Source: Bacteroidota bacterium
Lineage (GTDB): Bacteria > Bacteroidota > Ignavibacteria > Ignavibacteriales > Ignavibacteriaceae
DNA: 39,866 bases
Assembly: GCA_021831685.1 (NCBI GenBank)
Contig: JAKBMG010000105.1
Coordinates: 1 to 39,866 of the forward strand
Direction of reading: 5' to 3'
The position numbers and the translations under genes were made by a program. Each line of letters opens with the position of its first letter. The stretch's first letter is position 1. Below, piece after piece: positions 1 to 39,866 of this stretch. The notes beneath the pieces were generated by a model. That model had not been told where the DNA came from. It searched no databases and saw only the letters and a list, made by a program, of their open reading frames with translations.

Positions 1-983
1 TTTCCGTGGTGTGCAGTAATTATTAAAGAATCTGATTCGTCAAGCTTTTCCAAAAATTCAGGAAGAAAGTGATCAAATTCTTTAAGTGCATCGGCGAACC
101 CCTTTGGGTCATTTCTATGCCCGAAGTAGACGTCAAAGTCAACCAGATTAGCAAAAACAAAGCTATTATTAGCTTTTGACGAATATTCCAATAATTTGTT
201 ACAGCCTTCCCTATTAGATTTTGTTATTTCCTGGATTTTAATTCCACGATAATTAAAAAGGTCGTTTACTTTGCCAATGGCAATTGTATCAATATTATTT
301 TGGGAAAGAATATCTAAAATAGTTTCAGAAGGAGGGGGGAGTGAAAAATCTTTGCGATTTGTTGTACGCGTAAATTTTCCAGTTTCACCCACAAAAGGGC
401 GCGCAATTACACGTCCGACATTTAAGGGTAGCTCCAAAACTTTTTCCCGGGTTACTTTGCAAATTTCATAAAGTTTTTCAAGTGGGATAATTTCTTCATG
501 TACGGCAATTTGAAAAACTGAATCTGCAGAAGTATACACTATTGGGAAAGCGGTTTTAAGATGTTCTTCTCCGAGTTCTTTAATTATTTCTGTTCCCGAA
601 GCGGCTTTATTTCCTAGTATGCCTTTGCAACCTGTAAGAAGTAAAAACTTATTAATTATATTTTCCGGAAAACCATTTGGAAAGTATGAAAAATCTTCCG
701 TAACATGGAGCCCAGCTAACTCCCAATGACCGGTTGTAGAATCTTTTCCATTAGAAATTTCTTTCAATTTTCCGAAAGAGGCTAATGGATTAGAATTTTT
801 AATCAAGCCTTTAATGTCTTGAATATTTCCTAATCCAAGTCCGCCAAGATTGGGTAAGTAAAGACCGCCAATAGTATCAGCAATGTTGGTTAAAGTATTA
901 CTCCCTTCGTCGCCGTATTTTTTAGCGTCCGGCAACTCACCAATACCAACGCCGTCTAATATAATTAAGAAAAAATTATTCAT
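1..983 (-). CDS. deoB: Phosphopentomutase DeoB (3' end cut by window edge)
   Basis: It interconverts ribose/deoxyribose 1-phosphate and 5-phosphate in nucleoside salvage; it is a cytoplasmic, Mn-dependent member of the alkaline phosphatase superfamily. Reading from ATG at 983 stays open for 327 codons to the edge. Visible family motifs in order are ILDGVGIGELPDA at the N-terminus (first metal Asp), KDSTTGHWELAG (the phospho-acceptor Thr segment), IVYTSADSVFQIAVHEE, FVGETGKFTRT, and VDFDVYFGHRNDP (metal Asp and His). The last visible motif reads LIITAHHG, where the family normally has TADHG, so an expected metal-ligand Asp is His here. The gene lies 46 bp downstream of the GAF-protein gene on the same strand and may be cotranscribed with it. 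The C-terminal residues lie outside the window. The family call is very secure. Confidence 0.93.
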   Translation of the reverse strand, partial: MNNFFLIILDGVGIGELPDAKKYGDEGSNTLTNIADTIGGLYLPNLGGLGLGNIQDIKGLIKNSNPLASFGKLKEISNGKDSTTGHWELAGLHVTEDFSYFPNGFPENIINKFLLLTGCKGILGNKAASGTEIIKELGEEHLKTAFPIVYTSADSVFQIAVHEEIIPLEKLYEICKVTREKVLELPLNVGRVIARPFVGETGKFTRTTNRKDFSLPPPSETILDILSQNNIDTIAIGKVNDLFNYRGIKIQEITKSNREGCNKLLEYSSKANNSFVFANLVDFDVYFGHRNDPKGFADALKEFDHFLPEFLEKLDESDSLIITAHHG

Positions 984-1029
984 TCAAACATTTACAGCTT
1001 ACTGAAAAACGAAATTTAGATGATTTAAT

Positions 1030-2883
1030 TTAGTTGATATTTCGGACTGTATTTCCGCCCTTTTCCAGCGCCTTTTGAAGTGCAAGGTCGGCGTTAAAAA
1101 TAATTTCATCGACGTTTACTTTACCATTGGCAGAGGCAACCCCAATTGATACAGTATAAGTAGTTTGTTTTGAAACAACGGCAATTGGCTTCCTGGCAAT
1201 TTTAACTCTCAATTTTTCCGCCCAAAGGAAAACATCTTTTGTGTTAGCATTGAAGAAATAAACTGCAAATACTTTTTCGCTAAGTCTTCCTAAAAGATTG
1301 AAGGGTGTCATTTCTTCACTAATAGTCTCGGATACTGCGGTTAGGACTCTTGGGAAAGGGTTTCCATCAAATAAAGATTCTTGCTCAAGAAAATCATCTA
1401 TTTTAATAAGCGCCAAGGCGCCAGGAATTTTTAATTGTGATGCTTTGTAAAGATCAGAAGTCAGCCTTTCCTTAAAGGTCTCTGCGTTCAAAGTCTTAGT
1501 TTCAATATCCAGAGCCAGGAAACTTTTGAGCAGTGTTTGAGTTGAATATGAGTAGATAATATAAGAAAAAATATTAACGGCACTTTTTAAAAATTGGACA
1601 TCCTGGTTAGTGTAAACATTTTTCTTTAAGCTTTCAAAACAAAGAACGCCGTAATTTTGACTATTATAGACTACTGGAATGGCAAGAAATGAACCGTCGA
1701 AACTAACACTTTCAACCTTAGAGAAACGAATAAAATTTCCTGAGGAAGTATCGTCAATCTTAATGGGGATACCGGTAATAATTGATTTACCTACCAAGGT
1801 TCCATTAAGTTCTATATCCAAATTTTCGCCAACATATTTCAAAGAAGTATTATTTATGATCTTAAACGTTTTAAATTTTTGTGATAGCGGATGATAAAAA
1901 ATAAAAGCAAATGCATCCCACGAAAGCAAGAAGCTCATAGAATTTTGAAGCGAAGAAATTAAGTCTTCAGCCGATTCAAATTTTTGATTTTGGGCAATAA
2001 GGTTTAACAAACCTTTTAGCCTTTGCTGCGAAATTGAATCGGAATGCTTTTCTTCAAAAATTGTGATTATCATAGTTAAAACACGTACAAACCTACCAAG
2101 AGCATAAATTGTTTCGATTCCAAACATATCTCCGATTTTTGAATCCAAAGCAATAATCGCAATAAGCTGTTTATCGTAAAATAATGGCACGCCGACAAAA
2201 CTCCTTATGCCTTGAGCAGAGGTATAATATCTTATCACATCAGCCTCGGCAGCAGGTGAAATATCGCTTAATAATTCCGGCTCACCTAGCTGTACTATTT
2301 TACTTAAGATATCATCTTCAATATCAAATTTTCTTCTTTCAATTTCATTTGAATTAGAAACAAATCTTTCAATCGAAAGCTTTTCCTTTTTCTTATTGTA
2401 CCAAAAGAATATTGCGGTATTTGCATGGAAAGCTTCCTTAATAACCGTCAGTATTTTTTCAAGAACAAAAGTGAATTGACCATCATGCCCAATGCCATCA
2501 GGCAAAGATTCGTTGGCTATTTCTTCAAATCTTTCTTTTAGATCGGGTGGTTTTAAGGTAATTTTTGAGTGGGGGTGTTCGGGTATATAATTATCTGCGG
2601 TGATTATCTCAATATCGCGATTTTTAGAAACGATTTTAAATGATTCATCAAATTCTTGCTGCGGTTCCTCAGGAATTTTCTCATCATTTTCTGGAGAAGA
2701 TTTAGCGACGTAAGGTCCTTCGAATTTAATTGAGTCGCGTAAAAAAATTAAAAATGCGACATAAATTATAAGAAGAGCAATAATAATTATTCTAAAAAGA
2801 GTGTCTTCTGCAAAAAAAAGAAAAGAAGCTAAAAAGGGAGCAATAAGAAAAATAATTATTCTATTACGCTTCCGGTTATCCAT
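1030..2883 (-). CDS. Membrane-anchored protein with two GAF domains and a degenerate GGDEF domain
   Basis: A 617-residue putative signalling protein. Residues about 8-25 and 30-50 are two hydrophobic segments separated by a short charged loop, so it is probably held in the inner membrane with the rest in the cytoplasm. After an acidic linker come two GAF-like regions (about 120-275 and 285-445). They are recognised from patterns such as FVGVPLFYDKQLIAIIALDS and FLAIPVVYNSQNYGVLCFES. The last 160 residues follow a GGDEF-domain pattern, ending in YTVSIGVAS and ADLALQKALEKGGN. The signature itself reads SEKVF (about 535-539) after LLGRL, instead of GGDEF, so diguanylate cyclase activity is unlikely. 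It might bind a nucleotide or act as a scaffold (inference). The gene has its own possible promoter and is separate from the ribosomal cluster. The ligand of the GAF domains cannot be predicted. Confidence 0.85.
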   Translation of the reverse strand: MDNRKRNRIIIFLIAPFLASFLFFAEDTLFRIIIIALLIIYVAFLIFLRDSIKFEGPYVAKSSPENDEKIPEEPQQEFDESFKIVSKNRDIEIITADNYIPEHPHSKITLKPPDLKERFEEIANESLPDGIGHDGQFTFVLEKILTVIKEAFHANTAIFFWYNKKKEKLSIERFVSNSNEIERRKFDIEDDILSKIVQLGEPELLSDISPAAEADVIRYYTSAQGIRSFVGVPLFYDKQLIAIIALDSKIGDMFGIETIYALGRFVRVLTMIITIFEEKHSDSISQQRLKGLLNLIAQNQKFESAEDLISSLQNSMSFLLSWDAFAFIFYHPLSQKFKTFKIINNTSLKYVGENLDIELNGTLVGKSIITGIPIKIDDTSSGNFIRFSKVESVSFDGSFLAIPVVYNSQNYGVLCFESLKKNVYTNQDVQFLKSAVNIFSYIIYSYSTQTLLKSFLALDIETKTLNAETFKERLTSDLYKASQLKIPGALALIKIDDFLEQESLFDGNPFPRVLTAVSETISEEMTPFNLLGRLSEKVFAVYFFNANTKDVFLWAEKLRVKIARKPIAVVSKQTTYTVSIGVASANGKVNVDEIIFNADLALQKALEKGGNTVRNIN

Positions 2884-2922
2884 TTTAGGTAAATTTTTAC
2901 AGATTGTTAAAAATTAAATGTT

Positions 2923-2951
2923 AATATAATTTGACTGAAATATAATAGCAA
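2923..2951 (-). promoter_or_regulatory. Possible sigma-70-type promoter for the GAF/GGDEF-like gene
   Basis: On the minus strand TTGCTA (2946-2951) and TATATT (2923-2928) are separated by 17 nt, about 40 nt before the ATG at 2883. A second -35-like TTGACC lies just upstream (2959-2964), but at 14 nt its spacing to the nearest TATATT (2939-2944) is too short. Both arrangements lie in very AT-rich DNA, where such matches arise by chance. Confidence 0.4.
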
Positions 2952-2977
2952 ACAAATCGGTCAAGTTTACGTGGTAT

Positions 2978-3562
2978 TTAATAAAATATTTTTGAGAGCC
3001 TTTGAAGTATTTCCTTGTGTCCAAAGTTTTTTACGGCTGAATAAATAAGAAGATTATCTTCGAGACTGAGTTCAGGAAAGCTTTCAATTGCGTTTTTTTT
3101 TGCATCAGAAATTTCCGATTGTTTAAGTTTATCAATCTTACTAAGAAGAACTACAAAAGGTATATTAAAAAAATGGAGCATTGCATTAAGTTTAAAATCA
3201 AGTTCGGTAGGCTTATGTCGGCTATCAATTAAGTGAAATGCAAGCCAAATATTATTTGATTCACTCAGGAATTCCTGAATTAACCTAGCCCAATATTCTC
3301 TTTCAGTTTTGCTAATTTTTGCATAACCAAACCCCGGAAGGTCTACCATATAAAATTTTTTATCAATCAAATAATAATTAATAGACCGGGTCTTTCCAGG
3401 AGTTGAACTTGTTTTTGCCAAATCTTTTTTGTTGAAAAGAGAATTGAGAAAAGAAGACTTCCCTACATTAGATCTACCACACAGAATTATTTCAGGTAGA
3501 TTGTCTTTCGGAAGTTCTTTTATTGTGAAAACTGATTTTACAAATTTTGATTCATCTAACAT
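2978..3562 (-). CDS. engB: Ribosome biogenesis GTP-binding protein EngB/YsxC/YihA
   Basis: A 194-residue GTPase needed for late assembly of the large ribosomal subunit. The G1 P-loop is GRSNVGKS (29-36), the G2 region is TSSTPGKT, G3 is DLPGFGYA (74-81), G4 is SKID (141-144, for the usual TKxD) and G5 is YSA near the C-terminus. The length is normal for the family. The start MLDESKFVKSVF matches the usual EngB N-terminus, so the ATG at 3562 is probably right. It is the first gene after rplQ, but its ATG lies only three bases past the T-run of a terminator-like hairpin. There is therefore no room for a Shine-Dalgarno sequence and no upstream in-frame ATG. How it is transcribed and translated is unclear. 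Confidence 0.95.
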   Translation of the reverse strand: MLDESKFVKSVFTIKELPKDNLPEIILCGRSNVGKSSFLNSLFNKKDLAKTSSTPGKTRSINYYLIDKKFYMVDLPGFGYAKISKTEREYWARLIQEFLSESNNIWLAFHLIDSRHKPTELDFKLNAMLHFFNIPFVVLLSKIDKLKQSEISDAKKNAIESFPELSLEDNLLIYSAVKNFGHKEILQRLSKIFY

Positions 3563-3565
3563 GGC

Positions 3566-3602
3566 AAAAAAAAAGAGTAATCCCGTTTTTTCGAGATTAC
3601 TC
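3566..3602 (-). terminator. Rho-independent terminator after rplQ
   Basis: On the minus strand GAGTAATC (3595-3602) and GATTACTC (3575-3582) form a perfect 8-bp stem around a 12-nt loop. The stem is followed at once by nine T residues (3566-3574). It sits 26 nt after the rplQ stop codon, which is right for the end of the alpha operon, and directly before the engB start. Confidence 0.85.
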
Positions 3603-3628
3603 AGGATAAATTGTTATTCAAAAGAAAA

Positions 3629-4123
3629 TTAATTAACTTCTTTAGCCGCAGTCTCTTCAACTACATTTGCTTCTTCAGCAACTTCTTTTTCCTGATTTTC
3701 CTTTTTAGCTTTGGCTTTCGCTTCCCGTTTTTCCTTATGCTCCTCAGCCTTTGCATTTATTACATCATTAAAATCTACTAATTCTAGAATTGCCATTTCT
3801 GCATCATCACCCATTCGGTTACCCAATTTTACAATTCTTGTATAGCCACCAGGTCGATCGCCGATTTTTTTAATAATTTCGTTGAACAATTCTTTAACCA
3901 CTTCTTTATCATTTATCACGCTCATAATTTGCCGGCGCGAATGGAGATCATTTTTCCTAGCTTTTGTAATTAAAGTCTCAACATAGCTTCTTGCTTCTTT
4001 TGCTTTTGGGAGAGTAGTTTGAATTCTTTTGTGCTTTAGTAAAGCAGTAGCAAGAGAATTTAACAATGCAGCGCGATGGCTGGCAGTTCTTCCAAGTTTT
4101 CTTCCACGTACTCTGTGTCTCAT
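3629..4123 (-). CDS. rplQ: 50S ribosomal protein L17 (bL17)
   Basis: Large-subunit protein near the peptide exit tunnel. The N-terminus [17 protein letters not shown] and the block [20 protein letters not shown] are diagnostic. At 164 residues it is about 40 longer than the E. coli protein. The extra C-terminal tail, from about residue 125, is Lys/Glu/Ala-rich, low in complexity and probably disordered; such tails are common in the FCB group. It is the last gene of the alpha operon, 20 bp after rpoA, and is followed by a strong terminator. Confidence 0.97.
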
Positions 4124-4143
4124 CAGTAAACCCTTATCGAAAA

Positions 4144-5139
4144 TTAATTAGATTCAGTTTCGTCTTTTAAATATTTGTCAACGTCCATACCAAAATCGAG
4201 TCCCAAGTTTTCCACAATCTCCATTAGCTCTGCCAAAGATTTTCTTCCGAAATTTCTAAATCTCAACATTTCAGATTCGTCTTTCCTTACGAGCTCGGCA
4301 AGATTTTTAATGTTAGCCGCTTTCAAACAATTGTGTGATCTTACGCTTAGTTCAAGATCGTCAACATTGGTAAGAAGTATTTTTTTAATTCTTTCTCTTT
4401 CGCTATCCTTTTGATTTGAAGCCTGTTCTTCTTCCTGATCAATATCAAAATTGATGAATAATTGTATATGCTCTTTCAAAATTTTAGCCGCTTGTGTTAG
4501 AGCATCATCAGGGGTAATAGATCCGTCTGTGGTAATATCAAGAGTTAATTTTTCATAATCATTCTTGTCGCCGATTCTAACATTCTCAACATCATACTTA
4601 ACATTCCTAATTGGAGTAAAAATTGAGTCGATTGGAATTACGCCAATAGTCTGATCAGGAGCAATATTTTCAGAAGCAGGGACATATCCTTTACCTTTAC
4701 CAACTCTTAGTTCAACATCGACTTTTGCATGTTTGTTTAAGGTAGCGATGTGTAACTCGGGATTTAATACTTCGACATCGGGACTATTTTTTTGAATATC
4801 AGCTGCAGTAAACTCACCATCGCCATGAAATGAAATATCAATTTTATTAGGCTTTTTATTTAAAAGCTTAAGCCTTACTTGTTTTAAGTTTAGAATAATT
4901 TCGGCAACATCTTCAACAACGCCATCAATAGTCGTAAATTCATGAAGAACACCACTGAACTTAACAGAAATTATAGCAGCGCCGGATAGTGAGGAAAGCA
5001 ACACTCGTCTGATAGAATTACCAAGAGTAACTCCATAACCTCTTTCCAAAGGTTGAAGAGAAAACCTACCAAACGTATTGGTATAATTTGACTCATCAAG
5101 CACTACAGATTCGGGCATTTTTAAATTTGAAACACTCAT
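4144..5139 (-). CDS. rpoA: DNA-directed RNA polymerase subunit alpha
   Basis: A 331-residue polymerase subunit. The N-terminal domain (about 1-235) dimerises and nucleates assembly of beta and beta'; visible blocks are [18 protein letters not shown] and [12 protein letters not shown] charged linker (about 236-260) leads to the C-terminal domain, which contacts promoter UP elements and activators. That domain contains [17 protein letters not shown] and [20 protein letters not shown], holding the conserved DNA-contacting Arg, Asn, Lys and Ser positions. The ATG is preceded by AGAGGA at suitable spacing. The position between rpsD and rplQ is the standard alpha-operon order. Confidence 0.98.
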
Positions 5140-5175
5140 TATAAATCCTCTAAAATTAATCTTAAAATTTTGATT

Positions 5176-5802
5176 TTATTTAGAATAAAGCTCAACAACT
5201 AATTGCTCGTTGGCATTTAGAGGAACATCTGCTCTTTCCGGAACTTGCATAAATGTTCCGGACAGCGAAGCTTTATCAATCGATAACCATGTATAAGTAC
5301 TATCCTTAACTCTTTTAAGCGAGCTGTGAATTGCATCCAGTTTTTTACTTTTTTCTTTTATTTTAATCATGTCTCCAGCCGAAAGTATATAAGACGGAAT
5401 ATCAACCAAATGTTCATTTACAACGATATGGCGATGTCTTATTAACTGCCTGGCTTGTTTTCTTGATGATGCAAAACCAAGCCGATAAACAACATTATCC
5501 AATCTACTTTCTAAAAGCTTCACCAAGTTTTCGCCTGTGATACCTTTTTGCTTGTTAGCCTTTTCAAAATAATTTCTAAACTGAGTTTCGAGAAGTCCAT
5601 ACTGTCTTTTAATTTTTTGCTTTTCGCGAAGCTGAACGCCGTACTCAGAAACTTTTGCTCTTCTACCATTTCCATGTTGTCCGGGGGCATAATTTCTAAT
5701 TTCTAAAGGGCATTTTTCTGTAAAGCATTTTTGTCCCTTAAGAAACAACTTTTGTCTTTCTCTTCTGCATAATTTACAAACTGAATCTGTGTATCTTGCC
5801 AT
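5176..5802 (-). CDS. rpsD: 30S ribosomal protein S4 (uS4), zinc-binding form
   Basis: Primary 16S rRNA-binding protein that nucleates assembly of the 30S body and often represses its own operon. The 208 residues start with an N-terminal four-cysteine set (C9, C12, C26, C31), the C+ form that should bind zinc. The S4 RNA-binding fold follows (RLDNVVYRLGFASSRKQARQ, then HRHIVVNEHLVDIPSY). It lies between rpsK and rpoA in the conserved order. Confidence 0.98.
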   Translation of the reverse strand: MARYTDSVCKLCRRERQKLFLKGQKCFTEKCPLEIRNYAPGQHGNGRRAKVSEYGVQLREKQKIKRQYGLLETQFRNYFEKANKQKGITGENLVKLLESRLDNVVYRLGFASSRKQARQLIRHRHIVVNEHLVDIPSYILSAGDMIKIKEKSKKLDAIHSSLKRVKDSTYTWLSIDKASLSGTFMQVPERADVPLNANEQLVVELYSK

Positions 5803-5822
5803 TTAATAAGTCTCCAATAATT

Positions 5823-6209
5823 TTAAACTCTTCTTTTCTTAGGTGGACGGCAGCCGTTGTGCGGAATAGGCGTGACGTCTTTAATTGAACTGACATCTAA
5901 TCCAGCTGTATTTAACGCACGTATTGCAGCTTCTCTTCCCGAGCCCGGACCTTTTACCAACACATCAACCCTTCGTAATCCCAAGTCATAAGCCTCTTTT
6001 GCGGCAGCTTCGGCAGACACTTGGGCTGCAAACGGAGTATTTTTGCGAGAGCCTTTAAATCCGTTTTTACCGGCCGATGACCAAGCAATAGTATTGCCAT
6101 ATATATCAGTTATCGTTACAATTACATTGTTGAATGTTGCTTTAACATGAGCAACACCATTTGCATCAACATGCGTTTTCTTTTTTGCTTTCTTTACAAC
6201 TTTAGCCAA
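5823..6209 (-). CDS. rpsK: 30S ribosomal protein S11 (uS11)
   Basis: Platform protein of the 30S subunit at the mRNA exit site. Diagnostic blocks are [34 protein letters not shown] and the basic C-terminus [13 protein letters not shown]. The length of 128 residues is normal. The start codon is TTG at 6209, giving MAKVVKKA; GGAGG lies seven bases upstream, and there is no in-frame ATG near it. The gene sits between rpsM and rpsD. Confidence 0.98.
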
Positions 6210-6234
6210 CTCTAAACCTCCAGTTTGTCAAATT

Positions 6235-6618
6235 TTATTTCTTAGTAGGAGCCTTCTTTTTACCTGCAACAGTTTTTCTTTTACCTTTTCTTGTACGAGA
6301 ATTGGTACGCGTTCTTTGACCTCTTGAAGGAAGACTCCTTCTGTGTCTAACTCCACGATATGCTCCAATATCCATCAATCTTTTAATATTTTGCTGAACT
6401 TCTGAGCGAAGTGCGCCTTCGACTTTATAATCGGAAGTAAGCACCGCTCTAATCTCTGCAACTTCTTCGTCAGTTAATTCGGAAACTCTTTTATCTGGAT
6501 TTACTTTTGCTTTCTCCAGGATACTAGAAGAACTTTTTTTGCCTACGCCGAAGATATATTGAAGACCAAATAGTACTTTTTTATTTTTCGGCAAATCAAC
6601 ACCAGCTATACGAGCCAA
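6235..6618 (-). CDS. rpsM: 30S ribosomal protein S13 (uS13)
   Basis: Protein of the 30S head that contacts the P-site tRNA and forms intersubunit bridges. [15 protein letters not shown], the H2TH-like region and the block [19 protein letters not shown] identify it. The Lys-rich tail is typical. Translation starts at TTG (6618), preceded by AAGGAG seven bases upstream. This is the first gene of the alpha segment and follows rpmJ by 22 bp. Confidence 0.98.
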
Positions 6619-6640
6619 TTATTATCTCCTTAAATTTTAA

Positions 6641-6754
6641 TTAACCTTGACGTTGTTTATGTTTTGGGTTTTTACAAATTACTTTTACAACGCCCTTGCG
6701 TTTTATAATTTTGCAGTTATCACAAATCTTTTTTACGGATGATCGAACTTTCAT
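6641..6754 (-). CDS. rpmJ: 50S ribosomal protein L36 (bL36)
   Basis: A 37-residue large-subunit protein. It begins [20 protein letters not shown] and ends [10 protein letters not shown]. The zinc ligands C11, C14, C27 and H32 are all present (CxxC...CxxxxH), so this is the zinc-binding form. It sits between infA and rpsM, the standard location, with 11-bp and 22-bp gaps. Confidence 0.96.
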
Positions 6755-6765
6755 TTAAAACTCCA

Positions 6766-6984
6766 CTACTTATACCGGTAAGTTATTCTACCTTTTGTTA
6801 AATCATACGGAGATAATTCTATAGAAACTTTATCTCCGACCAATATTTTTATAAAATGCATTCTCATTTTACCTGAAATGTGAGCAAGTATTTCATGCCC
6901 ATTATCAAGCCTAACTTTAAAATGAGCGTTTGGTAATGTTTCCGACACAATTCCGTCTACTTTTATTGGACCCTGTTTTGACAT
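6766..6984 (-). CDS. infA: Translation initiation factor IF-1
   Basis: A 72-residue single S1/OB-fold protein that blocks the A site and helps IF-2 and IF-3 during initiation. [20 protein letters not shown] and [17 protein letters not shown] are near-invariant IF-1 blocks. Its ATG overlaps the map stop codon by one base (TAATG), so the two are probably translationally coupled. Confidence 0.98.
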
Positions 6985-7748
6985 TAAACTACCGTTAAAA
7001 TTTCAGGCTGCCCGTTAAAGATCAATATAGTATGCTCAAAATGTGCAGATGCCAAACCATCCGTAGCAATTACTGTCCAACCGTCAAAAAGGGTTTTAAC
7101 CTCATATCGACCTAAATTTACCATTGGTTCAATTGCAATTGTCATTCCATTCTTAAGTTTTGGACCTGTACCTTGTTTCCCAAAATTTGGGATTGACGGA
7201 TCTTCGTGTAAATGTTTGCCTACGCCATGTCCGCATAAATCTCTTACTACAGAGAAACCGTTTGCTTCAACATATTCTTGAACCGCAGCAGATATATCAT
7301 GGACTTTATTATTTTCAATTGCCTGCTCAATTCCTAAGTAAAGAGATTTTTCGGTTACTTCCATCAGTTTTCTTTTTTCTTCAGAAATATTTCCAACTGC
7401 AACAGTTAGAGCAGCATCTCCATAATAACCATCTTTTTTTACACCTACATCAAGAGAAATAATTTCACCTTCTTTAAGAACTCTGTTTCCGGGAATTCCA
7501 TGAACAACTTGCTCATCAATAGAAGCACAAATTGCCCCAGGATAATCGATAGAACTTCCGCCTTGTGAATATCCCTTAAAAGCAGCAATTGCATTATTGC
7601 TTAAGATATAATCTTCAGCTATTTGATCAAGTTCTTTTGTCGTGATTCCCGGTCTGACATTTCTTTTTAATAACTGTAAAGTCTCTGCAACAATTCTTGA
7701 ACTTTCCCGAATTAAATCAATTTCTTTTTTTGTTTTAATGTAAATCAC
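6984..7748 (-). CDS. map: Methionine aminopeptidase, type I
   Basis: It removes the N-terminal Met from nascent proteins whose second residue is small. The 254 residues have the pita-bread fold ligands of the family: the two Asp in [16 protein letters not shown], the His in [13 protein letters not shown], the Glu in [10 protein letters not shown] and the Glu in [10 protein letters not shown]. There is no N-terminal zinc-finger extension. The start is GTG at 7748, ten bases after the secY stop, with a poor Shine-Dalgarno sequence, so coupling to secY is likely. No adk lies between secY and map, unlike in many bacteria. Confidence 0.97.
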
Positions 7749-7758
7749 AACTTTGCTT

Positions 7759-9093
7759 TTATCTTCGTGATTTTAGTTTACCGGTCTTCATAAAACCGTC
7801 ATAATGTCTCATCAACAAATGCGATTCAATTTGTTGTAAAGTATCCAGTGCAACTCCAACGACAATCAGTAAACTTGTGCCGCCGAAAAACTGTGCAAAT
7901 CTTCCAGAAACGCCCCAAGTTGAAACGAATGCCGGTAAAATCGCAATAATCGCTAAGAAAAAGGATCCGGGCAAAGTAATTTTGGTTAAAATATTATCAA
8001 TAAACTCCGAAGTTTGTTTACCTGGGCGAATTCCGGGAATAAATCCGCCTTGTTTTTTCATATTATCTGCAACGTCTTTCGGATTGAAAGCAATTGCTGT
8101 GTAGAAATATGTGAAGAAGATAATTAATAAGGCATAAATAAAAGAATAAACCGGGGATGTATAAACAAAATATTTAGCCACACTTTGCATAAATTCGTTG
8201 TTTGGGAAAAATGAAAGTACTGTATTGGGAATAAACATTAACGATTGCGCAAATATTATGGGCATTACACCGGCAGTATTTACGCGAAGAGGAATATATT
8301 GTGTTACACCGCCGTAAACTTTTCTTCCGACAACTCTCTTTGCATATTGAACCGGGATTCTTCTGGTTCCCTGAGTAACCATAACAACTCCGGCAATAAT
8401 AACAACCATTAAAGCGAGTATAATAATCTCAACAATTAGACTTCGTGTGCCTTCATTAATTAATCGATATTCATCAAGAACTGCAAATGGAAATCTATCT
8501 ATAATTCCAATAAAAATTATAAGCGAGATACCATTGCCTATTCCTTTATCAGTGATTTGCTCACCAAGCCACATCATGAAAACGGTACCTGCCGTCAAAA
8601 TGAGCACGGTTGATAAAGTCCATGCAAAGCCTTGAACACCAGCCGGGACAATGGGGATGCCTTGAAAGTTTGTATTAAGAAGTTTAATTGTCACGCCCCA
8701 TGCTTGCAAAGATGCGATTAAAACTGTTCCATACCTTGTAAGTTGGGTGATTTTTTTTCTACCGTCTTCACCTTCTTGCTGCAGCTTTTGGAAATAAGGA
8801 ACTACGGCACCAAGCAGCTGAATAATAATTGACGATGAAATGTAAGGCATAATTCCAAGCGCAAAAATTGCGGCATTTTGGAAAGCCCCGCCCACAAACA
8901 AGTCATACAGTCCGAATAGATTATCGGAACTTGCATTTTTTGTGCTTTCTGACAAAACCGCAGCATCGATGCCCGGCAAAGTAATGTGAGCGCCAAGTCT
9001 GACAATAACAAGCAACGCCAAAGTATAAAGAATTCGCTGACGAAGCTCGTGTATCTTAAAAATATTTCTGAAGGTCTCAGTAATTTTAGCCAT
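7759..9093 (-). CDS. secY: Protein translocase subunit SecY
   Basis: Channel subunit of the SecYEG translocon in the cytoplasmic membrane. The 444 residues form about ten hydrophobic segments. Conserved features are the N-terminal ELRQRILYTLALL, the block ALGIMPYISSSIIIQLL (TM2 region), the cytoplasmic loop with GTRRIPVQYAKR, and NPKDVADNMKKQGGFIPGIR with GKQTSEFID near the C-terminus. It sits between rplO and map, as in most spc operons. Its partner secE is in the same cluster at 33985-34167. Confidence 0.98.
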   Translation of the reverse strand: MAKITETFRNIFKIHELRQRILYTLALLVIVRLGAHITLPGIDAAVLSESTKNASSDNLFGLYDLFVGGAFQNAAIFALGIMPYISSSIIIQLLGAVVPYFQKLQQEGEDGRKKITQLTRYGTVLIASLQAWGVTIKLLNTNFQGIPIVPAGVQGFAWTLSTVLILTAGTVFMMWLGEQITDKGIGNGISLIIFIGIIDRFPFAVLDEYRLINEGTRSLIVEIIILALMVVIIAGVVMVTQGTRRIPVQYAKRVVGRKVYGGVTQYIPLRVNTAGVMPIIFAQSLMFIPNTVLSFFPNNEFMQSVAKYFVYTSPVYSFIYALLIIFFTYFYTAIAFNPKDVADNMKKQGGFIPGIRPGKQTSEFIDNILTKITLPGSFFLAIIAILPAFVSTWGVSGRFAQFFGGTSLLIVVGVALDTLQQIESHLLMRHYDGFMKTGKLKSRR

Positions 9094-9104
9094 GGGTTTC
9101 CAGA

Positions 9105-9557
9105 TTAAATCGTTTCGATTGTTCCGCCGGCAGCTTGAATTTTTTCAATTGCAGACTGACTAAATGCATTTGCTTGAATTTTTAATTTCAATTTTAATTC
9201 ACCGTTACCGAGTACTTTTACCGGTGCTTTCAAATTAGAAATCAATCCGAATTTCTTCAACGTTTCAAGATTAATTTCATTAATTTTTTTACTCTCAGCT
9301 AATTTTTGAAGCGCTTCAATATTAACTACCTGAGAAAAAACTTTGAATGGACTTGTAAATCCAAACTTCGGGATTCTTCTTTGCAGAGGCATCTGACCTC
9401 CCTCAAACCAAGCTTTATGTTTTGCACCTGAGCGAGACATTTGTCCGTTCATGCCTCTCGTTGCCGTTCCACCATGCCCGGAACCAGCGCCTCTGGCAAC
9501 TCTTTTTTTATTTTTTTTAGAACCCGGAGCATATTTAAGATTGCTTAGTATATCCAT
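9105..9557 (-). CDS. rplO: 50S ribosomal protein L15 (uL15)
   Basis: Late-assembly large-subunit protein. RVARGAGSGHGGTATRGMNG is the Gly/Arg-rich N-terminal extension that threads into 23S rRNA. MPLQRRIPKFGF and the C-terminal block NAFSQSAIEKIQAAGG complete the pattern. The length of 150 residues is normal. It lies between rpmD and secY. Confidence 0.97.
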   Translation of the reverse strand: MDILSNLKYAPGSKKNKKRVARGAGSGHGGTATRGMNGQMSRSGAKHKAWFEGGQMPLQRRIPKFGFTSPFKVFSQVVNIEALQKLAESKKINEINLETLKKFGLISNLKAPVKVLGNGELKLKLKIQANAFSQSAIEKIQAAGGTIETI

Positions 9558-9571
9558 TTTTATAAACCTTA

Positions 9572-9757
9572 TTAGTCTTTAACTTCTTCAACCGTTACAA
9601 GATGAGTAACTTTTCTAATCATTCCTCTTATTTGAGGTGTATCATTGTGAATAACTTCCCAGTTTGGTCTACCCAAACCTAAAGCCTCAATAGTTAGTTT
9701 TTGATCAACCGGTCTGTCAATAATGCTTTTAACTTGTTTTACTTTAATTTTCATCAT
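9572..9757 (-). CDS. rpmD: 50S ribosomal protein L30 (uL30)
   Basis: A 61-residue large-subunit protein. KVKQVKSIIDRPVDQKLTIE, the GLGRPN block and the C-terminal KVTHLVTVEEV are typical. Two adjacent ATG codons give MMKIKV. GAGGA lies 4 and 7 bases before them, so either could be used, and the second (9754) has the better spacing. The gene fills its usual place between rpsE and rplO. Confidence 0.96.
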   Translation of the reverse strand: MMKIKVKQVKSIIDRPVDQKLTIEALGLGRPNWEVIHNDTPQIRGMIRKVTHLVTVEEVKD

Positions 9758-9768
9758 GGTATCCTCAA

Positions 9769-10287
9769 TTAAGAACCAAATAATTCTTTAATAGTCATTC
9801 CTCTTTTTTCAGACATTTTCTTAGCATCAATCAAATTTTTAAGCCCGTTAAGTGTGGCTTTAACTTGATTATGCGGATTGCTTGAGCCTAAAGATTTAGT
9901 AAGAATATCTTGAACACCGGCAGATTCAAGAACTGCACGAACTCCACCGCCAGCTATCAAACCGGTACCCGGTGATGCCGGTTTTAATAAGACTTTACCA
10001 GCGCCATATTTGCCGATTATCTCATGAGCTATTGTTCCTTTAATAACATTAACATTCACAAGATTTTTCTTAGCGTCATCTATACCTTTTGAAATTGCAT
10101 CGGTAACTTCATTAGCTTTTCCCAATCCAATTCCAACCGTGCCTTTTCCATTACCAACAACAACTATTGCGTTAAAACTAAATCTTCGTCCGCCTTTTAC
10201 GACCTTGGCAACTCTGTTGATGTGAACGACTTTTTCTTTAAGCCCTTCAGCCTCACCCGATTTAACATTTTTTGATTGTTTTTCCAA
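9769..10287 (-). CDS. rpsE: 30S ribosomal protein S5 (uS5)
   Basis: Decoding-fidelity protein at the mRNA entry site. The N-terminal double-stranded-RNA-binding-like domain contains [20 protein letters not shown]. The C-terminal domain contains [19 protein letters not shown] and [10 protein letters not shown]. No ATG precedes the conserved part; the best start is TTG at 10287, with a GAGAG-type ribosome binding site close upstream. The next in-frame stop lies seven codons further upstream. A tRNA-Gln gene separates it from rplR, which is normally its immediate neighbour. Confidence 0.97.
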
Positions 10288-10355
10288 GAACCACTCTCTT
10301 TTAATTTATTTTCAAAATTTTTTCAATTACGATAGATAAAAAAATTTCCTAACTG

Positions 10356-10426
10356 CTGCCGGGAGAGGATTCGAACCTCTGCAGACGCCTCCAAAGGGCG
10401 TAGTCCTACCATTAGACGACCCGGCA
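10356..10426 (-). tRNA. tRNA-Gln (anticodon TTG)
   Basis: A 71-nt cloverleaf. The acceptor TGCCGGG pairs with CCCGGCA and the discriminator base is G, as expected for Gln. The D arm contains AATGGTAGG. The anticodon stem ACGCC/GGCGT encloses the loop CTTTGGA, which gives anticodon TTG. The T arm is AGAGG-TTCGAAT-CCTCT. CCA is not encoded. It lies on the same strand 17 nt after the rplR stop and 68 nt before rpsE, inside the spc operon, so it must be cut out of the ribosomal-protein transcript or have its own promoter. Confidence 0.95.
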
Positions 10427-10443
10427 ATATTACCAAAGCTCAT

Positions 10444-10809
10444 CTAAAACTTTAAGCCTCCCTCGCGTGCGCCTTCAGCAATTGCCTGTATACGCCCGTG
10501 GTATCTGTAACCGTTTCTGTCAAACACTACCGAGGTAATATTTTTCTCTATTGCTTTTTTAGCAACAAATATTCCTACAATCTTACTCTTTGAAACTTTT
10601 CCTTTAGCAGCCTTCAATTCTTCTGCCAATTCCTTAGACAGTGAAGAAGCCGATGCAATAGTATTTCCAGAAGTATCATCTATAACCTGAGCATAAACAT
10701 TATTCATGCTTCGGTACACCGTTAAACGCGGTCTTTCCGGAGTTCCGGATATTGCTTTCCGGATTTTTGTTTTTGATCGAAGCCTGGAATTTTCATTTCT
10801 ATTAATCAT
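10444..10809 (-). CDS. rplR: 50S ribosomal protein L18 (uL18)
   Basis: It binds 5S rRNA and joins it to the 50S central protuberance together with L5. GTPERPRLTVYRSMNNVYAQ and the C-terminal FDRNGYRYHGRIQAIAEGAR are diagnostic. The length of 121 residues is normal. It is followed by tRNA-Gln instead of directly by rpsE. Confidence 0.97.
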   Translation of the reverse strand: MINRNENSRLRSKTKIRKAISGTPERPRLTVYRSMNNVYAQVIDDTSGNTIASASSLSKELAEELKAAKGKVSKSKIVGIFVAKKAIEKNITSVVFDRNGYRYHGRIQAIAEGAREGGLKF

Positions 10810-10833
10810 CTTTTACATATTCTCCACTATAAA

Positions 10834-11373
10834 TTATTTGCCAGCGGTTTTACCAGCTTTTCTCTGAATAAATTCATCTGAATATTTAATACCTTTACCT
10901 TTGTATGGTTCCGGCTGTCTGATTGAGCGAATTTTTGCTGCAACTAAACCAACGAGCTGTTTATCGATTCCCGAAACTATAACTTGGGTTTGAGTCGGTG
11001 TTTGAAGGGTAATTCCATCCGGCGGAATAAAATAAATAGGATGCGAAAAACCGATGTTAATTAATAAATTTTTGCCTTTAAGTTCTGCTCTGTAACCAAC
11101 TCCCACAATATCTAAAGTTTTCTGGTAAGCTTTTGTTACTCCGTCAACCATATTCTGAATTAAAGCTCTCGTTAAACCATGTACAGCTTTATTCTCTTTT
11201 AAGTCGTTAGGTCTGGTTACAAGAATTTCATTATCCTTAATTTCTAATTTCATATTTTGGTGAAATTGATTTTCAAGCTCACCTTTAGGTCCTGTAACTT
11301 TTAATTGATTACCGTTCAATTTTACGGTAACTTCTTTAGGAACTATAATCGGTTTTTTACCAATACGTGACAA
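10834..11373 (-). CDS. rplF: 50S ribosomal protein L6 (uL6)
   Basis: Two-domain large-subunit protein near the GTPase centre and sarcin-ricin loop. SRIGKKPIIVPKEV begins it. VGVGYRAELKGKNLLINIGF lies mid-protein, and RQPEPYKGKGIKYSDE near the end is the family signature. The start is TTG at 11373 with GGAG seven bases upstream; a nearby ATG is out of frame and runs into a stop. Confidence 0.97.
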   Translation of the reverse strand: MSRIGKKPIIVPKEVTVKLNGNQLKVTGPKGELENQFHQNMKLEIKDNEILVTRPNDLKENKAVHGLTRALIQNMVDGVTKAYQKTLDIVGVGYRAELKGKNLLINIGFSHPIYFIPPDGITLQTPTQTQVIVSGIDKQLVGLVAAKIRSIRQPEPYKGKGIKYSDEFIQRKAGKTAGK

Positions 11374-11395
11374 TTTAAAACTCCATTGAATTGAT

Positions 11396-11791
11396 TTACC
11401 AAATGTAACAAACTACTTCGCCGCCAACTGACTCTCTCTTAGCTTCTTTATCGGTTAAAAGTCCTTTCGGAGTAGAGATAACAGCAACTCCAAGCCCGCC
11501 CAGAACTCTTGGCAACTCGTCTGAAGATTTATATACTCTCAAGCCAGGCGTACTAATTCTTTTCAAACCGTTAATGGCTGGCGAGCCATTTCTATATTTT
11601 AATAACACTCTTAAAATATCTTGCTTGTTGTCTTCTACAACGGAATAGTCAACAATAAATTTTTGACGCTTCAAAATTTCAGCTAAACCTTTCTTCATGG
11701 TTGATGAAGGAATGTCAACTCTAATCTTTTTTGCTTTAGAAGCATTTCTAATTCTTGTTAAAAAATCTGAAATCGGGTCTGTAACCGGCAT
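11396..11791 (-). CDS. rpsH: 30S ribosomal protein S8 (uS8)
   Basis: Central-domain 16S rRNA-binding protein; in E. coli it also represses the spc operon. [20 protein letters not shown] and the C-terminal [17 protein letters not shown] followed by GGEVVCYIW are diagnostic. The length of 131 residues is normal. It lies between rpsN and rplF. Confidence 0.97.
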
Positions 11792-11803
11792 AAACTTCTC
11801 CTT

Positions 11804-12073
11804 CTACCAACTTGACTTTTTTAATCCAGGGATTTCGCCTTTAAGCGCCATTTCGCGCATAACCAAACGGGAAACACCAAATTTACGATAATATGAACGA
11901 GCTCTACCGGTAAACATGCAACGATTGTGCAACCTTACCTTAGCAGAATTTTTAGGTAATTTTTGCAGCCCGATATAATCACCCTTTTCTTTAAGTTCTT
12001 TTCTTAGTTTTGCATATTTTTCAACAAGCTTAACTCTTTTTTCTTCTCTTGCGATTAGACTTTTACGAGCCAT
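11804..12073 (-). CDS. rpsN: 30S ribosomal protein S14 (uS14), long zinc-free form
   Basis: Late-assembly protein of the 30S head. At 89 residues it is the long form with a single Cys (in [20 protein letters not shown]), so it lacks the CxxC zinc site of the short form. The C-terminus [20 protein letters not shown] is typical. It lies between rplE and rpsH. Confidence 0.97.
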
Positions 12074-12084
12074 AATACTCCTAC

Positions 12085-12744
12085 TTACGCTGTTTTAATT
12101 TCTTTTTTTCTAAATGGGAAACCAAAGGCCTGAAGCAATTCATAAGCCTCATTATCGGTATTTGCTGTTGTCACAAATGTGACATCCATTCCCAATACTT
12201 TTGTTATTTTATCTACGTTTATTTCGGGAAAAATAATCTGCTCTTTAATGCCGAGTGTATAATTACCTCTACCGTCAAAAGATTTATCTGACAATCCTCT
12301 AAAGTCGCGAACTCGTGGAAGAGCAATGTTAATGAGACGATCTAAGAATTCATACATTTTTTCTTTTCTTAAAGTCACCATCGCCCCAATGTTAACACCT
12401 TCACGAAGTTTGAAATTCGAAATAGATTTTTTTGCTTTTCTAATGCTAGCTTTTTGACCTGTAATTGTTTCTAATTCTTTAACTGCTTCTTCCAAAATTT
12501 TCTGGTCTGCCACGGCTGCACCAACACCCATGTTTACAACAATTTTGTGAAGCTTTGGCACCTGCATAATGCTTTTGTAATTAAATTTTTTCATTAACTC
12601 AGGCACAACTTCTTTCTTATAAGTATCAGCAAGGCGAGCTTTTATATTAATTTCTTTTTCAGATGCTTCCTTAGTAGAAACCTTTTTAGAAGGTTTAACC
12701 GGTTTTTCAGCGGTCGTCGTTGATTTTATTTTCTTTTCTGCCAT
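12085..12744 (-). CDS. rplE: 50S ribosomal protein L5 (uL5) with N-terminal extension
   Basis: It binds 5S rRNA and contacts the P-site tRNA. The family body starts near residue 35 ([19 protein letters not shown]) and shows [32 protein letters not shown] and [20 protein letters not shown]. The 219-residue length is about 40 above normal. The first 35 or so residues are a Lys/Thr/Glu-rich, low-complexity tail with no internal Met, so the tail is translated if the ATG at 12744 is used; no start codon suits the shorter form. Confidence 0.96.
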
Positions 12745-12778
12745 TTTTATTTAAACCTTAAGTAAAAGTTTTTTAGTG

Positions 12779-13102
12779 TTAAATCATTTCTCCGCTTGCT
12801 CTACTAACACGAGCGCGTTTCTTCTTTCCGGTTTTGTCATCCAAAATGATTTGTGAACCAAGCCTTGTTCCCGCATTTGTTTTCGGGTCTATAAGCATAA
12901 CATTTGAGACATGAACCGGCATTTCCTTCTCAAGAATTCCGCCTTGCGGATTTGTTTGATTTGGTTTAGTATGCCTTTTACGGACATTTATTCCTTCAAC
13001 AATAATTTTAGAAACTTTAGGAAACACCTTTAAAACTTTACCGGTTTTTCCTTTATTATTTCCAGCTATTAAAACAACATTATCATTTTTTCTAATTTTC
13101 AT
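12779..13102 (-). CDS. rplX: 50S ribosomal protein L24 (uL24)
   Basis: Assembly-initiator protein of the 50S subunit near the exit tunnel. MKIRKNDNVVLIAGNNKGKT is the KOW motif; VEGINVRKRHTKPNQ and GGILEKEMPVHVSNVML follow. The length of 107 residues is normal. It is placed between rplN and rplE. Confidence 0.97.
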   Translation of the reverse strand: MKIRKNDNVVLIAGNNKGKTGKVLKVFPKVSKIIVEGINVRKRHTKPNQTNPQGGILEKEMPVHVSNVMLIDPKTNAGTRLGSQIILDDKTGKKKRARVSRASGEMI

Positions 13103-13117
13103 TTTGCTTCCGAATTC

Positions 13118-13486
13118 TTATAATACTTCTGGTGCTAACGAAACTATTTTCATAAACTGTTTCTCCCTTAATTCTCTGGCGACGGGCCCGAATATACGAG
13201 TGCCTTTAGGTTCATTTTGAGCATTAATTAAAACCGCTGCATTTTCATCAAATCTAATATAGGAGCCGTCTTTTCTTCTAACTTCCTTTTTGGTTCTAAC
13301 AATAACCGCTCGTGAAACTTCGCCCTTTTTAACTGTCCCGTTCGGGATTGCAGTTTTAACAGAAACAACAATTAAATCTCCAACACTAGCATACTGCCTA
13401 CCGCTTCCCCCAAGGACACGAATGCATCTTACCCTTTTTGCCCCGGAATTATCTGCTACTACTAAATTTGTTTCTTCTTGAACCAT
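13118..13486 (-). CDS. rplN: 50S ribosomal protein L14 (uL14)
   Basis: Intersubunit-bridge protein. [39 protein letters not shown]-type spacing (here beginning IVRTKK) and the C-terminal [12 protein letters not shown] are typical. The length of 122 residues is normal. AAGGAG lies nine bases before the ATG. It is the first gene of the spc segment and follows rpsQ by 21 bp. Confidence 0.97.
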
Positions 13487-13507
13487 TATAACCTACTCCT
13501 TACTTTG

Positions 13508-13765
13508 CTACTTGGCTTTTACTACAATTTCTACCAAACGCCATCTTTTCTTTAGGCTTAAAGGACGCGTTTCCATTATTTTTACTTTATCACCTATACT
13601 GCATTCATTCTTCTCATCGTGAGCCATCAGCTTAGTCGTTTTCTTAAAATATTTTTTGTAAATAGGATGAGGAACTTTTCTTTCAATTGCTACGGTAATT
13701 GTTTTCTCCATCTTATTACTCACCACTACACCAACTCTTGTTTTTCTAAGCGCGCGCTGTTCCAT
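13508..13765 (-). CDS. rpsQ: 30S ribosomal protein S17 (uS17)
   Basis: Primary 16S rRNA-binding protein with an OB fold. [38 protein letters not shown] and the C-terminal [19 protein letters not shown] are diagnostic. The length of 85 residues is normal. It starts only two bases after the rpmC stop, suggesting translational coupling. Confidence 0.97.
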
Positions 13766-13767
13766 AA

Positions 13768-14004
13768 TTAAGCCTTAACTCCTTCTTTGTTTTCTTTTTT
13801 CGCTGCGGCTATTTTTTCAAGTTCTCTATCTTTTAAAATTGTTTTTAATTTCGCAAGATCCTTTTTAATCAATCTTAACTTAGAAGTATTTGTTAATTGC
13901 TTAAGCTGGTGAGCAAAACGCAAGTCAACTAATTCCTTCTTTTGAAGATCGATTTGTTTAATTAATTCTTCATCTTTCATTTCGCGTATTTCATGAATCT
14001 TCAT
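13768..14004 (-). CDS. rpmC: 50S ribosomal protein L29 (uL29)
   Basis: Small helical protein at the tunnel exit, near where trigger factor and SRP dock. [19 protein letters not shown] and [19 protein letters not shown] are typical, with a Lys/Glu-rich tail. The length of 78 residues is slightly above the usual 65. It lies between rplP and rpsQ. Confidence 0.96.
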
Positions 14005-14020
14005 TTTTCATACCTTAGAA

Positions 14021-14437
14021 TTATTCAAAGTCTGGTCTAACTACAACTTTTGTTTTAATGGGTAATTTATAAGCACATGTTTTTAGAGCATCATGTGCAA
14101 GCTCTTTTGTAACACCCGAGACTTCAAAAAGAACTCTTCCCGGCTTTACAACAGCTACCCAAAATTCAGGAGCTCCTTTACCTTTACCCATTCTTGTCTC
14201 AAGAGGTTTTTTAGAGACAGGCTTATCGGGAAAAATTCTTATCCAAACTTTTCCATCTCTCTTCATTTTTCTTGAAAGAGCAACACGACACGCCTCTATT
14301 TGGCGGCTTGTAATCCAATGCGGTTCTAAAGCTTTCAAACCAAAATCTCCAAAAGCAATTGTACTTCCGCGTTTAGCTTTTCCGGCTCTTCTTCCACGCT
14401 GTGATTTTCTGTATTTTACTCTTTTCGGCATTAACAT
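14021..14437 (-). CDS. rplP: 50S ribosomal protein L16 (uL16)
   Basis: It helps position the A-site tRNA and activates the peptidyl-transferase centre. [39 protein letters not shown] and [19 protein letters not shown] are diagnostic. Two in-frame ATG codons give MLMPKR. GGGAG sits nine bases before the first and 15 before the second, which favours 14437, although the family usually starts at the second (14431). Confidence 0.97.
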
Positions 14438-14458
14438 GATAAAAAACTCCCGGCTATA

Positions 14459-15100
14459 TTAATCTGTAACTCTTTTTCCTAAAATTTCTCCGTGGCAAAT
14501 CCAAACTTTTATACCAATGGAGCCATAAATTGTTTCCGCTCTTCCGTTCGCATAATCAATATTAGCTCTTAATGTATGCAACGGGATTCTTCCTTCTTTA
14601 TATTGTTCAGTACGGGCCATTTCTGCTCCCCCTAATCGTCCGGCGCACATAATTCTTATTCCTTCCGCACCCATGCGCATAGCAGCTGTAATTGCCATTT
14701 TCATTGCTCTTCTAAAAGAGACTCTTCCTGCAAGCTGGCTTGCAATATTTTCAGCAACAAGATAAGCATCTAATTCAGGTCTTTTAATTTCAGAAATCTG
14801 GACTTTAACTTCTCTATCAGTAACTTGCTTTAACTCTTGTTCAAGCTGAGTAATTTCTTTACCGCTTTTTCCGATTACGACACCTGGTCTTGAAGTATAA
14901 ATTGTCAGAATTACATTTTTCGAAGTTCTGTCAATCACAATTCTGGAGATGCCCGCCTTCTTCAAACGATTTCTTACATAATTTCTAAGCTTCTGATCTT
15001 CTTTAAGTTTTGCAGCATAACTTTTATTTTCATACCAATTAGAGTCCCAGCCTCTAATTATTCCAACTCTTAGTCCTATAGGGTTTGCTTTCTGTCCCAA
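14459..15100 (-). CDS. rpsC: 30S ribosomal protein S3 (uS3)
   Basis: 30S head protein at the mRNA entry tunnel, part of the helicase ring with S4 and S5. [19 protein letters not shown] opens it. A type II KH domain follows with [16 protein letters not shown], then [19 protein letters not shown]. The start is TTG at 15100, giving MGQKANP; AGGAGG is eight bases upstream and there is no competing ATG. The length of 213 residues is normal. Confidence 0.98.
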
Positions 15101-15119
15101 AAAAATATCCTCCTAAAAT

Positions 15120-15464
15120 TTATGCTTTAGTTGCCACGATAATTGTTAAATGACACGATCTTTTTCTAATCTTATAAGCCCGTCCCATTGGAGCAGGTGA
15201 AATTCTTTTCAAAGTTGGTCCTTGATCTACAAAAGCTTCCTTTACAATTAAGTCATTAGGTTCTACACGGGTCGCATCATCTTTATTTAAAAGATTGGCA
15301 ACAGCGGACCTCAAAACTTTTTCAGCATCTTTTGATGCATGTTTAGAATGAAAATGCAAGGTTTCAATCGCTTTATCCACAGACATTCCGCGGATAAGGT
15401 CAATAACCAATCTCATTTTTCTTGGAGATGAACCAATATATCTATGTACAGCTTTTGCTTCCAT
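15120..15464 (-). CDS. rplV: 50S ribosomal protein L22 (uL22)
   Basis: It lines the peptide exit tunnel with a long beta-hairpin. EAKAVHRYIGSSPRKMRLVI and APMGRAYKIRKRSCHLTIIV are typical; the hairpin tip has no deletion of the kind linked to macrolide resistance that can be recognised by eye. The length of 114 residues is normal. Confidence 0.97.
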   Translation of the reverse strand: MEAKAVHRYIGSSPRKMRLVIDLIRGMSVDKAIETLHFHSKHASKDAEKVLRSAVANLLNKDDATRVEPNDLIVKEAFVDQGPTLKRISPAPMGRAYKIRKRSCHLTIIVATKA

Positions 15465-15487
15465 TATAATAAAAATCCTTCGCTAAA

Positions 15488-15796
15488 TTATTTTGCTGGC
15501 GCTGGCGCTGGTACAGGCTTAGACGCCTTTTCAGCCTTGGTACCAGAATGTCCTCTAAAAATTCTTGTCGGCGAAAATTCGCCCAATTTATGTCCGACCA
15601 TATTTTCAGTGATATACACTGGTATCATTTTGTTACCATTGTGAACTGCAATTGTGTGTCCGACAAAATCCGGAGTAATTGTTGATGCACGCGACCAAGT
15701 TTTAATTATCTTTTTCTGATTTGTTTTATTAAGTTGATCAATTTTATCAGCTAATTTATAATCAACAAAAGGTCCTTTTTTTACCGATCTTGGCAT
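15488..15796 (-). CDS. rpsS: 30S ribosomal protein S19 (uS19)
   Basis: 30S head protein that pairs with S13. [39 protein letters not shown] and [20 protein letters not shown] are diagnostic. The C-terminus extends past the usual end with an Ala/Pro-rich tail (PVPAPAPAK), bringing it to 102 residues. It lies between rplB and rplV. Confidence 0.97.
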
Positions 15797-15811
15797 ATTA
15801 ATCTCTAAAAA

Positions 15812-16636
15812 TTATTTACGTCTTTTTATGATGAACTTGTTAGATTCTTTTTTATGTTTTCTCGTCTTCAAACCTTTGGCTTTTTGACCCCACGGGGAAA
15901 CAGGATGTCCACCACCCGAAGTCTTTCCTTCTCCACCACCCATTGGATGATCAACAGGATTCATTGCTACACCTCTTACATGCGGGCGGATTCCCTTCCA
16001 TCGAGATCTTCCGGCTTTTCCCAAACTGATATTTTCCTGTTCAGCATTTCCGACAGTTCCGTATGTCGCCATACAAGCTAATCTGATTAGCTTAACTTCA
16101 CCTGAAGGCATTTTAAGCTGAGCAAAGTCACCTTCTTTTGCCATTACCTGAAGTGCCGAACCGGCGCTTCTACCCAACTGACCCCCTTTACCCGGTTTAA
16201 TTTCCACATTGTGGACAAAACTTCCCAGTGGCATATCTTTTAATGGTAGAGCGTTTCCTATATTTATATCGCTACCGGAACCGGAAATAATTTGATCACC
16301 GACTTTCAAACCATTCGGAGCAATAATATATCTTTTAGTTCCGTCAACGTAATGCAGCAAAGCAATTCTTGAAGTTCGATTAGGGTCATATTCAATTGAA
16401 AATACTTTTGCCGGAATTCCTATCTTATCGCGTTTAAAATCTATTATACGATATTTACGTTTGTGTCCGCCTCCGATATGACGTGCGGTAACACGACCAA
16501 GATTATTTCTTCCACCGGTTCTTTTAATAACACCGGTTAGTGATTTTTCCGGTGAAGTTTTTGTAATTTCATCAAAAGATGAAACCGATTTGAATCTCGT
16601 TCCGGGAGTAATCGGCTTTGATTTTATTATTGCCAT
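15812..16636 (-). CDS. rplB: 50S ribosomal protein L2 (uL2)
   Basis: It is essential for subunit joining and peptidyl-transferase centre assembly. [20 protein letters not shown] and the signature region [20 protein letters not shown], which contains the functionally important His, are present. It ends with a Lys/Arg-rich tail. The length of 274 residues is normal. Confidence 0.98.
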
Positions 16637-16657
16637 TAGTGAGTCCTATTCAATTCT

Positions 16658-16951
16658 CTATACTTGTTCAAATAATTCAATTTTTTCACCCTCTTTAAGG
16701 GTAATAATAGCTTTCTTAAACTTTGAAGTTCTACCAGTAAACCTTCCGCTTTTTCTAAACTGAGTTTTAATTTTTCCTGGATGGTTGATGGTTCTGACAT
16801 TAACTACATGAACTTCAAATCTTTTTTCAATCGCTTTTGCAATTTCAATTTTATTTGCTGAGGGACTAACCAAAAAACCATATTTCCCTTTATCGGCAGC
16901 AAGGTTAGTCATCTTTTCAGTAATCATAGGAGATATTAAAACGTCCTGCAT
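16658..16951 (-). CDS. rplW: 50S ribosomal protein L23 (uL23)
   Basis: Docking site for trigger factor and SRP at the tunnel exit. VLISPMITEKMTNLAADKGK, PSANKIEIAKAIEKRFEVHV and VRTINHPGKIKTQFRKSGRF are typical. The length of 97 residues is normal. It starts one base after the rplD stop, so translational coupling is likely. Confidence 0.97.
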   Translation of the reverse strand: MQDVLISPMITEKMTNLAADKGKYGFLVSPSANKIEIAKAIEKRFEVHVVNVRTINHPGKIKTQFRKSGRFTGRTSKFKKAIITLKEGEKIELFEQV

Positions 16952-16952
16952 A

Positions 16953-17600
16953 TTAATTTACCGCCTCTTCTTTTCTTGCAAAGGCTTTACTAATTTTTTC
17001 AACCGCGCCTTTTTGTAAAATTAGAATTTGATTATTAAGTATATCGTAAGTAGAAACTTTTTCTGCTTCCAAAATTTGAACTTTTGGAATATTTCTGCCT
17101 GATTTATAAACAGAGTCATTGTTTCCATTAGTCAACAATAATACTTTTTTACCGTTTACTTTTAATGCTGAAAGAATATTTGTAAAATCTTTTGTCTTTG
17201 GTTTTTCGAATGAAAAATCCTCTACAAGAATAATTTGATTATCTTTTACTTTATGGCTCAACGCAGATTTTCGCGCAAGCTTCTTAATTTTCTTTGGAAG
17301 ATCCTCTCTATAATCTCTTGGACGTGGCCCGAATATTGTTCCGCCGCCAACCCAGAGAGGAGATCTAGTCGTTCCAGCGCGAGCGCCGCCCCTTCCCTTT
17401 TGCTTCCATGGTTTTTTACCACCGCCTCTTACTTCACCTCTTTCTTTAGTTTTAGAGGTACCTTGTCTTTGATTTGCAAGATAAGATTTTACCGCAAGGT
17501 AAATAGCATGATCGTTTGGTTCGAAACCAAAAATATCATCCGCCAATTCCAATTTTTCATCGGAAAGAGTTCCGTCAATTTTATAAATATCTAATGTCAT
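16953..17600 (-). CDS. rplD: 50S ribosomal protein L4 (uL4)
   Basis: It binds 23S rRNA early in assembly and lines the exit tunnel; in E. coli it also represses the S10 operon. The long loop is seen in RGGGKKPWKQKGRGGARAGT, then SPLWVGGGTIFGPRPRDY. The C-terminal half has the Rossmann-like LSALKVNGKKVLLLTNGN. The length of 215 residues is normal. Confidence 0.97.
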   Translation of the reverse strand: MTLDIYKIDGTLSDEKLELADDIFGFEPNDHAIYLAVKSYLANQRQGTSKTKERGEVRGGGKKPWKQKGRGGARAGTTRSPLWVGGGTIFGPRPRDYREDLPKKIKKLARKSALSHKVKDNQIILVEDFSFEKPKTKDFTNILSALKVNGKKVLLLTNGNNDSVYKSGRNIPKVQILEAEKVSTYDILNNQILILQKGAVEKISKAFARKEEAVN

Positions 17601-17612
17601 TTTATTACCGAA

Positions 17613-18233
17613 TTACTTCTTTATTAATTCAACATAGGAATTAATGGAGCCTGGAACAGCTCCTTTAACTAAAATTAAATTTTGTTCGAGCAAAATTTTA
17701 ATAACTTTTAAGTTGGAAACGGTTACATTTTCATAACCCATTCTCCCTGCCATTCGCTGACCTTTGAATACCCTGGAAGGATATGAGCTAGCACCAATCG
17801 ATCCAGGAGCTCTCAAGCGATCACTTTGTCCGTGTGTTGTACCACCAACTCCACCGAAGCCATGACGCCTCATAACACCTTGGAAACCTTTTCCCTTGCT
17901 TTTACCTTTAACTTTAATTTTTTCGCCTTCAGCGAATAAATCAACCTTAATTTCATCACCAATTTTAAATTCTGTGCCGACAAATTTAAATTCTTTCAAG
18001 ACTTTACTCGGAATAAGGTTGTTTTTTTTGAATTGTCCGCTTAAAGGCTTCGTAATATTCTTTTCTTTTCTTTCGCCAAACCCGAGCTGTAGGGCTTCAT
18101 AACCATCTTTTTCTTTCGTGCGGATGGCAACAACCTTGCAAGGACCAGCTTGTATAACTGTAACAGGTACAATTTCGCCCTCAGCATTAAAAACTGTTGA
18201 CATTCCAATTTTCTTTCCTATAATACCAGACAT
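17613..18233 (-). CDS. rplC: 50S ribosomal protein L3 (uL3)
   Basis: Early-assembly protein reaching the peptidyl-transferase centre. SGIIGKKIGMSTVFNAEGE, the block GFQGVMRRHGFGGVGGTTHG, and GSIGASSYPSRVFKGQRMAG are diagnostic. The start at 18233 (MSGIIGKK) is chosen because GGGAG lies five bases before it and this is the family's usual N-terminus. A longer frame from ATG at 18251 would add six residues and overlap the rpsJ stop by one base, but it has no Shine-Dalgarno sequence. Confidence 0.96.
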   Translation of the reverse strand: MSGIIGKKIGMSTVFNAEGEIVPVTVIQAGPCKVVAIRTKEKDGYEALQLGFGERKEKNITKPLSGQFKKNNLIPSKVLKEFKFVGTEFKIGDEIKVDLFAEGEKIKVKGKSKGKGFQGVMRRHGFGGVGGTTHGQSDRLRAPGSIGASSYPSRVFKGQRMAGRMGYENVTVSNLKVIKILLEQNLILVKGAVPGSINSYVELIKK

Positions 18234-18250
18234 CTTGGCTCCCAAATTCA

Positions 18251-18559
18251 TTAAAGCTTAATCTCAATATCTACACCCGCCGGTATATCTAATTTACTTA
18301 GAGAATCGACGGTTTTATTATTTGAATTATGTATATCAATTATCCTTTTGTGCGCTCTTGTTTCAAATTGCTCGCGTGATTTTTTGTCTACGTGAGGCGA
18401 TCTTAAAACAGTGTAGACAGTTCTTCTTGTCGGAAGCGGTATCGGCCCAGAAACAACAGCACCTGTGCTTCTAACAGTTTTAATTATTTTTTCGGTAGAC
18501 TTGTCTATCAAAATATGATCGTATGATTTTAATTTAATTCTAATCTTTTGACCTGGCAC
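18251..18559 (-). CDS. rpsJ: 30S ribosomal protein S10 (uS10) / NusE
   Basis: 30S head protein that also acts as NusE in antitermination and in linking NusG-bound polymerase to the ribosome. [40 protein letters not shown] and [17 protein letters not shown] are diagnostic. The start is GTG at 18559 with AAGGAG at good spacing. It is the first gene of the S10 segment. nusG is in the same cluster. Confidence 0.98.
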
Positions 18560-18590
18560 TTAAGAACTCCTTATAATTATTAGACACGAA

Positions 18591-18610
18591 AAGGGAGCTT
18601 CTGCTCCCTT
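18591..18610 (-). terminator. Stem-loop between tuf and rpsJ, weak terminator or attenuator
   Basis: On the minus strand AAGGGAGC (18603-18610) pairs perfectly with GCTCCCTT (18591-18598) around a 4-nt AGAA loop. The stem starts 17 nt after the tuf stop and is followed only by TTCG, not a T-run. It is therefore likelier to be a partial terminator, an RNA-processing site or a 3'-end stabiliser than a strong stop. Confidence 0.55.
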
Positions 18611-18627
18611 CACGGTTTCAATAAATT

Positions 18628-19833
18628 TTATTCTAATATTTTTGTAACTATTCCGGCGCCGACTGTTCTTCCGCCTTCACGAATTGCAAAACGCAATCCT
18701 TCTTCCATCGCTATTTCGCCGATTAATTCAACCGAAAGATTTACTTTATCACCCGGCATAACCATCTCGGTTCCGGAAGGAAGAGTAGCAACACCAGTAA
18801 CATCAGTAGTTCTAAAATAAAATTGAGGTCTATATCCATTAAAGAAAGGTGTATGACGACCACCTTCATCTTTAGAAAGGATATAAACTTCACCTTCAAA
18901 TTTTTTATGAGGGGTAATTGAACCTGTTTTTGCAAGAACCATTCCTCGTTCAATTTCATTCTTGTCAACACCTCTTAAAAGAATCCCAGCATTGTCTCCA
19001 GCCATAGCTGAATCGAGTTCTTTTCTAAACATTTCAATACCGGTTACAACTGTTTTCTTGTGAAGACCTAATCCGATGAGTTCAACCTCTTCCTGAATTT
19101 TAACCTGACCTCTTTCAACTCTTCCAGTAGCCACAGTACCACGACCGGTAATTGAGAAAACGTCCTCGACAGGCATTAGAAATGGTTTATCGGTATCTCT
19201 TTTAGGAATCGGAATATAACTATCTACCGCATCCATAAGTTCCCAGATGCAGGTATATCTTGGATCATCGACAGGTGCATTACTTGAGCCAGCTTCCAAG
19301 GCCTTTAAAGCAGAACCCTTAATAATAGGGATTTCATCGCCGGGGAATTCATAATAATTTAATAAGTCTCTTAATTCAACTTCAACAAGCTCAATTAATT
19401 CCGGATCATCAACCATATCAATTTTATTCATAAAAACAACAATTTTGGGAACACCTACTTGACGAGCAAGAAGAATATGCTCTCTTGTTTGAGGCATTGG
19501 ACCATCTGTTGCAGCTACCACAAGAATTGCACCATCCATTTGAGCCGCACCGGTTATCATGTTTTTAACATAATCTGCGTGCCCAGGACAATCAACGTGA
19601 GCATAATGTCTCTTTGCTGTTGAATATTCAACGTGAGCAGTTGCAATAGTAATACCTCGTTCTCTTTCTTCCGGAGCATTATCAATACTATCAAAAGTTC
19701 TAATTTCAGATAAGCCCTTCCGAGCGAGAGCCATAGTGATGGCAGCCGTCAAAGTAGTTTTGCCATGATCTACGTGACCGATTGTACCTACGTTAACGTG
19801 AGGTTTACTCCTATCAAATTTTTCTTTTGCCAT
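18628..19833 (-). CDS. tuf: Elongation factor Tu
   Basis: GTPase that carries aminoacyl-tRNA to the ribosomal A site. G1 is GHVDHGKT (19-26 region), G2 lies in [14 protein letters not shown]3 is [10 protein letters not shown]4 is NKIDMVDD and G5 is the GSALKALE region. Domains 2 and 3 follow with [20 protein letters not shown] and [20 protein letters not shown]. The length is 401 residues, slightly above the usual 394. It is the only tuf in the window; the position next to tRNA-Trp and secE, where many bacteria have a second copy, holds rpmG. Confidence 0.98.
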
Positions 19834-19874
19834 CTAAATTCTCCTTAATTTTTCTTATTAAATATTAATCTTTG

Positions 19875-21974
19875 TTATGTAGTTATTGCTGATTTTTTTC
19901 CTAATGATTTTTCGGCTATCTCTTCCGCTATACTCTTAGGGACTTCATGGTAATGAGCAAACTGCATTGTATATATTGCTCGTCCCTGAGTCATAGATCT
20001 CAAGACAGTAGCATATCCGAACATTTCTGAAAGCGGAACTATCGCTTTAATTACCTGAGCATCTTTTCTTGCCGAAAAACCTTCAATTTTGCCTCGACGG
20101 GAATTTAGATCACCCATAACATCGCCTAAATATTCTTCCGGCGTAACAACTTCCACATCCATGATAGGTTCAAGAAGAACTGGTTTTGCTTTTTTTGCTC
20201 CCTCTTTAAATGCAATTGATCCGGCTACCTTAAAAGATAATTCATCAGAATCAACATCATGATAAGAACCATCATAAATTTTTGCTTTAATGTCTACGAC
20301 AGGAAAACCAGCAACAACGCCGTTTCTCATTGCTTCCTGAATACCCTGGGATACTGCCGGAACATATTCTTTAGGAACTACTCCGCCAACAATTCCATTG
20401 ATAAATTCATATCCTTTGCCGGGTTCATTTGGACCAAGTTCAATCCAGACGTGACCATATTTGCCGCGCCCACCGGATTGTTTAATGAACTTACCTTCAG
20501 AATCTACTGTCTGTGTTATTGTTTCTCTGTAGGCAACTTGCGGTTTGCCGACATTTGCCTCAACCTTAAATTCACGCTTCATTCTGTCAACAAGAATTTC
20601 AAGATGAAGCTCACCCATTCCGCTAATAAGAGTCTGACCCGTTTCTTCGTCAACTTTTATTTTGAAGGTAGGATCTTCATCGGATAATTTAACAAGTGAT
20701 TCAGATAATTTATCCTGATCGGCTTTTGTCTTGGGTTCGATAGCAATCTGTATAACCGGTTCTGGAAAAATTATTTTTTCCAACATGACTGGGTCTTCTT
20801 CAGAGCAAAGCGTATCTCCGGTTTTTGTAAATTTCAAACCCACGGCAGCAGCAATATCACCGCACTGTACTTCATCAATTTCTTCCCTGTGGTTTGCATG
20901 CATCTGAAGCAACCGGCTAATTCTTTCTTTCTTACCACTTACAGCATTATATATGTAAGATCCAGAATGTAGGGTGCCGGAATAAACCCTAAAAAACGTA
21001 AGTTTACCAACGTATGCATCATTCATAATTTTAAAAGCCAATGCCGTAAATTTTTCATTCGGATCAACTTTTCTGATAATTTTATCATTTAATCCTATAT
21101 GATGAGCTTCGATTTCTTTTGAATCAAAAGGAGATGGAAGAAAATCAACAACAGAATCGAGAAGATTCTGCACACCTTTATTTTTAAAAGCTGATCCACA
21201 TAAAACTGGGACAATCTTTAATTCAATCGTAGCTTTTCTTAAGACTCTTTTAATTTCTTCAGCGCTTATTTCTTTTCCATCCAGATATTTGACCAAGAGA
21301 GTATCATCAACGTCCGATACAGCTTCAAGCATCTCGGTTCTATACTTATTTGCAAGTTCAACAAGATCATGGGGAATTGCTATTTCCTCAAAAGTTGCTC
21401 CAAAAGTTTCCTCGTGATACATTCTTGCTTTGAATGTAATCAAATCAATAACACCGGTAAATAAATCCCCCTCACCGATAGGTAGATTTATAGGGATTGC
21501 ATTAGCGCCTAAACGGTCTTTCATCATTTGAAGCGCGTTATAAAAGTCAGCTCCCGTCCTATCCATTTTATTGATAAAAGCAATTCTTGGTACTTGATAT
21601 TTATCAGCTTGTCTCCAGACAGTTTCAGATTGGGGTTCAACACCGCCAACAGCGCAGAACAAAGCAACCGCTCCATCTAAAACTCTTAAAGATCTTTCAA
21701 CTTCTACGGTAAAATCAACGTGGCCTGGTGTGTCAATAATATTTATTTGATGATTATCCCAGAAGCAAGTTGTAGCCGCGCTAGTGATTGTTATACCTCT
21801 TTCTTTTTCCTGCTCCATCCAATCCATAGTCGCAGCACCGTCATGAACTTCGCCTATTCTATGAAGTTTGCCGGTATAAAATAATATGCGCTCGGTAGTA
21901 GTAGTTTTACCGGCGTCGATATGAGCCATAATACCAATGTTTCTTACTTTATCTATCGAAAGTCTTGTCGCCAT
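19875..21974 (-). CDS. fusA: Elongation factor G
   Basis: GTPase that drives tRNA-mRNA translocation and, with RRF, ribosome recycling. G1 is AHIDAGKT, G3 is DTPGHVDF, G4 is [10 protein letters not shown] and G5 is CGSAFKNKG. Domain IV has [19 protein letters not shown] and the tip region; domain V has [17 protein letters not shown]. The length of 699 residues is normal, and no split or second EF-G paralogue is visible. It lies 42 bp after rpsG in the classical str order. Confidence 0.98.
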
Positions 21975-22016
21975 ACTATAAATCTAATTCTCTTTCTAAT
22001 CTTTCTTACTAAATTA

Positions 22017-22484
22017 TTACCACTTAAAATGAGCAAACGCCTTATTAGCTTCAGCCATTTTATGCGTATCTTCTTTTTTCTTAACAGCCGAGCCTTCATT
22101 ATTGGAAGCCGCAATAAGTTCGGAGGCTAACTTTAATGACATTGATTTTTCATTTCTTGCGCGTGCGTATGTTCTAATCCATCTCATTGCCAAAGCAGTT
22201 CTTCTTTCTGATCTTACTTCAGTTGGCACTTGATAAGTTGCTCCACCAACGCGTCTGCTTCTAACTTCAATAACCGGTTGAGTATTATTGATAGCCTTTT
22301 TAAAAACTTCTAAACCATTTCTTTTTGTTCTCTCTTCAATTATATCAAAAGCTTTATAAACGACATAACGCGCATTCGATTTCTTTCCGTCATACATAAT
22401 TGAATTAATAAATCGTGAAACCATCACATCATTAAATTTGGGATCCGGTTTTAAAAATCTTCTTTCTGAATTTTTCTTTCTCAT
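22017..22484 (-). CDS. rpsG: 30S ribosomal protein S7 (uS7)
   Basis: Primary 16S rRNA-binding protein of the 30S head, near the E site; it represses the str operon in E. coli. [40 protein letters not shown] and the basic [14 protein letters not shown] block are diagnostic. The length of 155 residues is normal. It starts three bases after the rpsL stop. Confidence 0.98.
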
Positions 22485-22487
22485 AAG

Positions 22488-22865
22488 TTATTTAGCCTTT
22501 GGTTTTTTAGCACCATATTTAGATCTACCTTTTTTTCTATCTTCAACGCCACTTGTATCCAAAGTACCTCTAATGATATGATAGCGAACTCCAGGCAGAT
22601 CCTTAACTCTTCCGCCACGAATTAATACAATTGAATGCTCCTGTAAATTGTGTCCTTCTCCAGGAATATAAGCTGTAACTTCCATACTATTTGTAAGCCT
22701 AACTCTAGCAACTTTTCTCAAGGCCGAGTTTGGTTTCTTTGGAGTAGAAGTATAAACTCGTGTGCATACACCCCTCTTCTGGGGGCAAGCATCAAGAGCC
22801 GGGGCTTTTTTCTTTGCAAGGATTTGGACCCGTCCTTTTCTTATCAACTGATTTATCGTAGGCAC
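22488..22865 (-). CDS. rpsL: 30S ribosomal protein S12 (uS12)
   Basis: Decoding-centre protein that controls fidelity. [32 protein letters not shown] and [20 protein letters not shown] are near-invariant. The Lys positions where streptomycin-resistance mutations arise (PKKPNS and GRVKDLPG) have the wild-type residue. The start is GTG at 22865 with AGGAG six bases upstream. It is the first gene of the str segment, with a near-consensus promoter close upstream. Confidence 0.98.
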
Positions 22866-22907
22866 TAAATTCTCCTAAATTTCCATTTTAAAAAATTTCA
22901 GACTGCT

Positions 22908-22936
22908 AATATAGACTTTAACCAAAATTTTGTCAA
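22908..22936 (-). promoter_or_regulatory. Sigma-70-type promoter for the rpsL-led (str/S10) transcript
   Basis: On the minus strand a perfect TTGACA (22931-22936) is followed after exactly 17 nt by TATATT (22908-22913). The expected start point is about 35-40 nt before the rpsL GTG. It lies just after the rpoC terminator, so it probably restarts transcription for rpsL and the genes beyond. This is the best promoter match I found in the window. Confidence 0.85.
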
Positions 22937-22975
22937 GAAATCCTTTAAATATTTTTGTTTTTTTTTGTTAATTCG

Positions 22976-23012
22976 ACAAAAAAATCCGATTTATTTTCAA
23001 AAACCGGATTTT
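22976..23012 (-). terminator. Rho-independent terminator after rpoC
   Basis: On the minus strand AAATCCG (23005-23011) pairs with CGGATTT (22982-22988) around a 16-nt AT-rich loop and runs directly into a T-tract (down to about 22976). It begins 18 nt after the rpoC stop. It divides the rpoBC unit from the rpsL-led unit. Confidence 0.8.
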
Positions 23013-23029
23013 ACACCAAATTTTTCCAA

Positions 23030-26000
23030 TTAAGCTTGGATATTTTCTTCTTCTTCTTTCTTTTCCGCAACTAATTCTTCCGCATTAAGAACTATACTTT
23101 GATATTTCTTTAGTCCACTACCAGCCGGGATTAGATGTCCCATAACAACATTTTCCTTTAAACCAAGTAAGTGGTCAACCTTAGCTTCAGTTGCAGCATT
23201 AGCTAACACTTTTGTAGTTTCCTGGAATGAAGCAGCAGAAATGAAGCTCTCTGTTTGAAGAGCAGCTTGAGTTATCCCGAGAAGAACATGTTCAAAAGTA
23301 GCGGGTTCAGCATCCCTTGCAATGATTGGCTTTTTACTTTTCTTCTTCAGTTCAGAATTAATTTCCCGGAACTTGCTCTTGATAAGTAACTGACCATCTT
23401 TGAATCGGGAATCACCTTTATCTTCAATGCGAACCATATTCATAATTTTATTGTTCTCTTCAATAAATTCATTTCTATCAACAGCATCTTCTTCAAGGAA
23501 TTTTGTATCACCCGGAGAAACGATTTTAATTTTTTGAAGCATTTGCTTTACAATTACTTCAATATGTTTATCATTAATTTTTACACCTTGTAAACGGTAA
23601 ACGTCTTGAATTTCATTTACAAGATATTCCTGAACGGCGCTTGTACCTTTAATCTTCAAAATATCATGTGGATTTATCGGTCCATCGGTAATCTTTTCGC
23701 CGGCAGGAATTTCGTCGCCTTCCTGCACAAGCACATGTTTTCCGAGAGGAACATTATAGCGCTTTTCATCTGAATTATCCGGAGCAATAACTATAATTTC
23801 CCTTGAACCTTTTTTACGATTACCAAATTTTACAGTACCTTCTATCTCCGAAACAATCGCAGTTTCTTGTGGGCTTCTGGCTTCGAAAAGTTCAGTAACC
23901 CTCGGCAAGCCACCGGTTATATCGCGGCTCTTACTTTGCTGCTTTGAAATTTTGGCTAAGATTGTTCCACCGGGTACTGATTCTCCTTCATCAACAGACA
24001 GGTAAGCTCTTGTCGGTATGTTGAATGACTTTTTATTACCATCTTCACCTTCAATGATTATACTCGGAGTAAGGTTCTTATCCTTTGATTCAATAACAAC
24101 TTTTTGTACGTGACCGGTTTGCTCATCAGTTACCTGCTGCAAAGTTGAGCCATCAATCATATCTGCAAATTTAACCTTGCCTGATATATCCGAAAGAATA
24201 ACCGCATTGTATGGATCGTGATTATAAAGTGGAGTACGCTTTTTAACAAGCTGTCCGTCAGTTACAACTAATTCAGCGCCGTAAGGAACGTCATATTTTT
24301 TTACCTGTCGGTTGTTATTGTCAAAAATTCCGATAATACCTCTTCTGCCGGTAACAATTCTGACAACACCGAGGAAATCAGATTTTTCCACATAGACAAC
24401 TTTTTCAAATCTTGCAATTCCTTCAACTGCGCTTTCTACTTGAGACTGCGATGCAATTCTTGAAGAAGTACCGCCAAGATGGAAAGTTCTTAGAGTAAGC
24501 TGAGTACCGGGTTCACCTATTGATTGTGCAGCTACAATTCCAACAGCTTCTCCAATCTCTACGAGTTTGCCATTGGTCAAATTTCTGCCGTAGCATTTTG
24601 CACAAACACCACGCTTCGATTCGCAAGTTAATACAGTTCTAATGTATACCGAATCGATACTTGCGTCTTCTATTTTTTCCGCTATTTCATCGGTAATAAT
24701 TTCTCCGGCTGCTATAATAATTTCATTAGACTTAGGATCATACACATCTTCTTGAGCAACGCGCCCGGCAATTCTTTCACCCAAAGGCTCTCTTTCTTGT
24801 TCAACATCTTTTAATGCTGTAACTTCGATACCAAGAATAGTTCCGCAATCAATTTCAGAAATAATAACGTCCTGGGAAACATCGACTAAACGCCTTGTTA
24901 AATAACCAGCATCAGCAGTCTTTAAAGCAGTATCAGCAAGACCTTTCCTTGCTCCATGTGTTGAAATAAAATATTCAAGAACGGAAAGACCTTCTTTGAA
25001 GTTTGCGACGATCGGGTTTTCGATAATTTCACCCGCTTGTCCGGATAAACTTTTTTGTGGTTTCATCATAAGACCGCGCATACCGGCAAGCTGGCGAACC
25101 TGTTCCTGCGAACCTCTTGCACCGGAGTCAACCATCATGTGAAGAGAATTAAAGCCTTGATTATGTCCTTTAATTTTTTCCATCAGAGCACGAGCAACAT
25201 CGTTGGTAGTGTGAGTCCAAACGTCAATAATTTTATTATAGCGCTCGGCATCTGTAATAACTCCTTGCTCATGTTCGTTTAGAATCGCTTCAACCTTTTT
25301 ATTTGCTTTGGAAATAAGATTTTCTTTTTCCTCCGGAATAATCATATCGGCATAACTTACTGATAAGCCGCCAGCAGTAGAATACCTAAAACCAAGCTCT
25401 TTCAAATCATCAAGAAACTTTGCAGTTACTTTATTTCCAAGCTTCATAAACATTTGACCGATAAAACCACCGAATGTCTTTTTGATAAGAAGTTGATTGA
25501 AGTAACCCATTTCCTTCGGAACAATTTGGTTAAAAATTACCCGGCCGGTAGTTGTCTCCGTCATTTCGCCGTTAATTTTAACTTTAATTTTTGAATGTAG
25601 CCCTATGACTTTTGAGTTATATGCGATAATTACTTCTTCAGATGTGCCAAAAATCATTCCTTCCCCTTTTTCACCATCCTTAAGTTTTGTAAGATAGTAG
25701 CATCCAAGAACGATATCTTGAGTAGGGACAACAACTGGACTACCATTTTGCGGTGAAAGGATATTATGGCTACTGAGCATCAACAAAGAAGCCTCAAGTT
25801 GAGCCTCAAAGGATAGAGGAATATGCACAGCCATCTGGTCGCCGTCAAAGTCAGCATTAAAAGCCGTACAGACCATCGGATGAAGTTGAATTGCCTTTCC
25901 GTCGATTAATATCGGCTGAAAAGCTTGAATACCTAATCTGTGAAGCGTCGGGGCACGATTTAAGAGAATTGGATGTCCTTCTATAATTTTTGCAAGCATA

Positions 26001-27262
26001 TCCCAGATTATTGGATCTTTTCTATCGACAACTTTTCTTGCGCTCTTTACGGTTTTGTTGTGTCCTCTTTCAATTAATTTTCTTATGATGAACGGTTTAA
26101 AAAGCTCTACCGCCATATCTTTTGGTAAACCGCATTGGTGTAGTTTTAATTCAGGACCAACAACAATTACAGAACGCCCGGAATAGTCAACTCTCTTGCC
26201 AAGTAAATTTTGACGGAATCGACCTTGTTTTCCTTTTAGCATATCGCTCAAAGATTTTAGCGGCCTATTGTTGTCGCTTCTTACAGCACTGCCTCTGCGC
26301 GAGTTATCGAACAATGCATCTACTGCCTCCTGGAGCATTCTCTTTTCATTACGAAGAATAACTTCAGGTGCTTTAATATCAATTAATCTTTTCAAACGAT
26401 TATTACGAATGATAACCCTTCTATAAAGATCATTCAAATCGCTGGTTGCAAATCTTCCGCCTTCAAGAGGAACTAATGGCCGAAGTTCAGGCGGAATAAC
26501 CGGGACATAGTTCATAACCATCCACTCTGGTTTATTCGGAACCTTTCCTTCTTCCTCTTTGAAGGATTCAAGTACTCTTAATCTTTTTAAAATATCTGCT
26601 TTTTTCTGTTGAGAAGTTTCAACCTGGAGCTGGTCTCTTAAAGCTTTTGACAATTTTTCAACATCGGTTTGCCTTAAGATTTCTTTAACAGCGTCACCAC
26701 CAATTCTTGCAACAAATTTTTTAGGATCAGAATTGTCTAATTTTTCATTACCAGCGGGAAGAGATTGAATGACTTCAAAATATTGGTCTTCGGAAATTAA
26801 ATCGAGTCGGCTTAATCCCGTTGGACCTGGGTTGATAACGATATAAGATTCATAATAAATAACTTTTTCAAGTTCTTTAAGGCTTATACCGATAATATTT
26901 CCAATTTTTGACGGTTGCGATCTGAAAAACCAAATATGAACGATAGGAACAGCAAGACCAATATGCCCCATTCTTTCTCGTCTTACACTTTTTTGAGTTA
27001 CTTCCACACCGCATCTATCACAAATAATTCCTTTATAACGGATTCTTTTATACTTACCGCAGAAGCATTCCCAATCGCGGGTTGGCCCAAAAATCTTTTC
27101 ACAAAACAAACCATCTTTCTCCGGACGAAATGAGCGATAATTTATGGTTTCAGGTTTTGTAACCTCTCCATAAGATCTTGATAAAATATCATCAGGGCTT
27201 GCTAAACTAATAGTGATACTATTTATATCACGCATTGCATTTTCTTGAATTCTAAATGGCAT
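23030..27262 (-). CDS. rpoC: DNA-directed RNA polymerase subunit beta'
   Basis: A 1410-residue catalytic subunit. The N-terminal zinc site is formed by the four Cys in [20 protein letters not shown]. The catalytic Mg-binding loop reads [13 protein letters not shown]. The second zinc site is in [17 protein letters not shown]. The trigger-loop and bridge-helix regions are recognisable ([36 protein letters not shown]). It is a single unsplit gene 63 bp after rpoB, and a terminator follows it. Confidence 0.98.
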
Positions 27263-27325
27263 TTTTATATCTCCAAATTTCTAAGTGAAAAAAGTGTCCT
27301 TAATACCGGACTTGCTCTACGGATG

Positions 27326-30300
27326 TTAATTAATTTTTATATCCAAGCCTAAGCCTTGAAGTTCTTTAATTAACACGTTGAACGATTCAGGAACATTTGG
27401 CTCCTGTAAGTTTTCACCCTTAACTATTGCTTCGTAAACCTTAGCTCTACCGGCAACATCATCGCTTTTAACAGTAAGGATTTCTTGAAGGATATGAGAA
27501 GCTCCGTAGCCTTCGAGTGCCCAGACTTCCATTTCTCCAAATCTTTGACCGCCAAATTGTGCCTTGCCGCCAAGCGGTTGTTGAGTAATAAGAGAGTAAG
27601 GTCCAATGGATCTTGCATGAATTTTATCATCAACAAGGTGACTTAGTTTCAACATATATATATATCCACAAGTTACCTTCTGATGAAATTTTTCACCGGT
27701 TCTTCCGTCGTATAAATCAGTCTTACTTCCTCTTTCAAGGCCAGCTTTTACAAGCCATTCATCGACGTCTTCAATCTTTGCTCCGTCAAAAATCGGAGTC
27801 GCGAATTTTACTCCTAATTTTTTACCAGCCCATCCAAGAGCAGTTTCATATAACTGACCAAGATTCATACGGGAAGGAACGCCAAGTGGATTAAGTATTA
27901 TATCAACTTGGGTACCATCTGGTAAGAACGGCAAATCTTCAGCCGGAACAATTTTGGCAACTACACCTTTGTTACCATGGCGCCCTGCCATTTTGTCCCC
28001 AACAGACAGTTTACGTTTTTTAGCAACATAAACTTTTGCAAGTTGCACAATTCCCGGAGGAAGTTCATCTCCGCTTGTAATTTTAACTTTCTCTCTTTTA
28101 TAATCTTCTTCAAAGTCGTAAAGTACCTCGAAGTAATTTTTATACAAAGTTTTTACTAGATTGTTGGATTTTTTTGATTCGAACCAGTCTAAAGTATAAT
28201 CAAGCTTTGTAACGTCTTCCATTGACGCAAACGTTGTATCTTTGATAGTTGTCCCACTTCTGAGGGCAACACTACCTTCGAGATCGCGGATACCGGTAGT
28301 AACTTGATCAATCGTAATTTTAGTTAACTTTTCGATTAACTTTTCATAGTGTGCCGTTAAAGCTTGTTTATGTTCAATTTCTAAATTGTCAAGCGCTCTC
28401 TTTTCTAGTTTTTTAGCTTCCACATCTCTTTTCTTTCGGCTAAAAAGTCTAGTCTTGATGATAGTACCTTTCAATCCAGGAGGCGCTTTCAATGAAGCGT
28501 CTTTAACGTCGCCGGCTTTATCTCCAAATATTGCGCGTAATAATTTTTCTTCCGGTGTAGGATCGGTTTCACCCTTAGGAGTAATTTTTCCGATAAGAAT
28601 ATCGCCTTCTTTTACTTCAGCGCCTTCGCGGATAATTCCATATTCGTCAAGATTTTTCACCGATTCTTCGCTTACGTTTGGAATTTCGCGTGTTAGTTCT
28701 TCTTCGCCGCGTTTTGTTTCTCTTACCTGTAATTCAAATTCCTCTATATGAATTGAAGTATATACATCTTCACTTACAACTTTTTCGCTAATAATAATTG
28801 CGTCTTCAAAATTGTAACCCCGCCATGGCATAAAGGCCACCAAAACATTTCGGCCAAGTGCTAATTCACCGCCTTCTGTAGCACAACCATCGGCAAGAAC
28901 GTCGCCCTTAGAAACTTTTTGTCCTTCTTTAACTATTGGACGTTGGTTTACTGAGGTTTCCTGGTTAGTGCCGCTAAATTTTGTTAATTTATACGTTACA
29001 CGTCTTACATCATTAAAACTTGTTAAAGCCTCTGCGCTATTCGAACTTATATCGTATTTAACGACAATTTGGTTAGCGTCCACATAATCAATAGTACCGG
29101 CGTCTTCAGCAATTATAACTGCACGGGAATCAGTTGCTAATTTCTTTTCTAATCCGGTACCCACAATCGGAGCTTCAGGACGTAATAAGGGAACTGCTTG
29201 ACGTTGCATGTTAGATCCCATCAACGCTCTATTAGCATCGTCATGTTCCAGAAAAGGAATGAGTGCTGCAGCAGCGCTTACAATTTGGGCTGGGGCAACA
29301 TCCATAAATTGAACATGGTCCGGAGTCACAATGGGAAATTCTCCCTTAAATCTTGACTTTACTCTATCCTGCGAAAATTTAGATTGCTCTGTTAAGGTTG
29401 CGTTTGCTTGAGCAATTGTATAATTATCTTCCTGTTCGGCGGTAAGATATTCAACCTGATCTAAGACTTTCCCTCTTTCGACTTTTCTATAAGGAGTTTC
29501 TAAGAATCCATAACGGTTAACCCGGGCATAGATTGTCAAAGAAGAAATAAGACCGATATTTGGACCTTCCGGGGTTTCGATAGGGCACAATCTTCCATAG
29601 TGAGTATAATGAACGTCACGGACTTCAAATCCAGCTCTTTCTCTTGTTAAGCCTCCAGGACCTAAAGCAGACATTCTGCGTTTGTGGGTCATTTCTGCTA
29701 GTGGGTTTGTTTGATCCATAAACTGTGAAAGTTGGTTTGTTCCGAAAAAGGCATTTATTACGCTGCTTATAGTTCTCGCATTTACTAAATCTTGGGGAGT
29801 AAAACTTTCTGCATCACGAACATTCATACGTTCTTTAATTGTCCTTGCCATACGCGCCATTCCGATGTTGAATTGCTGTGCAAGTTGTTCTCCAACAGTT
29901 TTGATTCTTCTATTACCCAAATGATCGATATCATCAACTGTCTCATTCCCGTTTCTAAGCTTGATAATATATTTCATAATTGAAATAATATCTTCAATTG
30001 TTAGAACCGTAGTAGTCTCGGGAATGGTAAGCTTCAGTTTGTCGTTCATTCTATGTCGACCAACATCGCCAAGGTCATATCTTTTATCATTAAAGAACAA
30101 CTTTTCAATTAAAGCCGAAGCAGTTTCCATATCCGGAGCTTCACCGGAACGTAGTTGGCGATAGATCGCGTATAGAGCTTCTTCTTTAGTATTAGAAGTA
30201 TCTTTTCTTAAAGTATTTACAATCAAATCATTATCAGATGAAGTTTCGGAGTTTAAAAACTTCAGTTTTTCTACTTCGGCTTCCTTTAGGCGTTCAACAT

Positions 30301-31084
30301 CTTCTTCCGAGAGAATGCTGTCTTTTGTAAGAAAAATTTCACCCGTAGACATATCAAAAACATCGCTGGCAATGACTCTGCCAATATAATTTTCAATTTT
30401 AACTTTTTTTACGGTTATTTCTTCGACAAGATCAAAGAGGTTCAAAATTTCTTCGTCGCTTGCATAACCAAGAGCACGTAAAAGCGTTGTAGCAGGGAAT
30501 TTCTTTCTTCTGTCGATATAAACATACATTACATAATTTATATCGGTAGCAAATTCGACCCAAGAGCCTCTAAGCGGAATAATTCTGGCAGAATAAATAG
30601 GAGTTCCGTTAGGATGCACTGTTTGCGCAAAAGCAACGCCAGGTGAGCGATGTAGTTGAGAAACAACAACTCTTTCTGCGCCGTTAATTACGAAGGTTCC
30701 TTTTTCCGTCATAAACGGAAGATTGCCGAGATAAACTTCCTGTTCAACACTATTTACAAATTCTTGAGTTTCGGCATCTTTTGTTGAAAGTCGAAGTTTT
30801 CCTTTTAAGGGAGCAGCAAATGTTAAACCTCTTTCCAGACATTCGACAACAGAGAAACGCGGCTTTTCGATATAATATTCTATAAAATCGAGCCTATAGT
30901 TTTCTTTATTATCAAAAATAGGAAAATTTGCCGTAAAAACTTGTTGCAAGCCTTTGCTTTCCCGCTTGCTAGGCGGTGTTTTTAGCTGAATAAATTCCTC
31001 AAAAGCAGCGGTTTGAATATTTAACAAATCGGGTGGTTCTACGACAGAAGGAATTTTGCCAAAGGAGATTCTTTTACTATCCAA
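27326..31084 (-). CDS. rpoB: DNA-directed RNA polymerase subunit beta
   Basis: A 1252-residue catalytic subunit. The rifampicin-binding region reads [20 protein letters not shown] and then [20 protein letters not shown]. The residues most often changed in resistant mutants keep the sensitive form by eye. The C-terminal part contains [15 protein letters not shown] and [20 protein letters not shown]. The start is TTG at 31084 ([12 protein letters not shown]), with GGAGG seven bases upstream. A 138-bp gap with an attenuator-like hairpin separates it from rplL. Confidence 0.98.
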   Translation of the reverse strand: [1252 protein letters not shown]

Positions 31085-31154
31085 TTTTAAGCCTCCAATT
31101 AATTTTCAATTTCTTTAACTTACCAATCCAGTCTTGATCAGCGATGTCTAAATA

Positions 31155-31191
31155 TAAAAAGCGATAAGGCGGATTTCTCCGGCTTATCACT
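31155..31191 (-). terminator. Attenuator or terminator between rplL and rpoB
   Basis: On the minus strand AGTGATAAG (31183-31191) pairs with CTTATCGCT (31160-31168), with three further inner pairs and a short AGAAAT loop. Five T residues follow. A partial terminator at this position, which lowers rpoBC expression relative to the L7/L12 genes, is known from E. coli. That this one is leaky is inference, because no promoter between it and rpoB is evident. Confidence 0.75.
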
Positions 31192-31222
31192 CCACAAAAA
31201 AGTTAATTTTCGTTAAATTAAA

Positions 31223-31600
31223 TTACTTTACTTCTACAGTAGCGCCAGCTTCTTCAAACTCTTTTTTAAGTTTTTCAGCTTCGTCTTTAGAAATAGCTTC
31301 TTTAACTGTTTTTGGTGCTCCGTCTACTAGATCTTTTGCTTCTTTCAAGCCTAATCCTGTATGAGCTCTAACTACCTTAATAACGTTGATCTTTTTTTCG
31401 CCGGCTGCTTTTAGAATTACATCGAATTCTGTCTTTTCTTCGACTGGAGCAGCTGCTGCTGCAGGACCAGCTCCCGCCATCATAACCGGAGCAGATGCAG
31501 TTACGCCGAATTCTTCTTCAAGCGCTTTCTTCAAAGCTGAAGCTTCGACTAATGATAATCCCTTTATTTTCTCTACAATTTCAGCAACTTTCTCTGACAT
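31223..31600 (-). CDS. rplL: 50S ribosomal protein L7/L12 (bL12)
   Basis: Multicopy stalk protein that recruits translational GTPases. The N-terminal dimerisation helix pair ([20 protein letters not shown]) leads into an Ala/Pro-rich hinge. The C-terminal domain has [20 protein letters not shown] and [15 protein letters not shown]. The length of 125 residues is normal. It lies 42 bp after rplJ. Confidence 0.98.
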
Positions 31601-31642
31601 TTTTTACTCCTAATAATTTTATTTCTTGTTTAATATCTTTAA

Positions 31643-32164
31643 TTATGCTGCCTGTTTCTTAGAAATTTCGTCAATGACGCTAACTAAGTCTCTCATAACA
31701 GCGTTAATTGCACCAACTATACCCGAAGCAGGTGCGCTGATGCTGCCTAAAATTCCTGCTATTATTTCTCCCTTGGTAGGAAGTTTTGCCAATTCATCTA
31801 ATTGACTGCCGTTATAAAATTGGTCTTCTATATAGCACGCTTTTAATGCTAACTTTTGTTTCTCATCAAAATACTTTTTGATGATTTTTGCCGGAGCAAC
31901 AGGGTTTTCAGATGTAAAAGCATATCCTGCCATTCCAACTAAGTAATCTTCAAGTTGTGTATATTTTCCAGTTTCCTTGATGGCTCTAATAAATAAAGTA
32001 TTCTTAATTACTTTATAATTAACACCTTCCTTGCGGAAATCATTACGTATTGCGCTGATATCGGCAACATTGATTCCCTTGAAATCCGTAACATATACAG
32101 CCGTAGATTTTTCGATCATTTCCTTTACATCAGAAACAATCTCGGATTTTTCATTCTTGTTCAT
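31643..32164 (-). CDS. rplJ: 50S ribosomal protein L10 (uL10)
   Basis: Stalk base protein that anchors L7/L12 dimers on 23S rRNA. AVYVTDFKGINVADISAIRN, the NTLFIRAIKETG block and LAKLPTKGEIIAGILGSISA are typical, followed by a C-terminal helix that binds L12. The length of 173 residues is normal. A short GC-rich hairpin lies in the 97-bp leader between rplA and this gene, where L10 autoregulation acts in E. coli. Confidence 0.97.
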   Translation of the reverse strand: MNKNEKSEIVSDVKEMIEKSTAVYVTDFKGINVADISAIRNDFRKEGVNYKVIKNTLFIRAIKETGKYTQLEDYLVGMAGYAFTSENPVAPAKIIKKYFDEKQKLALKACYIEDQFYNGSQLDELAKLPTKGEIIAGILGSISAPASGIVGAINAVMRDLVSVIDEISKKQAA

Positions 32165-32198
32165 ATATTCCCATACTAGATTTTGATTAATCGAGTCG

Positions 32199-32217
32199 GT
32201 CCCGGAATTACCGGGAC
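32199..32217 (-). promoter_or_regulatory. Perfect hairpin in the rplA-rplJ leader, possible L10 autoregulation element
   Basis: GTCCCGG (32199-32205) and CCGGGAC (32211-32217) form a 7-bp GC-rich perfect stem with a 5-nt loop, 34 nt before the rplJ start codon. No T-run follows in either direction of use, so it is not a terminator. A role in L10-L12 feedback control is only inferred from position. Confidence 0.4.
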
Positions 32218-32261
32218 AAGTTTGAAGCTATTTTTTTGAGTGCGTAAACTTTTTATTATTA

Positions 32262-32954
32262 CTAATAAGCCACTTCATCTTTAGTAATTTTTAATCCAGG
32301 GCCCATTGTACTCGACAAAAAAAGACTTCTAATATACTGTCCTTTTGCCGAGGAAGGTTTCATTTTAATAATTGTGTTCAAAAAAGCTTTTGTGTTTTCC
32401 ACTAACTTGTCTGATTCGAAATTTAATTTTCCCAAAGACGTATGTACAATTCCTGCTTTTTCAACTCTAAATTCTATTTTACCAGCTTTAACTTCTTTTA
32501 CTGCCTTAGCAACATCATTAGTAACGGTACCACTTTTGGGGTTTGGCATCAAGCCTTTAGGACCAAGTACTCTGCCAAGCTTTCCCAGCTCAGACATTGT
32601 GTCAGGCATAGCGATGATTACATCTGTATCCGCCCAACCGCCTTTTATTTTTTCAAGATAGTCTTCGAAGCCCGCATAATCAGCGCCCGCATCTAAAGCT
32701 TCCTGTGCTTTTGATCCTTTGGCGATTACCAAAACTTTAACTTCCTTTCCCGTTCCGTTCGGAAGAGAAACCGTACCTCTAATCATTTGGTCGGCATGAC
32801 GGGGATCCACTCCTAATCTTATTGCACAATCCAAAGTTTCAACAAATTTTACTTTAGAATTTTCCTTCAACAACTTCACGGCTTCTTCTATAGTATATTC
32901 TTTCTCTGTGTTTACTGATTTTGATAATACGCTATTTCTTTTCGACTTTTGCAT
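32262..32954 (-). CDS. rplA: 50S ribosomal protein L1 (uL1)
   Basis: L1-stalk protein that helps release the E-site t[62 protein letters not shown] and the C-terminal [10 protein letters not shown] are diagnostic. The length of 230 residues is normal. It lies 40 bp after rplK. Confidence 0.98.
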
Positions 32955-32994
32955 TGCTCTAATTCCTTTTAAACTTTTCCATTATTTGATTTTA

Positions 32995-33420
32995 TTAATC
33001 TTCAACAGTTATACCCATACTTCTGGCAGTTCCAGCTACCATACTCATGGCATGGTCAATATCAAAAGCATTTAAATCAGGCATCTTTGTTTGAGCAATT
33101 TCTTTAACCTGAGCTTTTGAAACCTTTGCAACTTTATTTCTATGGGGTTCGGCAGAACCTTTTTCAACTTTTGCCGCTTTTAATAACAAAACAGCAGCGG
33201 GTGGGGTTTTGGTAACAAAAGTGAAAGATTTATCAGAGTAAACAGTTATAACAACCGGAATAACAAGTCCATCTTTATCTGCAGTTCTTGCATTAAATTG
33301 CTTGCAGAACTCCATAATGTTGACACCTTTTTGACCTAAGGCTGGTCCAACAGGTGGAGACGGATTAGCTTTGCCGCCAGGTATTTGTAATTTAATATAT
33401 CCGGTTATTTTCTTTGCCAT
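32995..33420 (-). CDS. rplK: 50S ribosomal protein L11 (uL11)
   Basis: GTPase-associated-centre protein; it is required for stringent-response signalling through RelA where that is present and is the site of thiostrepton action. [38 protein letters not shown] and [18 protein letters not shown] are diagnostic. The length of 141 residues is normal. It lies 23 bp after nusG. Confidence 0.98.
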
Positions 33421-33443
33421 TTTATTTACCTATAAATTCTTGA

Positions 33444-33980
33444 TTATTTTTCTAATTCTGCTTGAACAAAATCAATTTCGACAGGAGTCTTTCTTCCAAA
33501 AATCGAAACCATAACTTTAATTTTCATCTTTTCTTCATTCACTTCTTGCACGGTACCGTTAAAATTATTGAATGGACCATCAACAATTTTCACTAAATCT
33601 CCGCTTCTAAAGATTGTTTCCATTCTTTCGGTGCTGTCATCTTGAGTAATTCTGCCGACAATTCTTTTGACTTCTTCGGGCTGTAAAGGGTTTGGACTAA
33701 TTTTTGTCCCTAAAAATCCCATTACCGATGGAGTATTTAGTATAAAATCCTTAACCTGATTATCTAAATCCGCTTGGACTAAAATATATCCAGGGAAAAA
33801 GTTTTTAGTTTTACTTTTTTTCTTACCGTCTTTAACTTCAAATACTTTTTCAGTTGGAACAAGTACATTTTCGATCTTCGCCCGAAGCTTTTCATTATCT
33901 TTTAGCTCAGCATCGATTAGGTTTTTAACTTTATTTTCATGCCCGGAGAATGTCCGGACTACATACCACTTTAATTCCAT
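33444..33980 (-). CDS. nusG: Transcription termination/antitermination protein NusG
   Basis: It binds RNA polymerase to increase processivity and links it to Rho or to ribosome-bound S10. The NGN domain contains KWYVVRTFSGHENKVKNLID and FFPGYILVQADLDNQVKDFI. The C-terminal KOW domain contains GDLVKIVDGPFNNFNGTVQE and VSIFGRKTPVEIDF. The length of 178 residues is normal, without the large insertion seen in some lineages. It starts four bases after the secE stop. Confidence 0.98.
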   Translation of the reverse strand: MELKWYVVRTFSGHENKVKNLIDAELKDNEKLRAKIENVLVPTEKVFEVKDGKKKSKTKNFFPGYILVQADLDNQVKDFILNTPSVMGFLGTKISPNPLQPEEVKRIVGRITQDDSTERMETIFRSGDLVKIVDGPFNNFNGTVQEVNEEKMKIKVMVSIFGRKTPVEIDFVQAELEK

Positions 33981-33984
33981 TTAA

Positions 33985-34167
33985 TTAGAAGATTCCTTTA
34001 AATATTTGAGTAATTACCATATCAATAAGATAGGTAAAAGCTGCAAGCATGAGGCATGTAACTATGACAACGGTAGTAGATTCTTTAAGTTCTTCCATTG
34101 TTGGCCACGTCACCTTTTTCATTTCTTTAATGACGTCATCAAAAAAAGCAATTATTTTTTCTTTCAT
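33985..34167 (-). CDS. secE: Protein translocase subunit SecE
   Basis: A 60-residue single-spanning partner of SecY. The conserved amphipathic segment reads FFDDVIKEMKKVTWPTMEEL, then one transmembrane helix (TVVIVTCLMLAAFTYLIDMV) and a short tail. This is the short form with one membrane segment. It lies between tRNA-Trp and nusG, the classical arrangement. Confidence 0.97.
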   Translation of the reverse strand: MKEKIIAFFDDVIKEMKKVTWPTMEELKESTTVVIVTCLMLAAFTYLIDMVITQIFKGIF

Positions 34168-34190
34168 AAAAATCTCATTTTTTTAAGCCG

Positions 34191-34263
34191 CACGTCAGGA
34201 GGGACTCGAACCCCCAACCTGCGGTTTTGGAGACCGCTGCTCTACCAATTGAGCTACTGACGT
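34191..34263 (-). tRNA. tRNA-Trp (anticodon CCA)
   Basis: A 73-nt cloverleaf: acceptor ACGTCAG/CTGACGT with discriminator G, D loop with TTGGTAGA, anticodon stem GCGGT/ACCGC around CTCCAAA (anticodon CCA), and a T loop TTCGAGT. CCA is not encoded. It lies six bases after the rpmG stop and 23 bp before secE, a conserved neighbourhood. Confidence 0.96.
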
Positions 34264-34269
34264 AAAAAA

Positions 34270-34419
34270 TTATTTAGTTTCTTTATGGACAGTAATCTTT
34301 TTGTCCCAGCGGCAGTATTTTTTAAACTCAACTCTATTAGGGTGGAGTCTTTTATTTTTAGTAGTGGTGTAATTTCTTCTTTTACACTCAGTGCATTCTA
34401 AAGTTATAATATCTCTCAT
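34270..34419 (-). CDS. rpmG: 50S ribosomal protein L33 (bL33), three-cysteine variant
   Basis: A 49-residue large-subunit protein. It reads [20 protein letters not shown], then [20 protein letters not shown] and the end ITVHKETK. The zinc-binding form normally has two CxxC pairs. Here C9, C12 and C36 are present but the fourth position is D39 (CRWD), so the site is incomplete unless the Asp binds the metal. It sits between tRNA-Thr and tRNA-Trp, where many bacteria carry tuf. No strong Shine-Dalgarno sequence is visible. Confidence 0.95.
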
Positions 34420-34443
34420 AGCAATACTTATTTTTGTTTGAGC

Positions 34444-34469
34444 TAAAATACCCTGCTTAATCAGGGGTA
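34444..34469 (-). terminator. Possible attenuator or processing hairpin before rpmG
   Basis: On the minus strand TACCCCTG (34462-34469) pairs with CAGGGTA (34449-34455) with one bulged C and a 6-nt loop, followed by TTTTA. It lies between tRNA-Thr and rpmG. The T-run is short, so it may only mark the 3' end of the tRNA part or reduce read-through. Confidence 0.35.
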
Positions 34470-34534
34470 ATTTTTAACAACTTCATTAAAAACTGTCGAC
34501 AAATTATGTAAAACAAAACTTTCTTTTTAACTTG

Positions 34535-34607
34535 AGCTGACGACCGGGATTGAACCGGTGACCTCATCCTTACCAAGGATGTGCTCTACCAACTGAGCTA
34601 CGTCAGC
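34535..34607 (-). tRNA. tRNA-Thr (anticodon GGT)
   Basis: A 73-nt cloverleaf: acceptor GCTGACG/CGTCAGC with discriminator T, D loop CAGTTGGTAGA, anticodon stem CATCC/GGATG around TTGGTAA (anticodon GGT), and T loop TTCAATC. CCA is not encoded. It is third in the Tyr-Gly-Thr tRNA run. Confidence 0.96.
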
Positions 34608-34632
34608 AATAAATATTTTAATTTATTGCTTG

Positions 34633-34706
34633 AGCGGGAGACGGGACTCGAACCCGCGACCAACAGCTTGGAAGGCTGTGACTCTAGCCAACTGAGTTAC
34701 TCCCGC
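34633..34706 (-). tRNA. tRNA-Gly (anticodon TCC)
   Basis: A 74-nt cloverleaf: acceptor GCGGGAG/CTCCCGC with discriminator T, D loop CAGTTGGCTAGA, anticodon stem ACAGC/GCTGT around CTTCCAA (anticodon TCC), and T loop TTCGAGT. CCA is not encoded. It is second in the Tyr-Gly-Thr run. Confidence 0.96.
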
Positions 34707-34768
34707 TTAAATCAGCGTAAGCTTCGTTCACACTTAAAAAGAACAACAGCATTTTTTTGAAAAAGCTG

Positions 34769-34852
34769 TGGGCGGCGAGGGATTCGAACCCCCAAAGGCG
34801 TCAGCCAACGGATTTACAGTCCGCCCCGGCTCTCCAACTCCGGCGTCCGCCC
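34769..34852 (-). tRNA. tRNA-Tyr (anticodon GTA)
   Basis: An 84-nt class II tRNA with a long variable arm. The acceptor GGGCGG pairs with CCGCCC, the seventh position being an A-G mismatch, and the discriminator is A. The anticodon stem CGGA/TCCG holds the loop CTGTAAA (anticodon GTA). The T arm is GGGGG-TTCGAAT-CCCTC. CCA is not encoded. It is the first gene of the whole cluster. Confidence 0.94.
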
Positions 34853-34872
34853 GGTTTTCCAAACGAGCCACA

Positions 34873-34902
34873 AATATATTTTGATTTTACTAAAAATGCA
34901 AA
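34873..34902 (-). promoter_or_regulatory. Possible promoter for the tRNA-Tyr-led transcript
   Basis: On the minus strand TATATT (34873-34878) lies about 20 nt before the tRNA-Tyr 5' end. A -35-like TTGCAT (17-nt spacing) or TTTGCA (18-nt spacing) is upstream. The -35 is weak, but the position is where the cluster needs a promoter. Confidence 0.5.
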
Positions 34903-34987
34903 TTAAAAATTACTCCCGAACAACTAAAATTTACTTTTGGCGTAACTGTCTATAATAATTTTAATGGTTTAGAAAAAAGTTAAAAAC

Positions 34988-35006
34988 AATTTGTTTGGAA
35001 CAAATT
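34988..35006. repeat. Perfect inverted repeat, 8-bp arms, 3-nt spacer
   Basis: AATTTGTT (34988-34995), TGG, AACAAATT (34999-35006). The near-symmetrical AT-rich form resembles an operator for a dimeric regulator. It lies about 86 bp upstream of the proposed -35 for the tRNA transcript. Neither strand has a terminator-type T-run. Confidence 0.5.
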
Positions 35007-35049
35007 CAGAATTTCTTTCCCCTTCTTGATTTGTATATTACAATTTTAT

Positions 35050-35070
35050 ATGTTTGATTTAGTCAAACAT
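35050..35070. repeat. Perfect inverted repeat, 8-bp arms, 5-nt spacer
   Basis: ATGTTTGA (35050-35057), TTTAG, TCAAACAT (35063-35070). It could be an operator or a small hairpin. It has no T-run on either side and no gene within 600 bp on its right. Confidence 0.5.
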
Positions 35071-35125
35071 GAGTTCACTTACTCTGTTAGGGAAACCATT
35101 TCAAATCTACCCCCTCCCCGGATCT

Positions 35126-35158
35126 TCTGAATGCGTCATTTAAGCCTCTGAATGCGTC
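35126..35158. repeat. 12-nt direct repeat with 21-nt period
   Basis: TCTGAATGCGTC occurs at 35126-35137 and again at 35147-35158. GAATGC of the second copy also pairs with GCATTC a few bases downstream, giving a 6-bp inverted repeat. It has no coding context. Confidence 0.6.
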
Positions 35159-35203
35159 TCAATAGGCATTCAAATAGTTTTTTCTTGTGCATGCATCACA
35201 CTT

Positions 35204-35310
35204 GTCGGCAGACAGGCGGAGGAAGAGATCTCTTTTTAGACAGTTTTGAAACCTCTATGTCCATTCGAGACGAAATAATAGAATTCTTCAACACTCTCGG
35301 CAGGCAGGCT
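35204..35310. repeat. Two GC-rich CGGCAGRCAGGC motif copies
   Basis: TGTCGGCAGACAGGCG (35204-35219) and CTCGGCAGGCAGGCT (35296-35310) are near copies of each other, about 90 bp apart, and stand out as GC-rich in AT-rich DNA. They look like worn pieces of a dispersed palindromic (REP-like) element. That is inference from sequence style. Confidence 0.4.
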
Positions 35311-35599
35311 TACCTCCATTTTACCCAATCCTAAAAACTTTACTCTAATACCTAAATCATCCCCTAAGAATCAAATCATTCATTTATATAGATAGAAATG
35401 TGATGCAGTAACTTTCCTCATCTGACAAAAAGAAGTGAGATTTCATTGGAAAATACAAAAATCCGTCCAAAACAGATTACAATCCAACTTTTTTTCAAAC
35501 AAATAATTCATATTATTAACTCATGTTACACAACCATTGGAATACCTTTCTTTCGCAAGGAAGGTTGGAAAAATGGAGTATGGGGATAGACTAATTTCT

Positions 35600-35631
35600 T
35601 CCATTATTCCAATACTCCAACACTCCAATTT
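35600..35631. repeat. Degenerate 8-nt tandem repeat (four units)
   Basis: Four consecutive units, TCCATTAT, TCCAATAC, TCCAACAC and TCCAATTT, start every eight bases. GGAGTAT at 35575-35581 is the inverse of ATACTCC at 35612-35618, so the area can also fold into an imperfect hairpin. It lies just beyond the 3' end of the comM remnant. Confidence 0.6.
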
Positions 35632-35683
35632 TCCTGCGAATGTGTAAGGTGAGTTATTAAGATATTTTTTAATTTAATCTGCT

Positions 35684-36184
35684 TCAATGTTTCCATAATT
35701 CTCTATCTAAACTTCTATACTGAATTGCCTCACTTATATGTTGCGGTAAAATATTTGCGGAATTTTCCAAATCGGCTATTGTTCTGCTAACTTTCAATAT
35801 TCTATCATAAGCTCTCGCCGAAAGACCAAGCTTAGTCATTGCCATTTTTAACAGCTCAGCGCTTGCCGAGTCAAGTTTGCAAAACTGTCTTACTTCTTTA
35901 GAGCCCATATCAGCATTATTATAAATGTTTCTTGATCCTGCAAATCTTTCAAGCTGAATTTCTCTTGCTTTTATTACCCTTGCTCTAATTTCTGAAGAAG
36001 GCTCGCTTTTTACTTCAGTAGAAAGTTCTTTATATTTTACTGCGGGTACTTCAATGTGAATATCTATTCTATCCAAAAGAGGCCCGGAAATTTTTGCCAT
36101 ATACCGTTGTATTTGAGGTGGCGCGCATGTGCATTCTCTACCCGGATCGGTGTAATAGCCGCATGGGCATTCCTGCGTTGCCAA
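35684..36184 (-). pseudogene. comM/YifB-type Mg-chelatase-like ATPase, 3' fragment only
   Basis: The 166-residue frame matches the C-terminal third of ComM/YifB proteins, which are about 500 residues long and act as AAA+ helicases in natural transformation. The matching part starts at [16 protein letters not shown] and continues with [20 protein letters not shown], the [20 protein letters not shown] block and the natural end [13 protein letters not shown]. The N-terminal Lon-like domain and the Walker A and B motifs are missing. The only possible start is TTG at 36184, and an in-frame stop lies four codons upstream. The homology ends where the plus-strand HTH frame takes over, so this is a truncated remnant that is unlikely to work as ComM. 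Confidence 0.85.
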
Positions 36185-36618
36185 TCTGCCGTATCACCTT
36201 AAAAGCTCAAAAACCAATAAATTCCGCATGTCCTATATCTTTAATAACTTTTGGCGACCATATCAAAAAGAAGCGGCTTGATTTAAACCTCTTTCAAAAA
36301 GACGTTGCCAAACTCCTCGGTGTAAAAGAAGAATCCATTTACAACTGGGAAAATAACCGATCAAATCCCAAGATTTATTTATTACCCAAAATTATTGAAT
36401 TTTTGGGATATGTACCATTTGAGTTATCCAACAAATCTTTGGGAGAAAAAATAATGGCGTACCGGAAAGAACGAGGGCTGAGCCAAAGAAAGCTTGCGGA
36501 ACTCTTGTCTGTTGATAAGACGACCATCAGAGATTGGGAGAGTAACAAACATATGCCGAGTAAGAAATTGTTGGAAGGAATTACTAAGATTTTATCTTCA
36601 CCTCTTGCAACGAGGTAA
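36178..36618 (+). CDS. Double helix-turn-helix (XRE-like) regulator
   Basis: A protein of about 146 residues with two related HTH segments: [20 protein letters not shown] to [11 protein letters not shown] (about 25-64), and [20 protein letters not shown] to [12 protein letters not shown] (about 88-128). Both follow the XRE/Cro pattern, and each ends in a WE(N/S)N motif. Such proteins probably bind DNA; the target is unknown. No good start exists. The open frame extends left to TTG at 36094, but its first 28 codons are simply antisense to comM. I therefore prefer TTG at 36178, at the end of the comM homology; ATG at 36163 is another choice. It is one of very few plus-strand genes here, and its entry seems linked to the loss of the comM 5' part. 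Confidence 0.65.
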
Positions 36619-36632
36619 AGAGGTAAAGAGGT
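36612..36632. repeat. 8-nt tandem repeat over the HTH gene stop codon
   Basis: GAGGTAAA occurs twice in a row, followed by a partial GAGGT. The first TAA is the stop codon of the HTH gene. An upstream ACCTC can pair with one GAGGT to make a short hairpin. It may be a slippage product. Confidence 0.6.
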
Positions 36633-36675
36633 CGTGTGATAATTCAGAATTTAAGAAAAAGCGTTCATTCACTTA

Positions 36676-37047
36676 TTAGTTTACACTAGTTAAGTATGTT
36701 TGAACCGTGCTAGCAAATTTGTTGAAGTTAAACGGTTTGGATATATAATACGATAAACCCTGCGAAAGGAAATATTGTTCGTCTCCTTTCATAGCGTATG
36801 CTGTAACGGCAATAATAGGAGCGTCTTTATATCCGTCTATCTTCCTTATTTCTTTGGTGGCTTTAATGCCGTTCATCCCGAAATTTAATTTTATATCCAT
36901 TAAAATTAATTCATACTTATTCTGCCGGGCTAAGTTAATTGCTTCTTCGCCGCAGTTAGTTATTCGGAGCTCGCAGGCATTCTTTAAAATATATTTAATA
37001 ATATTTTGGGTGGGTTCGTCGTCTTCAACAAGAAGTACTTTTTTCAT
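36676..37047 (-). CDS. Single-domain response regulator (CheY-like receiver)
   Basis: A 123-residue receiver domain without an output domain. The acidic pair is E8-D9-D10 in LLVEDDEPTQ, the phospho-acceptor is D51 in LILMDIKL, the switch Thr is T82 in PIIAVTAYAMKGDE, and the conserved Lys is K104 in YYISKPF. All key residues are present, so it should be phosphorylated by a histidine kinase. No kinase is in the window, so it is an orphan. It converges with the HTH gene. A decayed copy of a similar receiver lies just upstream. Confidence 0.9.
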   Translation of the reverse strand: MKKVLLVEDDEPTQNIIKYILKNACELRITNCGEEAINLARQNKYELILMDIKLNFGMNGIKATKEIRKIDGYKDAPIIAVTAYAMKGDEQYFLSQGLSYYISKPFNFNKFASTVQTYLTSVN

Positions 37048-37142
37048 GTTGTTTCTAAAATTATTAAATAACGATTTTTATATTGTAAATTTATAACATT
37101 TATCAATCACAAAACAACAAAAAACATTTCTATTTCAATAAC

Positions 37143-37310
37143 AACAGATATTTCTTAACAATAGTAGCCAAATATTTCCGCCCAAACAGTTTTGAAATGT
37201 AGCCTGTAAATCCTTGAGAAATGATTCTTCATTTATCGTCTTTCATTGGAATTGCAGTAACAGCAATTATTGGAATATTTTCATGTCCATTATTTTTCTA
37301 ATTTCTTTTA
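37143..37310 (-). pseudogene. Decayed receiver-domain (CheY-like) remnant
   Basis: Reading the minus strand from about 37310 gives LKEIRKIMDMK, then after a frameshift NIPIIAVTAIPMKDDK, a TGA stop, and RIISQGFTGYISKLFGRKYL. These pieces line up in order with KEIRKI, APIIAVTAYAMKGDE, FLSQGLSYYISKPFNFNKF of the intact receiver gene next to it. The phospho-acceptor half is missing. At least one frameshift and one stop make it non-functional. It is a broken paralogue, probably from a tandem pair or a lost multidomain kinase. Confidence 0.75.
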
Positions 37311-37600
37311 AGCCTCAGTTCAGTATTTTGCATCGTTTCTTTTGGAGTCTCCTGTTCAAAAAATAAAAATAATTCATCCGGTTGCACAAGAAATATTTTA
37401 TCTATATGAGTAGGATCTAATTTTTCGACAATTATTTTCCTTAACGTCTCGATTCGTTTTTTTTCAGGCACACACAGTAATATTTTCTGATATCCGGCTC
37501 GTAAACATTTGTCTATATTTTTTAGCTCGTGTTCATTATTTGTTGTTACCGAAATATCACATGCAATCTTTTCGCCGTTGCGCTCAAGCCCTACATCCAC
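37298..37600 (-). pseudogene. Orphan C-terminal domain, 5'-truncated gene remnant
   Basis: The frame from GTG at 37600 encodes 100 residues. The same frame is open further upstream to about 37657 (with NKDIGKISDGSDR) and has no proper start there, so the 5' part of a larger gene seems lost. The core VDVGLERNGEKIACDISVTT with a following HELKNIDKCLRAGYQKILLC looks like a small alpha/beta domain. The pattern Asp, then Asp in a beta strand, could belong to a restriction-endonuclease-like fold, and I recall similar C-terminal domains on large mobile-element ATPases. This is a weak family guess. Its end runs into the receiver remnant, and its upstream edge overlaps the pabBC stop. Confidence 0.45.
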
Positions 37601-37647
37601 CCTGTCCGATCCGTCGGAAATTTTTCCTATATCCTTATTCCCACACC

Positions 37648-39534
37648 CTAAATAATATCATCTTTACGTTCTAACTGATACTTCCTTTTTTTAGCGGAAG
37701 ACTTGATTTTAATTATATCTCCATCCTCTAAATAGACCTCATCAACCCCAACAGCTCCTCTCAAAGAATTAGTTAAAATAACTTCATCTGCCGATCTAAG
37801 ATCAGAAATCGTCAGTTTGCATTCATCAATATCCTTCACGTTTAGTTTGAAATACTCCCTGAACACTCCGGGCAAAATCCCGCAATCTATATGAGGTGTA
37901 AACCACTTTCCTCCTTTTCTTAAGAATATATTCGATATCGCTCCTTCGGTGATATATCCGTTTTCATTTAAGAAAAATACATCGAAGAATCCTTTCGAAT
38001 TATAATATTCAAACTCCGAATTATAAAGTTTGCGATTAGTCGTTTTAAAGTACCGGAACTTATCCGCAGTATCGATTTTTTTACCGGAAATTATTACTCG
38101 CACTTTTGATGGAATTGAATTAAAGACGCTTGTCTCTATTCTTATATCGCCGCCTTTGTTCAATGAATATTTTAACCTATAAATTAAACCGTCATCAAGT
38201 TTACTTACTGCTTCCTGAATTTTACTCCGGACTTTTTCTTCATCATAATTGAATAAGAAATGGTCAGCCGCATGTCTTAACCTATTCATATGCTGCTCAA
38301 ATAAAAGCACCTTTAGGTATTCCACCTTGCAGGTTTCAAATATTTCAAAATTGTTTTGAGGTTTCAAAAGGAAATTACCTTTCAAAAGGGTTTCTTTATA
38401 TTCTTCAACCGGAATACTGTCCCAAACAATTCCGCTTCCCAAGCCGATAACGCCGCATCCGGTATCCCGATCTATTTCAATTGTCCTTATTGATACATTA
38501 AAAACAGTCTTGTCTCCAAGTATCAAACCTATGCCGCCGGTATAAATTCCTCTTTTTTCCTTTTCTAATTCATTTATTATTTCCATCGTCCTTATTTTAG
38601 GCGCGCCTGTAATAGAGCCGCAGGGGAATAGACTTTTCAATACATCGCTTAAGCTGCAATCTTTCTTCAAAACTCCTTTAACTTCAGAAACCATTTGAAA
38701 CACAGATTCATACTTTTCAATTTCAAAAATATTTTCCGTAATTACACTTCCGTATTCGGAAATCTTCCCGATGTCATTTCTTAGCAAATCCACAATCATC
38801 GAATTTTCAGCACGATCCTTTTCGCTGCCCGCTAACAGTTCAAAATTGCGTCGGTCATCCTGTAAATTTTTGCCTCTTTTTATCGTACCTTTCATCGGCT
38901 TGGTGATAATATTTTTCTTTTTATCAATAGAGAAAAACAGCTCCGGTGAAAGCGATATAATTATTTTACTTCCGCAATTAATAATAGCCGTATATTTTGC
39001 CGATTGATTGAATATTAAGCTTTTGAAAAGCGCGGAATAATCACCGTTAAATTGAAATTTTCCTTTTACGGCATAGTTAACCTGGTAAGTATCTCCTTCT
39101 TCAATATATCCCTTAATTTTATTTATGTTCCGGACAAACTGATCTTCGGAAATATTTAATCTGAAATCGTTCAAAGAATAATCTAAACTGCCCAAGCTAA
39201 AATCAAGATTAATATCTTTAGAATTTATCTTTGTTACCCTGCTGAAAAGAACCGCTTTAAATATTTCTTCTTCGGTCCGGTAGAGCTTATTCAACTTATC
39301 TTCAAGTAAATAACTCGCCTCGTATGCAATTAAATTATATCCGATTAAACCGGAAGATAATTCTTTATCCATGATAGCTAGATTTTTTTCGAATTCTATT
39401 TTTGTTTTTGCCGAGAGTACTTTTGCCGGTTCCTCAAACAAATAAGAAAAAGAATCGTTATAAAACGAAGGAGTGTAAAAAAACGCGCTGTTTTCTTTAG
39501 ACAGGACTATATTAATAATTTCTTTAATATTCAT
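37648..39534 (-). CDS. pabBC: Bifunctional aminodeoxychorismate synthase component I / aminodeoxychorismate lyase
   Basis: It makes p-aminobenzoate for folate from chorismate. Residues about 1-375 form the PabB chorismate-binding domain with GDTYQVNYAV (147-156), SPELFFSIDKKKN, PMKGT (213-217, with the catalytic Lys), the AENSMIVDLLRNDIGKISEY block and CGSITGAPK (305-313). Residues about 385-628 form a PLP-dependent PabC lyase with FKTTNR (Lys497 expected to hold PLP) and ITEGAISNIF (528-537). The fused form is common in the FCB group. The ATG at 39534 is preferred over a TTG ten codons upstream. A PabA glutaminase partner is not in the window. An IS element begins close to its 5' end and may affect its promoter. 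Confidence 0.95.
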   Translation of the reverse strand: MNIKEIINIVLSKENSAFFYTPSFYNDSFSYLFEEPAKVLSAKTKIEFEKNLAIMDKELSSGLIGYNLIAYEASYLLEDKLNKLYRTEEEIFKAVLFSRVTKINSKDINLDFSLGSLDYSLNDFRLNISEDQFVRNINKIKGYIEEGDTYQVNYAVKGKFQFNGDYSALFKSLIFNQSAKYTAIINCGSKIIISLSPELFFSIDKKKNIITKPMKGTIKRGKNLQDDRRNFELLAGSEKDRAENSMIVDLLRNDIGKISEYGSVITENIFEIEKYESVFQMVSEVKGVLKKDCSLSDVLKSLFPCGSITGAPKIRTMEIINELEKEKRGIYTGGIGLILGDKTVFNVSIRTIEIDRDTGCGVIGLGSGIVWDSIPVEEYKETLLKGNFLLKPQNNFEIFETCKVEYLKVLLFEQHMNRLRHAADHFLFNYDEEKVRSKIQEAVSKLDDGLIYRLKYSLNKGGDIRIETSVFNSIPSKVRVIISGKKIDTADKFRYFKTTNRKLYNSEFEYYNSKGFFDVFFLNENGYITEGAISNIFLRKGGKWFTPHIDCGILPGVFREYFKLNVKDIDECKLTISDLRSADEVILTNSLRGAVGVDEVYLEDGDIIKIKSSAKKRKYQLERKDDII

Positions 39535-39628
39535 TTTAGAAGGACCATATAACGGTCTGCGCAAAGTTAATTAAAATTTTAATTTTTATTTCATAGAAAA
39601 TTACTTTATAGCACAAAATTACCCAATT

Positions 39629-39829
39629 TATAATGCGAAGTAATCATGGTACACTGAATAGGTTTTTAATGTTTGCTTACCTGACCAACGGTATGAAGGG
39701 GATATACATACAAACGATAGATATTATGTTTAAAATATAAATAAAAAGGCATCCTTTCTGTAAATTAGATAAAGTTGATTTTAATAAACAATCTAATTAA
39801 ATAAAATAAAAACAGTAAAGGATGCCTAA
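39629..39829 (+). ncRNA. Non-coding left end of an IS110-like element, candidate bridge RNA region
   Basis: About 200 nt of structured non-coding DNA precede the transposase start. It opens with a perfect -10 box TATAAT (39629-39634) with no good -35 upstream. In IS110-family elements the promoter is completed only when the ends join in the circular form. The GC-rich piece at about 39645-39705 can form GTTTG/CAAAC (39671-39675 with 39711-39715), and a nested stem-loop follows. Position and size fit the bridge RNA known from IS110-family elements (about 180 nt before the recombinase gene). This is inference; neither the element's outer boundary nor target-pairing loops can be fixed here. Confidence 0.4.
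39747..39827 (+). repeat. Long inverted repeat with nested hairpin covering the transposase ribosome binding site
   Basis: AGGCATCCTTTCTGT (39747-39761) pairs with ACAGTAAAGGATGCCT (39812-39827) in 15 bp with one bulged T. Inside, AATTAGAT (39763-39770) pairs with ATCTAATT (39791-39798). The right arm contains AAAGGA, the likely ribosome binding site of the gene starting at 39830. A transcript that enters from outside would therefore hide it. Confidence 0.8.
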
Positions 39830-39866
39830 ATGAAAAAGAAAAATAAAGAACTTGATTTTAGTAATC
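39830..39866 (+). CDS. Transposase N-terminus, probably IS110 family (cut by window edge)
   Basis: Only 12 codons are visible: MKKKNKELDFSN. In IS110-family transposases of Bacteroidetes-like bacteria a DF(S/T)-type segment commonly comes just before the first catalytic block (GIDVHK), which would lie outside the window. AAAGGA precedes the ATG at suitable spacing inside an inverted repeat. The family is a recollection-based guess from a very short sequence, but an insertion-sequence gene is likely given the flanking structure. Confidence 0.5.
   Translation, partial: MKKKNKELDFSN

Follow-up and report, generated by a model that had tools for sequence, protein, structure and literature searches.

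A predicted start-codon hairpin in the left end of a putative IS1111-group element from an Ignavibacteriales genome, and a 3' location of the guide RNA in its relatives

Introduction

The DNA analysed here, called the window, is a stretch of 39,866 nucleotides that makes up the whole of contig C64 in a 221-contig genome of an Ignavibacteriales bacterium, and it ends inside an insertion sequence. An initial annotation, made from the letters alone, read its last 240 bases as an IS110-like left end, in which a lone TATAAT, a small GC-rich structured segment, nested stem-loops and a transposase-like start would belong together and hold a bridge RNA in front of the recombinase gene. The locus raises the question of where the element begins, to which group it belongs, and whether the RNA structure ahead of its gene is a guide or has another function.

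Results

Boundaries of the element and its copies in the genome

Three other contigs of the same genome carry the left end, with identities to the window of 98% (C112), 98% (C185) and 88% (C116). The similarity of these copies to the window starts only at 39715, 39717 and 39719, and most relatives show an AG at the close of the left flank, then three bases, then the terminal repeat. On these two grounds the left end was set at 39721, and the AG before it is the presumed core dinucleotide (Table 1). The start lies ahead of 39740, past which the initial annotation would have seen no left end of bridge RNA size. Because the copies share sequence only from 39715 to 39719 onwards, the four features listed there do not form one left end. 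The TATAAT exists but lies in the host flank, about 90 bp outside the element, and the GC-rich structured segment (about 39680-39702) is flank sequence too. The TATAAT had further been described as lacking a -35 partner; a TTTATA does stand at a spacing of 18 bp, with 10 of 12 positions matching, but this is one such site against 3.2 in shuffled sequence.

Contigs C112 and C185 both break off before the seventh codon of the recombinase gene. C116 carries a remnant that reads through to QLISVGIDAHKK, including VGIDAHKK, and its frame continues to MKGKSKKLDFSNQLISVGIDAHKKR and then stops. The right ends were sought in the genome with TTGACWTTTAACATAA, a right-end sequence taken from relatives, which gave five matches and none in the reversed control. 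Three of these, on C35, C147 and C214, reach the contig end within 103-123 bases; they are identical across the shared 103-123 bp, which is all that can be seen of the element's own right end, and each is followed by CAGG. The fourth match belongs to a diverged second element on C155. The fifth (L032, C141:128-143) is a TTGACTTTTAACATAA right end with upstream sequence unlike the other three, and it is probably the end of another element.

The three left and three right ends, each cut about 103-146 bases from the element end, appear to belong to a single repeated element that was assembled or binned without its interior, and the genome would then hold about three copies plus one remnant. The missing interior also accounts for the sole PF01548 match of the genome being on C155. 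The recombinase beyond codon 12 and the 3' RNA of the element are absent from the assembly, and both are argued from relatives below.

Table 1. Features at the right-hand end of the window.
Feature	Position	Strand	Basis or remark
TATAAT	39629..39634	+	host flank, outside the element by copy alignment
AG at the left junction, presumed core dinucleotide	39719..39720	.	aligned copies and relatives
Left end of IS110-family (IS1111-group) insertion sequence	39721..39866	+	truncated by contig end; copies on C112, C185 and C116
Left subterminal inverted repeat TTATGTTTAAAA	39724..39735	+	compared with reverse complement of own right ends
Candidate -10 TATGTT of circle-junction promoter	39725..39730	+	sequence fit
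Leader hairpin, 5' arm AGGCATCCTTTCTGT	39747..39761	+	predicted fold, alignment
Inner stem-loop nested in leader hairpin	39763..39798	+	predicted fold
Leader hairpin, 3' arm ACAGTAAAGGATGCCT, containing the Shine-Dalgarno sequence	39812..39827	+	predicted fold, alignment
Shine-Dalgarno sequence AAAGGA, all bases paired in the predicted hairpin	39817..39822	+	predicted fold
First 12 recombinase codons, MKKKNKELDFSN	39830..39866	+	ATG at 39830, frame open at contig end

Synteny and an empty-site search led neither to a right-end partner for the left end of the window among the three candidates nor to a pre-insertion site. The flanking gene region was matched in 10 of 13 same-genus genomes, its own included. 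The loci of the two best relatives (L147 and L148) gave, as their best DNA hit to any of the three right flanks, 28 bases at E 0.012, and no protein match at 1e-3. A search of 39400-39866 against Rfam gave two matches at E up to 5, both far under the gathering scores. Beside the insertion, a 638-aa ORF on the minus strand (37648-39564) presumably encodes a fused para-aminobenzoate synthase/lyase (pabB-pabC).

Two more fragments of IS110-like recombinases were observed in the same genome, on C190 (C190:59873-60055, L010, and C190:5881-6177). In another genome of the genus (G009, contig C11), an approximately 300-bp copy with both ends and no recombinase gene (L022:1501-1800) retains the conserved 3' block GACCGTTCATAACAGGTTGA, and looks like an internally deleted, non-autonomous derivative.

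Recombinase and family assignment

The ATG at 39830 does open a transposase-like frame that runs to the contig end, as had been annotated, and the assignment of the left end to the IS110 family is supported by relatives. L016, a complete relative from the same family of organisms with a matching left end, has both PF01548 (6.4e-18) and PF02371 (8e-20); L014, which is cut by a contig end, has PF01548 alone; and the frame of the C116 remnant agrees. The second element of the genome, on C155, carries DEDD_Tnp_IS110 (PF01548) and Transposase_20 (PF02371) over the cut-off. The kinship with RNA-guided recombinases is likewise supported through relatives. Of 317 confirmed relatives 80 were kept, and the labels of these 80 loci include Ignavibacteriales, Melioribacteraceae, Bacteroidales and Calditrichota.

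In an alignment of relatives (A1), GIDVHK was invariant, and a GL-P----S(T)G motif was found in L016, L013, L023 and L024, the only four of the five rows to extend that far. This motif is given for the IS1111 group (PMC11187229), most of which have subterminal inverted repeats and a downstream non-coding region (PMC11187229, with which PMC11208160 concurs). The left non-coding end of the element is short, about 109 bp (39721-39829), and the right one is long, about 227-500 bp in the 35 relatives used; subterminal inverted repeats, which measure 7-17 bp in the IS1111 group, are present; and in the relatives, from which the motif and the right-end length are also taken, the flank match on the top strand lies 5' of that on the bottom strand. 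Judged from these sequence features, the element is probably an ordinary new member of the IS1111 group of the IS110 family.

Terminal repeats and a candidate junction promoter

Ten of the 12 positions of the left repeat TTATGTTTAAAA, among them an unbroken first seven, agree with the own right ends (TTGACTTTTAACATAA) read as reverse complement (hand count). In the relatives, variants of this repeat and of TTTTAACATAA stand at the start of the left end and at the close of the right end, respectively. When the two ends are abutted with a single CAG between them, a TTGACT of the right end stands 17 bp ahead of TATGTT in the left repeat (hand count), and the pair is a candidate circle-junction promoter. 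The idea that joining of the ends completes a promoter thus fits the sequence, with TATGTT in place of the upstream TATAAT as the candidate -10.

In five relatives (L073, L081, L085, L090 and L105) the left repeat reads TATGTTTG. These repeats fit TAnnTTTG, the -7 consensus of Bacteroidetes promoters. Given such repeats, the junction promoter may follow the promoter type of the host.

A leader hairpin anchored at the start codon

The nested stem-loops seen initially are present at 39747-39827. The predicted stem has 15 pairs and one bulge, plus the nested inner stem, and its loop is long and AT-rich. Folding of 39735-39850 gave -24.7 kcal/mol with a z of -6.65, and none of 200 shuffles was equally stable. 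In an alignment of 14 leaders (A3, in which the L021 row is short at its 3' end), two-sided changes were found in 12 of the 15 pairs, and 89.8% of cells were paired, a value that fell to 37-51% when the partner was slid. On four of five measures none of 500 shuffles scored as high, and on the remaining one 2 of 500 did. At the outermost position of the stem, 9 of 12 cells do not pair.

Recurrence of the structure was assessed on 48 non-redundant leaders (the window and 47 relatives) against 42 control ORFs, with starts assigned by rule, some of them maybe wrong, and with mechanical ORFs carrying a Shine-Dalgarno-like motif, not verified genes, as controls. A z of -2 or lower was reached by 40 of 48 leaders vs 10 of 42 controls, and at least half of the Shine-Dalgarno region was paired upstream in 47 of 48 vs 30 of 42; 39 leaders passed on both counts and nine failed, compared with nine of the 42 controls passing. 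Since 30 controls also pair this region, folding energy contributes more to the contrast than Shine-Dalgarno pairing does. A folding test of 70 nt upstream, which clipped long hairpins, gave z below -2 in 81% of 27 leaders vs 19% of 120 control ORFs. A stricter test, in which the stem had to be free of internal mismatches, put 16 of 47 leaders above every one of 40 shuffles; because mismatches occur in several of the stems, the folding test was preferred. Among distant, plasmid-borne IS110-family leaders, 5 of 14 passed.

The positions of the arms were measured in 26 leaders, close relatives included. The 3' arm, searched for between -20 and +2 around the ATG, ends at -4 to +2 in 24 of them and at -8 and -12 in the remaining two; for L021 and L024, the real start may be another in-frame ATG, which lies 9 or 6 bases further on. 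With folding begun 10 nt inside the repeat, which precluded smaller values, the 5' arm was found to begin 14 to 87 nt past the start of the left repeat; the hairpin spans 34-79 nt. The hairpin thus keeps its place relative to the start codon, not relative to the element end, which speaks for translation control. By prediction and covariation, the ribosome-binding site is buried in the leader structure in the manner of ISPpu9.

Two other functions of the inverted repeat were considered. It could be bound as DNA, by the recombinase or by a host protein, and it would suit such a site that all the two-sided changes counted are Watson-Crick and that none yields a G-U pair. However, a site belonging to the element end would be expected to keep its distance from that end, and the distance varies from +14 to +87 past the repeat while the 3' arm stays at the start codon. 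We consider a DNA site quite improbable. Alternatively, the hairpin could block only read-through transcripts that enter from outside, with the element's own promoter lying between the arms as in some insertion sequences. The long, AT-rich loop of the window would accommodate this, and there are precedents in IS200, in which one stem-loop stops transcripts that arrive from outside and another covers the ribosome-binding site (PMC3196728). Against this, the 5' arm in the 26 leaders begins at least 14 nt after the first base of the repeat in which the junction -10 lies, so junction transcripts should carry the hairpin too, and the shortest leaders would have little room for a promoter in the loop. 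Hence, a function limited to read-through seems unlikely, and the translation gate is preferred.

Location of the guide RNA

The position of the guide was examined in 35 elements picked by hand, leaving out duplicates, remnants and rows with no credible right end. The set adds the C155 element, with its left end re-read, and two loci represented by right ends only, and it holds some close relatives (L040/L043, L134-L136 and L049/L142). Each flank-swap test used 30 of the 35, with flanks of at least 12 bases and no N on the right. The mean longest match between the 3' region and the reverse complement of the right flank was 8.0 vs 5.68 with swapped flanks (n=30; maximum of the swaps 6.5, 0 of 5000 as high as 8.0). 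With the left flank it was 6.47 vs 5.86, and 2 of 5000 swaps were as high (n=30).

A bridge RNA in the left end of an IS110-group element (39629-39830), as initially proposed, would place these matches in the leader. A structured RNA does occur between the left end and the gene, and the leaders show a weak excess of matches to their own right flank (5.04 vs 4.59 swapped, 48 of 5000 as high), with 5.23 vs 4.93 for the left flank (334 of 5000). In the same elements, the 3' regions gave 8.08 vs 5.68 for the right flank (0 of 5000) and 6.38 vs 5.80 for the left (5 of 5000); this comparison covered 24 (right) and 26 (left) of 28 elements, and some leader ends in it are the first aligned residue. 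With the element's own flanks, the leader of the window has no match longer than 5 nt on the three left sides or longer than 6 nt on the three right sides, so that the guide match predicted for the left-end RNA fails. Moreover, the element starts only near 39721, and the structure in its left end of about 109 bp is a long hairpin with its 3' arm at the ATG. No guide-bearing RNA was found between the left end and the gene, and we regard a bridge RNA there as highly improbable.

In 12 of the 35 elements, a 6-8-nt match to the left flank in the 3' region reaches the junction, and in 11 of these a right-flank match lies 5' of it, not adjoining the junction in one case (L105). The twelfth (L042) has just 2 bases of right flank. 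The consensus fold of an alignment of twelve 3' regions is a stem with an internal loop, in which the right-flank guide on the 5' side faces the left-flank guide on the 3' side, and two-sided changes were found in 9 of its 15 predicted pairs. In L040, for example, the loop region contains GTCATTG (right flank CAATGAC) and TGCGGAG (left flank TGCGGAG). The guide-bearing RNA of the relatives is accordingly placed, by flank matching and predicted fold, in the 3' non-coding region.

Opening of the leader by RNA in trans

The leader could also be opened by an RNA acting in trans, either an antisense RNA, as proposed for Asr9 of ISPpu9, or the element's own 3' RNA. ISPpu9 provides a precedent within the IS110 family (PMC8450116). 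The complementarity between leader and 3' region was 8.84 vs 7.76 with shuffled 3' regions (n=25, 0 of 100 sets as high), but same-sense similarity was raised as well (8.56 vs 7.81, 0 of 100), so the excess does not point to pairing in particular. Taken singly, just 2 of the 25 elements exceeded every one of their shuffles, and one of these did so by a 19-nt match at the far right edge of its 3' region. When 3' regions were swapped among 17 elements, two of them with approximate leader ends, the antisense value was 8.82 vs 7.90 (7 of 5000 as high) and the sense value 8.59 vs 8.01 (97 of 5000); a shuffle test of 15 elements gave an antisense mean of 8.73 vs 7.68, with 8.33 in the highest shuffled set. 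In L055 and L078, the 3' region repeats a 10-nt stretch of the 3' arm of the hairpin, which would suit such opening. Two of 37 leaders carry an antisense promoter motif of the Bacteroidetes type, against 0.2 for shuffles; sigma-70 antisense promoters were not enriched in the 37 leaders (8.32 vs 8.36). Taken together, we hold opening in trans to be improbable.

As a separate observation, a 13-nt stretch of the L040 leader, comprising the end of the 5' arm and part of the loop, is complementary to the conserved 3' RNA block CAATTTTGCAGCA of the same element, and none of 100 shuffles had a complementarity as long.

Target sites

The own left flank closes with TGCCTGCCGG(C/T)AG in two of three cases, and the own right flanks start with CAGGCAG in two cases and CAGGTAG in the third. 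The sequence CTGCCGGYAGGCA occurs 44 times in this genome (24 forward and 20 reverse, palindromic sites counted twice) and 0 times in the reversed control. It is a dispersed, partly palindromic, REP-like repeat, and the element copy on C112 sits inside one. The 12-base form CTGCCGGYAGGCA had no match in the window with up to one mismatch allowed, and the left flank of the window, which ends in ACGATAG, is therefore an exception. From these flanks, the element seems to favour a dispersed palindromic repeat, like ISPpu9. The predicted guides are CTRCCTG for all three right flanks and CCGGYAG for the left flanks, the latter derived from two of the three and fitting the window's ACGATAG less well.

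Discussion

Comparison with known systems

The IS1111-group seekRNA elements ISEc11, ISPa11, ISKpn4 and ISPst6 (PMC11187229) share a DEDD recombinase with a Transposase_20 C-terminus and the GL-P----S(T)G motif with relatives of the present element, and they resemble the element itself in the subterminal inverted repeats, the short left and long right non-coding ends and, as predicted here, promoter sequences that meet at the circle junction. The order of the flank matches in their 3' RNA, top strand and then bottom strand, is the one seen here in relatives. The present element differs from them in lineage and target. A hairpin over the ribosome-binding site is not mentioned for them as far as the words "hairpin" and "stem-loop" go, neither of which occurs in the main text of that article. 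The bridge RNA of IS621 (PMC11208160) has an internal loop complementary to the target, like the RNA of the relatives, and a promoter rebuilt across the RE-LE junction, as predicted here, but it lies in the left end, unlike the right-end RNA in relatives of this element. Most IS1111-group elements have their RNA in the right end (PMC11208160).

ISPpu9 of Pseudomonas putida, a member of the IS110 family (PMC11208160), is similar in its AG at the junction, its location in dispersed palindromic repeats and its 5' leader structure (PMC8450116). Repression by that structure was shown with reporter fusions for ISPpu9 and is predicted here. When the ISPpu9 5'-UTR structure was weakened by mutation, expression of a translational fusion rose 26-fold, and the leader was proposed to be opened by an antisense RNA (PMC8450116). 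ISPpu9 has a 5'-UTR of 244 nt, an antisense RNA, Asr9, and a downstream sRNA, Ssr9 (PMC8450116). The left non-coding end here is about 109 bp long, and no sigma-70 antisense promoter signal was seen in it or its relatives' leaders. Of the articles consulted, PMC8450116 is the only one with a translation-repressing leader in an IS110-family element, and searches of open-access literature turned up no description of the hairpin across IS1111-type elements. The novelty is modest and consists in how widely a start-codon-anchored leader hairpin recurs, which extends the ISPpu9 precedent.

Proposed mechanism and implications

We propose that the locus combines an IS1111-group left end, a circle-junction promoter, a 3' guide RNA and a leader hairpin that acts as a translation gate, and we put the probability of this joint reading at roughly 80%. 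The element would excise as a circle whose joined ends form the promoter (TTGACT, 17 bp, TATGTT). The junction transcript would run from the leader through the recombinase gene into the 3' non-coding region, which would be matured into a bridge/seekRNA that guides the recombinase to a new target containing AG. At the left end, the RNA would serve as a translation gate and not as a guide: by burying the ribosome-binding site, the hairpin would allow little recombinase per transcript, as the ISPpu9 reporter fusions showed for that element.

The guide RNA of this candidate programmable recombinase would have to be sought in the 3' region, which is missing from the assembly. If the hairpin is a translation gate, expression of the recombinase from its native sequence should remove or unpair it, as ISPpu9 suggests. 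A more general proposal, which is possible but still doubtful, is that IS1111-type elements of Ignavibacteriales/Bacteroidota and neighbouring phyla generally carry a purpose-built, covarying start-codon hairpin that sets the ratio of guide to enzyme and is opened by an element-encoded signal. If this were true, one junction transcript would yield many guide RNAs and little recombinase, and the signal that opens the gate might be, for example, the loaded recombinase, the 3' RNA or an antisense RNA.
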